Below, piece after piece: positions 1-64,000 of a stretch of 64,000 nucleotides of DNA. The notes under the pieces are model-generated. The model ran no database searches. It worked only from the letters and a program-made list of their open reading frames with translations, and had not been told where the DNA came from. Each line of letters opens with the position of its first letter. Position 1 is the first letter of the stretch. The DNA is from Hymenolepis diminuta (lineage: Eukaryota > Platyhelminthes > Cestoda > Cyclophyllidea > Hymenolepididae). The translations under genes and the position numbers were made by a program. The DNA lies in the NCBI GenBank assembly GCA_900708905.1, contig CAADRB010000021.1:1786157-1850156 (forward strand), written 5' to 3'.

Positions 1-1800
1 TCAGATAAAGCTTTCCAATTATGGCTTCCCTACTTTCCGTGTCTTCAAATTTTCCTCGTTAGCTAAGGAAAAAATGAGATGAAATTCGATGTTCAACAAC
101 ACCATGAGCTTGTAACGTAGGGATGGTCAATAACAGTCTGAAATTGTCGAAGTACTTTTCAAATAAAAAATAAATTTAATAACCCAGAAAGTTATAAATA
201 TTATAATTGAACTAATTAATGTTATTTCGTTCTTTTTCTATTAGTGTTTAAATAATAATGCACGGAAAATAAGTTTTGTTAATAAAGTTGAACAGATCAA
301 ATTTTAACAAATATATCTTTCCATCAACATAAAAAGTTGATCCATGTACTTATTACCAAAATAAATAGAACGTCGATAATAAATAATCGCAAATATAGTA
401 ATGCTGCGGCCTTTAATATAATGATTGATCAACGTTTTTATGATATCGATATGTCAACTAAATACATATCAAAAAGAATGAATTAAACATTTCTGTTCTA
501 CATTGCTATAATTTCATTATAACACACTCAGAAGCTATCCATTTAAGGAAAGTAATAAAACATAAACAACTATTTCGAAGTGAGTATTGGAAGTTAACAT
601 TCCACTGTTAAGAATACTTGTACACGCCTGCATTTTCCAGAATGTTCTAGCTCACGCAAGATTCCTTGGTCGGCATTGGTAGCGTTGTGAGTTCCACACA
701 CTCAAATAATAACTGCCAAAATAAATCTACCTCAGCCATCTGAAGACGAAGAGCTTCAATAATTTCCTCCGTACCGAATAAATAAACTACTCAACTGATT
801 CCTCCTACAAACAGCAAATTTAATTTAACACACCTTATTTATATCAAATTTTTATTAAATCGATATTTAATTGGTCAATACGTTAAAGGAATGAGTATTT
901 TTAGTTAATCAAATTAAAGCTCATCTTAGTAAACTATGAGGAACTGAAGGCAATCTCTCTCATTACACTGTCATAGTTTACGCTTTAATATAGGGCTTAT
1001 CTTTATTTTGGGATTGAAGTATATTATTCTGATTATTCTGATTTGTCGTACCTGCTATCTAAGAACCACTAAGCAAATGATTACTGAGCAATTGAAAATA
1101 GAATAATCTAGTAACTTCTTCAGCCAGCGCAAAAGCCCTTTCCAGTAGGATGACAAATACGATCAGCATAGAAGATCAATGAACAATGGAAATATATTTT
1201 GCCAAGGCAAACTTATCTTGAAGTCCCACACTGCAAGTAGAAGAAATGATCATTTGAATAAGAGGGTCCCACCTTTGTACCTTTTAATGCTTCTTGGTCC
1301 ATCTTTCTAATTTTCGTACTCTTATACATTTTTATGTAATTCCGCCTTTTGATAAAGCTTTCTAAATATTCTGATTTCAGTGGTAATAACATAAAAAATA
1401 TTAAATACAAATCGTTATCAAAAAATACAACTTTTAAAGATAAATAGGTAAATATGGAGAAAATCATACAAATGTTTGAATTTTCCGTTGACTTGGTGAC
1501 AGCTAGTTGTGCATCAGGTGTTACTAGTATTATTCCCTTTCGCGAGGTATGTTAATTTCTGTTACTTGATAAAAAGTACTCAGTATCCGCCATCGAATAA
1601 TAGTAATACCGATTTTTGTGTTTGTCCCTAATTCTCAATTGATATTTTAATTAAATCTGAGGTATGACATTAATTTTTTGGAAATATTAGAAATTTAAGC
1701 AATTAGTAGATTCTGTGAATTTAATGTTCAACAGCATCATAACTTAGTGCTAATGTTTTTTCTCAATATTCTTTTCATGTTTTTGTATTAATTAGGTTTG
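1..1800. other. AT-rich intergenic sequence upstream of WDR92
   Basis: No gene, RNA or recognisable mobile element is supported here. The sequence is AT-rich with short frames only. One open stretch on the plus strand at 1454-1546 starts with ATG and ends at a GTATGT donor, but it cannot be joined in frame to the WDR92 exon that follows. The WDR92 promoter presumably lies in the last few hundred bases; no clear core element was identified. Confidence 0.5.
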
Positions 1801-3407
1801 ATGGATAAGCCTCAAATTATCGGTCATTTGCACAAATCCTTAAATTATACATTATTTGATTGCAAATGGCTACCAGTGAGCACCAAATTCGCCGTTGTGG
1901 GCTCTAACCCTCGCGACACTGGGCAAATTCAAATCTACGACGTAACAGCAAAGGAACTTAGGCTCGTCACTGAGGTATGTTTAATACTACAAGCGAGCTT
2001 AATTCTTTTGAAAAGAAATGATTTCTAGTATTCGTCGTGACTAGAGAAGTGGTGTCCTAGAGCATCTTTGATGAAATACTTGATTTATACCAATCCTCTC
2101 CTGAACTTTACCAACGATTATGGTTTGTTATTTCACCCATGTTTCGATATCGTTCGCTCTGTTTTGCAGACCTTTGGTCAATCATCTCCAGGCCATTGGC
2201 ATTGCATTTAACGTGCACATCTGCAAAGTTAAGTCAGTTTTGGCACTCGTCGTACACCCAGTAGACGACTTTACCAGCCTTATCGGTTAGATTTATCAAC
2301 ACTTGGATAGAAAAATCTGAGTTTCTCATCAGAGACGATCTAGACTGCTACTTCTCTATCCAAGATTGTTGTTAGAATACGCTTCAATGAATTTGGGAAC
2401 TATTACCTACTTTAATTGATGTAACCACGTTTTTTTTTGCATAATTTACCTAGGCCGAAAAGTCCAAGTCGTACAAGTGCTGTACATTTGGAGCCTCTCG
2501 TCTACCGAACGCTCATCTGGCTACCGGGGCATTTGATGGACGTATGGCTATTTGGGATCTTGGAGATGGTGGCCGGTTGGATGCACCTCTTTACGCCGTT
2601 CAAGCTCACAAAGAAATAATCAACTCTATTGATGGCGTTGGTGGCCTTGGAGTTGGTGAAGGAGCCCCAGAAATAGCCACTGGTTCTCGTGATGGCTTTG
2701 TCAAAGTCTGGGATCCCAGACAAGCCAAAACTCCCGTAGTCACCATGGGACCCAGTGACGAGCCAAATACCGACGGTTCAACAGAAAGCCCCCGTGATTG
2801 TTGGACCCTGGCTTTTGGTCATGCCTACAACGTTCACGACCGCTGTCTCGTAGCTGGTTATGACAATGGTGATATTAAACTATTCGACCTTCGAACTATG
2901 CAAGTTCGTTGGGAGACTAACGTCCGAAATGGAGTCTGTTCTCTTGAATTTGACCGAAAAGATATTAATATGAATAAACTGGTGGCTACTACTCTGGAAT
3001 CGAGTATTCATGTATTTGATACGCGAACTCAACATCCTCAACGTGGTTTCGCATCGCTGACGGAGAAAGCGCACGATTCTACCGTTTGGCAAGTTCGACA
3101 TTTACCTCAACAACGTGACATCTTCATGACAACTGGAGGAAATGGCTCCTTGTGTTTATGGAAGTACAACTATCCAGAGAAGCGTCAGAAGATGGTCAAA
3201 ATGATGACATCTGGAGAAGGCGATGGAAAAGAAGTAGAAGTTCCAGAAGGCGTGATGGGAAAGCTCTCCCTTCTGCAAAATATCACCCTCGCATCACAAC
3301 CAATCGCTAGTCTGGATTGGTGTAAAGAGAAAATGGGATTAGCCATTTGTGTAGGATTCGATCAGGCTCTGAGATTACTCATTGTCACTAAGTTAAATCG
3401 AGTGTGA
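1801..3407 (+). CDS. WDR92: WD repeat-containing protein 92 (dynein axonemal assembly factor 10)
   Basis: Two exons, 1801-1974 and 2454-3407, joined by a GTATGT...TAG intron in phase 0, give 375 residues; human WDR92 is about 357. The start ATG lies just before the segment [20 protein letters not shown], which aligns with the human N-terminus. WD-repeat landmarks are plain: [48 protein letters not shown] and [11 protein letters not shown], ending in VTKLNRV as the human protein ends in VTKLNKI. The family is a single beta-propeller cytosolic co-chaperone adaptor that works with the R2TP-like complex in assembling axonemal dynein arms, so here it should serve sperm flagella and flame-cell cilia. 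The single intron carries a degenerate SINE. Its 3' end is convergent with EXOC6, with only 240 bp between the stop codons. Identification is very secure; exon borders are inferred from splice signals and homology. Confidence 0.95.
2195..2412 (+). repeat. tRNA-derived SINE copy, degenerate, in the WDR92 intron
   Basis: It shares the order of blocks seen in the better copies at 45.5, 50.1 and 61.4 kb: a head ending in an AGTCAG-type segment, a CACCCAGTAGACG-type block, then gagtttctcatcagagac, a ctctatccaagattgttgttag block and a tail like tgggaactatta. The A-box region is poorly preserved. The 3' end lies about 40 bp from the exon 2 acceptor. Confidence 0.6.
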
Positions 3408-3647
3408 TAAAGTGCATACTTAGTGCTTACTCCCTGTACATACATATACCTGAATAGACTCTTCTGTGTTAGTATGCTAATGGATTTCTACACTTATCTC
3501 ATTATCATAAACAAGAGACTAAAAGTGCTCTATGGACTTATTAAAAGAAGTTATCTCTCAGTGGAAGATTGTGAAGTTAAGTCATGGCGAGGGTCACAGC
3601 AATGAAAGAAATTTGGACGTAATTGGGGGAGTGGAATTGAAGAATGT

Positions 3648-6600
3648 TTAGGCGCGCTTAGAGCCAGCTTGAAGGTCTCTGAGTTGACGTAGGATGTCTT
3701 CAGTGCGTTTCCGACGTTCTCGTTCAGGACGTTTAGAGGAGCCAACAAGGAGGAAAGAGGGTGTGTTGTTGCGTCGCTTTTCAGCATCACGAATGCATTC
3801 CAGTAGTGAGATTGCCGCGACTGGTGTTACACGATCATAGGGGTTGCCTACAGAAAAAAACGTAGAAATAGCCCGACATGTTGATTACATACATTTAGCG
3901 TCAAAGGAATGTAACTGGCGTAGTGTTCAGCATACACGTCTTACCAATCGGGGCTCCGATATTAATTGGTCTGTATCCCGGAGTATGGATGAATAACCAA
4001 GCAGGTCAATACAGATGGAGAGTTTGTTACATGGAAAACTCGATGATTTTATTCCTAAGCTCATGGTGAGGATTTGAAAACATTTTCAGTAGAGTTAAAT
4101 GAAGTCTACCGATCATGAGACCTTAGGCAACTTTTGCTTCGATATCTACTAAGCCGTTACTATGGGAAATTTAGCAAGATAAAAAGAGATTTGCGGGAGA
4201 CAAGACATTAATCAACAGTTACTAAAACTAAATACTAAGGAATTTACGAGCCTGAACCAATAATACTGTGGACGCAAGACCAATTGGAGACAATTGACAG
4301 CCCCACCAACCACCTCCAAGCTATTATACCTACATGGATGATTTGACATTCATTCAATAAGTAGAGCTAGTTTAATGAAAGCAGCCTTCCCTCTTCTAAT
4401 ATGTAAAACAACCTCATAAGTGATCGATTGAATTGATCAGAAAAAGATAAACAACCAAGAGGAATGAACTCACCAGAGCTTTTTCCATAGTTAGCAAAGT
4501 AAACAGACCAATCGTTATTAAGCACGAGTTCAAGAAGTTGACGCAGTTCAGAGAAGATAAGTATGAGGATAGATTTGTCAATTCCTGGGACTGGGTTGGA
4601 TCGAGCGAATTTATCACACTCAGCCAAATCGACCAGCATTTGTGACATCGCTGGCTCTGAGACCATCTTGACCTGCAGCAGACAAAGAGCAAAAATTCGG
4701 ACGCCAATTAGATATTTTGATGGCATTAAATCAAAATGTTTTCAGTGGAAGCATTTGGAGCTCGTAATAATTTTAAACAAGGTAATAAATAGTCAGTGAA
4801 ACACAGCATACCCATAATTTATGAGATATCCATTCCCATGAAAAGATACTATATGTAAATATACTTTGAGTAACCATTTCTTATAATTTCTGAGAAACCC
4901 TACTAAACCTTTTTTTTAATAATGAATGATGACATCTGTTCTCGACATGACTGAGTTGAGAGCCCGTTGGAAATTACACTGGTAGAAAATATTATTGAAT
5001 TTTATGTGCTCGTCTGCAGTCAGAGGTCACAGTGAGCGGAACGGTCAGCCGCACTGATTAAGTCTAATCAAAATTCTAATTACTCGCCGGGGATGCTCAC
5101 TACTATAGATGGGTGTTGGAAAACGCTTTCCTAAATTGACTTAGGAGCCATATATTTAATTCTAATGATGCCAAGAGTAAGGCTTTAGAATTTCAATATC
5201 ATAGTTCTAAATTTGAAGAGCAAAATGTTATATTTTCTTTAAGATTAGCCTTTTTTGAGCAATTTGACGATATCAGATGAAATTAGGCTGATGATTGATA
5301 AAAAAATCATTTTGAAAGTTAATTTTTCACGAATGAAGACTAGTATTCAGATATGTACCTTCCTCATCAAGAACTTCACAAACTAGTTTAGGCTATAATA
5401 AAAGCACCAATCATTAAAGTCGTAAATCGTTTTTATACCAATTAAACGCTCTCCAACAACGAAGATGAGAGTGGTGCTGATACCACAACTTGAATAGAGA
5501 CGTAAGATCTCTTCTGATCTCCAACCGACGTGTTCCGACCCAACTGGTTCTAGCCTGCGATATCCTGCATTGACAATTCTTCCCTATATTTCTGTGTCCT
5601 TATAAAACTCAATTCCCCTATCGGTGTGTTTACCTAGTGTTTTGATCATGATACCCGCACACTTGGTCATCCGAAATAATTATAGATTGGGTAATTTACT
5701 TTCCATATTTAAAACAAGTTCCTTACTGTGCAGACGTCTCTTCGCTAACTTCCTGTTCTCAGGTAGTTCTAGATCAAGGCCTACTCTACGACGTGGACAT
5801 AAAACAAAGTAGGACCGGATTATGAAATATGCAACAGTGAAAACACAAGCGAATATTAACCGTCATCCATGGTTAACGACATTCATGACACCTGTCTGAA
5901 ATTAACTTTTCAGCTGTATCCTGAAGATGTAAGATTACAGTCCGAGCCACGGAGAAATTGACACTTTTCAAGAAGTAAATCGTCATATTTTTTACTGTGC
6001 TCTCCCTCCCCCCTCTCGGTAGATGTAGTATTGAAAGCTCTACATATCTCTATCCGATTCAATATTTCACTACAAACCTGAATTAACTGATATTTCTATC
6101 AATCAGATTGTGTTCAAACGTAATCACTACACATTTTAATGAAATCAGATTTAAATGAACTATTCGAGTTGATCCATCAAGTAAAAAATTGTTTCAACTC
6201 GTAAATAAATTGACAACCAGAAGTAGAAAACAAATGGCAATACACAAATTCAGCTTGCCATGACAACAAAAACCCATGATTCTTTGCTCTCTCTGAGAGA
6301 GATTTTCTTTGTGTGCACTCAAAGTAACCACAAGGCTACTAACTAGTTCATGCAAATTAAGGTCAAAAAATTTACCTTGCAAATACAGAATAAAATAAGT
6401 CAGTAAATTTGAACTTAATTTAACTGCATTAATGAAATTCTCATACAACCCCTCCAAGACAATATAAAAACCGATGAGAAGAATAGATTAGATTAGTTTA
6501 GTTCATGAGAACACTTATTTTGATTTTTGAAATAAATTACTATTGCTTTCTTTTTTGCCTGAGAACGGATAGTTAGAGCTCCTAGCTATTAAATTCTATT

Positions 6601-9600
6601 TTCAGCCAAATTTGTACACAATATGCATACTTAGTTCATTTGATAGAAAAAGTAATCCATTACTTCTAGTAGTAGAATTGTGCGAGATAGAGGATAGTAA
6701 AATATGAATATTTCGTTTTCAAAAAGTGAAGATTTATCTGAAGCTGGAGTTGGTACTGTTCCATCCCTTTTTCAATCCCAATTTCAATACATCTACGAAA
6801 ATGGACCCTAAACGTGTCTAAATGAGTAAATTGCGTCATCATTAATTTGAAAGAATTAAGTCAATTCGACCGAAGATAAAGTTCTTATCAAATATCAATA
6901 ACTGTCACTGTTACACAGATGGGCCAATAAGAAGCTTGAACTCCAGACATTACAAAATCAAATTTCCATGTTGCTCGAGATTGTCGTGGTCATTGAGCAA
7001 GATGATCGAATTCCTCACGTCCTTTAAAGCTCCTTGGCCCACCGTTATATTTTTCATATCCTTACAGACCTTTACACCTTTTCATTCTACACTGCCTTAT
7101 ATATAAGATTTTCTTCAATAAATATTTGGTTAGACCATGATTTCTTTAATTTCATTGATATGTGAAGCTGTATAACGCAAGTTTACCATCCATTCAAATT
7201 CAAACTCACCTCAGATCCCATGAGAATCTTCTGCAACAGTTTGACGATACACTTACAAGCCGAGATACACGCCGTATGGGCCACCTTCGGTGGGAGATGA
7301 GTGAAGGCGGCGAAAGTGGAGGCGAGCCACGACATCATATCCGTCATGTACTCACTTGTCTTGGTTGGTTCTGGCGCATCAATGAGTTGATCTAAACTCA
7401 ATTCACCCTCTCCTGGACCCCCAAAAATACCATCATAGGAGGCCAAGCTGCAAAATTCCTCAATCTTTGAGTTTAAATGGGTGTAGATTTGCGTCTCGGC
7501 TCGTGCGCGACAATCGCGGAATAAGGAGACACCGTAAAGGTGAGAGCGTGAAGGTTGGACTTCGTCAGGTTGAGAGGCCATTAGCGCTAGAATGTCTACT
7601 CCCTAAAACGGAATAAACTTTCAATTACTTCATTCGAAACGATACCTATTGTAAAACATCCCCAAAAGTTGCTTGTCAATTTATTCCAGTTTTCAGACCA
7701 CTTTATCTATCTCACACCTTCTGTTTACTGCTATTGGGACAGCCTTCTTTGTGAAGTATTTTCTACCTGCTTTCTATCTTATTTGAGATGAAGAAGTTAG
7801 AACAAGACTTTTCAAAATTTACTAGTGACTCCTAAGTTGTAGAATCTCAATAATGATATAGAGGAGAATAGAACACAAGGAGTTTACTTCGTCTGTCTTA
7901 ATTCTGATATTCGTTACGAAAGATGGCCAATATTACCTGCCAATTATTCCGGTATTGAGGAGACGACTCGCAATGTATAAGCAAATTTAATCAACAGAGC
8001 GAACACTAGTGAGCTATGCTATGCTAAGACTACGTAAGCTAGTAGCATCCTGCTTTCTCGGACGTTGGAAAGAAAGATTTGAAATGGTAAGACGGATCAT
8101 TTTAATTAATCAATTGGTCAATAAGGACTGGACGTTGTTATCAAAAATTTACCCAGTAATTCAGAGGAGAACTCAATAAAGTTAAGTTTTAGAATGTGAA
8201 CTACCCATTAAGTAAATATTGTACAGTGTATTGTTTGAAAGCAAAAAAACAAATGATATGACTCTTGACGTCTGAACCTTATTCTCGACATATTTTTTGT
8301 CAACTTCCCTTAATTCCTATTTGTTACTTTACTATTACTGGATTTCCACGACGAAGAAAATATATTTCTTTTCTTTCCATAAGTTATCAAAGAATAACTT
8401 AAACCCCTGATATTCTGTTCAAAGATCCTACTAAGTGGAAGAACATATTCCCATATAACTTATAAACGAGACAAACTTTATAACCTAGCTCTTATAATTT
8501 ACCCTCGACTCTGAGTGCTATTAAGTAGACTTTCATAGAAAAGTAAGACTTCAATTGAGATTTTCATTCTTTAACATATGAAATTTTTTATGGTAAGGAG
8601 CTTACGTCGTCATCTACTTGTTCATCATCAACAATCGCAGCTGATGTGGATGTGAAGAACTTGGGTCTCGCATGCTCATGGAGATAAGTCTGCAGTTGTT
8701 CACACGCACCTTCCAGTTCCGTCAGATTAATCGTCAACTGAATGAGTCTCAGTAAATTTCTCTCAGCAGCTTGAATGGTTGAGTTAAGTAAACCACCGAG
8801 ACAATCTGTGAAGAGGACATTAGTAGCCCTATTCAACGCATCCTCCAATTCCGTCCATGCAAGATCCGCTGACGGGGCTGCAATAAACTTCGCTGAAGCG
8901 TCAATATAATCCTGGATAGCCGAGTAGATTGCCGGAACCATGGGAGAGAAGACAAGGGTACGAGGATAAGGTTGGGAGATGAATTCGGCCAACTGACAGT
9001 AGGGATAGGAGGACAAATCGGGGGTCATATCAGCGGATGAGTTGAGTTGAATAGCCGTGTAGTTGTCATTTTGGAAAATTTCCTCAAATCGAACTTTCCA
9101 TTGATCAATAAGAAGGTGACTAAACTGCCTCCTTACGGCTTCAATCATCTCATTGAGACCTGCGGTGTGGAAGCCCAAATTAGACATCGTACGCTCAAAG
9201 AGGACACAATGATGCTTGAGACTCAGCAACTCCTCTGTTGTTCGACATGCGGTGGCATTGCGACTCACCAACTGGGTCAAACGGGGGACTAGGGCTGCCC
9301 AGAGATCAGAGAGGTAAGATTGGTAGTAGGAGGCCGCGGCGGCTGCGCCGGAACCATTTGATGCAGCTCCAGGCATTGTATGACGAAGATAGTCGTCCAC
9401 AAGGAAGAAACCGACCACTCGACTGAAGAACTCGCTGTAGTTGCGAAGGCTGGACTATAGAGAGGCAAAAAACACTGAATGGTGACGCACTCAAATAATG
9501 TTAACAAGGGAGCAAAAACAACAGCAATCCGATGGTGAAAAATGTGCAAAAAGAGTTGAAATCCATTACATCATACGCAAGTAATGAATAGTGAAGTATG

Positions 9601-11948
9601 GAGGATCTTTTAGAAACTTTCTTTTAAAGCAATCTGAGATTGGAGAATAAGCTCCCATCCAAAACTGATAAAAATAACATCAACCTAGAGTAAAAATGTG
9701 ACAAAGAAAACTTTTACTTCAACGTAATGCTTAAAAAATAAAAGAACATAGTATCAATGTCAAATTTACTGAAGAAAGGAGGGCGGAATTCGATCTCAAA
9801 TAGCGATTGGTGCCACTTAGCCATCTAGTACCGTATTATTTCAAAATAGGTAAGAGCGTTTAAATGGTACTAACAGGGATAGTAATAGAAGAATTTAATG
9901 GTACTTAAGCTCAGGTGACACAGTGTTCAATAATGACAAGTCATAGGTCAAGAGATCGATGACCATTGAGGCATCTCCAGTGACATGGGTGGTCTACCGT
10001 TATAGTCAATAAGTTTTTCATAAGTGGATCTGAGATACCTGCTCCCTCCCTACCAAAGTTGAATACTGAGAGCCTTGGGAACTTTATTGCAACTTAGCTT
10101 TGAATTTTAAACAGTAGACAACTGGATTAAACTAAGGATTATCCGCTCAAGAAAAAGAGCCTCAACGAGCATTACACCACCTAATTCAAGCTCATTTGAT
10201 GGCAGAAAAGGTGAACACCTCCAGTTCCTCAAATTTATGGAATTGGATGACTGTACCTCTCCCACCTTTAAAGCCGTGTGGTTGGCTGAGAAATAGTAAA
10301 AGGGAAAAATACGGTCCATTCACATTGCAATTAACAGATATTAAACCCTCAAAACGGTTAAATATATTCTAAATGTGAGTCCTCCACCAAGATAAGCTAT
10401 TTATTAGACTCTTTAGTGTGCCAGTAGAGCAGCAATTAACAAGTTTATCTGTGAAGTCAGTCGATGTCCATCGCTGTACACCCAGTAAGCGAAATGGCCA
10501 ATAAGAACAGTTGAAAATAAAAATCGTGACGGAATTCGAGTTTCTCACCAAAGCGCCGGTGAGGCTACCCCTTCATCAAAGATGGGTTCCGAAGAACGCT
10601 TTCCTAAATGGGTTTGTGAGTTATTATTAAACCTATTTAACTTACCAAACTTATTTAAACTTACTAAAACTGTAAGCTCTTGAGTTAAGAGGAGTATAAA
10701 TGCCCAAAGTATTAGAGCAAATAACACACAACTCCACTCGAGATCTAACATACAAACATACAACAAACCAAACGACTAACCTGTCGATTTTCGTCCTCCT
10801 GAAGGCGGTAAAGAATCAAATAGACATGTTAGATACTACCTCATTAAGTGAGAGAATTGTAAATAACTCACTAACCTGCTGAGATGGTGAAAGACTGAGG
10901 ATGAGTTGGCATTGCTTGCGTCTTTGAGTGAAGTAGTAGTGTTCAAACTCCGTTCTCTCCCCAGAGACACTGTGAATGTGCAGACATCGATAGATGGGAC
11001 CGAAATTGATGAGATTTTCAATATTGTTCTTTGCACTTCGCCAGTAGGTACTACTACCACCACCGTCAGAATCTTCGAAATCAGGGCGTTTTTTTAACGC
11101 CAGAGTAAGTTCCTCTAATTCGGCTTCAAGCACATCTAAGGTGAGTAGGAAGAAGTCAGTTTAACAGACAGAATATGATAATGGTGTACAACAAATAGGA
11201 AACAAACAACACATTTGAGTTCGTCAATAATTAATTTTTATTTCCAGTTAAATAGGCATAATGAGGTGGCATGACCAAGCTTTCAGGCCAATGAGTTCTA
11301 AACACTATCGTTTGGGATCAGATTCTGAAGTTTGCACTTTTGAGGAAAAAGGTATACTGATTAAGCAAATACTGAAGACCTGACGAATCAACTGAAGCAA
11401 GACTCGGTTATCTACTTCAACAGAGAGGAGACATAATAACTATTCCTCCCAATTGTGTTCCCTATTCTCAAAATGAGGTTTGGAGTATAAATTTTTTTGA
11501 TGCGCTTGGGAATTGATAACTTTTTCAACACTAATATCAATTCCTCATAGTTTCTAAGCCCCTTGAAGGGAAGCATTTTTCAACATATTCATTCTTGACA
11601 GTTGAATATGAAGCCTTCATGATCAATAAGCCCCATTCTACCACTTCTTGTTAATCAGAAGAAACTAGTACGTTCGGTTATGACTGTGACAGGGGATATG
11701 AACCTATAGTGACAAAGTTAATTAAATTCCTTTCAAATTAAAATTCCCCCTTACAGTTCTCACTAACTATCTGTGGCACATCCTCAAGGATGTCACTATG
11801 TCCCCACCGCAGAAATTATAGCTCTTAATTCCTTGCGAAGACCTAAAGCTTGCCTGAAGAAAAATAAGTTTTTTAATTGGAGCTATTAAGCCACTTAAAT
11901 GGCCTTTGAGTGATCGTTGCTAGGTCTGTTTCCCTGACCCTCCCAATT

Positions 11949-11983
<35 letters not shown>

Positions 11984-14900
11984 GCATACATTATTCGCAT
12001 TTAGCCTCAGCAACCACTCAACCCTCCAACATATCATGCTACTCCACTTCTTTGATCTGCCCTCTTCTCTTTATGAAGATTTTATCTAACAAACCTTACT
12101 GATTGCAACTGTCTTCTCCCTCCCTTCTGACTTCGAAGTAAAGACCAAATGAGCAGTCCGCAGAATAGCTAGAGACCAAACTCAGATACCTAGATGCTAG
12201 TCCTCCTTCTAATAACCTATAACTCCTGACTCGATAACCGTACAAGTTGAGTAGGTAGCCATCTTCAAACTGTTCTTTAATCATAGTGGGTCTTTATTCT
12301 AAAGCTTTCTACATTTACTTATTGTGAACACAACACTGACACAGACACATAAACGTTTATTTTACTTCCATCGTCCCAACCGAACCAATGCATATTGTGC
12401 TGACGAAAAAGGGCATCTAATAAAAACAAGAAGGAGACATCAAAACTTTGCTAGATAGGTCAGATCATACAGTAGAGTATACGTATTAAGGTCTTACTCA
12501 TTCGATTAGACTGAAAGACACCACTTCTTTTGCGAACTTCTGGTTGAGGTCGAATTTGGGATCGGGAGAGTGGAATATCATTATCATCATCTCCCGACTC
12601 ATCACAATCGGAGGAAGATCGCGGTTTGACGGGTTTAGCCGGCGGCTGTCTCGACGTTGTCGATGTTTTGGGTCGTTGGGGAAGTGGCTGTGGCGCTGAC
12701 GCAGAGGTGGAATTTTCATCGAAAAAATCCTCCTTCATTCCGATCTTTTCAGCAGTTTGGTGCATTGCAATTGCACCGAGGCGAGTGGAGTGCTTGCGAA
12801 TCTCCTCTAGGAAATCGGTAAGCTGGGCAAGACTAGCCGTCTAGGAAAAAAAATGGACAGAATGGCAGGCCTTCAATGTTCATCGATGTACGCCACGTGA
12901 ACTCGGTGACCAACTGCATCGATGGAGGCAGAACTCAAATTTCTCGCTTGTGAGGCTTAATGAAGTAACCCCTCAACCCAAGAGGAGATAGAGCCTGGGA
13001 GTTATTAAACGGAATAAATTCTAAGTTGACTTCAATCCTAGTCATTTATTGAACTCCAAATGACTTGAAAACGCTCAGAGGGCGGTCAAGATAAATCAAA
13101 ACTTAGGAAAATTGAGATCTGACTTTCGTTTGCAATTATAAATTAGTTTATAAGAAATAAAATTCAATTCAGAGATGTAATATATAGTGAGACGGTCTTT
13201 ACAACCTATAACCTCTACAGCTTATTGCAAGAGAATGATCTAACCTAATAACCCCCAAGTTATGAAAGAAAAAACTAGTTAAGCCTTGCAAGAGTAACCA
13301 CAATGGACTGGCAGCCAGCAACAGCGGAAGGCAGTTTTAAAACTAGGACACAAGAGTTGTGTACGTCCAAGTTTATCGAACAAACCACGATGAGGATTCA
13401 AGAGAGTAAGAGATGAGGGAGGGGGAGATGAGAGGAAAAAGTAGGAGCCCGTAAATGTCAAGTGTATGTCCGCGAAAAAATGATTTGGTAGGAATATTAA
13501 GACAGTTAGACGTACTTGTGACGACTGCAATATTGAATGATTGATGATGGAAGTGATAGGGTAAGAGGAATTCAAATCCCCCATCTTCAATTACAAAGGC
13601 GAGGATTTATAACGTCTCATTTACCATTTATTAAAGCTACAGCTACTTCGATTAAAGGAAGATGAAAAGAGAAACTTATAGCTCGAACAACGCTCTGCAT
13701 TAACAAAATAAATATACTCATATAGGCTTGAATATGATAGTGGATTGTCTGGTCTGTCAATAGTGTAGCGACGGCTTCTCCACAGGGCGTCTTACATATC
13801 CTGGTGTGAGCGTGAGAATCAAATAATTGATAATCCAGTACACGAGAGAAAAATCTTACGAGTTTCCCTTGAGTGCAACTAAAATATTCGATTAGGCCTC
13901 CTAATACCTCTCCCTTTTGAGCTTGACTTTCCTCTACCGATCTGCGTTGTGTGGAGGGGGTTGGGGGGTTGACATAGAGAATTTGATGATAGCTAGCAAA
14001 TCCACTTCATTTCTCAGTCTTCAGGTGTCCACTCAATTTTTGATGGTGCTGTTTTTTTGTCGTAACCATGTTTTTTTTACTTTGAGATTCTTTTGAATGC
14101 CTGTTTAGAACACGTTAGGTCGACCGTTTCTCTGCTGCATGCATTTTGAACTGAATTGGCATAATTTGACAGAAGATCTGGGGCCACCAATTTTCAGAAA
14201 TCTATTAAGACATTAACTATAAGGGGAAATTTTTAAGAATAAAAACAATTGCCAGCACAATGAAAAGGAGGAATTTTTAACTTATATGCAGTTGTTTGCT
14301 TTTACTACCAAAATAGTGAAGGTAAAACATGAGTATTACAAAAAAGCACACTGTTGATCAAGTTTAAAAATGCAATACATGCATCAATTTTTTTTTTCTA
14401 TACACAAACTAATACCATTAACCGACTACATAAACACCATTCTATTCAATATAAACAGATTTTCAAGACCGATTAAATGTCATGACACGGATCTTGAGAC
14501 ATGCATTACCTTAATTTCAGCTCTCAATTCGGGGATACGTTTGGCTAGAGCTTGGGAGAAGGAGTAGGCCTGAATAGACTTAAGCTGATAATGTTCTAGA
14601 TACTCCAGAGACTTCAGTGCATGATAGTAACGACCCTCAGTAATACACTTTTCAACTTTCTCATATTGATCAATAACGGGAAGACAGGTTCGCAGTGCAG
14701 AGATACATTGATCGATACGATTGATAGTTGAGTGAGTTTTAGTGAGAGCTTCACTGGAATTGTTTAACTAGAAGAAGTAATTAGAAAATAGTGTTTATTT
14801 TTCAAGCAAACCTGTTGAACACTCGATTCCACGTTAGTGCGTATTTGCCGAAGAGTTTGTTGAAGTTCTTCGGCCTTCTCCTGCATCATCATTAACTCTT

Positions 14901-15162
14901 GGACGGATTCAACAAAGCTTTCATAGTTGTGGCTACATGTTTTCTCAATCTCTAACTCCCTGTCTGCAACTCGTTCATCTAGTCGGGCAATAAAGTTGGC
15001 TATAAGTTCACCAGTGGGTCCACCTTGTCCAGCTTCATAAGCAGCCACCTCATATTCACGAAGTTTACGAATAGCACTTGCGCAAGAACCACTACTACCA
15101 GATTCTAATTCATCAAGAAGGGCATTAAAGTCAATGGTGCCGAGAGTAGCCTCTGTAGTCAT
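3648..15162 (-). CDS. EXOC6: Exocyst complex component 6 (Sec15)
   Basis: Eight exons on the minus strand, in transcript order: 15162-14812, 14767-14510, 12840-12498, 11135-10876, 9454-8606, 7602-7210, 4672-4474, 3847-3648. All junctions are GT-AG and in phase, giving 950 residues; human EXOC6 is about 804. Sec15 is the exocyst subunit that binds Rab11/Sec4-type GTPases on secretory vesicles and links them to the tethering complex at the plasma membrane. Landmarks are LTDFLEEIRKHSTRLGAIAM (from residue 210), FGPIYRCLHIHSV, VVGFFLVDDYLRHT, FTHLPPKVAHTACISACKC and SELRQLLELVLNNDWSVYFA, each matching the human order. The extra length is partly a Ser/Pro/Gln and acidic linker at residues about 244-310, without clear counterpart in the vertebrate protein. 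The ATG lies 9 nt after the stop of the upstream COMM-domain frame in the same exon. Intron sizes run 44, 1669, 1362, 1421, 1003, 2537 and 626 bp. Confidence 0.93.
5006..5152 (+). repeat. tRNA-derived SINE, 5'-truncated, in an EXOC6 intron
   Basis: Contains gtcagaggtcacagtgagcg, ggtcagccgcactgattaag and ttggaaaacgctttcctaaa, which are the head end, body and 3' blocks of the local SINE family in the correct order. The tRNA-like A box is missing. It is antisense to EXOC6. Confidence 0.75.
9900..10095 (+). repeat. Possible degenerate SINE copy
   Basis: Weak match in block order to the SINE family: a gtcataggtcaagagatcga head-like segment, a central region, and gctccctccctaccaaagtt followed by ccttgggaacttta. 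It lies in an EXOC6 intron. Divergence is high, so it could be a chance or more distant relative. Confidence 0.35.
10455..10640 (+). repeat. tRNA-derived SINE body in an EXOC6 intron
   Basis: Shows gtacacccagtaagcgaaat, cggaattcgagtttctcacc and gaacgctttcctaaatgggt, three diagnostic blocks of the family, followed by gttattattaaac at the 3' end. The head is degenerate. Confidence 0.75.
11952..11982. repeat. (TA)n microsatellite
   Basis: An uninterrupted TA dinucleotide tract of about 30 bp within the 1362-bp intron of EXOC6. Confidence 0.95.
12880..13012 (+). repeat. Probable degenerate SINE copy
   Basis: Resembles the family in gaactcggtgaccaactgca, ggaggcagaactcaaatttc, ctcaacccaagaggagatag and cctgggagttattaaac, in the correct order. 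It lies about 40 bp upstream, in transcript sense, of EXOC6 exon 3, on the antisense strand. Confidence 0.5.
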
Positions 15163-15171
15163 CCTTGAGGT

Positions 15172-15444
15172 CTATTGATTAAGTTTCTTTAAAGCTGATT
15201 CAATATGTTTGTTACAATCGTCGAGGCCGGAAATCACTTTCAATATATCATCCGAGTTCAAATTCAGTTTGATGGACTTTCTGTCCTAAAACATTAAAAT
15301 GTAATTAAAAAGTGGGAAAAATACCTTTGATTTTGTCAAATCAAATTGAACGACTGCACAAGTACAATTATTGGGTAAGATACTCGGTTTTCGTGATATT
15401 ATTTCCCAGTTAAAAGATTCCAGACTATAGGCACGGGATGCCAT
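15172..15444 (-). CDS. Small COMM-domain protein (COMMD6/COMMD9-like), upstream cistron of EXOC6
   Basis: Two exons, 15444-15325 and 15285-15172, joined across a 39-bp GT-AG intron in phase 0, give 77 residues ending in TAG. The start MASRAYSLESFNWEII has the LxxFxW opening of a COMM domain. It continues with a hydrophobic strand (CAVVQFDL), a linker, a second strand (SIKLNLNS) and a terminal helix (DILKVISGLDDCNKHIESAL), the COMM order. COMM domains assemble the hetero-decameric COMMD ring of Commander, which works with retriever and CCC in endosomal recycling. Its size fits COMMD6, which is essentially only a COMM domain, but the strand pattern also recalls COMMD9. The frame stays open 5' of the ATG to a TAA at about 15500, so an upstream exon carrying the N-terminal helical domain cannot be excluded. 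The stop lies 9 nt from the EXOC6 ATG, in frame. The paralogue assignment is uncertain. Confidence 0.68.
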
Positions 15445-16951
15445 ATAAATAAAAAGATATCGATGATCTTCGTCCCGACTACAACAACCGGAAAGTGGAT
15501 CTTACAGATATTGCGTAACTTTGACCAATGAGATTCTGGATTTGCATTATTAAAAGTATCTCCGTGATAAATTCATAAATTGATTTACCAGATTTAAAAG
15601 AATATAACAGTGCCCTTTTAAGAAAATCTTCATAAAAATGGATTCAATACGCTCGGAAGAATATAAATATTTTCATCATTATGGGGAATAAATTATGACC
15701 ATAAAATTCGATTATAGTTTAAGGTAGAAATAAATATCTTGTGATCCCCTCTTATAGAAATTTCCCGCTTACTAACGAATATTTTCGGTACTCTTGTTCC
15801 TGAAATGTTATTTTACCGATTTTCAGATAAGTGATACATATTTCTTGATACGATATCTCATTATTGATTTTATGAAATAGTGTTTTCGATATTGGTCAGC
15901 CTTTCATCGACTTATTCATTACTTTTTTGTTCATAGTGGGAAAACCGTTCGAATTTTCTTAGGTTATCATATTTTAAGAAGCAAGTTTATACATTTTCCT
16001 AGAGCAAACCCAAATTAGTATCAACGAAATACAAGGATCTTACTTTACTTTCGATTGAAAATGAAGGTGTGCTCATTTGTTAGGCATTCAATACTGTGCT
16101 ATTAAATTCAAACTAAAGTAATGCAAATCTTTATCAATTTATTCGCTATTCTTTGCTGCGAATGTGTTCAAAGTCCGTGAATATTTAACACTGAAAAATT
16201 TCCCTTTATAAGGAAAATTGTATTTGAGCTTAAACTGTAAGCTTTTGAATATCATTAAAGACCATTTTGTCTTCTCAACCACCTGGAGAAAAATGAATTG
16301 TAGCGCTATGACTGGACCATATTGATTCAAAACCGATTGGTAAAAACTGAACATCATAGACGAGTATTTGCTGCAATCCAAGAGGCGAATTATGTAAATC
16401 GAATTTCCGAACGTAAAATACCCTCTTAGAAAATATTGTGTAACCCGAATCAAAACATTACTTGAAGTAGGACTCCATGAAAACTTTATGTCGATTCCAG
16501 TATCTCTTTGATTCCATCCCTTTGTCGTTTATCGGATTTTCTGTTAAGCGATGTCAGTTACTTCTCGTAATTGAAAAATGCAATATCTTTTATTACAAGT
16601 GTAGTATATTCAACGACATGTGTTCTAAACTACATAGTCAAGCACCCTTTTTTATTATCTATCAGTGAAAAGTATATAATCCTGTAAGATAAATTACATT
16701 AGAGATATAGACACTATGGTGAATTTATATCTGTGTGTGCGATTATTCGTTTTGCATAAAGAAATCACATATAAGAAAACTAATAGTGTATTTTATATTA
16801 TCAACTAGAAAATGTTAAAAGAAACAGATTGAGATGTCGTTTTATTTTTAATTTACTGACACCCATTGACAAAACTGTGTTTGTTTTAATAAGCGCTTTG
16901 TCTACTTGTTCGGCCTCTTCTCTGCAGCGCACTTTTTATTTTACCACCGGG
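15445..16951. other. Intergenic, divergent promoter region
   Basis: About 1.5 kb between the divergent COMM/EXOC6 unit and the PITP gene. A minus-strand open frame at 16139-16453 has no recognisable family and a composition like the AT-rich background. No core promoter element stands out. Both flanking units presumably start here. Confidence 0.45.
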
Positions 16952-18155
16952 ATGATTATCAAAGAATAGTAATTTTTAATTATTTTCTTCAGTCTTAATT
17001 TGCTGATTCTATTAATTATAAATGTAATTTTTCGCAAATTTAGCCGCGTCATTCTTCCCATGACGGTTGAAGAGTACCAAGTTGCTCAACTCTGGACTGT
17101 CATTGAGGCATCCAAAGATGAGACTGGCGGCGGTGATGGTGTTGAAATCCTTGTAAATGAGCCTTTTGATAAAAAAAATCACCCTCCGACTCAAGCCCTT
17201 CCTGGTGGCGAGGCTCACGTCAAGGGTCAATATACTCATAAAATTTATCACCTGTCCTGCAAGGTTCCCAGTTTTATTCGTATGATTGCTCCGGCTGGAG
17301 CTCTAAATGTCACTGAGTTGGCTTGGAATGCTTATCCCTACTGCAGGACGGTTATTACTGTAAGTATTTCGGATCTCAAGTTATTTGGGCAAATTTCTTA
17401 AGAACTAACTTATTTTTTCTTGATTATAGAACGAATATATGAAAAAGGACTTCTTCCTTAAAGTGGAGACTATGCACGTTCAGGATAAGATCGATATTGA
17501 AAACGTATGTTTATTTTCTTTATTCTCACCTCATACTTGTCTTTCAAAGGTTCATGAGCTACCCCCAGATATGCTAGCCAAACGTGAGGTCATTTACATC
17601 GATATTTCACAGGATTATGACGGCTCTAATCCTAAGTGGGATCCAAAAACATTCCAGTCGAAGACAACTGGACGTGGTCCTCTTGTTGGTCCTAGGTGGT
17701 GGGAGGTATGTATCTTGCCAATTTCTTAATTATTGATTTTGTGCGTAGAAAACTGACATGCCTGTCATGTGCGCCTACAAACTCGTAACTTGTAATTTCA
17801 AATGGTTGGGCCTTCAAAATTTGGTTGAGAGCTTTATTGCCAAGGTAAACCTCCCTCGTATCCAGTTTATTCATTTTGAGTGCATGTTTTAACATTGTAC
17901 GTAATTGACTTTCACAGGCTGAACACAGGCTCTTTTACAATTTTCATTGTCAACTCTTTTGCAATATTGACAACTGGCACCGTCTTTCAATGGATGATAT
18001 TCGAAGAATGGAAGCTGAAATAAAGGAAGAACTTGACAAGGTAACTATCTCTCCTCTCGCTTTCTACTTCATTTTGCTTTTAAGTTCTTATTTTCTTCTC
18101 CACTCTTTAGCAACGAAAAGAAGGTCACCTGAAAGGGACGGTTGAGACGAGCTAA
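16952..18155 (+). CDS. Class I phosphatidylinositol transfer protein (PITPNA/PITPNB type)
   Basis: Seven exons: 16952-16968, 17044-17359, 17430-17504, 17550-17705, 17749-17844, 17918-18040 and 18111-18155, all GT-AG and in phase, giving 275 residues (human PITPNA 270). The first coding exon is only 17 nt (MIIKE plus two bases of Tyr6) and corresponds to human MVLLKEY. The protein moves PI and PC between membranes. Visible are [40 protein letters not shown] (with the Thr and Lys that contact inositol), [25 protein letters not shown] and the C-terminal [11 protein letters not shown] helix. Two differences stand out. About 13 extra residues lie at 51-65 before KGQYTHK, and the membrane-docking double Trp of vertebrate PITPs (KFKWWGLQ) reads Trp207-Leu208 here. 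All introns are 43-75 bp. The family is certain; alpha versus beta orthology cannot be decided. Confidence 0.95.
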
Positions 18156-18482
18156 TTGACGAATTATTCCTTGGAGTATTATATCTTTGACTCTTTTTCC
18201 CTCGCTTTTCATAGTCTTCTTCTTTATTTCCATATGCATCCCTTTATCCCTAATCTATCGATCGATTGTGTCTGTTGTAGCTGATTAAGAAATGAGTATT
18301 TTTTTCTCCCGTTTGTGTGAGTGTGCATCTGTCAAACCCTGTGTCTCTCGCTTTATATTCTTCTATTTTTGGCGCCCTAGTAACATTAAGGAAGGAATAA
18401 CTATATTATTACCTGTTCCTGTCTTCAAGTGAATCTGTCCTCTACGCCATTCCTGATACGTGGAGGTTTGTAAGTAGCTGTG

Positions 18483-18488
18483 AATAAA
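18483..18488 (+). terminator. Candidate polyadenylation signal of the PITP gene
   Basis: An AATAAA hexamer about 330 bp after the PITP stop codon, followed within 20 bases by a GT-rich stretch (ttgtgtctgtgct), the usual layout of a cleavage site. Not confirmed by transcripts. Confidence 0.5.
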
Positions 18489-19364
18489 TTGACCTTGTGT
18501 CTGTGCTACCTTTTTACCTCCAAGTATTTACTCCTGTTGACCGGTTTTAGCTAAGCCGAATGATCATTAATATTTCTTAAATCCATGTTATTCAGTGTGA
18601 TAGTTGCTGCGTCGCCAAATATATTTACTACCACGAGGCGGAGGTAGTGTTGAGGCAGCTTGTCTTTTTTGATATGCTTAAAGGCGATCGATTGCAGTAC
18701 TATTACATCAGAGTTAATTTCGCGCGTCATTTGATCAATTAAAAGTTTATGATATGGTGCCACATTAAGATAATAAGATAATGTGACTCTTTGTGAGTAC
18801 GTAGAGTTTGAACTTAGGATGTAGGTGGGTTTAGTGGATATATAAATTTCCAGGAGCTATACTTTGGTTTTTCGGCGGTGTCAGATTTGGGGCACTGGAA
18901 GCAAGCTGGATTATTGATAACCTATGCGGAAGACTTCCTGTTTCGATGCTTTTGCTCAGATTCCAGACAAAATATGAAGAAGGCAAAGTTCAGTCATGAG
19001 TTGTTGAATGAGTGGCGGGATCTCATTTCCAGATACGAAGAGCGTAAGGTGGTTAGTTGATAGACGAGGGCTCTCTGATTGTACCGGCTATTGTCAGACT
19101 GATAAAATAATTGAGCCATGATGGCTGTTAATAATAAAGAATATATGCATAAGAGGTGCCAGTTGATTTCAGTTGATAACCATTGCTACTTGTGTTCCCG
19201 CACCTTCTTTATTGGGTCATTCAATAGAGCGGATTTGTCACTTTCTCCAATCACTCGCTTCACTCTTTTTCCGCCCATGACTTTTCTGTTAACTTGTCTT
19301 TGTTATCTTACTCCATCATTTCTCAATCGCGGTACAAGATTAGCGTTTTCCCACTGCTAGTAGG

Positions 19365-19475
19365 GATATCCTTAGTATTACGCCACTAACTGTGATGGTT
19401 AAACACCTCAACCACAACATGCCGCCAAATTGCCAGCCCCATTGTGCCCAAAGTTAGGAAGCATAAAAAGCTGGC
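19365..19475 (+). repeat. Dispersed repeat, copy 1 of an inverted pair
   Basis: Contains cttagtattacgccactaac, a gatggttaaacacctcaacc block, cgccaaattgccagccccat and gaagcataaaaagctggctt. The reverse complement of about 32535-32640 has the same blocks in the same order (agtattaatgaccgtgacgg, ggtttaacatccaactaccc, ctaaatcgccagccccattg, then gctgggaagcat). No coding capacity or family recognised. Confidence 0.6.
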
Positions 19476-19769
19476 TTCCGGGGGGGGGGGAGGAGAGTGT
19501 TTCACATAGTTTTAGCAGACCTGTCCCACGTGTAAGAAAGGAGACAAAATTCTTACCAATTCTACAGATCGCCAAGGATGTAATGGGTGACGCTTCAACT
19601 TAGAAACTTCATAATTTGCTAGTTAAAGTTTGGCAACTCTTGTGTTTCCTTCTAATGGAAGTGCCCAGCCAAAGTTTCAATTCCCTAACTCTACAGTGGA
19701 GCTCGCAGGTACGATAGCATAGTATCCGGGCTCTCAATGTTAGACCACATGATAAACTCCACTTGAGAA

Positions 19770-19915
19770 ATAGTGATTGGCTTTTCCCTACCGTCAGGTA
19801 TATCACGATTTTCTGGTTGTAAATGACTCAATATAGTAAGGTTTGATAAACTCAAAACGTGTTCTTTCAGGGATCTTGTAGGCAGCATCCAATATGTTGC
19901 AAATAGCTCTTACAA
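19770..19915 (+). repeat. Dispersed repeat family with an acgtgttct core, copy 1
   Basis: Holds aaaacgtgttctttcaggga followed by tcttgtaggc and, about 20 bp on, caatatgttgcaa. Two other places share this arrangement: 22990-23110 (aagacgtgttctctccgggg, tcttctgggc, caatatgttacaa) and 41340-41450 (aagacgcgttctccccgtgt, tcttttggaa). Identity is partial and the element ends are not defined. Confidence 0.45.
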
Positions 19916-22900
19916 TGACTATTGCTAAGTTAAGCTAATTAATTTTCGTTCCTAATTGATGACTTCATAACCATTACTAGACAATGTTTGTACAGTATCG
20001 TAGCGAAATGAATTTGTTAAATCGTCTTGATGAGGGACTATTATAGATTTTGTTTCAGGGTAAACTGGTTTCGGGTTTTTTGATAGGTAGCCCTATTTGA
20101 CATCGGCAAATGACAGTTACATTCCATTTTTGAGATTTTGTTAATCGGATTAATGGTTCATGCATTCTACGTCATTAATTTTTTAGTAAACATTACAAGC
20201 CTAGCCTAAAATCTGATGTAATCAACAAGGCACAAGGTTGTATGATATTACTTGGCTTGAAAAAGGGACTAAGCGTGGGGGGATTTATCTTGCCAAATCA
20301 TTAAAAGCATTTCTCAAACATAATCAGATAATACGTCCTACTAGAAAGGTGGATGGCAGTTCAATACATCAGTCAATATTAGGTTAAATTAACCTAACAG
20401 AGGTCATTATATAACTAGATTAGCAAACGACACGGATATTATAACTAAGGGCTAAGGAAGAAATTTAAAGAATTCTTGCATTCCAATATATTCTGCAATT
20501 AAGTATATAGAGTGATTGAAAAAGTAGTTCCTATCACGATGTTCAAGATAACGTGACAACTTGCCAGCATATCATAGAGTTCGAAAGCAAAGATGATAAA
20601 AGATGAATACAAAAGTGCATATTCAGACCAGTGGAAAGATATTCAAGATTTGTCATGCATAAATCAAGGTCACAGGAATTTTGAGCAGTTCAATGGGGTT
20701 TTCTTTATTATAATGTGAACTGATGAATAATTAGTTGACTTTTAGATAGAAAGTAATTTATAAATCATCCTGCATACTTCACCAATCCGTAGTCCAAGCA
20801 AAAAAATAATTTTTTAACACCCAATCAAATTACAGGATTTTGCCACGTATAGTGATCTTACGATAGACTGCTGAGATTGAATTGACCTTTTCCATAGTAA
20901 ATGAATTGCGTGTCTGAAGTAAGCACAAAATTAGTGCTTACTCAAAGCATTATCTGTAGCTCAAGACTGTAAGAAGATACGACTGAATGAAGGTAGCATG
21001 ACTAACTATTCAAGTAAATTAACTGGTCAACAGCCTTGACTATCGCAGGCATGAACTCACCTGAAAAGCCTGGGATCAAACCTTGGAATGAAAGCTTTGG
21101 AAGATTTGGATATTACAAAGTGAATTATACCCCTCATGAAAAAGTAGACAACTCAATTAATCTAGAATACTTGAACTTTGGACTTCACTTTACATTTCTT
21201 TTCCACTCACCATTTTCATCTCCTTCTGGACTATTTTGCTATTTCGCTTATTGAGATATCATCACATGATAAAGATTTGTAGAAATTATTTTGCCTTACT
21301 ATGGTTAATATATTTATTTCCGTTAATTTATAGAGGTAGTATACCCTATACCATTGGAAAAAGAGGACGCATAACTATAACCGATTGAAAATTGTTTGGT
21401 ATTGGATAAGAATACTCGATCCATGGGATTTGGGATTTCATATGATACTCGCACAAATTTTAATATAGAGGGTGACATTCTGATACACAGCATTTCAACA
21501 TCCTTACCTTCTATAAAAATTAAAGCAGCCGGAAATGGGGTACTAGAAGTAATCCCGATAATAATGCAAAGCTATCATTTTCTCTTCCTCGAAAATTCGG
21601 ATATGGTTGCGAGGTTTGCACTTCCCTGCTTCCGCTCGAATTCCCTTGAGGTAGGGATTTGTCATTTTTATTGACTTGATCTTGAATAAACAATAGTGGA
21701 TTGCGCTTGGTTAATTTACTTTGAACCTAATTAAAAATAGGAAATTGAGAAACAAATCCGCCCTTCGTTCTCCTCTGAGTTAATAAACACGAATTTCCGC
21801 TTTCTCTCCCTCAAATCAATTTAAAATCAGGCTTTCATAATGTTCGATAAATCAGCAAAGAACGTAAGTTCAAGGAGATCCTTCCTCATTTCTAAAAATA
21901 CTAACCCATGGCAGTATTGACTTAAAGATAAACTTGGAACTGATACTATGGCAAGCGTAAAATAGAGGAACTCCTCAAATTTGATCTAAGCTACCAGGCA
22001 CTTTGCTACTGAAGAATAGGATAGCTAACAACCTCGCCAGATCATCATGGGGGAACAGGGACCTATGGAAAACTAGCATATCGACATATGCACATCTTCA
22101 GGTCCCATGCTATGGGAAAGGGTAGTGATTATTGTGGCAAGATGGTTGCTTACTCTCACTCATACCTCTTAGTGCTTTTTGATCCATTCCTTCTACCTTT
22201 CACACTTTCGCAGTTTTTTGCCCTTTTATTCCTTATTATCTTAATAAATTCATGTTTAGATCATGCTATATACAGTGATTATTTATTTATGTGATGGCAG
22301 TGTGACTTAAATGAATGCACGCTATGTTGCTCTCTATAACAACCTCTCCAGACACGTGGACTGCTCCTGTGGCGTGATTTTGGTGAAATTGCATGATATA
22401 TAGAGTAAAACTATTTCTATCTCCCTTCTCCTAGATGCAGGTGATAGGCTATTAGTCATCAGAACACCAGGACCTCCTTCTATGGTCCTAGAGATGAGGT
22501 ATTTCTTCCTCAGAAGTGAAAGCAATATGTTCTTGAATCAAGGCAGAATCGAATATTTTCAACAATGAGTTAAATTCATGACAGTTCTTTGAGCGAACAT
22601 CATGGCTAATGAACAAGATCTCTTGAGCAATATTTCGCCATGCCCAAGATAGATAATAAACTCTTCTAACTATCATATTGTCTTATTCGTCAAAATAAGG
22701 GAAGACATTTCAAGTAGCCAATTTTAAATAATGCCCAGCAAACTCTGATAAATTACTCTCTAGATTAACTTGCCTTTACCTTCCGGAAATAATGATTGAC
22801 ATTCTAATAACAATAACGCTATGCAAATAATGTTCAAAGCTTGGATTAAAGAAGTCTTTCCGGTTCCATACGGTTTTTAGTCATTAATTCGAATTTCGTA

Positions 22901-22989
22901 CGAAGTGATCAGATTGCCCGTCCTCTATCACTTTTGAGATATCTAGAAATCTAGATTCTGGCATTTGTACCTAATGCTTAAATCTGTTC

Positions 22990-23112
22990 TCCCAGAATGC
23001 AACTCGATACAACATATTAGGATGTGATCTAGTCAAGACGTGTTCTCTCCGGGGTCTTCTGGGCTTTTAGTGCGCAGTTATCAATATGTTACAATTTCCA
23101 TCTTCAGTTATC
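22990..23112 (+). repeat. Dispersed repeat family with an acgtgttct core, copy 2
   Basis: Shares the core and the downstream caatatgtta segment with the copy at 19.77 kb and the core with 41.34 kb. It also has upstream agaatgcaactcgatacaac, which resembles aattgatacaatgcaataac of the 41.3 kb copy. Confidence 0.5.
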
Positions 23113-24117
23113 AAATTTCGAATTTGAATGGGTTAAATGACAGTCACTGAGGAGCGGTCATAAGTGAAAAATGTCAGCTCTCATAAGATAATAACAATAT
23201 CTATGGTAATTAGGTTACAAGTTATCATGGCTGAAACAGCCAACACTGCCGATTCCCGCCTCTCAAGTGAAAAGCCGTCAAATATATGCAAATATTTCTG
23301 GAAAAGAAAGAGAAGCTTTTGCTCTATCAATAAAATCACTGTTCCTCAAGCGCAACCTTTAACAGAGAATTCCAGTGCCCAATTTCCGGTTGTTTTAAGT
23401 GATACAAAAGATGCCATTCTTATCACCGACGTCAGGTTCAACGTAAACCTCTTCAAAAGATAGTTTGAAAAGCAACAAAATATATTCTCCCGAGTTGAGA
23501 ATAGAAGTAAAAGTCCTATTTCCATGGACCAAATCGCCGAATTTTTCCGGAACTGTTTGATTTTAATATTCTTAGAAAGATCACTAATAATACAATTGAC
23601 ATGCACACGTTTGTTGGATCCTCTTAAGTCACATTATCTGTTGCCAACACCACAGCCTTATGTGAAATAAAATTGTATCCTGTATTACCGCAATTCTCTC
23701 TTAATGTTCCGTTATACTGACTAACTCTAACAAAATTCGGATCCTTGACGTCTTGTCCCGTCCACGTCCTGAATTGACCTAACCCGATGTTTCACTTCAC
23801 CTTCATATGTATTTTTATTTACTTCTCATGGTGGGGCAAAGCTTCACAAATTTTTATTACTTGAAAACATTCGAAATCATATTTAAGCACATGATGAATA
23901 GCGAAATTGGGGAAAATAATGTTGATACCTTACACAATATTTGCTGTTAGCCCTTTTCATAATTGCTTATTGATTTGTCGCAGTTTTCAAATCTTCAACA
24001 TTTGGGCTTGTCAATCCTTGCCTCTATGCTCAACCAGCCTCTTTCAAAGCCCATAATGAGAAATGCTCTCAACTTTTCTACCACCCCTCTTGTTCATCAG
24101 ACTTAATCAGAGAGGCT

Positions 24118-24235
24118 AGACATCCACGCCACTGGATGTCCACTGATGGGCATTGATATTATTACCTCTGACTTAGTACACATGCATGTTGACCACCGCG
24201 CCACCGGCGCACATCTAACCAGTAACGTACCCTTT
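24118..24235 (-). repeat. tRNA-derived SINE head, minus strand
   Basis: On the minus strand it reads gccggtggcgcggtggtcaa (A-box region, aligned with agcgtagtggttaa of the 61.4 kb copy), then a gtgtactaagtcagaggtaa segment and tcaatgcccatcagtggaca. This is the tRNA-like head of the local SINE family; the body is not evident. Confidence 0.65.
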
Positions 24236-24535
24236 CCTTTTACTATGTTGGTTTCAGCTCACAGCCACTTGACGGAGCTCTGTTCTGATACTCTTTCAAC
24301 AAATTTTTCCAATTGCATTCTTTTAGAAGAATTTCTTTTACCGGCCTTTGCAAGCCAACCACTACAGACTTCTTACCTTCAATCCCTGGGCACCGTAGAA
24401 GCAATTCATAGAAGGCAAGAAGTTCTGGAAAAGACGACCGTTTAATAGCGAACTAGCTTTTATTATGAAATATTATTATTACCCATAGTAATACAAAAAT
24501 TACAATTTTTAATTGTGGTAGTAACTGAAATCGGT

Positions 24536-24895
24536 CAAGAGAAAGTCCAACAAATGATAAAGTGAATGTGATCAAAAATACATTGAAAGCAACGTCAAGA
24601 TATCAGAGAGTCTTACTCTTTTGATTTTTGGATTCAGGTTATACAATATCAAATAAATGGATGCCTAACGTCCGAAAATTCAAATTTCATGATTCGTGCC
24701 TGGATTGAAGCAAGGGCTATTCTACGATATCCAGGGCCTATTGACAGATTTTAATTATGACAGTCTTGAGGTTTTGCTACCTCAATTCATTATTTCTGCC
24801 AATATTTAAGAAGGAAACATGTTCCTACATGATATTCATCAGCTTACAATCTTAAAATTAGCAGAGATGAAATAGCTAAAATTCGAGGTCGTGAA
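24536..24895 (+). repeat. Unclassified 0.35-kb dispersed repeat, copy 1
   Basis: Aligned by eye with 44668-45005 in the same orientation. Shared blocks, in order, are gtccaacaaatgataaag, a tcaagatatc/tcaaggtatc block, tttgatttttggattcaggt/ttgattttggatttgggttg, tcatgattcgtgcctgga/tatgattcgtcccttgga, ttctacgat, aagaaggaaac/aagaaggatcg, atgatattcatcagc/atgatattcagcagc and gagatgaaatagctaaaa/gagatgagatagctaaaa. No protein-coding frame is conserved. Confidence 0.7.
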
Positions 24896-26243
24896 TATTA
24901 ACTTTAATTATGAAAAAAAACCTAAAACTTATAACCATGTGGTGAACATTTAGCGGAGGTCTATACAACCACTTCTATTGTGTTCATTGGGCAATTGAGG
25001 TAACAATAACAGGAAGATAATTGCGTTGACTCAGGAAAACCGAACAGAAGAACACGTGTGGAGATGAGGCTATAATGGTTTCTATACCGTCGTTAATTTA
25101 GGATAGTTTGGAACACTACAAAAATAGCTTTTACAATGAATTAACCTTGTGATTGATTGGTTCATTCTCATCTAGGTAGATATTCTAACGTATATTTCCC
25201 GCTGATTTGTAAAATGATGCACTTATTGTACCATATGGTTTTCATGATAAGGATTGTCATTTGTAAACAAACGTGCATTCATTCTTTGTGTAATTCATAT
25301 GCAAAATATATTTGCAGGTTTTTCTTTTCTTTGTAATTTGAATTCAACTCAATTCCAATTTTGTTCAGTAGTTCAAATAAGTACGAATTTGTTTAAAAGA
25401 AGTGCATTTGGAAGCTAATTAGACTGGGAGTCATTACTTAATCTAAGCTATTTGTGAAGAGGAACTGAAATACAGACATAATAGGGCATATGAACATTTA
25501 TTAATAAAGACAGTATATATTGCACTAATCAGAAAAGCGGATGAACAACTACAGCAGAAAGAAACAAATTTCAAGAGAGAGAACCGGGATTTGGTTCATG
25601 GGAATGGGTTCAGCCTATGCCACTGCCGATTTTTCAAAAGATCTTTTAAAGAGGCTCGTTCACTATATCCGATGTCAGCATTAAGGATGACACCCTGATA
25701 TATGGCGTTTTAAATATCCTTGTCTTTAATAGGACTTAAAACATTAGGAAAGTGGCGCCCAATATATCGGACCCTATTGTTCTCTCCTGCTTTCCACTTT
25801 GCTTTAGTTTTTATATTGAAATCAGTTGAAAGAACAGTATGATGGTATATCTGATTAAAAGGTGATTGGTTGTTCAAGTTTACAGTAAGTAGAAGTCAAC
25901 TTAATCTGTCAAAATTCATTTATTGCTACCTTATACATCTGAGCCGATATGAAGTGAGAAAATAGAAATGCATAGTGTTACACCTTATTAAAATACATTG
26001 GACGCCAAAATATCTGCTCTTATCTTAACTATATGCTCTTGGCTGTAAGATGATATGCTTGAATGGAGATGACATGACCACCTATTCAATTTAATCAGCG
26101 GCCCAGCAGACGCTGAAAATTGCGGACATGAACTCATTCAGGAATCTGTGGGCAAATTCTTTGCTTCTTTTCTCTTAACAGTTACTTTAAAATGCGTTAA
26201 AAAGAGATTAGAATAGAATACGGAATTAGAGAGTAGCAGAAGA

Positions 26244-26269
26244 GCACACACACATATATATATATATAA
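26244..26269. repeat. (CA)n(TA)n microsatellite
   Basis: A short compound CA then TA dinucleotide tract in the intergenic region. Confidence 0.9.
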
Positions 26270-29200
26270 GGGGCGAAATGCGGTAATGTTACTGAAAGGC
26301 ACTATTTTTCAGCCTGAATTTCACAAATATGTTGAAGAGTGAAAGAACAACGAGTGAGAAAATTAAGAAATCTATAAAAATAAAGTAACTATTGAAAAAT
26401 AAATCCCTAAAATCCTCCACACTCCTTTACTGTACTTCACGAATCTTAACAATTATCTACTATTAAAAGATTATCATTCTTCCAAAATTCTGGCAAACTA
26501 AGGCTCTTCATGCCCTCACTTCATTACCAGCTTCTTCTTGAGAGCTTCTTCCGTTCCACACTTTATTAAAGCTGATTGGTATTTCACTTATTCAGGTGTT
26601 TTCCCATGATTAAGCATTATAGAAGTTTTCCCGTTACACGTCATCACGTCAACTTTTAAACAACAGCCTTTTCCAAGTGATTTGGCAAGTAATTTCAGTG
26701 GTTAAACCAGTTTATTTTGACACAAACAATCATTATTTACTCTGCGAATTGTTTCTGTGTTTTCCAAGACAACAGGAGACTAATTTGTTAGTTTTTTTGT
26801 CCAAATTAAAAATTAAATTTCAATTTACTACTAACTTTCAGTAATAGTATTGAAATCATGGATAAAGGAAATTTCAGATAAATAGTATGAAGACACAGAG
26901 TAAATGTAAGCACGTCCAAACAGGCAAAGCGAGACATTTATCAGGTCAATGCATAAAATTTAGTTAAAATCCCACTAAGTCAGGCAGATTTTCTTGTGCA
27001 TTTATACAACACCAACATAACATGGATGAATTTAAGAATTACCCATAAAATGTCTGTACTCGATGCTGAATTCTATTAATTACACTCGTGTAATTATTGG
27101 CATTTGAATAGCATCGTTATGAACACGTGCTATAACTTACGAGACTTGTGAGATGGTGATTTTTACATAGTGTAAAACTGCTGAAATAGTGATTGCATTG
27201 GTTCTAGCGACCTGTCCAGACCCAGGGTTATAAAAAAGAAAGATGAGATTGGTGAGAGATGTAGGAGGGAAGAGTCTAACCACTTCGCTTCTTATTTGCA
27301 AAGAAGTACGTTCTGTAGGAAAACTGGAGATGGAAGTGAATTTCAATTAATGATAAGAACGGACGGACCAATCATCACGGCGATGCTTTTAATTCAATGG
27401 TGATTACCGTCAGTATAAATAACACGTAGGGGAGAAAGCAACTATGGTGATGCTAATGATCTTACCAGCCAACCAGAATAACTGGGGTATTTAACCAACC
27501 AATCATTTTTTACCCTTTTAATCAGTATCTCCTCCGTGCCCGGAAGAAGAACCAATCCGCATCTGAAGATCTGAGAACACTATCGAGAAGCCCAAATGAG
27601 CGGTCAACAACAAACGAAATGTGTGGGACTTCTGTTATACTCCTGCCCTCCTCTTCTTCTCCACTACTATTTGCTCTATTAAACTCCTATTGTACTCAGG
27701 CCACTTTCACCAGTATATTGAGCACTGATCTTGAGCAGCATCATGCTCTGGCCCATTGTAAATTTGAAGAAATTCATACCCACAGGTTAGCCAGGTCATA
27801 TCTCGCTGCTTCCTTTCAATAATGTCATTATCAAACACTGGATGAGAATTGATTCTAATATACTGACTAAAACCAAACACCAATGAAATTTAAATACTAC
27901 TGCACATATCTTATATTAACTCAAGTGGTTATGCTTATAGAAAGTCAGAAAGTATAGGAATACAGTATACAGAGGAATGAACAAATATCTCCAACCTTTT
28001 CCAATTTAATTTCAGTAGCACTGACTACTTCTCGAACGATCTTAGTTTAACATTTTCCCATCGGATACAAGCGCGTAATAAATAAATTGGTTTTGAAACC
28101 ACCATTCTTAATTTTGCGCCATCGGATATATACTCTCATATATTTATTCCAAATTCAAGGAGGTACAATAAAATTATGAGAGAGAGAGAATGTTTCCTTG
28201 TTTATGACCTTCAGAACTAGGTGTTAAAAATTAAAGCCAAAACAGAAGATCGAAATGAACGAAGCATTATTATAAACCAGTATGCTAGAATTTGAAAGCT
28301 ATTCATGCTTGCCTCCAATTCTTATGTCACAAACCCTATTCTTAAGTAATTGGATTCATTACAGATGAATACTACAAAATAAGTAGTATTTCAAATATGA
28401 ATCTCAAATTATGTGTTTTTATTTAATGTTCAATTTAAGAATGAAATTGCTTTAATGTTTGATTCTCAGCTCCGCCAAATTTGTAAAATTAAACCTCAAT
28501 TTAAGTATTTTGGTCGAGATAAAATAAAATTCACAAGCAAGCCTACAGCAAAGCAGTGGATGTTGCCATAATAATCTTGAAATGAGATCAATACAATTTA
28601 GTGATACATATACTAACAAAAGAAGTTTTACTAACCACTAAGTGAAGAAATTAGTTATCCATGATCTCCCACGCTAAGATCATGTACGTAGTTTAATCTC
28701 GCGTAAAACCATTCAGCTTTCTCAATTTTTGAAAGAGAAAAATAATTTTAAGTGGTAGAAGTGACTATTACAACTTAGCAATTAGTCAATAAACTCTGGA
28801 TATTATGGAGAGGAATTCGCTCAGGTGACAAATCATGGAATTTGAACTTGGAACGCGAACTGCCCTTTTTAGTAAATATCACAACATGAATCCAATAATA
28901 TCATACGAAGGAAGATTCTTTGATACCTTATCTTTATTCTAGGCACCCTTTTTAATCGCCTTCTCTATATTATTTTCTGGACTTATTGTTAACCGATTTC
29001 AGTTGCTTGATAACTAAAAAATGGTTATTTTGCCTTGTTACAGTTATAGTAATGAAAATATGCAGACTATTACTGTTATGCCGCAAATCAATTTCCCCAA
29101 ACCTGGACTGACTTGCTGTGCAGCAAAATTCGCCTTACTTAAGCTCTTTTCCGGATCCTCGTCTGATACGTCCTTGTACAATCTAATTTTCCTATTTGCC

Positions 29201-29615
29201 GCTGTTCCTTAAAGGAAGAGTAACCTTAATTGGACCTTATATATATATATATTTCATAATTAAAGTCAGTAAGCTCCTGAGCAGATGTTTTACATCCCCC
29301 ACCCTTCTATTCCAATTACAGCTAGTTCCATTACTGCAACTACTACTAAAGGGCGCATCGTTAACAGGACATACGATGGATGGTACTATCTTTCACGATT
29401 GAAACGTTTTCCATACTTACAACCATGGGCAGGTAGATGAGGCTAACTAAAGCACTTAAACATAACAGAACACGTTGGACTCGTCATTCTTAAATATTTC
29501 AACCCTAGAAGTCGGTAGATTTCTCTTTCCTGCCTCTCAAAAATAGTAACCTTGAAATCTTTACATCTCCCTATTTGACTCTTATCTAAAAAATTTAGGT
29601 TAATGGATACATACA

Positions 29616-29617
<2 letters not shown>

Positions 29618-29646
<29 letters not shown>

Positions 29647-29647
29647 T
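29618..29647. repeat. (AT)n microsatellite
   Basis: An AT dinucleotide run of about 29 bp; a shorter TA run lies at 29238-29253. Confidence 0.95.
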
Positions 29648-30156
29648 TCTACTCTCCTGCCTGAATTTGCAAGACCAGTGACGAAGCCATAGCTGCAATT
29701 TATGGCTAACCAGGCAGACAGTGGTTTATCACGTATCCGCCATTTGAGCTGCAATTCTTCTTCCTTCTTGTTCCTGGAGTCTGAGTAGTTGCAGATTAGT
29801 TAAGAGACAATTAGTGGTACTGTCCAAATGAAGGAATTAATCGGGAGTCCTGCATGCGCACACAGATTCATGCTGTTGGATTACCAAAGCACTGTCGTTT
29901 TTATATGGGGGAATTGAATGAAGTTATTTTAGTCAACTGGAATACGAACACACGTAGATAATACACGGCGATTGAAAATTAGTAGAAAATGGGGCATACA
30001 GAATATGAGAAATCATGTTACAGGCGGGGCATGAGTGATCAAGAAGATAAAGCCAGAGCATAAGCAGAGTTACACACGACTGAAGTCGAAATGAATGAGT
30101 CACAAAAAAATGGACAGGATTTCAACTCACTATATCTCTCTGTCGTTCCATATTAC

Positions 30157-31430
30157 ATCTGAGTACCTTGCGCACCTTTAGAAAAAAACAGAAAATGAAA
30201 CTCATAATTTCTTGTAAAAAAAACAAATACACATAACATTAACCTAGGTTTTATTCTATATATCCCTCTTCGGCTCCTATCACCGACTCAGTTCGAGTTC
30301 AAAAGTAGGTGAAAACCTTCATCAGGTGGTCCTTATTGATATCCTCTATTCGTCGAGTTAATGCTTCCATCAGAAAGGATTTGATGTTATGGGAATGCTC
30401 ATTAACTTCCTTTTCAACGGCGTTCCTCCCCACACGCAATAATCCAAGGGATTAAGGTCTGGTGAAAAGTTAGGAGGCGGCCCTAAGTTTGGTGTGACAT
30501 GATGATGAAAATTCTCGATCATCCAATATTGGATTTTGAGAGTTTCATCGGATGGAGCCGAATCTTGTTGGAAAACATAGAGTCTTCTCTCATTGGCTAC
30601 TCCGTTTATCCAAGACGGCTTAACATCAATGGTTTGAAGAGTCCCGACATTGGCATCTGCATCTGCATTGACTCTAAGGCTCTGTGAAAAAGTTGAGGAG
30701 TCATGATGCCCCCCCCCATTCCCAACAACATCGAAAATCATCACTGTTGCTGGAACCTTGGTGCACATAACAGTTGGAACTTCAGTGGAGTCCGCCCACA
30801 CACACCCACCAATCATTTCTAGGATTAACCTTTTCATCCTGGTGGAAGTTTTTAGTCGAGGAAAAACCAAAGAAACTCCTATTCTCTCCTGGTGTTTCAA
30901 TTTCTTTAAGAGTCGTTTTGCACGCATTAAACGATTCTCTTGAGTTATTTTTGTCCACATAAACTGACCTCACCTAAGAACGCATAAGTTGTATCTGAGG
31001 TCTTAATGAACAGCATTTCTTATATATAATTGTTCTTTCAGACACTTAAAAATGTTTGGCAGGATGTCGAGCACTGACTTCTCAGGATTTTCGTCGATCA
31101 TGCCATATCATGCACTATCCTGACAAACTCGGGTGTTATGAGTGAGTCAGCAGAGTGTTGATAACGCTCTTCTCTCTTCCTCGTAGTGGCCAATTCATCT
31201 GCATCGTTTTCATTCAGCCTCGTTCTAACTTTGCAAACGAAAGATTCGGTGACTTTTAAAAATAGTACAATTTTGAAATTGCTGTATTTCGCTTTTATAG
31301 ACAGTATCACAGTGTGTCTTTTCATTTCATTAGTTTCAGCAGTATCTGTCATCAGATCTTCTGACATAAAAAATACATTACCTATGATCGGATGAGTTTA
31401 AATCGCAGAAATATAAGTGTCCTCAGATAC
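30157..31430 (-). mobile_element. Degenerate mariner-like (Tc1/mariner superfamily) transposon
   Basis: About 1.27 kb, the usual size of a mariner element, enclosing a broken transposase on the minus strand. Candidate terminal inverted repeats are ATCTGAGTAC at 30157-30166 and ATCTGAGGAC (minus strand) ending at 31428. The match is short and imperfect, and TA dinucleotides lie next to or within two bases of the motif on both sides. The terminal repeats are inference. The element is an old, inactive insertion. Confidence 0.7.
30254..31367 (-). pseudogene. Mariner-like transposase pseudogene
   Basis: The transposase reads through several frames. An N-terminal helix-turn-helix region (31367-31098, with LATTRKREER and LITPEFVRIVHDM) is followed by IDENPEKS in another frame. 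In-frame stops occur near 31005 and 30970, and the catalytic part covers about 30960-30370. The expected first catalytic motif (SDEK in relatives) reads SSTK at about 30855-30870 after a frame change, so the first Asp is lost. The second Asp survives in VFQQDSAPS and the third in SPDLNPLDYCVWG, with 34 residues between them, which suggests a DD34D-type enzyme. The C-terminus ends in IGAEEGYIE at 30254 after an internal stop. No intact transposase can be made from this copy. Confidence 0.85.
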
Positions 31431-34400
31431 CTTACTGTTTACTGTTTATCTTGGATTAATGAATAAAATTTTATTCCTCTCTCGAGATTATAAAAATAAC
31501 GTTAGACAAATCTTTGTTTTATTGAAAATAGTTAATTTTAGCAGAAGGCCATGTAAAAGTAAGTAAAATAAGTAACCAATGCAAATGAAAATACAATATC
31601 ATTTTTGCCTGATAAGTATTCATCGTTTGTTAAGATGAATTTCTCGTTTGATAACCAGCGCTAATTATGTAACCTTTTTCTCTGCCTGATTAATATGTGA
31701 CGTTAATTAGCAACCAACATAATGTTTGGAATTAATTAGAGGGAATTTCTGCTTATAAAGTGGAAGCGAATGCATTAGGAGGATGAGGAGGTTGCATAGT
31801 TGGTAATGAGCCTGCTGCTTCAAAATCTATCGATCTGAACAGAATGACGACCGCTGGATTAACCAATCAGAATCGGCGCGGGATTTCTTAACATAAATTA
31901 TGTCAGGATACATCTAAGTGCGGCTAAAAGTAGCAGCAAATATTTAAAATAAAACATTTACCAACTGTTTCATTAATAATGACTAATTAGTTCAGGAATT
32001 ATTTTATTATAATTTGTAAGTAACACATGATCTGAAATTATTTTAATCATAGACTATCTAGCAAAAATGATAATATCCATGACTTCACTTTTATTCTTTT
32101 TTATTGTTATGAGCTATTCAAATGTTACCTTGTCTTTGGTCTTAATCAGTACCATTTTTTGTAGATAATCAATTAATGAAAATATTAAGCAGGGAAATTA
32201 TATCTTGGACCTTAGAAACGAGGTCACCAACCATCCTAATTAATCTACCGGCCAATCAGCACTGGACATTATAGACAGAAAATAAAAAATGATCAGTGAT
32301 TTATCCATTAATCAAACAATGAACAGCTCGAATCCAAACATTGAATGAAGTAAGTGATTTGTCACATTTTCGGTCGTCTCCTGGTTTTATAAGACATTTA
32401 TATCTCGTCCTGAATCTAGGACACGAAGTATGCTCTAGAAACTCCCCTTCGGTTATGACCTAAAACTAAGACAAACATACCCTCGAAACACAGCCCTCTC
32501 TGTAGCTTACCTGAAGAGACGTATTCAAATGCTTCCCAGCCTTCTGACTACTGGTACAATGGGGCTGGCGATTTAGGGTTCGGGGTAGTTGGATGTTAAA
32601 CCGTCACGGTCATTAATACTATGGGCATTCTAAAAGCAATGGAAACCTCTATTTTGTGCTGCGACATAGGTCTCTTTAGATACCCGACTTTTTCCCCTAT
32701 TTATACTCTAACACCTCCATTTTAGTTCTTATGAGGACTATTTATTGTTGCTTTTCCACGGTACAAATGCACATTTTCTCTTCACTATTAGTTATAACAC
32801 AAATAGTGACCCCTTTTAAGTTATTATACTTCAATCTGTTTTATTAAAATTTTGGTGGTTTCTTATAATTAAATTGTAGAATAGACAAAAGTAATCTAAA
32901 TCAACGCCCAGTATTTAGTTACCAGAAGCGAATCTCAAATAAATATAAAAATAATGAAATCAACAAGTTCTGATTTTGTCAATGTCGTGAGGTACATAGT
33001 TAAGAGTTATGCTTAGTCAAGAATAACTAAGCTGCTAAAATAGGACATTTTTAGGGTCTTAAAAACGCATGAAAATTATTCATCAGATCGTGGGTTACTT
33101 AAAAGTATATAAAACAACATTCCATTGAAGAGATATAAATATCGGAATAAAGATAGAAACTCCTCTAGTGCATCATATGTTTTAGAATTAAATCTTGATC
33201 ATAATTGCCATTGGTACTGCAAACGTTCGTAATGCTTAATAATGAGAAAGTACCTGAATAAGTGGGACAGCAAACTACCCCGAAAGGATATGAAACAAGA
33301 GAGGGGGTCAAAAAAAGTTGGTAACGAAGTCAGGGAATACGAGAATCATTCACAATTTTATTTATATACATTATCATAAGAAGTATAGTTTACTGATAAG
33401 GCGAAACAAGGCTTTGTCGTACACCGGAAGTGCAATATTGATTTTACGTCGTAACCATGGGAGATAAGGGCGTGATAGAATCAACCACTATTTATTGATT
33501 GGTTCATTGTCTGGCCAGTCATATTCCGACATGACGAATTATGAAGACCAATAATTGGTCCGTTATTCTCCGGCCAATTACATGCTGGATAAATCCAATA
33601 CCGAGTGCATCAATTGATTATGTACAACATCAATGAATGTTTAGTTACTAGCCTAGTCTTGTGCAATTAAAAAGTAAGTCCTTTCTCTCCCATATATATT
33701 GCTAGGAATAGTTTTAATGCAAATAGACGAATTCACAGTGCTCTAGGTTTCCATACTCCTGCCTGGAAATGGAAACTCGTCATTGGCTAGCCAGACAGCC
33801 AATCATTTCTAATCTACCTCAATCTAGTTAAGCGTGCTAATTCTTCCAGAATTTCTTCGCATTTAATCTAAATGCAAAACTTTAGATCTGCCACTATTTT
33901 AAGTTATTTTGAAGAGGATTGACGAGAATATTAAGATTAGTGAGTTGCAATATCACGCTAAAACACATCTGAATTCAATGTGAGATGTTATATAAAAGAA
34001 GGGGTGTATAAAACGATAAATTTAAACAAACATTTCGACCGCCATGGAAGATCTACATGTTTTCTCACACAAAAACGGGCCAAATCTGATTAGATTTTCT
34101 AGGACTTTGTATAAGATACTATTTGCGATGTAGAGGAACAAAAATTACAAAATATGAATGATCTTCATTGGGAAACATTTTAAATTAGCGCAACTTAACA
34201 GAAATCTAAAGGAATATCCATCAACCTGGGATATCTAGAAAACTCCTAAACTGATGTCGCAGAAATGTGGATACCAACGAAATTTCACCAAACGTTACTC
34301 GGATAGCCGATAATTGTGTTTATATGATCCCAGATAGGAATAAAATTCAGCACTCAGTGAGGACAAGTTATTAAGCGTTAAAATTATTGCTTAAGGTAAG

Positions 34401-36975
34401 GTAAAAATTACTATCTTTCAAATTTTAATAATGACAAGGGGTCTGAACACGAGCAATAGTGGAACAGTTCTAAGAGAAAATGAAGGAGAGGAGAAGGATA
34501 AAGCTTCAGCACATCGAAACAGTCATATTTCGGTGGTATCCTAAATTCATCTACCGTAAGCTTGGAGATTGATTCTGCTGTAGCAAGATTTGACATTCCG
34601 AAGTCCGAACTTCATGAGTTCTTCACTAGAACGTTTAGACCCCAAATTTCAGTAGAGAGTTAGCTTCCCGCATTAATAGACTAGTACACTAATAGTGGAA
34701 GTGCATTTAGCTAGTAGGAGCTAAAATGTTAAAGCCTACAATCAACGCAGTTAGGGACACCCTATTAGTCCTTAATATTTCAATAATTCCCCGAAGTGGT
34801 TTTCAAGCCACTCTTCAGAAGTTCAGAAATAGACTCTCCAAATCACAGTTCCATTCAATCAATTTCCCTTCTCACTTTGGGGCTGACAATTTGGTGGCTA
34901 TGGGAACGATTTTAGCTATCCCAGGTTATATAGTCAGCAAATGCATACAGTAGAATTCCAGTATGCAGTAGGAAGCGCTATCCGCGCACTGAATCAATTT
35001 ATTAAGACAATTTACAATATCACATCGTAATCACGGTAGAGAATCCATTAGCAAAAAAAATAGATATGAGCTTACAATTGCAACGTCTTCTCTCTGTAAA
35101 AATGAATTTCGACAAGACTCTCTAGAGACCCATGACTGAAAGTAGAAGCCACTTAGACCTCATTCCTGAGAAGACAGGCTAGCGGAAGTTAAATCCTTTT
35201 GAAGCTACTACTCAAGAAACAGCCAACACTTGAGTAAGAACCAGGTCGATGAACTGAGCTTGTCTTCTCCCGAAGTTCCCATTTCTCTATGTGTCTTGAT
35301 GCAGCGGAGTTTTAAAGAAAGAAAATGAATCCCTTGATATAATAAACGAGATATAAATACCTGTAGAAATGGAACCCGCATGTGAAATCAAAGTGAATTA
35401 AATAGCCTTTGATTACCTCTGGATTGACTGCATCAAGGATATACATTAGTCTTCTGTCCAGTGAAAAACATCAGTCTAGCAGCCTCTACGTAGGTGCTAC
35501 AACGCTTATAGCCACCTCTGTGGAACGACACAGTTGCCAACACTCACACCTTGGTAAAAAACTCGTTGAGCCATAACAGTTGCAATGAACTTCCAACGGC
35601 GAGCATCTGGTCATCGCCCCACCTACTATATATTGGATGAATTCCTCAACGTCTCCGAAATTTCTGTCTTACATCGTCATCGATCACTAAAATCTAATTA
35701 TCTCGTTCTCATAGTGATGTGTGAAATTATTAACCTTGTGACCCCCGACTTTCTATGGATAAACATCGTGTGTCCTTAAATGGCCTATTCTTATCGATTG
35801 GAAAAGCTAACTAAGTGTACCTCGGACGATAGTTGCAGGGGCACAGCTCACCCGGCGACGTTTCGGAACCAGTCCCATTCATACTATCCCTTCCTTTTCC
35901 TATTACTGTCCCGTCCAATTAAAAGCACACATACACTTATGCCCTCACATGTGTCCCCACCCGAGTAACGAATATAATTTACTTTTCAATACACACACAT
36001 ATAACACATACATAGACTCTCGCTCGTCAGACACATCTTTCTTCGATCCCTTCTAATCCCCTTTCTTCCTCAATTCTCTCGTACCTTTTAAAAGTCTCTA
36101 TTGGGGTTCTTTCAGTAAATCTTGGTCTAATCAACTCTGGTCTTTTGTTTAACCATCTACCGTTAGCCTCTTACTCTAACCGCAACAATATACTCTCTGA
36201 TCATACATCCACGTATCTGTATTTATCTTCATCAATCAAAGCATCTACCAATATCTTAGAAAACAGTGTCTCTTCTTTGGTCTGCATCCTTCGCTGTTTG
36301 AAGACTACAGTTATTAAGCCTGCATGTCGTAACTGTCTTCTCTCAATCTCCTGCTATCCCAGCGAAAAGTAATAGGAATTGGTCGATACAGTCTGTGGAA
36401 TATCAAGGAGCCAAAATGAAATACTTGCCTACTAGTCCTTCCTTCTAAGATGTTATCGAGGAGAAGAATGACCAAATAAAATCGCAAATAAAGAAAACAC
36501 ATTAGGTGATAAATGAGTAAGTTCAAGATTTGTAATATCAATAAAATTTGAGTAAGATAGTTGCTTGGGGTCAGGAAGAAATTCAATCTAAATGCCTCCT
36601 TTTTCATTAATAAAATGAAAGTATGCAAATTATTAAATATGTTATCCTTATAGATATTAAAATTTATTTTATGTTTTTTCCCTTTTAGGTTGAAAATAAT
36701 ATTTAATTATGAAACTGTTCTTCCAAACTAATGAATAACCTTGAATATGGAACAGCTTTTCTGAGGCAACTGAATAAGGAAAGCTCTAACATCTTTAAAT
36801 TTGACTTCTCCTCTCTGCTGCTTCTTTCTTAAATATTTTGAGATTGTTAACCAGAATCACATTATTTGGCTATTATTTACATTAGTTTCTTGAAACTAAT
36901 GCAATAGTTTACGAAGCATCTGAGCCTGAATCCTGGATAATCGGGAAATTCCATCCCAAAATTGTGACCTGGCAA
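31431..36975. other. Intergenic region without recognisable genes
   Basis: About 5.5 kb of AT-rich sequence between the mariner and gypsy remnants. Frames at 34411-34596, 34726-34953, 35585-35968 and 36145-36628 match no family I recognise. A notably pyrimidine-rich plus strand runs from about 35860 to 36310. One repeat copy (about 32.54 kb) is listed separately. I could not identify a 5' LTR for the gypsy element here. Confidence 0.45.
32535..32640 (-). repeat. Dispersed repeat, copy 2 of an inverted pair
   Basis: Its reverse complement matches 19365-19475 in four ordered blocks, including ccagccccattgt with one neighbouring difference. It lies 13 kb from the other copy in opposite orientation. 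Family not recognised. Confidence 0.6.
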
Positions 36976-37603
36976 TCTTGTTTTACGGATTAGTAAATTT
37001 CACCATTATCCAGAAGAGGATCTTACTTTTAACAACTGGTTTGATAAATGCCAGGGCGTGTATAGAAAAGACCTGACTGACATCCCTAAGGAGGGAAGAG
37101 TTAAACTCCTTCTTCAGCGATTGGGGACCGCGGGATATAAGAAGCTTAAAAGCTACACTCGTCCAAAGGAACTAGATGATCCCAAATTCGAAGAGGCAGT
37201 ATCCGTCCCCTTCAAACGGAATTTTGCAAGTGCTTCAAATGTCTAACATCGACCAACAGGCCTAATGAGGATTGCAACGATTATGTTACTCGGATAAATG
37301 AAAACTTTTGAGTAATGGGACTTTAAATTTATTTCAAGGGTCACTTTAAGTGCCTTTTGCTCCTTTGCGGTCTACGGGATTCCTGTTATGTGGATGTGCA
37401 TGTAAGAATTCTTAATAGAATTTAGCAAAATCATGACATAACCTTACGGGATTTGGGCGAATGTCGATGAACACCGTCCATCTACGGTCCAATAGAACGT
37501 CGGCGAACATGATCATGTCAGAAGAATTGCACAACTGTCCAGGAAGAACAGGCAGGAAGCCATTTTAAACAAGAAACCCCCATCACTATGTCGTTTAAAC
37601 GGC

Positions 37604-37960
37604 GAAATGCATTATTGCAGATATTATCCTTACAAAAGTCGCAATTGTAATGCATGTGGAAAGAAAGAACAAAAAGAAGGAAAATGCCGGAGCACTACGA
37701 CGGGTAATTTAAAGAAAAAGATTTCTGGGAAGCCTACTGGAACTTTTAATTCTCTCAGTGTTGTCAGTTCACCTTATGAAGACAGAAGTTCTAATAGGCG
37801 ACGGTATGTAACGTTGATTAATGACAACAAAGTCAAGCTGCAATTAGATACTACCTTTGACATCAAAAACAAAAAAACACGAAGAACCTTTGGCTGTCCA
37901 GTGCTGGGACCATCAAATCATATAGCCCACAACGCTTCTGGTGACGTCTTGAAATTGTAA
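37604..37960 (+). pseudogene. Gypsy gag zinc-knuckle and protease remnant
   Basis: Continuous frame containing HYCRYYPYKSRNCNACGKK, the second half of a gag zinc finger of the type common in flatworm gypsy elements, then a basic linker, FNSLSVVSSP, and an aspartic-protease start LQLDT. The active-site triplet context (normally DTASD or DTGS) reads DTTFD, and the downstream strands are damaged. The reading continues past a stop as GELDCQICYGGQQITAES. Confidence 0.75.
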
Positions 37961-38410
37961 GGTGAATTAGACTGTCAAATTTGTTATGGGGGTCAGCAAA
38001 TTACTGCTGAATCCTTCGTTACAAATCAATCTGACTTGGATCTTCATGGTCTTGATTAGTTGGAAGAATTGAAAGTGATGAAGAAGATCATCGACTTCCT
38101 TCATGAAAAATCATCTCTGACTCAGACGACAGAATTAAAAACCAGCTGGAAGGTCAGCAAGTGGAATAAAAATCACGGGAAGAATTCCAGAGAATCTGTT
38201 AATGAAACAGGACTGAGAAGCGAATCGGACATTGGAACGACTGAAGATGAGCAGAACATAATCGAACGATCTTCTTCAGTTTCCACGGAGAGATGTATAT
38301 CTCTGTAAAAGTTTATATACTAAATTCTTGTCGATTCTATCCGGGATATTCCTGTCACAGTGGTGGGAATAAAGCACTCTTCAACGGAAGACTGAATTTG
38401 TGAAAACGAA

Positions 38411-39100
38411 ATGGCCATCTCATCATTAAAATGGGACTTCTTGAATCTATTCTACCGTCGTAAAGCATTTTACATTGTCGACTCCTGTTTGATGTCCAAT
38501 GAGGGAGTTGTCGTACCAGTTGTACTCAAGCAAAGAGTTCTTCGACAATTTCATTCTAGTCATCCAGGAACAAATCAAATGAAAACGTTGGCCAGAGGAT
38601 ACACATACTGGCCGGGAATGGGAAAAGACATAGAAATGCTTGTCAAAGGTTGTCTTAATGGTCAAAATCCTGCTAGAAACTGTCCCCTTGAAAGCCAATG
38701 CCATGCCTTCCAAAGAAGATAACATGGGTTAGTTGCATGTCGATTTTGTTGGTCGCAGTTTGAAGAATACTACAGCCAAAGAACTATTGATCACATCCGT
38801 ACGCCCCCATGTCACCCACAATCGAACAGCCAGGCGAAGCGACTTGTTGGCACGTTCCAAAGGGCCCCGCTGAAAGCAAAAGGGGAGGGATCGACGGAGA
38901 AAGTTATTCGAAAGTTCCTACTGACCTAGAGGACGACTCCCTATCCGATACTGGGTGGTAAAACACCTGCAGAACTACTAATGAGAAGAAAAGGTCGAAC
39001 CATTAACTATGCTATGATGCCCAATAATAAGACAAATGAGCTAATGAAAGTCGTAAAAGAGGTGTGTCCACAGTCGGTGATTTCGTGTTTGCTCGTGATT
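38411..39100 (+). pseudogene. Gypsy integrase remnant
   Basis: An open stretch at 38411-38722 carries the zinc-binding half (QFHSSHPGTNQMKTLARGYT, WPGMGKDIE, with the CxxC region changed to CLNGQNPARNC). After frame changes, the core resumes at about 38798 with CHPQSNSQAKRLVGTF, KAKGEGSTEKVIRKFLLT, a stop, then RTTPYPILGGKTPAELLMRR. Catalytic acidic residues expected between HVDFVG and the CHPQSN block are deleted. Confidence 0.85.
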
Positions 39101-39240
39101 TCCGAACCGGTCACTCCTGGACGGCTGGAACTGTGATCAAACAACGGGGAAAATTCGCCAATGAAATCCAGGTAAACGATGTTATTTAGATCAGGCAGAG
39201 AGACCAATTGAGGCCACATACTGGGGAAACTAAATCAACG

Positions 39241-40871
39241 TTAGTTGCAACCCCACTTTACCCGCTTTTGGACACTTTCAAACTTTCAATCTCAGTCTCT
39301 TTATTTTTAAAGTTGATCCACTCTACCCTTATTATTAACGGTTTACAATATGACTGTGTGTATCACGCGATAAAGCGTACATAGTCAAAGTCTAGACTTG
39401 GTAATGTACCCCTCATACGACCAGTAACTGCTTGAGTTCTGAGTCTCTCCCCCTTCTTTCTCTGCATTAACCAACCACCATTAGTCCCTTTCCGTTTTGC
39501 CCGCATTGCTCAATTTTGAATCGTAACTTGAGTGGTTAAGAGAAGCCCGAAAACGAGTTCGAAACTTCACGAACTTCCATTCACTATATAAATACGTTTT
39601 TAAAAGATGTGTCGGATAATCGCCGTCCTCTTTCTTTCAAAAGGAAAAGAACTTTTGAATTATTTGTCTACTTATAAAAAATCAAATGCCTGCTCTCATC
39701 GACCCCGATATTTTGAATTTCTTCCTTAAAATTGTAATAGGCCTTTGAGTACTATTAATTTTATATGAGTAGCGAAAGAAAATGCATATGCGTCTACGGT
39801 AACATTATTAGCAAATGATAAATTCATTTCCAAGACTGAACACTCTCTATTTCCATATCTTAAATTGTCATTTCCAATTCTGTATTTTTAAGGAAAATTC
39901 ACAGGAAATTACTTGACTTTACGGACTCCATTTTACTTCATTCGTATGATTGTCTCTTGTTCTAGGCAGTATAGTGGATTTCTTCAAGGATATTTGGCAG
40001 TGAACTTGATAGGGGTCTTACAAGACAAGGCTAACAACTGGGATGTTCATGTTTTGTCTCGGGATAATCAAATCCCAAAAGTTGCCTCTAAGTGGCCCAT
40101 CACCCTCATTAATATGCAGGTGAATATCATTCATGACAGCTTGACAATCATTCGGGGAGGTGTTTTGATTTTGATTCTGCCTTGACAATCCGCCAGTTCA
40201 AGTCTGATTCTACCATAGTTAATTCTTGTTAGTCATTTGACATTGCGTCTGCTCGTCAGTACATCAATCGATACTCAATAATTTACTTTATTACCTTATT
40301 TGTTATAAGTTTCCTCCACTCATGAACATGTGAATCGTTCATGTTTCAGTTAAACGAAAACAAAAACCCACCCATATAATACTTGAAGTCTTAGTAAAGA
40401 TATGTAGGATCAAAAATCCCCAGTTCACATCCAATAGCCGAAGTTAGAATACATGTATATGCGCACGAGTGGTGTATCGGCTACCGTGTTCGCCTTCGAA
40501 TTCAGAGGTCATGACTTGGACAAGTGAACGGAATGAACAACCGCACTGACAAAATCTGGCTAATAAAAGCAGTGGAGGCATCCCCCAACCACGATGAGGG
40601 TTAGAAAATGCTTTTCTCCATGAGCTTGTAAGTTAAAATTGGGAATCTCCTAACCAGTTTTGGATAGATGTCCAATGAACTTATAACAATATCTAAACAT
40701 CGCTTTGTATTCACAGGCAAATTAAACATTGATCATAAGGTAGAAACTAAAGTTAATGAACCAGAGACGAAAAAAAGTATGCGGGGGTTAGGAGAAGGAG
40801 AGTGATCAAGAAGTAACATCACAGATAATGTACGAAATTGACGAATACGGGGAAGGGGAGAGGGATTGGGG
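39241..40871. other. Intergenic region downstream of SNX13
   Basis: No gene recognised. A plus-strand open frame at 39913-40185 matches nothing I know. A SINE lies at 40466-40640. The SNX13 3' untranslated region on the minus strand should occupy the right-hand end; no clear AATAAA was found close to the stop. Confidence 0.45.
40466..40642 (+). repeat. tRNA-derived SINE copy
   Basis: Head: cgagtggtgtatcggctacc, ttcgaattcagaggtcatga. Body: gaacggaatgaacaaccgca. 3' block: ccaaccacgatgagggttag with aaatgctttt. Block order as in the 61.4 kb and 50.1 kb copies. Confidence 0.75.
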
Positions 40872-43800
40872 TTAATTAGAATGTCGACTGTAGTCCTGAG
40901 CATAGATTTCATTCAACTGTGCAGTCTGATCTGCTAAAAGGAGACGGGTGATAGCTTCAAGGAGACAGTGGACCAGACGTCTATTCAGACAAGGCTGTTG
41001 GAGGAGATCAAATACGCGTTGGACTCCTTCTCGTGTTGTCTCTTGACCAAGATATGATGCCAATTCCTCTGCGATAAAAATATAATAAAATAAGGCCTAA
41101 TAGATTTGGAAATTTCACCAAACCCGTATTCTTCCACAGTTCATCTAATCGTATTCATCATGAGTCGGGGTAATAGATTTAAAAAAACTAAACCACAACT
41201 TAACGACAAAATGGAAATGGATATTATGATATTCGAGCTCTCAGTGCCGATCTACATGATAGACTCCCTCTCAGACACGGCGTCTTGAGTATGGTTGACT
41301 TTCTCCCCGTCGTCAAGTTGCCTACCTAATTATTCGTAATTGATACAATGCAATAACATGTGATATTGATAAGACGCGTTCTCCCCGTGTCTTTTGGAAG
41401 TAGTGCTCAATGCGTTTCTGAGTTTGATAGCAATTACAGAGGTGAAAACTTAATAATGGCTGAATTGTGATTGAAACTTTCACTATCACAAGTGGTATAG
41501 TAGAAAAAAATGGCTAAGCTTTCCAAGATGACTACAGATGTTAGGAGAAAAGGAGAAAGTTGATTAGTGAATTCTTCTAACCTTATTCAAAAAAATGTGC
41601 GCAAAAGAGGAATTGCTTCCATAATACTTAAAGTTCTAAGCCTATGCTGATTAAGACAGGAACAAGGCAGATGAGAAGCGTCACTCATTCTAATTTCGGC
41701 CGTCTCGGTATTCTGCCCTAAGTTTAGATCGCAATGGCTGTACTGTAAAAACACTTCCCTCTAAGTTAATGAGCTATCGGTTAAACTATATGAAACACAG
41801 TCGCTCTCCCTGCATTCGTATCTACAGTGTAGACCTATTTGACTTCACATTCGGCTGCGTCGGAACTTGCAAATCCCAGGATTTGCGGTTAGCGACTTAC
41901 TACCGTGGACGTCTCAGTTAGTCGTAGAAAGCCCAATTCTCATATCGCAACAACCAGGTCCATTTTTACAATGATTTCTCCTAATATTACGGTTATAATT
42001 TGCCGGCAAGTGAATTTGTTTTGCCTAGTAAGACGTATGTTTAAATCATAATATAAAAAGGCGAAACATCGGGATTTCATAATTACAGACATGAAAAATT
42101 CCAGTACACAATATTTGGAAGATTTAATGCGTATTCATTTGAAACCTTGCAATTTAAACTCTCTGACTAAACTTTAATGAGTTGACTGTTTATAGGATAT
42201 CTCAGTTCGATTACATATAACTTGGCGATTGTCAGAGCCGAAATCAATCGTCTAGATCTTACTGTCATAATACATTAGAACGTCCATCAAAACCGCTATG
42301 GAAACTCAATTGATCGTCAGACAACACTGTCACTTCTATTTTTAAATCCTCATGTGTTAGACTCTATCTTCCCAGTCTGATTCCCATACAGTTCTTTAAC
42401 CATTTTAACCGTATAGGTGAAATCTTCCCCATTCCCTTCGCACATCTATTTGGCTCTCTTCTCTTCAACCTCTACCAATCAACTCATACAGTTAGGTTCT
42501 TCAGCTAGTTCCTCCCATCTTCTATCTTTGTACCTCTCCCTATTTCTCTTTCTGATAAGTCCCATTAAAGTGTTGTCATTAATAAATTCTTTGCTATCTT
42601 CTTGCCTTAGAAATCACTATATTTAGTGAGCGCAGAATTTATTCCTCTACATATTAATAGAAATCGAAGAGTTCCATTCCCCATTATTGCGGCGCAAAAA
42701 ATCGTATTTAGTCATGGAAACAGAAGAACCTTTGATCAACACTAATAAGTTAAAGAGAAAAGCATGGAGAAAAAAATAAAAAATTGAAACCCAATTCCGA
42801 CTATGTCAAAATGAGATAGAAAAATAGCTTTAAAGGAACGCACCAGCGACACTGCCAAACATGACGGCTCGACAGAGAACACGAGTTCGGAGTTTCATTG
42901 CTTCATCTCGAACCGAAGAATTCTCTGGAGTAGCACTTTTAGACATTCCACCATTTGTTTGAACTTGTGAGCCATTGGGCCAGAGAACATCACGAAGAAT
43001 TCCTGCGTAAGTAGCCATTTGCTTCGCACTGATCAAGTTCTTGGCCTGAATATAGGGTAAAAAAACATTTTACTAAGGCAAAACGAAAACGACACATGCG
43101 TTCTCTGCCACCTTACCTTTCGTGCCCGTGAACCCGAGGTAATAGAATGACTGAAACGAGTTCACCTTATTATGAACATAGTCATACGTATGCTTAATAA
43201 TAATGCTTATTGTGACCAATTCGGACTGTAATAATACCCATTAAGTGTGAACTAATGGGCATCACAACCGTGATTTTCGACTCCACAGACACGTACGCTA
43301 ACCGCTAAACTGTTGGCGAGTGTAATATATAAGGAATTACCAACAAAAATTCTCAACTAGACTTTGGCTTCACATATTCTGAAGTTCCAAGTACATGTTT
43401 GAACAGATGGGATACATTTTCAAAATAGACGAGAGTCAATCATATAAACTAAGGTTTCTAGAGGAAAGTTTTCATATGACAGGAGCTGAAAGTCTGAATA
43501 ATCCTATTTGTGGACATATTAAACTCATCGTAAGAAACTTCTTACGAGCGACCTGAAGAGAGACCGCTCTTCAGGAATATCCAAGTTGCATTGCACAAGG
43601 TCCCCGAATTCAATCTCCTTCTCCCTCTGTATGTCTAGGATTAACGCCAATTCAAATATTGCTAGCAACCTCTTAGAGTGAAAAGCCTTCGTAACATTCC
43701 AGGACTCTTCTTGTATCTTCAGCATACCAACTGCACATACAATGGTGAAATGCTTACGTAGAGTTCTGTCATGCTTATGATATAAATGCTAATACCGCTG

Positions 43801-46800
43801 GCTTCGTCCATAGTATAAATAGCATGGTGACACGAATACCGATACAGAAAGCATAATATTTCAAAGTGTGCCAGAGGTTGAATTGATCGTGATGCCAATT
43901 TTAAAGTATACCACTAAGATTTCACTTGCGACAGAATAGGAATCAAAACAGTCCCCAAACAATAGAATACAGTTTCAGAGAACCGAATAACACGAAGGAT
44001 TGGGTTGAATAAGATAACACACAGGAGTGAAATAAAGGTACTGTCAGAAAGTATGTATAAAGCGAGGTACACACAGGCAGGTACAGACATCTATGTGCCA
44101 TGTATTTCTTTATATGGAGAGGGAAATGAAGTTAATGATGCATATAATGTCCTTCGATTGACCAACAGTGAATAGGGGAATATAACTGAACATATAACAG
44201 GATAAGTGTTAACATGAAATCGAAAAATTTGGGATATTAAACTTTTACCCCACTAAAAATGCGATTTAGGATTTACTCTCATAAAGAAATACATTTCCAG
44301 AAATAACTGTGCAAAAAATGTGAGGTGAATCAATATGTTTAAGAGGATTTCTTAAAAAGTTCTGAAAACATGAAACAAACCTTTTCGACAATCCGACGAT
44401 TCATAATATCCCCAAAGAAGGTCTGAACAATGTTTCGAAGGATAGCCAAAGTGCCACGTCGGAAGAGTTGGGTCTTACGTTGCAGATTGAAAACTTCATC
44501 AACTAACATAAAGAGAATCCGGAAGGGAATGTTGTCCGAATCATTCTAAAATGAAACAGAAATAACACATTAATTTAATTCATTAGGTGAAAAGCTTATT
44601 ACTATTAACCACAGTTATATAAAAAATTTACAGATTTCAATTGCAGGAAGGAACTGGACTCAGTTAACAGAAAGTCCAACAAATGATAAAGAGGAGGGAG
44701 TCAAGACTCTGAGAGAAACTTCAAGGTATCGAGGAGACTTCATTTGATTTTGGATTTGGGTTGGACAATTTTTATTAAATGAATATTTCATATTCCATAA
44801 TTTAAATTTTATGATTCGTCCCTTGGATTTCGGCAATTTCTTTTCTACGATGTTCAATGCTTGATGACCGAGTTCTTTAGTAAAGAAGGATCGGTTTTGC
44901 CACTCCAATTCATTTTTTCCTCCAATGGTTTAGAAGGCAAAATTATTTTATATGATATTCAGCAGCACACAGTTTTAACATGAGAGATGAGATAGCTAAA
45001 AACGTCAAGCAAGCAGAACTCCGTAAGCTGTGTTCACCTAAATATTTAAATTTTATTATCAGGTTGTATACATTAAGAGAAATTTAGAGACTCCACTGCA
45101 CTAAATTTCCCTTTTCTCCACTTGGCTTGGTCACCCCTTTTAGAATGCACTTTTTTCCCAATAATTAAACAAATAATTTAATCCTTCCATTTCCATCTTC
45201 TCTGCTTTCGATCGTCGCAAATAGAAACTTAAACTCATTTGGATTGGTGATAAGTAGGTCGAAAACATCTGTCATTATTGGGAGAGATAGGTTACATGCA
45301 AAAGTTTATCACTTAGAAAAAACAAACAAAACGTACCCGTTTAAGACAGGACTCTATTCTTCATAGGAAGCAACAGAGCTAATTTGGCGTAGATGTTGTT
45401 CAATACTGAAACGATCATCATGGGAATAGGGTTACATGATAAGTCATTTTATTCCCAATGCGGTGTATTGGTCATCGTGAACGTCTGTAATGGTAGAGGT
45501 CAAGAATTCGATTTCAATCGACGTACAACCCAATTAAGCGAGCGGAATTGCAAACAACACAGATTAATTCTGACCACTATAGAGAGTGGCAGAATTCGAG
45601 TCACCAGAGTAGGCTCCATGATGTCACTCTCTATCCAAGATTAGCGTTGGAAAATACTTCCTTAAATGGCTTGGGAATTATTTTGTTCCCAATAATTTCC
45701 AGTTATGATTAAGACTCTCATATTTGATAATGAAAAGGAGGGTAATCAGACCTTTCGCCCACGGACACTGCCATTTGTGGCTAAATCAAACCTTTTCACT
45801 AAATGACCGACTAGACAACTCATTAATTCCCCTTGACAACTCAACCACAGAGCAGTCAAAACTATTATATTATGTTATAATGATCATGATATCGATGTCC
45901 ATTGGTGCACACTGGTTCATTTTGGTGAACAAAAGGATAGTTAAAATGGAAATTTCTAATTAAAGCGGTACCGGGATACTCCCTCTCTACTCAAGTTAAG
46001 TGTTGTTAGCATTTTATTTTAGACGACAATGAGATAAAAACCCAAATCCTACCTGGTCAAGGATAGCAAGATTGGAAGTGTCACCGAGAAGAGACGGTCG
46101 TGATACCATCGAACTTGACGATACAGAGACATGGGAATTGGAATTGACATCTGATCGATCAAGTGGCTGACGACGATTAATCATCTTGGAGAAGCCATCG
46201 AAGAGAGTGTCAGGGACGGAGATAATCGCTGAACCGACCGCTTTGAAGGGATTCATTAGAGAAGATGCCTGGGAAATTAAAAGACAAAGTACTTCAAGCG
46301 TTTATTGTGCGAAGAATATCTGACATCGGCAGACTTAAGGCTACCTTGAATGCGGTAAAAGGACTAGACTACATTCTTGCGAGGTATTAACGATCTCACA
46401 AACAAATCATGCTTTCAAATTTCAACAAAAACGACTTTGCCATTGTGCTGTCGTAAAACAGCAACCTATTTCCTCACAATTTACCTCCCTACCTTTTTCC
46501 TCCTTTGCTCACTATACCCTTTGTCCTACTTAACCCGCCCAAGAAGAGAAAGTGGTAAGTTCCATGAGGGAATATTTAGCAAAAAAACTCGGTCCGACTT
46601 TAATAGTAGTTCCCAACTGAATTCGAATGCATTCAGAAAGAACGAAATGTACAATAGGAGAAACGATTGAATTATGATTGTTTAATCTGCAAATAATTCC
46701 AGTACCACAAAAAAGGAGGTATGAACAAAAGCAATCGAATTTCAGTGATAAGAGGAAAAAAGAACTGAGGTAGCACTTACACCTTTCTTTCGCTCCCATT

Positions 46801-49800
46801 TTTCCGATTGAAGGAAATTGCTCAAAATTGGATGAAGCTTCGGGTACCTTCTAGTGGTGTCAATTCCACACAGAATCTGCAAGGGTTAAAAACTTTAATT
46901 AATGTAAAATTATGATAACTGATGCCATTTATCCGTACCTCTCTCCGTGTCGTAGATAGATTTAAGTACAACAAAATAAATTAGGACTCAAGATTGTTGC
47001 GATTTTGACCCGAAATAGCTCAGAAATCCAATACAGGTCGTTTGACGTTGAGTCATGCATGAGAGTTCTTGGAAATCTGTGTATCTATTTGGATATGAAC
47101 CACTGGAATAATTCATCACTATTTTAGCAGTCAGAAAAATGATTCCCCAGCCTCATAGTGTTCCATTACGTAGAAGCTCCTTTAAACATTTAAACAAATA
47201 CTTTTCAATCATCCTGTATAATACGAAATGAATTGTCCATGCTGTTGCGCTTACCTAGCTAGTTCTCATATCAATCGTACTCAAAAAAGCACCTAACAAG
47301 TAAGGAACTAGAGTCCACCTTTGAATTCTTGTGAAATCCGCTACGTTAAAATCACGTTGGATCTCATCATCTGGCAGTATCTCGGCTAGTAAAATAAAAA
47401 ATCTGTCTAGAGTGGTTTGCTGATAATCTAATTGAAGTAACTGGTCGATAAACTCTGGACTCGCGAAGATGAATTCGGGAGGGGAAAAAAGAGTTCTAAT
47501 CCTGGAAATGGAACATTGAAGCATTAGAGCATGGAACAGTTATACCCAAGATGTAAAACAAATGTTTCCTGAAAGCAAAAATCAATACCAACAAAGAGCC
47601 TTGGTTTCAGTGATCACATTCTACTCTTCGAATCAGTCCTCTTCTCCCAACCCATGTTGTTCAGATGTTTCCCCACGATAAGAAACTACAAAATTTTGAC
47701 TAGTCATCGTTGCATCCAGTCTCCAATATCATTTGTAACCATATTCGAAATGAGGAGAATTCAACTTAAACCAATTTCATCACTACCTAACTCACCTGAA
47801 GGTAGTCATCAAGTTCTGATCGACGTTTCTCAATGAATTCAGCGCTTACACTGGTGAAGGACTTCTTAGCCGGTAATTTCAAATTCGGAATGCGGCCACA
47901 CTAGAAAATAAATCAGACAGTATGAGATACTAAATTGCGATGAACCCGCCAGTTAAAAGTGGAGAGATTAGCAAAAAACGTACCTGTTCCACAATAAGAG
48001 AGTGCAGATCATCAAACTGACTATACCGCCGATACGTTCGCCAAGTCGACCGTCGTCCAGTTATCGTTGATAAACAAGTCACTTCCAGAGTGTAAACAAC
48101 GTATCCTTCCCGTGCCATCTCTGAAACAAATTATTAAACATTTTCCTATTTTCGATCCACAAAATTGACGTAAATTTCACATAATCCCAACTGACAAACC
48201 AATGAATCGTTGGCTATAAAGGTAATAAAGGCTAATCTAGAAACCAACCAATTTTCTTCAAAGTTCTACCCCCAACCAATCGAAAATACTCTAAATGTGA
48301 AATCCATTTGTTTGTTTTAGTATTTTTCCGTTTCAAGCATTAGTGTGCGAGACAAAAAAGTGTAAATAAATGCTAGCTTTACTTTGTTTGCCTCGCCCCA
48401 GAAAGCAAGCGAAGTTCGATGCGGTTAGGACAGAGAGGGTATTAAACAAAAAACGGAATAACCAAGCTAAGAATAAACTTACTGCGGCTATCGTTTATGG
48501 GATCTAACAGATGCACAATGAGGGAGAATAACACTTAGAGTTTAACTGTTTAAGTAGGTGGCAAGAAATAATATAAATGGGAAAAATCTTACTCCCAGAA
48601 AGAACATTCACGGTGTAGGAGTCGGGGAAATAAGAAGTAGAGGATGGTGACTGAAATGGAAAATAAGTATTTCAGATGAGTGACATATGTGAAAAAAGAA
48701 GGCTTGTCGTTACCGAATTTAAATGGGTTTGAGATCCTTGAGGTGAGTATGATGATGCAGTAACTAAAAGCAATAAAAGTAGATCCTTTAATAGCAAATC
48801 AACTTTTTTAAAGGGTAATGAAGATATTAAGACGAAAAACCAAGTGAAAGATAATTAAATCTTTCCATTCTGATAGTTCACTATACATCCCGAGCCGAGG
48901 TAAAATAAGACAAACACAGATATCGTAGTAAGGGTGGTCTAAATAAGTCTATTTAAGAAATATTTATAGATAAGGTAAGTTAATATGAAAGGGCATAAAT
49001 TCAAAAAACGTTTGAAAGATTGGACCAAGCAGCATACAGTATACTATAGTGAGAAGTTACCATCCTGGAAAAATGGCCACTAACTCCTGACCCAGCAAGG
49101 GACATGGAGACGAGTATATCGCGATCTATGCTCTGCACGCCTGTGTGCGTGCTTCAATATTGAGCTGACGGTTGCTAGCTTAGTCTATTTCCAATTTTTC
49201 AGTAGCGACGGTGCTTTAAAATGAAAGCGACTTTATAAAAAGATTAAAAGTGTCATACATGATATTTGCGGTAGTCTCCTCAATTGAAATTATTTTTATA
49301 TTCCGTCCTAACGTCATAGAAAATCTCCATTTGTTTATGCGCTGCCATTTAAAACTGCATAAAAAAGACCCCCATCAAGGATAATTCTATTTGTACCTAA
49401 ATCAAATAGACATATTCAGCTACACTCCTTTCTTCTGACTTCAGTTAGGGTAGGCACTTTTGTTACCTGTGATGGGAGGCCATCCCAGTTGTTACAAATA
49501 GCAGCTTAATACTGAAAACACCCTAGTTACCAGCAGAAAGCCCTAATCGTATGTCGCATCAGATCCTACCACCTAATGGAACTTACTTGAAACTGAAGAC
49601 TCAGGTCTACTGGAAACAGGAGAAGAGGAAGCGGATTTTGAGGAATAGGTAGGCGTTTCTTGGACATCTTCAGCACCGTTAGCACCTGAACGACGTGACG
49701 ATTCAAGGAAAACGTCATGAGGAGAGGATTTGAAAACTTCCACAGCGCGAGCGTAATAGGGACTCCTTTTAAAAGCACCAAAACACTGTTCGGACGAAAG

Positions 49801-52800
49801 TAGTCTAATCAACTGAAAAGTAGAAAGTTAAAAAACATTTTAGAGGTGTTTGTTAAGTTAATATATTTTAGCCCTTATTGGCTATTAGAAGAGAAGATGG
49901 CATGGCATTGGGGAAATTAACTGACTTAGAAAAATAGCGATTTAAATCCAGAAGTTTAAAATTTGAAACAGCAAGGCATGACCACCAACTGGACAATTTA
50001 TTATTTTTCCTGTGTTGGGATGCTTTTCCAAAATTATTACTTGTATATTCGCTTACGTTACATCTTGAATGTTGCACTTGTGACGAAGTGGTTCAAGTGT
50101 TCATCAGCAAGCACAGAGGTCACAGGTTTGATACCCATTGGAACACACCCAGTGAGTGGAATATTCAAAGGCACTAGTCATGGTTAAATAAGACGGGGCA
50201 GCAGATTTTGAGTTCTTTACTAGTGGGACTCCCTACTCCAAGATGGGTATTCGAAAACGCCTTCCTAAATTGACTTCGGAATTATAGGTATTGATATAAA
50301 TAATAATATCGTTAAAATGATTTTATACGATGATGATACAGCCAAACTTCACTGTAGGTAATAGTGTCAAAGACCGTTTCTGTTATGGCTAAAACAGCCA
50401 ATAAAGTCAGGTCCTAACTCTAAAGGCTTAAATATAAGTCGCAGCGAAAACAGTGAAATGGCAGCCGAATGCAAATGTTCGCGGATAAGAAAACAAAGCT
50501 CTTGCATTATAGATAGGATTATTGTTACCCAAGTGCAAGTCAACAAGGATATCCAGCACTATATATATATATATATATATATATACTAACCTATCAAAAT
50601 GCGTTCTAACTTTCAACCTATTACGCGCAAGAACTGGTGATTTTCATCAACTTCTAACTGGAGAAAGTAAGCAAAGATTACGCGACTATAGCCACGGATA
50701 ATTATCACTTACAGATCAACTACAGATAATATTCGGAAGATAAAATAGTTTGTTAATACCTCTTCTTCGACGTCAATGAAGACGTTTGGATCGATAGTAT
50801 CCAATGGTGTACTGAGCGCCTTCAAACAGCGTTTCACAGTCTCTTCGGGAATTTGAGGAAGGATCCGCATTACAAGGTTACACATGGAAACACCAAATTC
50901 TCGAATCCTACCCATGGCTTCCTGGTCTTCCTCGGAAACCTCGGGCTGCTCTTGGATTCCACCTCCCTGTTGTGGTGTCGGTTCCAGTTCTGCCGTTTTC
51001 ATCTCATCCCAACCTGAATTTGGGTCGAAAACATCTTCAGGTTCATTCGTTGAAGGTATCGATGTTATAGAGCTCATTAATTCCTCCGAGTTTACTCGAT
51101 AGGCCTGAAATGAGATTGTTTCTGCGTGTTAATTTCTACCTCTTGTTCCTTACACTAACAAGAAATCAATCTCAATTAGGCAATCAATCTTACCATGCAG
51201 TTGAGGTACAAACTAAGCAAAGATTGTTCGTTTATAGATGTGAGAAACTCTAAAAGATTAAAAAAGAAAGTAAGTTATTATACTACAAAGAGGAAAGACT
51301 AGATAGCGTTCAGTTTTAATCAAAGCAAATACTTTTCACCATGTATGCATTCGAGTTGTACTTTAATCTGTTCACATCCGCCATGTCAGAGGTCATGAAT
51401 TCGATTACATTGGCAGAATGGCTTACAGCACAGGTTGTCTGGACAATATAGAGAGTGGCAAAATTTTCTGATACTACTCCTGTGCCCAAGATGAGCGTTG
51501 AAAAACGATTTAACATATTGGATTGGGAATTATTATTAATACTAAATATATGAGAACCCAAGTAAATTTTGTTAAACAAAATAAAAGACATCCTCCGCGA
51601 GAAGAGATGAGAAGTAATATTTTTTAGGCTCGTTGAAGGAAACACATGTTGAATAAACTTCCCAAGCCAATTGTAGGAAACATTTAAAACAGTTGACCTG
51701 AGTAGAAGGAAGGTATCCTGGATTATGGAAATACAGCTTTTTGCCTTTCAAGTTCAACTGTCACTCAACCGCTTTCAAAGCTGAGCTTCAAAAGAATGGT
51801 AAACTCATAAATTATTCAAGCCATGACGGTCTTTAAGGCAAAAAGTAACTACTTCATGTGGAACTATGCGGAAGTCTTACTACCAACATAATGTTTATTT
51901 AACTAGTTGTTAGTTAATCTACCCCTAGTAACCTAACTCATATCTCAACCCTAATACTGTTAGGAAACCGAACGACCTACAACGAATTTACAAACTTCAG
52001 CCTTTGTTTATAGATTACTGATTTTTCAAACTTGTGGTTGAATACGAAATCCTGCAATTGGAACTTTATTGATTACCTAAGCACCCATTCATTCCCCACG
52101 TATTCTACTTTACATAAATGTGTTTTTTTACAATCTACATATTAGTTCAAATAAACAATTCAAGGGTTAGTTAGTATTTAAATAACAATGAGAAGAAAAT
52201 AAAAATATAATAATGATTTTGTGAGGAGATAATATTTAATATTTTATTTTAATTATATTTTCAACTTGAGAATTATTCTAATTACAGGATTTCTGCCTTC
52301 TTCCTATCAGGTTTGATCAACACCAGCCAAGATGTTACCTAATTTGACAGCTAGCATTATTAGTGGTAGTATAGACCATACATTACAGAGGGAAGGTGTC
52401 ATATAGAAGAAAATAATATTTTTCCCAAAATAATTCTTGTATAAAAGATTCTTTATTTTCCACCTTTCAATTCCCTTTAATCCAAACGAATTTATTTACA
52501 TTACCGTTATAAACGACGCTTAATATAAATGCACCTATCGAAACGAAAACTTTCATCTCATTTTGATATGTGATTTTGATCGTTTTGTATTGTGGTATTG
52601 TCGGGTTGTATTTATAACTAGTGAAATTACTTAGGGAATCTAAGAGTCGGTTACGATATCCTAGAGAGAAGAGTAGGTAATAACAGAAGGCATCCCATAA
52701 GTAGTTGCTCGAACTCAACTATCCCTTTTATCGGAAAGAGTTAACCATATCACCCAAATCACTGGATATGAAGTGATGTGCATCTATCTCGCGACCTCTG

Positions 52801-55800
52801 ACGTAGCAAACGTGCACGTTGGCTAGTGAGCCACTGGCGAACAACATTAAACACTTGACAAATCTTTTTTCCATGATGAAAATGCGTAATTTTTCCAGTT
52901 TTGGCAAGGATAATGTAACTAATAAAAATGGTAATAAATAGCGGATAGATGAAATCTGACCCAGAAAATTTGACACGGCCACATCATTGCTCATGACATC
53001 AGCAAAAGTTAGGTCAATTGAGGTCCGCCCGAGACCGTCTGAACCTGGACCAGCGGAGTTCATCTATCAAAAATGAGAACAATCGATCAAATCAGTAAAA
53101 ACATCAATCAATAACTTTGCAGTAAAGACACTACTAATCAGCTGATTAGAAATGAAAATTGGGCAGAATTTCGAAGGGAAGGGGAAAATTAAAGTAAAAG
53201 CGGGAAATTAGAGCTGTGATTGGTATACCAAATATGGTACCTTTGGTTGACGACGTCTAAAACCCTGCGAAGGAGAGAGGGGAATAGTTTTTCTTCTTCA
53301 AAATAGGGAGATTAACAAAATGGGATATTTCGGAGAATAAAGTATTCAGGACTTACTCGCTGATCAAATTTTCGAGGGATTCCACGTTTTATTTCGGCAA
53401 TCTGCGAGTTGCATACGTTCTCCAGAAAGTTCAAACTGTTTATTTGAGCTTTAACCATTGTATCTACAAAAAAAACACCTGTAAAAAGATAGAAATCGGC
53501 TCCCTGCTGATAAATCTACTAACCAAGTTAAGAATCTTTCAAAGAATAACAAGTGGAAAAATCTGAGTTAGTAAATTAGTGTTGAAAGCAGAAACAGAGA
53601 AAAGGAAACTAAAATGCATACTTAAAGGGTGCACGAACCACGTTATAATACAGAGTGTGGATAACAGTTGAAACCTTCCAATAATAACAATCTACACTAC
53701 ATCTGAGAAAAGAATATACTGGTGAACGTGAAATCGTTCAGCCAGATATCCATCCTGGACACAGTCAATTCGATTCTTCTCATTTAGATAGGATCAAAAC
53801 TAACACACGGGGTGATGAGCGAAGTGGGTGACAAGCAAGGGCAAGGAATTGATTTAGATTAAATAAACAGTAAATGATATATATTATTAAAATGAAATTT
53901 AACTTGACATCATTAATAACACAGGCAAATTAGCTAAGTCACCGCGATTGAGAATCGATAATCGATAACTTGCAGCTGAGCTTTGGGCACATTGAGGTGA
54001 AATGCAATGATTACACTTGATTTACGCAAGCACTCGAATTTATCAATAATTTCGCATAATTTTGAGAGTTGTGCTTCAATGGTAATGCACTTTTAACTAA
54101 TTAATTAGAGAAATGGCATCAAAAATCTCAGGCTCGAAGCCCACAATCTATTAAAATGGTCATCCTCATTAAAAAAAGCTCATAGACTAAGAGTTGACTC
54201 CTTGAAATGAAGATTTTCAATGTTTTGCAAAGACAGCAGACGCATTTCTATATAACACATTAGCCGATGATGTTGTAAAGGCGAATATTATGAAGGACAA
54301 AAGAAAATTATGAAAATCAGACCAATTCTAAGATCGAAAGTGCTACAATTAGAGGTGTTGGAAACAGTTATCGAATCGGCTCTTCCGTACGGTTTATGAG
54401 TGGTTGTTTATCATAAGGCAGTTGATACTAGATTCAAGACTGTTCAGATCCTTACGGAAAAGGTCCCTATGAGAAACATTGCTCTTAAATTACAAAGGCG
54501 AAGATTAAATCTATGAACAAGTCTTCACAGATAAGATGGAGATGATGCTGGCCACACACATAAAGAGCTAGCCAAGGTAACTTCAGACGGATGTTTGGCG
54601 AGAAGGCGAAATTCGGATGAGAATCCTACAAGGAATATTTTACATCTAACAGCAACAATAACTGGAAAGTGAACATGAGAAATAATGTGTCATAGATTCT
54701 GCAAATGAAAATAAGATGAGAAGGCACTGGCGGATTGATGACCACAAACTCAAATGATAGACTTCTTTGCCCAGTAGACTTGTGGTACATGGGTTCTCCT
54801 GATTCCCAGACTCTCAAGTCTACCGCTATAATACTCCCTCTTAAAAGTGAGCATACTCCCTACTAGTTAAATTTCCCTTCCTACGTGTTTGAATGTGAAA
54901 TTTTTTTGCTCTGTCAAGGAAAACAATAAAAATAACACACGGGCCCAACACTCATTTTGAGTAACGGACTAGAATTCTGGGACCCTGCACAGAAACTTAT
55001 CTTAACACCTCTCTCTAGGCAGGCGATAGTCAATTCAGTGAGTCAATAAATTGAATGGACGCTAAGGAGTTAAATTTTCAAGCCCATTAAAGAATGCGCT
55101 GACAACTCAACTTGGGCAGGAAAAACGCTCTAATGAGAGGCTTACGCCCTATAAGCCCCCTTATGTACTAGACTTAACCAACCAGTGTGGTCCGTTATTC
55201 AGCTCCCTTGATTTAAGCCGATGATCTCAGACTTTTCAGACGTACACATTGACTACTATGCCACAGGTGCTATCATTCCTAGTCCGATCATGTCATAACC
55301 AACCGATATTAAGTCCGCTTCAAATCACCAAAATTGGAAAATTTTCAATCATGGAAAAAAGGATTGACTGGCAGTACATGAAGAATTATATTTAAAAAGC
55401 CGTCTTTTCAGATTTGCGGTTTTCACAAACAAAATTGAAATAAGCCACAGATTGTGTTAGAGGTCTTCTATTGGCAGAGATCTCTAGAGAGATTCATACA
55501 CCAATAAGGCCAACAAAAATGGGGAGCCAAACCAAGTCTTCGTAGCGTATCCATGTTGGTTTAAGTAAACTTGAGAAAATTGAATAGCTACTTAAGAAAT
55601 CAAAAATAATGAATGCAAAACTATTTGGAATGTGAACTTATGATACATCATAGAACAAAGATAAACTCTTTTATACCAAATTCAAGTCTGACACGACACT
55701 CCACAAGCAGAAAATTGTAAATCATTAATTGAAATATAATAGCTAAAATAAACATTCGTTTCGAAGACCGAAAGGGATCCTAAAGCCTCACTGATTGGGT

Positions 55801-58142
55801 AACTCGCACTCGACCACTCCTAGTACGGTTGGCCGAACACCTCTGGAAGTCTATCAAAGGGCATGGATCTCGTGACTTTTGATTTAATAGACGTGCCAAT
55901 TGATCAATACTAACATGTCATTTCAGCTGATAGGGGCATCCAGTAAAGAATAGAAATAATCCTATGGAAATCTTCAATCTGCAAATGATTTAATTATCAA
56001 ATAAAGTAAGGACAGAGGACATTTAGACTAATAGATGAACGTACGACGTTGCAAATTACTAACCCTACATATAATTCCCAGGATGATTCAGAAAAGCGTA
56101 TTTCAAAAATCTACTGCTATGAACCACTTTTAGTGAGGAACTCTTTATACTAGCCTAATTTAACAAGTGCGGTTGACAACTCCGTCCACTGAACATTGAT
56201 CCCGGGACCTCAGACCTTCCAGACGAGCACGCTAACCGCTACATCACTATGTTCACTAAACTCTACGCCATTGTTAACAGATTATTCACATTTATGCCAA
56301 CTTATCAATCAGGGATTCAGTGGCACAATGGTTAACGTCTTCGATTGTAAAGTCATTGACCAAAAATTAACATTAACAGATGAGGAAGGGCCAACAGCAG
56401 TGGTTAAGTAATGATTACTAAAAAGCGCTGCAGAATTCGAGTTTCTTATTAGGGAGTTCCATGGTGCCACCACCCTCCCCAACATAAGCTTGTAGTGTTC
56501 AATTTTATTAGCTTCCCAAATTAAAATTTTTCCCTCGTTCTTCACTATCTCGACCTCGGGGCTCTTACTACGCTCCCTCAACGTAGCTTGGAGTGCTTAA
56601 TTTCATGATATGACCTCGAGCATTCCTATACATATATTCAAGTAGTTTCTTTTAATTAGATTGGCAAAACCACGTAATTGACTCTTGAGTGACCGTTGAT
56701 GGGTGTTGGTTTCCTCCAATAAGAGGTCTCACAAACCTTCTTGCCTTTTCATGTTACCCCCACTTAAACATGCACGTCTCACTTCCACTTCATTCTCCTC
56801 TCTCGTGGCTTCCGGTTACCTCTCTTCGTCTTGTGTCATAAAGATCGAAGAAGCTAGAAAGACGAAAGCAAAGCAAAAGTCTACAATCTCTGAGATAATA
56901 ACCTATAACCTACCACCCCTTCAACAAGCTAAGCGCTTTCCTAAAAAGACTTGTGGATTACAGGACTAACCTAGCACTGTGTGAAGCTATGTAGCATGGT
57001 AATACGAACATCTATGCGAACAACACATACCGTCATCGCCTCCAGAATCTCGACCGCGCAATTTGACAGCAAATATTTCAATGCGCTCCTTGACCACTCG
57101 TAATTCATCTTCCCTAGTGGACATCCTCAGAGATTGAATAAAGTAAGGACTGGTAAAAGCCGATTCATTACACTATACACACAGAAGCACATTTACTCAA
57201 ATTAATATTAGCAGACTTACTAATTTAATAATCGACTGATTCACAAAATCCGGATCGGCGAGAATATTTACCGTAGGTAAGAGAACCCCATTCACCAATA
57301 TCTCCTACATTTTTTATGAATACACATTTTATACTACTGACTTACTTTCAGTAGATATCGAACTGTTAGTAATCGATAGTCCTCTTCAGGCATAATGGCA
57401 AAGAGGAATACATCAGTTATTCGTCTAAAGTGGTCTAATTCCTTTTCGCGAGATGTGCAGACTTCCTCTCGGCAAAATTGCACTTCGGTTTCCATTTCTT
57501 CATCAAAGAAGAATTTTGTAGGAACAGCAGAGTTTGAAGATCGAGCATATCTCTCAAGAGATCTCCGATGAATTCGAAGATGATCAATAACTATATTGGG
57601 AAGGCCTTCAATCATAAAAGGAATCCAATCAATTCTCTGAGCCCGTTTCGATACTTCAGCCATTAATTGAGCCATTGCAGCATGCAATTGTTGAGGAAAT
57701 TCCGTTTCGTTAGTGAGTGACGTATACCAAAAGCGAATGTAATCATTAATGATGTAATCAAGGATCTAAAATGGCCTATTTGAATGGGAGATAAATCCTA
57801 CTTGATTTAGAACAACATCAAATTCATGACAACCAGAAATAGCATAATTGACTTTAAGATGCGACATACTAGCTTTTTTATCGTCAACCTATACGAAGGC
57901 AGATTATTTAAATAGAGAACCAAACCTCAACAAGACCATGAGAAATTGGAATTTTGCGCTTCAGTGGAACCCAGTGAACCTCGGGTAGGAAAAAGAGAAG
58001 TCTTAAAACATAAAATGTAAAAAATTAACTACCCTGCAGCAAATGAAAGCAATCCACAAGTGATGTACACAAAAACACCGACCCCATAGGCGAACAGTGA
58101 GCCAAAGAACGCCAAGATGGCTAATTTACGCAAAGACGGCAT
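40872..58142 (-). CDS. SNX13: Sorting nexin 13 (PXA-RGS-PX-nexin C protein)
   Basis: Twenty-one exons, all in phase: 58142-58033, 58001-57926, 57888-57802, 57765-57346, 57304-57221, 57172-57031, 53463-53357, 53264-53241, 53063-52961, 51249-51194, 51104-50760, 49812-49587, 48763-48714, 48650-48593, 48120-47984, 47900-47796, 46876-46781, 46268-46053, 44545-44381, 43045-42844, 41068-40872. They give 1001 residues; human SNX13 is about 960. Domains: membrane anchor at residues 8-45 (LAILAFFGSLFAYGVGVFVY); PXA about 63-290 (RAQRIDWIPF, EILVNGVLLPTVNILADPDF); RGS about 365-545, split by an acidic, Gln-rich insert at 410-450; PX about 632-735 with TYRRYSQFDDLH and LPAKKSF; nexin C about 815-975 (DNIPFRILFMLVDEVFNLQ, ILRDVLWPNG, LGQETTREGVQRVFDLLQQP). 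SNX13 anchors in the ER and contacts endosomes or lipid droplets through PX binding to phosphoinositides; its RGS region acts on G-alpha-s in vertebrates. The first five introns are 31-48 bp, then one of 3567 bp. Confidence 0.93.
41340..41452 (+). repeat. Dispersed repeat family with an acgtgttct core, copy 3
   Basis: Shares attgatacaatgcaataaca and aagacgcgttctccccgtgt plus tcttttgga with the copies at 22.99 and 19.77 kb. It lies in the last intron of SNX13. Confidence 0.4.
43262..43328 (-). repeat. tRNA-derived SINE head, minus strand
   Basis: The minus strand reads actcgccaacagtttagcgg then ttagcgtacgtgtctgtgga, matching the A-box region and anticodon-side segment of the SINE heads at 56.2 and 24.2 kb. 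It is a short fragment in an SNX13 intron. Confidence 0.55.
44668..45008 (+). repeat. Unclassified 0.35-kb dispersed repeat, copy 2
   Basis: Same orientation and block order as 24536-24895 (see that entry). It lies within the 1507-bp intron between SNX13 exons 18 and 19, antisense to the gene. Confidence 0.7.
45455..45700 (+). repeat. tRNA-derived SINE, near full length
   Basis: Among the better copies: ggtgtattggtcatcgtgaa (A-box region), aatggtagaggtcaagaatt cgatttc (B-box region), cccaattaagcgagcggaat, agagtggcagaattcgagtc, ggctccatgatgtcactctc, gcgttggaaaatacttcctt and ggcttgggaattatt at the 3' end. It lies in an SNX13 intron, antisense to the gene. Confidence 0.8.
45892..46020 (+). repeat. 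Possible 5'-truncated SINE copy
   Basis: gatgtccattggtgcacact resembles the tRNA/body boundary of the family (gcccatcggtacacacccag type) and ctccctctctactcaagtta the 3' block. The central region is eroded. It ends about 30 bp from SNX13 exon 18. Confidence 0.4.
50085..50292 (+). repeat. tRNA-derived SINE, near full length
   Basis: Shows acgaagtggttcaagtgttc (A-box region), agcacagaggtcacaggttt gatac (B-box region), aacacacccagtgagtggaa, gcagcagattttgagttctt, gggactccctactccaagat and tattcgaaaacgccttccta, then a tcggaattatag end. It lies in the SNX13 intron between exons 11 and 12. Confidence 0.85.
50560..50585. repeat. (AT)n microsatellite
   Basis: An AT dinucleotide tract of about 26 bp in an SNX13 intron. 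Confidence 0.95.
51385..51545 (+). repeat. tRNA-derived SINE, 5'-truncated
   Basis: gtcagaggtcatgaattcga, tggcagaatggcttacagca, agagagtggcaaaattttct, ctgtgcccaagatgagcgtt and ttgggaattattattaatac follow the family order. It lies in the 1711-bp SNX13 intron. Confidence 0.75.
52742..52850 (-). repeat. tRNA-derived SINE head, minus strand
   Basis: The minus strand reads tcgccagtggctcactagcc, aacgtgcacgtttgctacgt and cagaggtcgcgagatagatg, the tRNA-like head of the family. It sits in the large SNX13 intron just downstream of exon 9 in the transcript sense. Confidence 0.65.
53241..53264 (-). other. SNX13: SNX13 24-nt microexon
   Basis: Eight codons (GFRRRQPK) between the end of the helical region after the PXA domain and the RGS region. 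It is flanked by TTCGCAG and GTACCA, is phase 0 on both sides and could be skipped without breaking the frame. It adds a basic patch. Called from splice signals and phase only. Confidence 0.6.
55080..55278 (-). repeat. tRNA-derived SINE copy, minus strand
   Basis: The minus strand reads cacctgtggcatagtagtca (A-box region), gtgtacgtctgaaaagtctg agatcatcgg, gagctgaataacggaccaca ctggttggttaagtctag, and a truncated 3' part ending in aatgggcttgaaaattta. It lies in the large SNX13 intron, sense to the gene. Confidence 0.75.
56105..56265 (-). repeat. tRNA-derived SINE copy, minus strand
   Basis: The minus strand has one of the best heads: atagtgatgtagcggttagc gtgctcgtctggaaggtctg aggtcccgggatcaatgttc, followed by cagtggacggagttgtcaac cgcac and a truncated body. 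It lies about 50 bp from a plus-strand copy, so the two form a head-to-head pair. Confidence 0.8.
56310..56490 (+). repeat. tRNA-derived SINE copy
   Basis: tcagtggcacaatggttaac (A-box region), ttcgattgtaaagtcattga, then agcgctgcagaattcgagtt tcttattagggagttccatg and ccctccccaacataag. The body is partly rearranged. Its head faces that of the minus-strand copy at 56105-56265. Confidence 0.75.
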
Positions 58143-61100
58143 TTCCTTTAAAATCTAGCATAAACTGTGGATCAACATACAAAAACAATATTTTAAGTAC
58201 TGCTTAAAATAAGGATAGCAAGAGAAACTTATTAAGAAAAGCTCAAAGGAATGAAAACCAATTTCAGTTATCTAGAACCGTCAGTTTATATCATTTATTA
58301 TTCATAATAAACCAACGAGAAAAATATTTCAGCAAACTACCAAGTAATGCAGAATTTACTAGGGCTTCACATGAACACGCATACCGCCAGTTGTCTAATC
58401 GACCTTGAGCCCAGTTAAATTTTTTCCGAATTTGAAATCAAAAAAATTCATTTTAATTTTAAAGGTATTAAATAAATTTAAACCCCTTTATGAAATAAAA
58501 CATATAAATATTAAATTAATTTTACTTAGCCATTTGCAATCTTTTTGTAAATCCGAATATAATTGCTTCATTTTATTGCCTACTACCGTGCTAGATGTGT
58601 CCGTTAATTGCGCTTTGACTTTTATTTTGAGATAACTTTCTTAATAAAAGATTTAAATTAATTTGATTCTTTAAAAGTGGACTCGAGTTTGTTGGTTGGA
58701 AAATTGTTCATTGGATAAATTAGGGCTCATGTTGTTTCCTTTGTGTACATAAAGCATTAGATCTTCGTTTATCACAGAAATCGCAGAAATTCAACTTTAT
58801 AATCGTGTTGCTTTTTTAAATAAGAAACACAATTACGGGGTTGTATTTTAATTATCGAGGTTCCAACATTACGTTGTGGATTAAGTATATCTAGATTAAA
58901 ACCGGTAGAGGTTCTTTAATTTGTCTTAAAATCAGTCTATATCAAATCGTCATTATATGTTTGCTAAATTATGCATATTTTATATACGAGATTATTTAGC
59001 TGAATTTAAAATCTTACTTCTTTATAGTTCAGAATTAATATAGATACATTAAATAGGAACTTTCGTGATATTTCAAATAAATGGTTCGATTTTAGTCAGT
59101 TCACTTGTAAATCGGTAGCTTAAGGCTCGAGAAATAGGAGGCATGAAAATAGCAGGAAAATTTGTGAGCCAAAATGTGAGAGAAGGGACAGTTAAGAAAG
59201 AATAGCAAGTTAGAACTCTGTGAATTGGTGAGATATAGAGGTAATTTTCCCACTTCTACCTTAAGACATGAAATGCGCAACCGGAATGTTGAAAGAAAGC
59301 GCCACAGATAAAAATGTAGCGATTCACATTTCATTAATCAAAATACTGTTAGATTCAAGATGTTTTTGCCAATTACATTCGATTTTATCGCTTCCAGATG
59401 TAACTCCCTGGAAAATCACTATATGTTATAATTCGACAAAATTATTAACTCTAACAACTCTTCTTTGTGCTAAAGGCGAAATTTGAAAGTTATCATATTT
59501 TTGATCCTTAATTCTTATACTAAGAAGAATATTTGGTTGGTAAACATCACCTGGCTCCATTCCGATCATAACGATTTACCAAGAAACCACATAGATCGGA
59601 GCAAACCCAAGTCCTCAATAATATTAAAACTGAATGATTGGAAGCATTGTGAAATTTAAAGAATTAAAATTTTCGAGCGGTGAAATGATTTCTATTAAAT
59701 CTAATAGCATAGATTTTTAATAATTTACTCATATGACAATGAAAATGCAAAAAACTTTTTCCGTTTAATACAAGTGTTTGAAGATGATTTCTCATTTGAG
59801 TTTAGAATTTAACAAATTTTCATTATTTAATGGCCATAGAAATAATAAATTGACCTTTTCGTATCTTTGTGATTTATTGCACCCGTACCCGTGTAAAAAA
59901 ATACTTAACCTTAAATAGTTATAATAGTAAATAGAGTAGTTTAGGACTGATATTTCTTCTCACATTCTTCCTTTTGTTCATTTTACATTATTTAGCTAGC
60001 GGCCACTGAAAGACAACCTAGATTGAAATCAGTCTAGGTACGTAAGCATGCCAGGGCTTGTGACTGTATCTCTTCCCGTACGAATGTTTTATGAATCATT
60101 GAGATCGTCCAATTATACTGGCTTCCACTTCTAAGCGTCTTCTTACAGGCTTTTCTAGTTTTCGCATTAGCAAATATTTGAATCAGATCGTGGATGCGCT
60201 GGAATTTTTACCTACCTTAGTCCAATTTTAACCGCGGTATTTAGAAAGGTTGAAAATGCAAATGAAGTCTCATTAAATTCTTAAACATCTATGTTGGGGT
60301 TTTGCTAAAATAGCTCTACTAGGATTTCATCATTTTATTAGTATCCAAGTAATGAGAAATATGAACTGTAAACACTGAACTTTCGGAATTCGATATTGAT
60401 TTAGCCTATAAAATTACAATAGCGCTATAAAGTTTTATAGAATTTAAACCAAAATTATATTTCATCTTTTAATGTTAAGGCATTTGCTTCCATTTGTAAG
60501 TAATCTAGTTGTTTAGATATTGGAACACAATTTACTGGAAATTATGTATGTTTTATGTAGTGTTTTTTAAGGATTGAAAACATGAGAAGTTAGGAAAGCA
60601 AAATAGATGAAGATCGTCGGCAAAACTGATTTTGGCTGACTTATCACCAAACATCGAAAACAAATATCGAAGGCAGGGAATGGAATATTTTAGAATTAAT
60701 CCGTTCGAAGACTTACCAATTAAGAGGAAAAGAAAAGTGCAAAGTAGAAGCAAATTAAAGTAACACAGACATTAACAAATCCTCAAGGCCGCCTTCAGTA
60801 TTAACATAAGAACGATCAATATAACATCCGATGGTATAAGGGCGATAAGACGAAGTTGATTAATACACGCCTTCATAATACATCACGTGAGGGCGAATAA
60901 GTATTAATGTAATTTCTTTGATCCAGAAACCAGGCGAAAAATGTTTTCCGCTCCTTGGTTGGATTTCGGCGAATCTGGTTGAAATAATGGTCCCAAATTC
61001 GCTATTGTTCAAGAGGGAATAACCACAGAATAAATCTTCTTGAGAAATATTTATTTACATAAATACTAAATAATTTTAAGTAAAATAATTATTATAATTG

Positions 61101-61440
61101 TTTAAATGATATGAGAAAGTATCTCACGTATAACTGTCGAATCGATGCCTGTTCCAGAGAGGTGATACGGAGTCCTAAAGTTACATATTTGTGATTACTT
61201 TCTCGTCAGATTACACTAAACAAGTTTTTTAATAAATGGGAATGTAATTTAGATATCTGGGATTTAGGTATGGAGAGTCAAACAGACTAATACATCATTA
61301 CGAACTTCATCAAGTTCGATGGAAAGAGAGCAATTTCGTGTAAAGCATGGTTTATCAGGGAAATCTCAATCACAACAAGTGGGATGAAAGGAAAATGGAT
61401 GTGTTAGACGAATAGTATTAAAGACATACATTGTGGAAGA
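58143..61440. other. AT-rich intergenic region upstream of SNX13
   Basis: About 3.3 kb with no supportable gene, between the SNX13 start and the SINE downstream of the RRM gene. Minus-strand frames at 59101-59334 and 60553-60753 look like background. The SNX13 promoter should lie at the left end. Confidence 0.5.
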
Positions 61441-61685
61441 GTCCCGCTAGCGTAGTGGTTAACTTGCTCGCCTGTTAAGTCAGAGATCACGGGTGTGATG
61501 CTCATCAATACACACACAGTGAGCAGAATGATTAACCAGATTGGTTAAGTGTGGAATATAGTGACGGAGGCAGAATTCGTGTTTCTCATCAGAGAGACTT
61601 CATGATGCTACTCCACAATTCATGAGGAGAGTTAAAAAATGCTTTTATGAAGGGGCTTTGATGTTTTAGTTATTTATGTTAAACA
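61441..61685 (+). repeat. tRNA-derived SINE, best-preserved copy
   Basis: Starts gtcccgctagcgtagtggtt aacttgctcgcctgttaagtc: a clear tRNA 5' half with an RNA polymerase III A box. A degenerate B box follows (acgggtgtgatgctcatc). Body: acacacagtgagcagaatga, cggaggcagaattcgtgttt, ctcatcagagagacttcatg atgctac, then aaaaaatgcttttatgaagg. It is not a working tRNA: the acceptor stem does not close. It lies 160 bp past the stop codon of the RRM gene, antisense to it. Confidence 0.85.
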
Positions 61686-61846
61686 GCTGTAGCTTATTAA
61701 CTAACACGATTAAACATTTATTCTAACTGTTTCCTTTGTCTATCATCTAGGATTCATTGCTGCTATCTTAACTCCAGTAGCATAGTGATGCTAATTAATA
61801 ATATTGGCGTGAATGCAGTTGAGATTTTGATAAGTAATTTCACAAC

Positions 61847-64000
61847 TTACTCAATACGTAACGAATTCGCATTGTTAGGACTTTGTAAGGAGACCTGACG
61901 ACCCCTAATAAAATGAGGCTGTGAATTCAGCACCAAAGTTGCTGTTTCGGCATTCTTAAAAACTATCCAGGCCTCTGCGCCACTAACACTACCATAATCC
62001 ACCGGCCCATAGTTGGAAAAGTAATCCCGTAGAACCGAGTAGGTGATATCTTCACTGATGCCTTTTATAATCAATTTCCGAACACTGACGTCAATTTTAG
62101 GTGTGTTTGCAGCTATTCCACTACAAAAGGTAAGTTGAATTAATATGCTGGAGGGAGAACTGATGTAAGATCTTATCTGCTCTTATGTACTTTCCTTGTT
62201 TTTATCTTCTGTTATGACTCACTATGATTCCTCGTTTGATTACCTACGATGAACTATTATCGTGATTCCCCGATCAATTTTTACTAATTTTCCGCTCTTT
62301 TGCGGATGACTCACCCTCCGATCCCTAAATAGTCTATCCATTTTCCTGTGCTATCCAATACTTGCATCTAGAATTTCGCTTTTTATTTATTGGTTTATCT
62401 ATTCACTCCCAGTATAAAATTCTGCCGATATTTATAATTCTTTCTAATGTGTAGAAGTAAAAAGTGTAATGCTCGGAAGAGCACTGGTTGAGAAGTGTAA
62501 TTTCTTCATCCTACACTGGTCTCTCTGTCTAAGCTAATACATCTCATGCTCTATGGTTCCAAATTCCCCAATGGGCAAAATCTTGACTAGTGCATTCTCC
62601 CATGCGTTTGACTAGATCTTACGCAGACTACTTTCTGTCTTCAGTCTCTGAGTTTTTCAAGATAGAAAAGCTAGTGATCCAAGCTTATGGTATCAAAAGT
62701 TATAGCAGCAGAACTAACCTTGATTTCGGGCTAACCGAAGCGGGTGAAGCAATCTTTAGGCTCCTACCAACAACAATATGTGATAAAGCCCTCATAGCGG
62801 CTTCCACACCCTTAGAACTCTCAAAAATAAGACAAGCACGTTGTCCGGTAATTTGACAAAATATAACGGCACCGTATTGTGAGAAGTATGTTTTCAACAT
62901 GGTTTCGTTAATTGGTGGTACAATTCCTTCAACATAAATCTTGCGTTTGGAGACCTCTTCAACAGTATGATCGTCATTAGTCTCTCTGAAAAGGAGAAAA
63001 TAAGAAACGATCCATTTTGATGCCTATTGTCCAAAATTTCCCCAAGAAACGGTTAATAATTAGTCAAGCATTTTAGTATACATGTTTTTAGTTATTCTTA
63101 TAATACAATAATTGCTACTGAAAAGTCACCCAGTCCTCCTGGGAGACGAAGTTGAAGATTTACGCCTTCTTCTATTATTAAGGCTATTAGAACAGACCTG
63201 TGAAATTCGTAATTACAAAATATAAAACCGGTGTGTGGTGTATTTGTAATCTAAACAGACTCAGAATCGAACAGAATGCTCACAAATGCCTTCCATCATG
63301 AAGGCTTAGGTCACACTAATTAAAACTCAAGCCATTTAGAAATCTTAGCTTTAAAGACCAAAATCTTCAAATTCACATTTCCCTTACTTCAGTAAATTTT
63401 CCGTTGAAAGCTTTACATCTTCTAGCCCAAACTCGCCGAATCTTTTACAAATATTATTCAAATTGTAAAGAACTTTGAGCTTAAAATCTTGAAGTCATTT
63501 GCGTATATGTCTTGCATTCAGCTAAATCCTAGGGTAACCAATTAAATAACAACCTTGAATTTTACAGCCGAATGATTTAGCAGTTTGCGGCGCGGATTTA
63601 GCCAGATCAATTAAATTAATTAATCATAAACTGACAGCATTTTCCGAACACAAAGAAGAAACTAAAAGAGTGAACTTACAGGATTTTAGAAGGACTACTA
63701 GAGGATGAAATGGGGAATCTAAAGGGAAAAAATTGCAATTTATTTCGGCTGCTTATATTCTACTCATAAAAATAGGATATCTCACGATGTCTCACATGGA
63801 TTCGGATCTTTGTTTTGATTTTTGCCCCTTCTTTATTCCCTGTTGAAAAGCCATCAATTCCACTTTCTTATCATTTATTATAATCCAATGCTTTGCAATA
63901 GCTTCATTTGCAGCATCAACACTCGTAAAGGTCACCAAAGCGTACCCTTTTAAAGAATTAATAAGCACCTTTTCTATTAAACCAAAACAAGATAGTGAGG
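61847..64000 (-). CDS. RNA-binding protein with multiple RRMs, 3' part (5' end outside the window)
   Basis: Four exons are visible on the minus strand: from the edge to 63796, 63718-63680 (39 nt), 62985-62719 and 62120-61847. The edge exon holds the second half of an RRM with an RNP1-like strand, KGYALVTF, and the helix SVDAANEAIAKHWIIINDKKVEL, an hnRNP/Musashi-like pattern. The third exon is a complete RRM-like unit (KRKIYVEGI, MLKTYFSQYGAV, ACLIFES). The last exon is another (VRKLIIKGIS, VLRDYFSNYGPVD, AEAWIVFKNAETA). RNP1 is degenerate in the last two, so these may bind RNA weakly or mediate protein contacts. The frame ends in GAG-TAA, but GTAAGT overlaps this stop, so splicing to a further exon is possible. 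I cannot name the orthologue. Confidence 0.75.
63680..63718 (-). other. 39-nt serine-rich exon of the RRM gene, possibly a cassette
   Basis: Flanked by CCCTTTAG and GTAAGT. It starts with the third base of a codon and ends with two bases, the same phase as its neighbours, so inclusion adds 13 residues (FPISSSSSPSKI plus one) and skipping keeps the frame. Called from splice sites and phase only. Confidence 0.55.

What the first reader, a model, noticed from the sequence alone, without database searches (positions are those of the whole stretch)
14812..15444. COMM-domain cistron ends 9 nt before EXOC6, in frame, in one exon
The minus strand reads AAT CAA TAG ACC TCA AGG ATG ACT: the stop of a COMM-domain frame, three sense codons, then the EXOC6 start, with no splice site between the two proteins. 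Two genes this tight need a mechanism: (a) a polycistronic pre-mRNA resolved by spliced-leader trans-splicing, known in flatworms; (b) re-initiation on a bicistronic mRNA; or (c) TAG readthrough giving a COMM-Sec15 fusion. CAATAG could itself act as the acceptor. A leader ending in AUG, as in known flatworm leaders, would then run in frame into ACC TCA AGG ATG. The pairing would co-express a Commander-type and an exocyst subunit, both endosomal recycling factors.
Basis: partly seen in the sequence, partly recalled or inferred. Interest (0 to 1): 0.85.

Follow-up and report, generated by a model that had tools for sequence, protein, structure and literature searches.

The report
Small ORF abutting tapeworm EXOC6 gene
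In a rat tapeworm, a short two-exon reading frame that faintly resembles a COMM domain ends nine bases before the start of the exocyst gene EXOC6; the likeliest reading is a small protein encoded in the leader of the EXOC6 message, not a spliced-leader junction at its stop codon.

Summary
The letters are as described: on the minus strand a TAG (15174-15172) is followed by nine bases and the in-frame EXOC6 ATG (15162). The genome is taken to be Hymenolepis diminuta. The EXOC6 start is shared by 30 of 41 homologues. The upstream frame is a 77-codon, two-exon ORF (15444-15325, 15285-15172); one annotated relative was found (H. weldensis, 77 aa, 91% identical, same start and end). Its COMM label is weak: Pfam does not report it and AlphaFold is unsure, yet it outranks 617 of 617 window ORF pieces against a COMM profile. 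Three spliced-leader RNA-like genes, all ending ATG|GT, lie in this genome, so trans-splicing is possible. I favour one transcription unit whose mRNA carries both ORFs, EXOC6 being reached by leaky scanning (0.45). Rivals: an untranslated leader ORF, trans-splicing at the shared acceptor, overlapping units. No RNA data were on hand, so no mechanism is shown.

The parts
15325..15444 (-). Exon 1 of the 77-codon upstream ORF (MASRAYSLESFNW...KSK); ATG at 15444-15442
   Evidence: 35 of 40 residues identical to H. weldensis P0042
15286..15324 (-). 39-nt intron of the upstream ORF, GTATTT...TTTTAG; its acceptor (15291-15286) matches UUNYAG
   Evidence: inferred: P0042 runs without a break across this junction, no transcript seen
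15172..15285 (-). Exon 2 of the upstream ORF, ending in TAG 15174-15172
   Evidence: P0042 ends at the same residue
15163..15171 (-). Nine-base spacer ACCTCAAGG; no acceptor matching UUNYAG
14812..15162 (-). EXOC6/Sec15 exon 1, start codon 15162-15160
14768..14811 (-). EXOC6 intron 1 (44 nt); holds AATAAA at 14799-14794, the only AATAAA/ATTAAA on this strand in 15500-14400
14510..14767 (-). EXOC6 exon 2
15479..15484 (-). TTGTAG, the other UUNYAG match in 15600-15100, 34 nt upstream of the upstream ORF's ATG: candidate cis or SL acceptor for the whole unit
   Evidence: 4.6 bits, 96th percentile of AGs
16952..17398 (+). Divergent phosphatidylinositol transfer protein gene (start MIIKE by my reading; exon with IP_trans domain); leaves about 1.5 kb for promoters
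   Evidence: the ATG at 16952 is my own reading of the frame, not a tool result

Best explanation
The 77-codon frame is a small-protein gene in the leader of the EXOC6 transcription unit. One promoter in the 1.5 kb between it and the divergent PITP gene makes a pre-mRNA; the 39-nt intron is cis-spliced; the mRNA carries both ORFs nine bases apart. Some ribosomes start at the first AUG, which has a poor context (T at -3), and make the 77-aa COMM-like protein. Others scan past it to the EXOC6 AUG, which has A at -3. Shown: the anatomy, the EXOC6 start, the H. weldensis relative, the start contexts, the lack of a good acceptor between the ORFs. Inferred: the intron's use, the shared mRNA, its translation, leaky scanning.
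For: Intact two-exon ORF with a 39-nt intron, 0.05% by simulation. Relative P0042 in H. weldensis with the same start and end, unbroken across the junction, 70 of 77 residues identical. No good splice site between the ORFs: the AG of the stop and the AG of the spacer score -6.7 and -3.4 bits against 7.9-16.5 for six EXOC6 acceptors. Start contexts tttatttatATGGC (ORF), tgaactcggATGAT (a three-codon ORF inside), acctcaaggATGAC (EXOC6). EXOC6 start shared by 30 of 41 hits.
Against: No RNA or ribosome data. Codon usage of the frame is weak: -0.09 bits per codon against a mean of 0.30 for EXOC6 slices (trained on themselves), and 56 of 506 overlapping non-coding slices do as well. AUGs are not depleted in it: 2 seen; 38% of 20000 recoded versions have 2 or fewer. 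Only one relative was found in two searches (with 2 and 6 candidates), none named from Echinococcus, Taenia or flukes, and no annotated H. diminuta protein of this frame was listed. The COMM label is below significance.
Confidence: 0.45

Rival explanations
1. The upstream frame is not a gene: it is a chance ORF, or an untranslated or merely regulatory uORF in the EXOC6 5' leader, and P0042 is a gene model of the same chance ORF in a sister species.
For: Weak codon usage, no Pfam match above cut-off, uncertain fold, no relatives found outside Hymenolepis. The 37-codon open stretch alone is not rare (7.1%).
Against: The two-exon frame is rare by simulation (0.05%) and intact in H. weldensis at 91% identity. 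It scores above all 617 window ORF pieces against a COMM profile.
Confidence: 0.25
2. Operon resolved by SL trans-splicing at the small gene's own intron acceptor (15285), or SL-capping at 15478. EXOC6 mRNA would be SL + exon 2 of the small ORF + EXOC6; the SL AUG at 15285 opens a 38-codon frame that ends at the same TAG.
For: Three SL-RNA-like genes in this genome. TTTTAG and TTGTAG match UUNYAG and lie at the 95th and 96th percentile of AGs. PMC12582326 reports that cis- and trans-splicing often share acceptors and a median of 448.5 operon candidates in cestode genomes.
Against: The same paper says cis-splicing is strongly prevented at acceptors that resolve operons; 15285 is needed in cis for the small ORF. 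The SL-capped EXOC6 mRNA would still need scanning past a 38-codon frame.
Confidence: 0.17
3. Two overlapping but separate units: EXOC6 has its own promoter inside the small gene, and the small mRNA ends in EXOC6 intron 1 at the AATAAA at 14799.
For: The only AATAAA/ATTAAA in 15500-14400 on this strand lies in EXOC6 intron 1.
Against: AATAAA is common by chance in AT-rich introns (general knowledge, not computed here); no promoter evidence was sought or seen.
Confidence: 0.08
4. One reading: the SL joins at CAATAG (15171) or at 15163.
For: An SL AUG at 15171 reads MTSRMTTEA in frame.
Against: -6.7 and -3.4 bits; neither matches UUNYAG; 15163 puts the SL AUG out of frame.
Confidence: 0.03
5. 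TAG readthrough makes a COMM-Sec15 fusion.
For: The frames agree and only four codons (TAG, ACC, TCA, AGG) separate the two ORFs.
Against: UAG followed by ACC is not a known leaky context (recalled); the H. weldensis protein ends at the same residue; none of the 30 EXOC6 hits with the normal start carries an extension.
Confidence: 0.02

Closest known systems
Dicistronic mRNAs with a small first ORF (SNURF-SNRPN, MIEF1 microprotein, ASDURF-ASNSD1; recalled, from no call)
   Same: A short coding ORF sits in the leader of a larger housekeeping ORF on the same strand, without a splice site between them
   Different: No transcript or translation evidence here; a nine-base spacer; this pair was not met in my one literature search for it
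Flatworm SL operons (PMC12582326, PMC3254664, PMC5832876)
   Same: Same strand, within 300 bases, in a genome with SL-RNA-like genes whose leaders end in ATG
   Different: No UUNYAG acceptor between the ORFs; the 45 S. mansoni pairs analysed in PMC12582326 had an intercistronic distance of at least 5 bp, median 99 bp
COMMD6, the COMM-only member of the Commander complex (77-85 aa chains in the PDB)
   Same: Length, Trp in an L-x-x-F-x-W motif near the start, end just after the predicted C-terminal helix
   Different: Not detected by Pfam; far below true COMM domains in score

Membership tests
COMM domain (PF07258) | Reaches the Pfam model's cut-off | tested here: not met
   Searches (E up to 1; E up to 10): PF07258 not reported; only DUF1919 at E 0.05
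COMM domain (PF07258) | Conserved Trp motif at the start of the domain, domain at the C-terminus | tested here: met
   LESFNWEI aligned by hhalign to the COMM Trp motif (probability 6.5%, E 0.0056 for one comparison); W is the one invariant column of A2
COMM domain (PF07258) | COMM fold (strands followed by a C-terminal helix; recalled) | tested here: inconclusive
   pLDDT 54.7 and 47.7; first model strands then helices, second partly so; searches list no COMM chain among the rows shown
EXOC6/Sec15 | EXOC6_Sec15_N domain and full-length homology | tested here: met
   (E 1.5e-35)
Flatworm SL operon | Genes on one strand within 300 bases | tested here: met
   nine bases between the coding frames
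Flatworm SL operon | Acceptor matching UUNYAG between the cistrons | tested here: not met
   none in the spacer; nearest is 15285, inside the upstream ORF
Flatworm SL operon | SL-RNA genes in the genome | tested here: met
   three loci
Flatworm SL operon | SL-bearing reads on the second gene | not testable with these tools
   no RNA reads on hand
Dicistronic mRNA with a coding uORF | One mature mRNA spanning both ORFs | not testable with these tools
   no RNA reads on hand
Dicistronic mRNA with a coding uORF | Upstream peptide conserved in relatives | tested here: inconclusive
   one relative in one sister species

The most novel reading that the evidence does not exclude
A COMMD6-like, COMM-only microprotein is encoded in the leader of the EXOC6 mRNA in Hymenolepis, so that one message yields a Commander-type and an exocyst subunit in a ratio set by start-codon choice, with SL-capping at 15285 as a switch that removes the first product.
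Probability: 0.22. Interest if true: 0.65.

Novelty: new member of a known kind. Interest (0 to 1): 0.35.

Why it matters
If both proteins come from one mRNA, it would be a physically linked pair from two endosomal recycling complexes, testable with tapeworm RNA data. It would also show a limit of distance-only operon calls in flatworms: a nine-base gap without an acceptor points to a coding uORF rather than to SL resolution.

Tried and rejected
Foldseek and VIA-align of the AlphaFold model: no COMM chain among the rows shown; the model is too uncertain to count either way. PDB by sequence: one row, a reovirus sigma-1 chain at E 0.43, taken as chance. COMM search of the whole genome by PF07258: nothing, and the 14 control genomes gave nothing either. 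NCBIfam: nothing. Echinococcus-like SL patterns recalled from memory: one search gave 124 matches against 97 in the control, one search gave 4 against 15; the H. microstoma SL3 primer of PMC12582326 gave one match that is no SL gene. A gapped pattern from both then gave 12 matches, three of them SL-like; other SL genes with a different core would be missed. An alternative first exon of the small gene spliced in at TATAG (exon start 15424) was considered: by eye I saw no HN domain in the translation of 15.1-17.1 kb, and P0042 starts at MASRAYS, so it was dropped, not excluded. Rfam: no match in the window at gathering scores. Plasmid tblastn of the peptide: no match, as expected. That this pair is not in print rests on one listing (terms COMM domain, exocyst, trans-splicing, operon, flatworm; 8 of 31 papers listed, none of the 8 holds COMM domain or exocyst); supplements could not be read.

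Full report
What is there. On the minus strand the window reads AATCAATAGACCTCAAGGATGACT. The TAG is at 15174-15172, nine bases follow, and the EXOC6 ATG is at 15162-15160, in the same frame. EXOC6 exon 1 runs to 14812 and is followed by a 44-nt intron. The first 203 residues match EXOC6_Sec15_N at 1.5e-35. The best database hit, P0001, is a Hymenolepis diminuta protein of 956 aa; its contig is 2,537,350 bases long, the same as contig C80 of the window's own genome, so the window is taken to be H. diminuta. P0001 maps to the window in eight blocks at 93-100% identity (rows at 80% or less were dropped); one of its seven inter-block junctions was not resolved.

The EXOC6 start. Of the 41 homologues, 29 carry the motif of the LLDELESGSSGS stretch 11-18 residues from their first Met, and P0032, a monogenean, has a variant of it by eye: 30 in all, none with an extra N-terminal domain. 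Four models (P0011, P0031, P0033, P0040) begin elsewhere, and seven (P0034-P0039, P0041) are from other animals or unnamed. So this ATG is the normal start, and no annotation shows a COMM-EXOC6 fusion; annotation would however not show stop-codon readthrough.

The upstream frame. Read back from the TAG, it is open for 37 codons to an acceptor TTTTAG (15291-15286); a 39-nt intron separates it from a 40-codon exon that starts at ATG 15444. Two protein searches with it (2 and 6 candidates) gave one relative, P0042, a hypothetical protein of Hymenolepis weldensis, 77 aa, 70 of 77 identical, with the same start and end and unbroken across the junction. No other tapeworm or fluke relative appeared; such short genes are often not annotated and the search needs shared five-residue words, so this absence is weak. 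In first-order simulations of the surrounding non-coding DNA, a frame of 37 or more codons ending within 12 nt of a start arises in 7.1% of cases, 2.8% in the same frame; a two-exon ORF of 76 or more aa arises in 0.05% (the donor words and the acceptor motif allowed in that script include the ones seen here). Against a coding role, the codon usage of the frame is weak: -0.09 bits per codon, mean of EXOC6 slices 0.30 (trained on the same exons), 56 of 506 overlapping non-coding slices at or above it.

Is it COMM? Pfam reports no COMM hit, only DUF1919 at E 0.05, and NCBIfam nothing. It gives the peptide 6.0 bits; 21 of 5000 shuffles reach that (4696 rows were returned) and none of 617 ORF pieces of the window does. 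The nine COMM domains score 24.5 to 54.1 bits when each is left out of the profile. AlphaFold on P0042 alone predicts strands followed by C-terminal helices, the order of a COMM domain (recalled), at pLDDT 54.7; with the window's two exons added it falls to 47.7 with fewer strands. So it is COMM-like, in the length range of COMMD6, and I do not file it as a COMM member.

Trans-splicing. PMC12582326 (abstract, sections 7, 9, 10, 14, 15, 19 and passages seen) covers 24 flatworm species, H. diminuta among them: SLs end in AUG with few exceptions, acceptor motifs match UUNYAG, operon candidates lie within 300 bases, and acceptors are widely shared between cis and trans splicing. In this genome I found three loci of the form TCGGTCTTAC...TTGTATG|GTGAGTATCG followed by a TTTGGCTGGTCC block (C2:729298, C7:4047471, C56:3258854; 12 matches in all, 3 in the reversed control, flanks of 7 of 12 inspected). 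The strict Sm-like motif TVTTTGG is present in two of the three; the third reads TTTTTGG. The machinery is therefore likely present. A matrix of six EXOC6 acceptors gives these 7.9 to 16.5 bits (self-scored), TTTTAG at 15285 4.1, TTGTAG at 15478 4.6, CAATAG at 15171 -6.7 and CTCAAG at 15163 -3.4; among 7642 AGs of the window these last four lie at the 95th, 96th, 33rd and 59th percentile. An SL at 15285 would leave EXOC6 behind a 38-codon frame opened by the SL AUG and closed by the same TAG; an SL at 15478 would open a short frame out of phase with the small ORF.

How it most likely works. The divergent PITP gene (IP_trans, E 2.1e-36) begins near 16952 on the plus strand by my reading, so about 1.5 kb lies between the two first ATGs. 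The simplest reading is one promoter there and one mRNA with both ORFs. The first ATG has T at -3, a three-codon ORF inside has C at -3, the EXOC6 ATG has A at -3, which suits leaky scanning; re-initiation nine bases after a 77-codon ORF would be inefficient (general knowledge). All steps after the anatomy are inference. AUGs are not depleted in the ORF, which speaks against long-standing selection for scanning through it.

Known kinds. Coding uORFs ahead of larger genes are known in animals (recalled examples), and SL operons are known in flatworms. This is at most a new member of one of these. For S. mansoni, the 45 operon pairs analysed in PMC12582326 had an intercistronic distance of at least 5 bp, median 99 bp. 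Other papers were seen as passages only: PMC3254664, PMC5832876, PMC7653826, PMC7986045, PMC7346339, PMC8629364; PMC6890685, the H. diminuta genome paper, only in a listing.

Noticed in passing
G000 C2:729298, C7:4047471, C56:3258854 (L020, L022, L023): Three diverged spliced-leader RNA-like genes, all with leaders ending TTGTATG and a shared block after the donor; these three lie on three different contigs. Others may exist.
   Followed up: partly
window 6686-6774 (+): tRNA-Leu (CAA) by ARAGORN between EXOC6 exon blocks, on the opposite strand.
   Followed up: no
window 2454-3404 (+): WD40-repeat protein frame that lies tail to tail with EXOC6, whose last matched block ends at 3651.
   Followed up: no
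window 38396-38719 (+): Integrase zinc-binding domain (PF17921), probably a retrotransposon fragment.
   Followed up: no
window 57337-57765 (-): PXA-domain exon (PF02194), as found in some sorting nexins (recalled): perhaps another endosomal gene in the same window.
   Followed up: no
window 15505-15535 (-): Good-looking donor CTGTAAGA at 15505 and a CAG acceptor (exon start 15535, only -2.6 bits) upstream of the small ORF: possible 5' leader micro-exon, untested.
   Followed up: no
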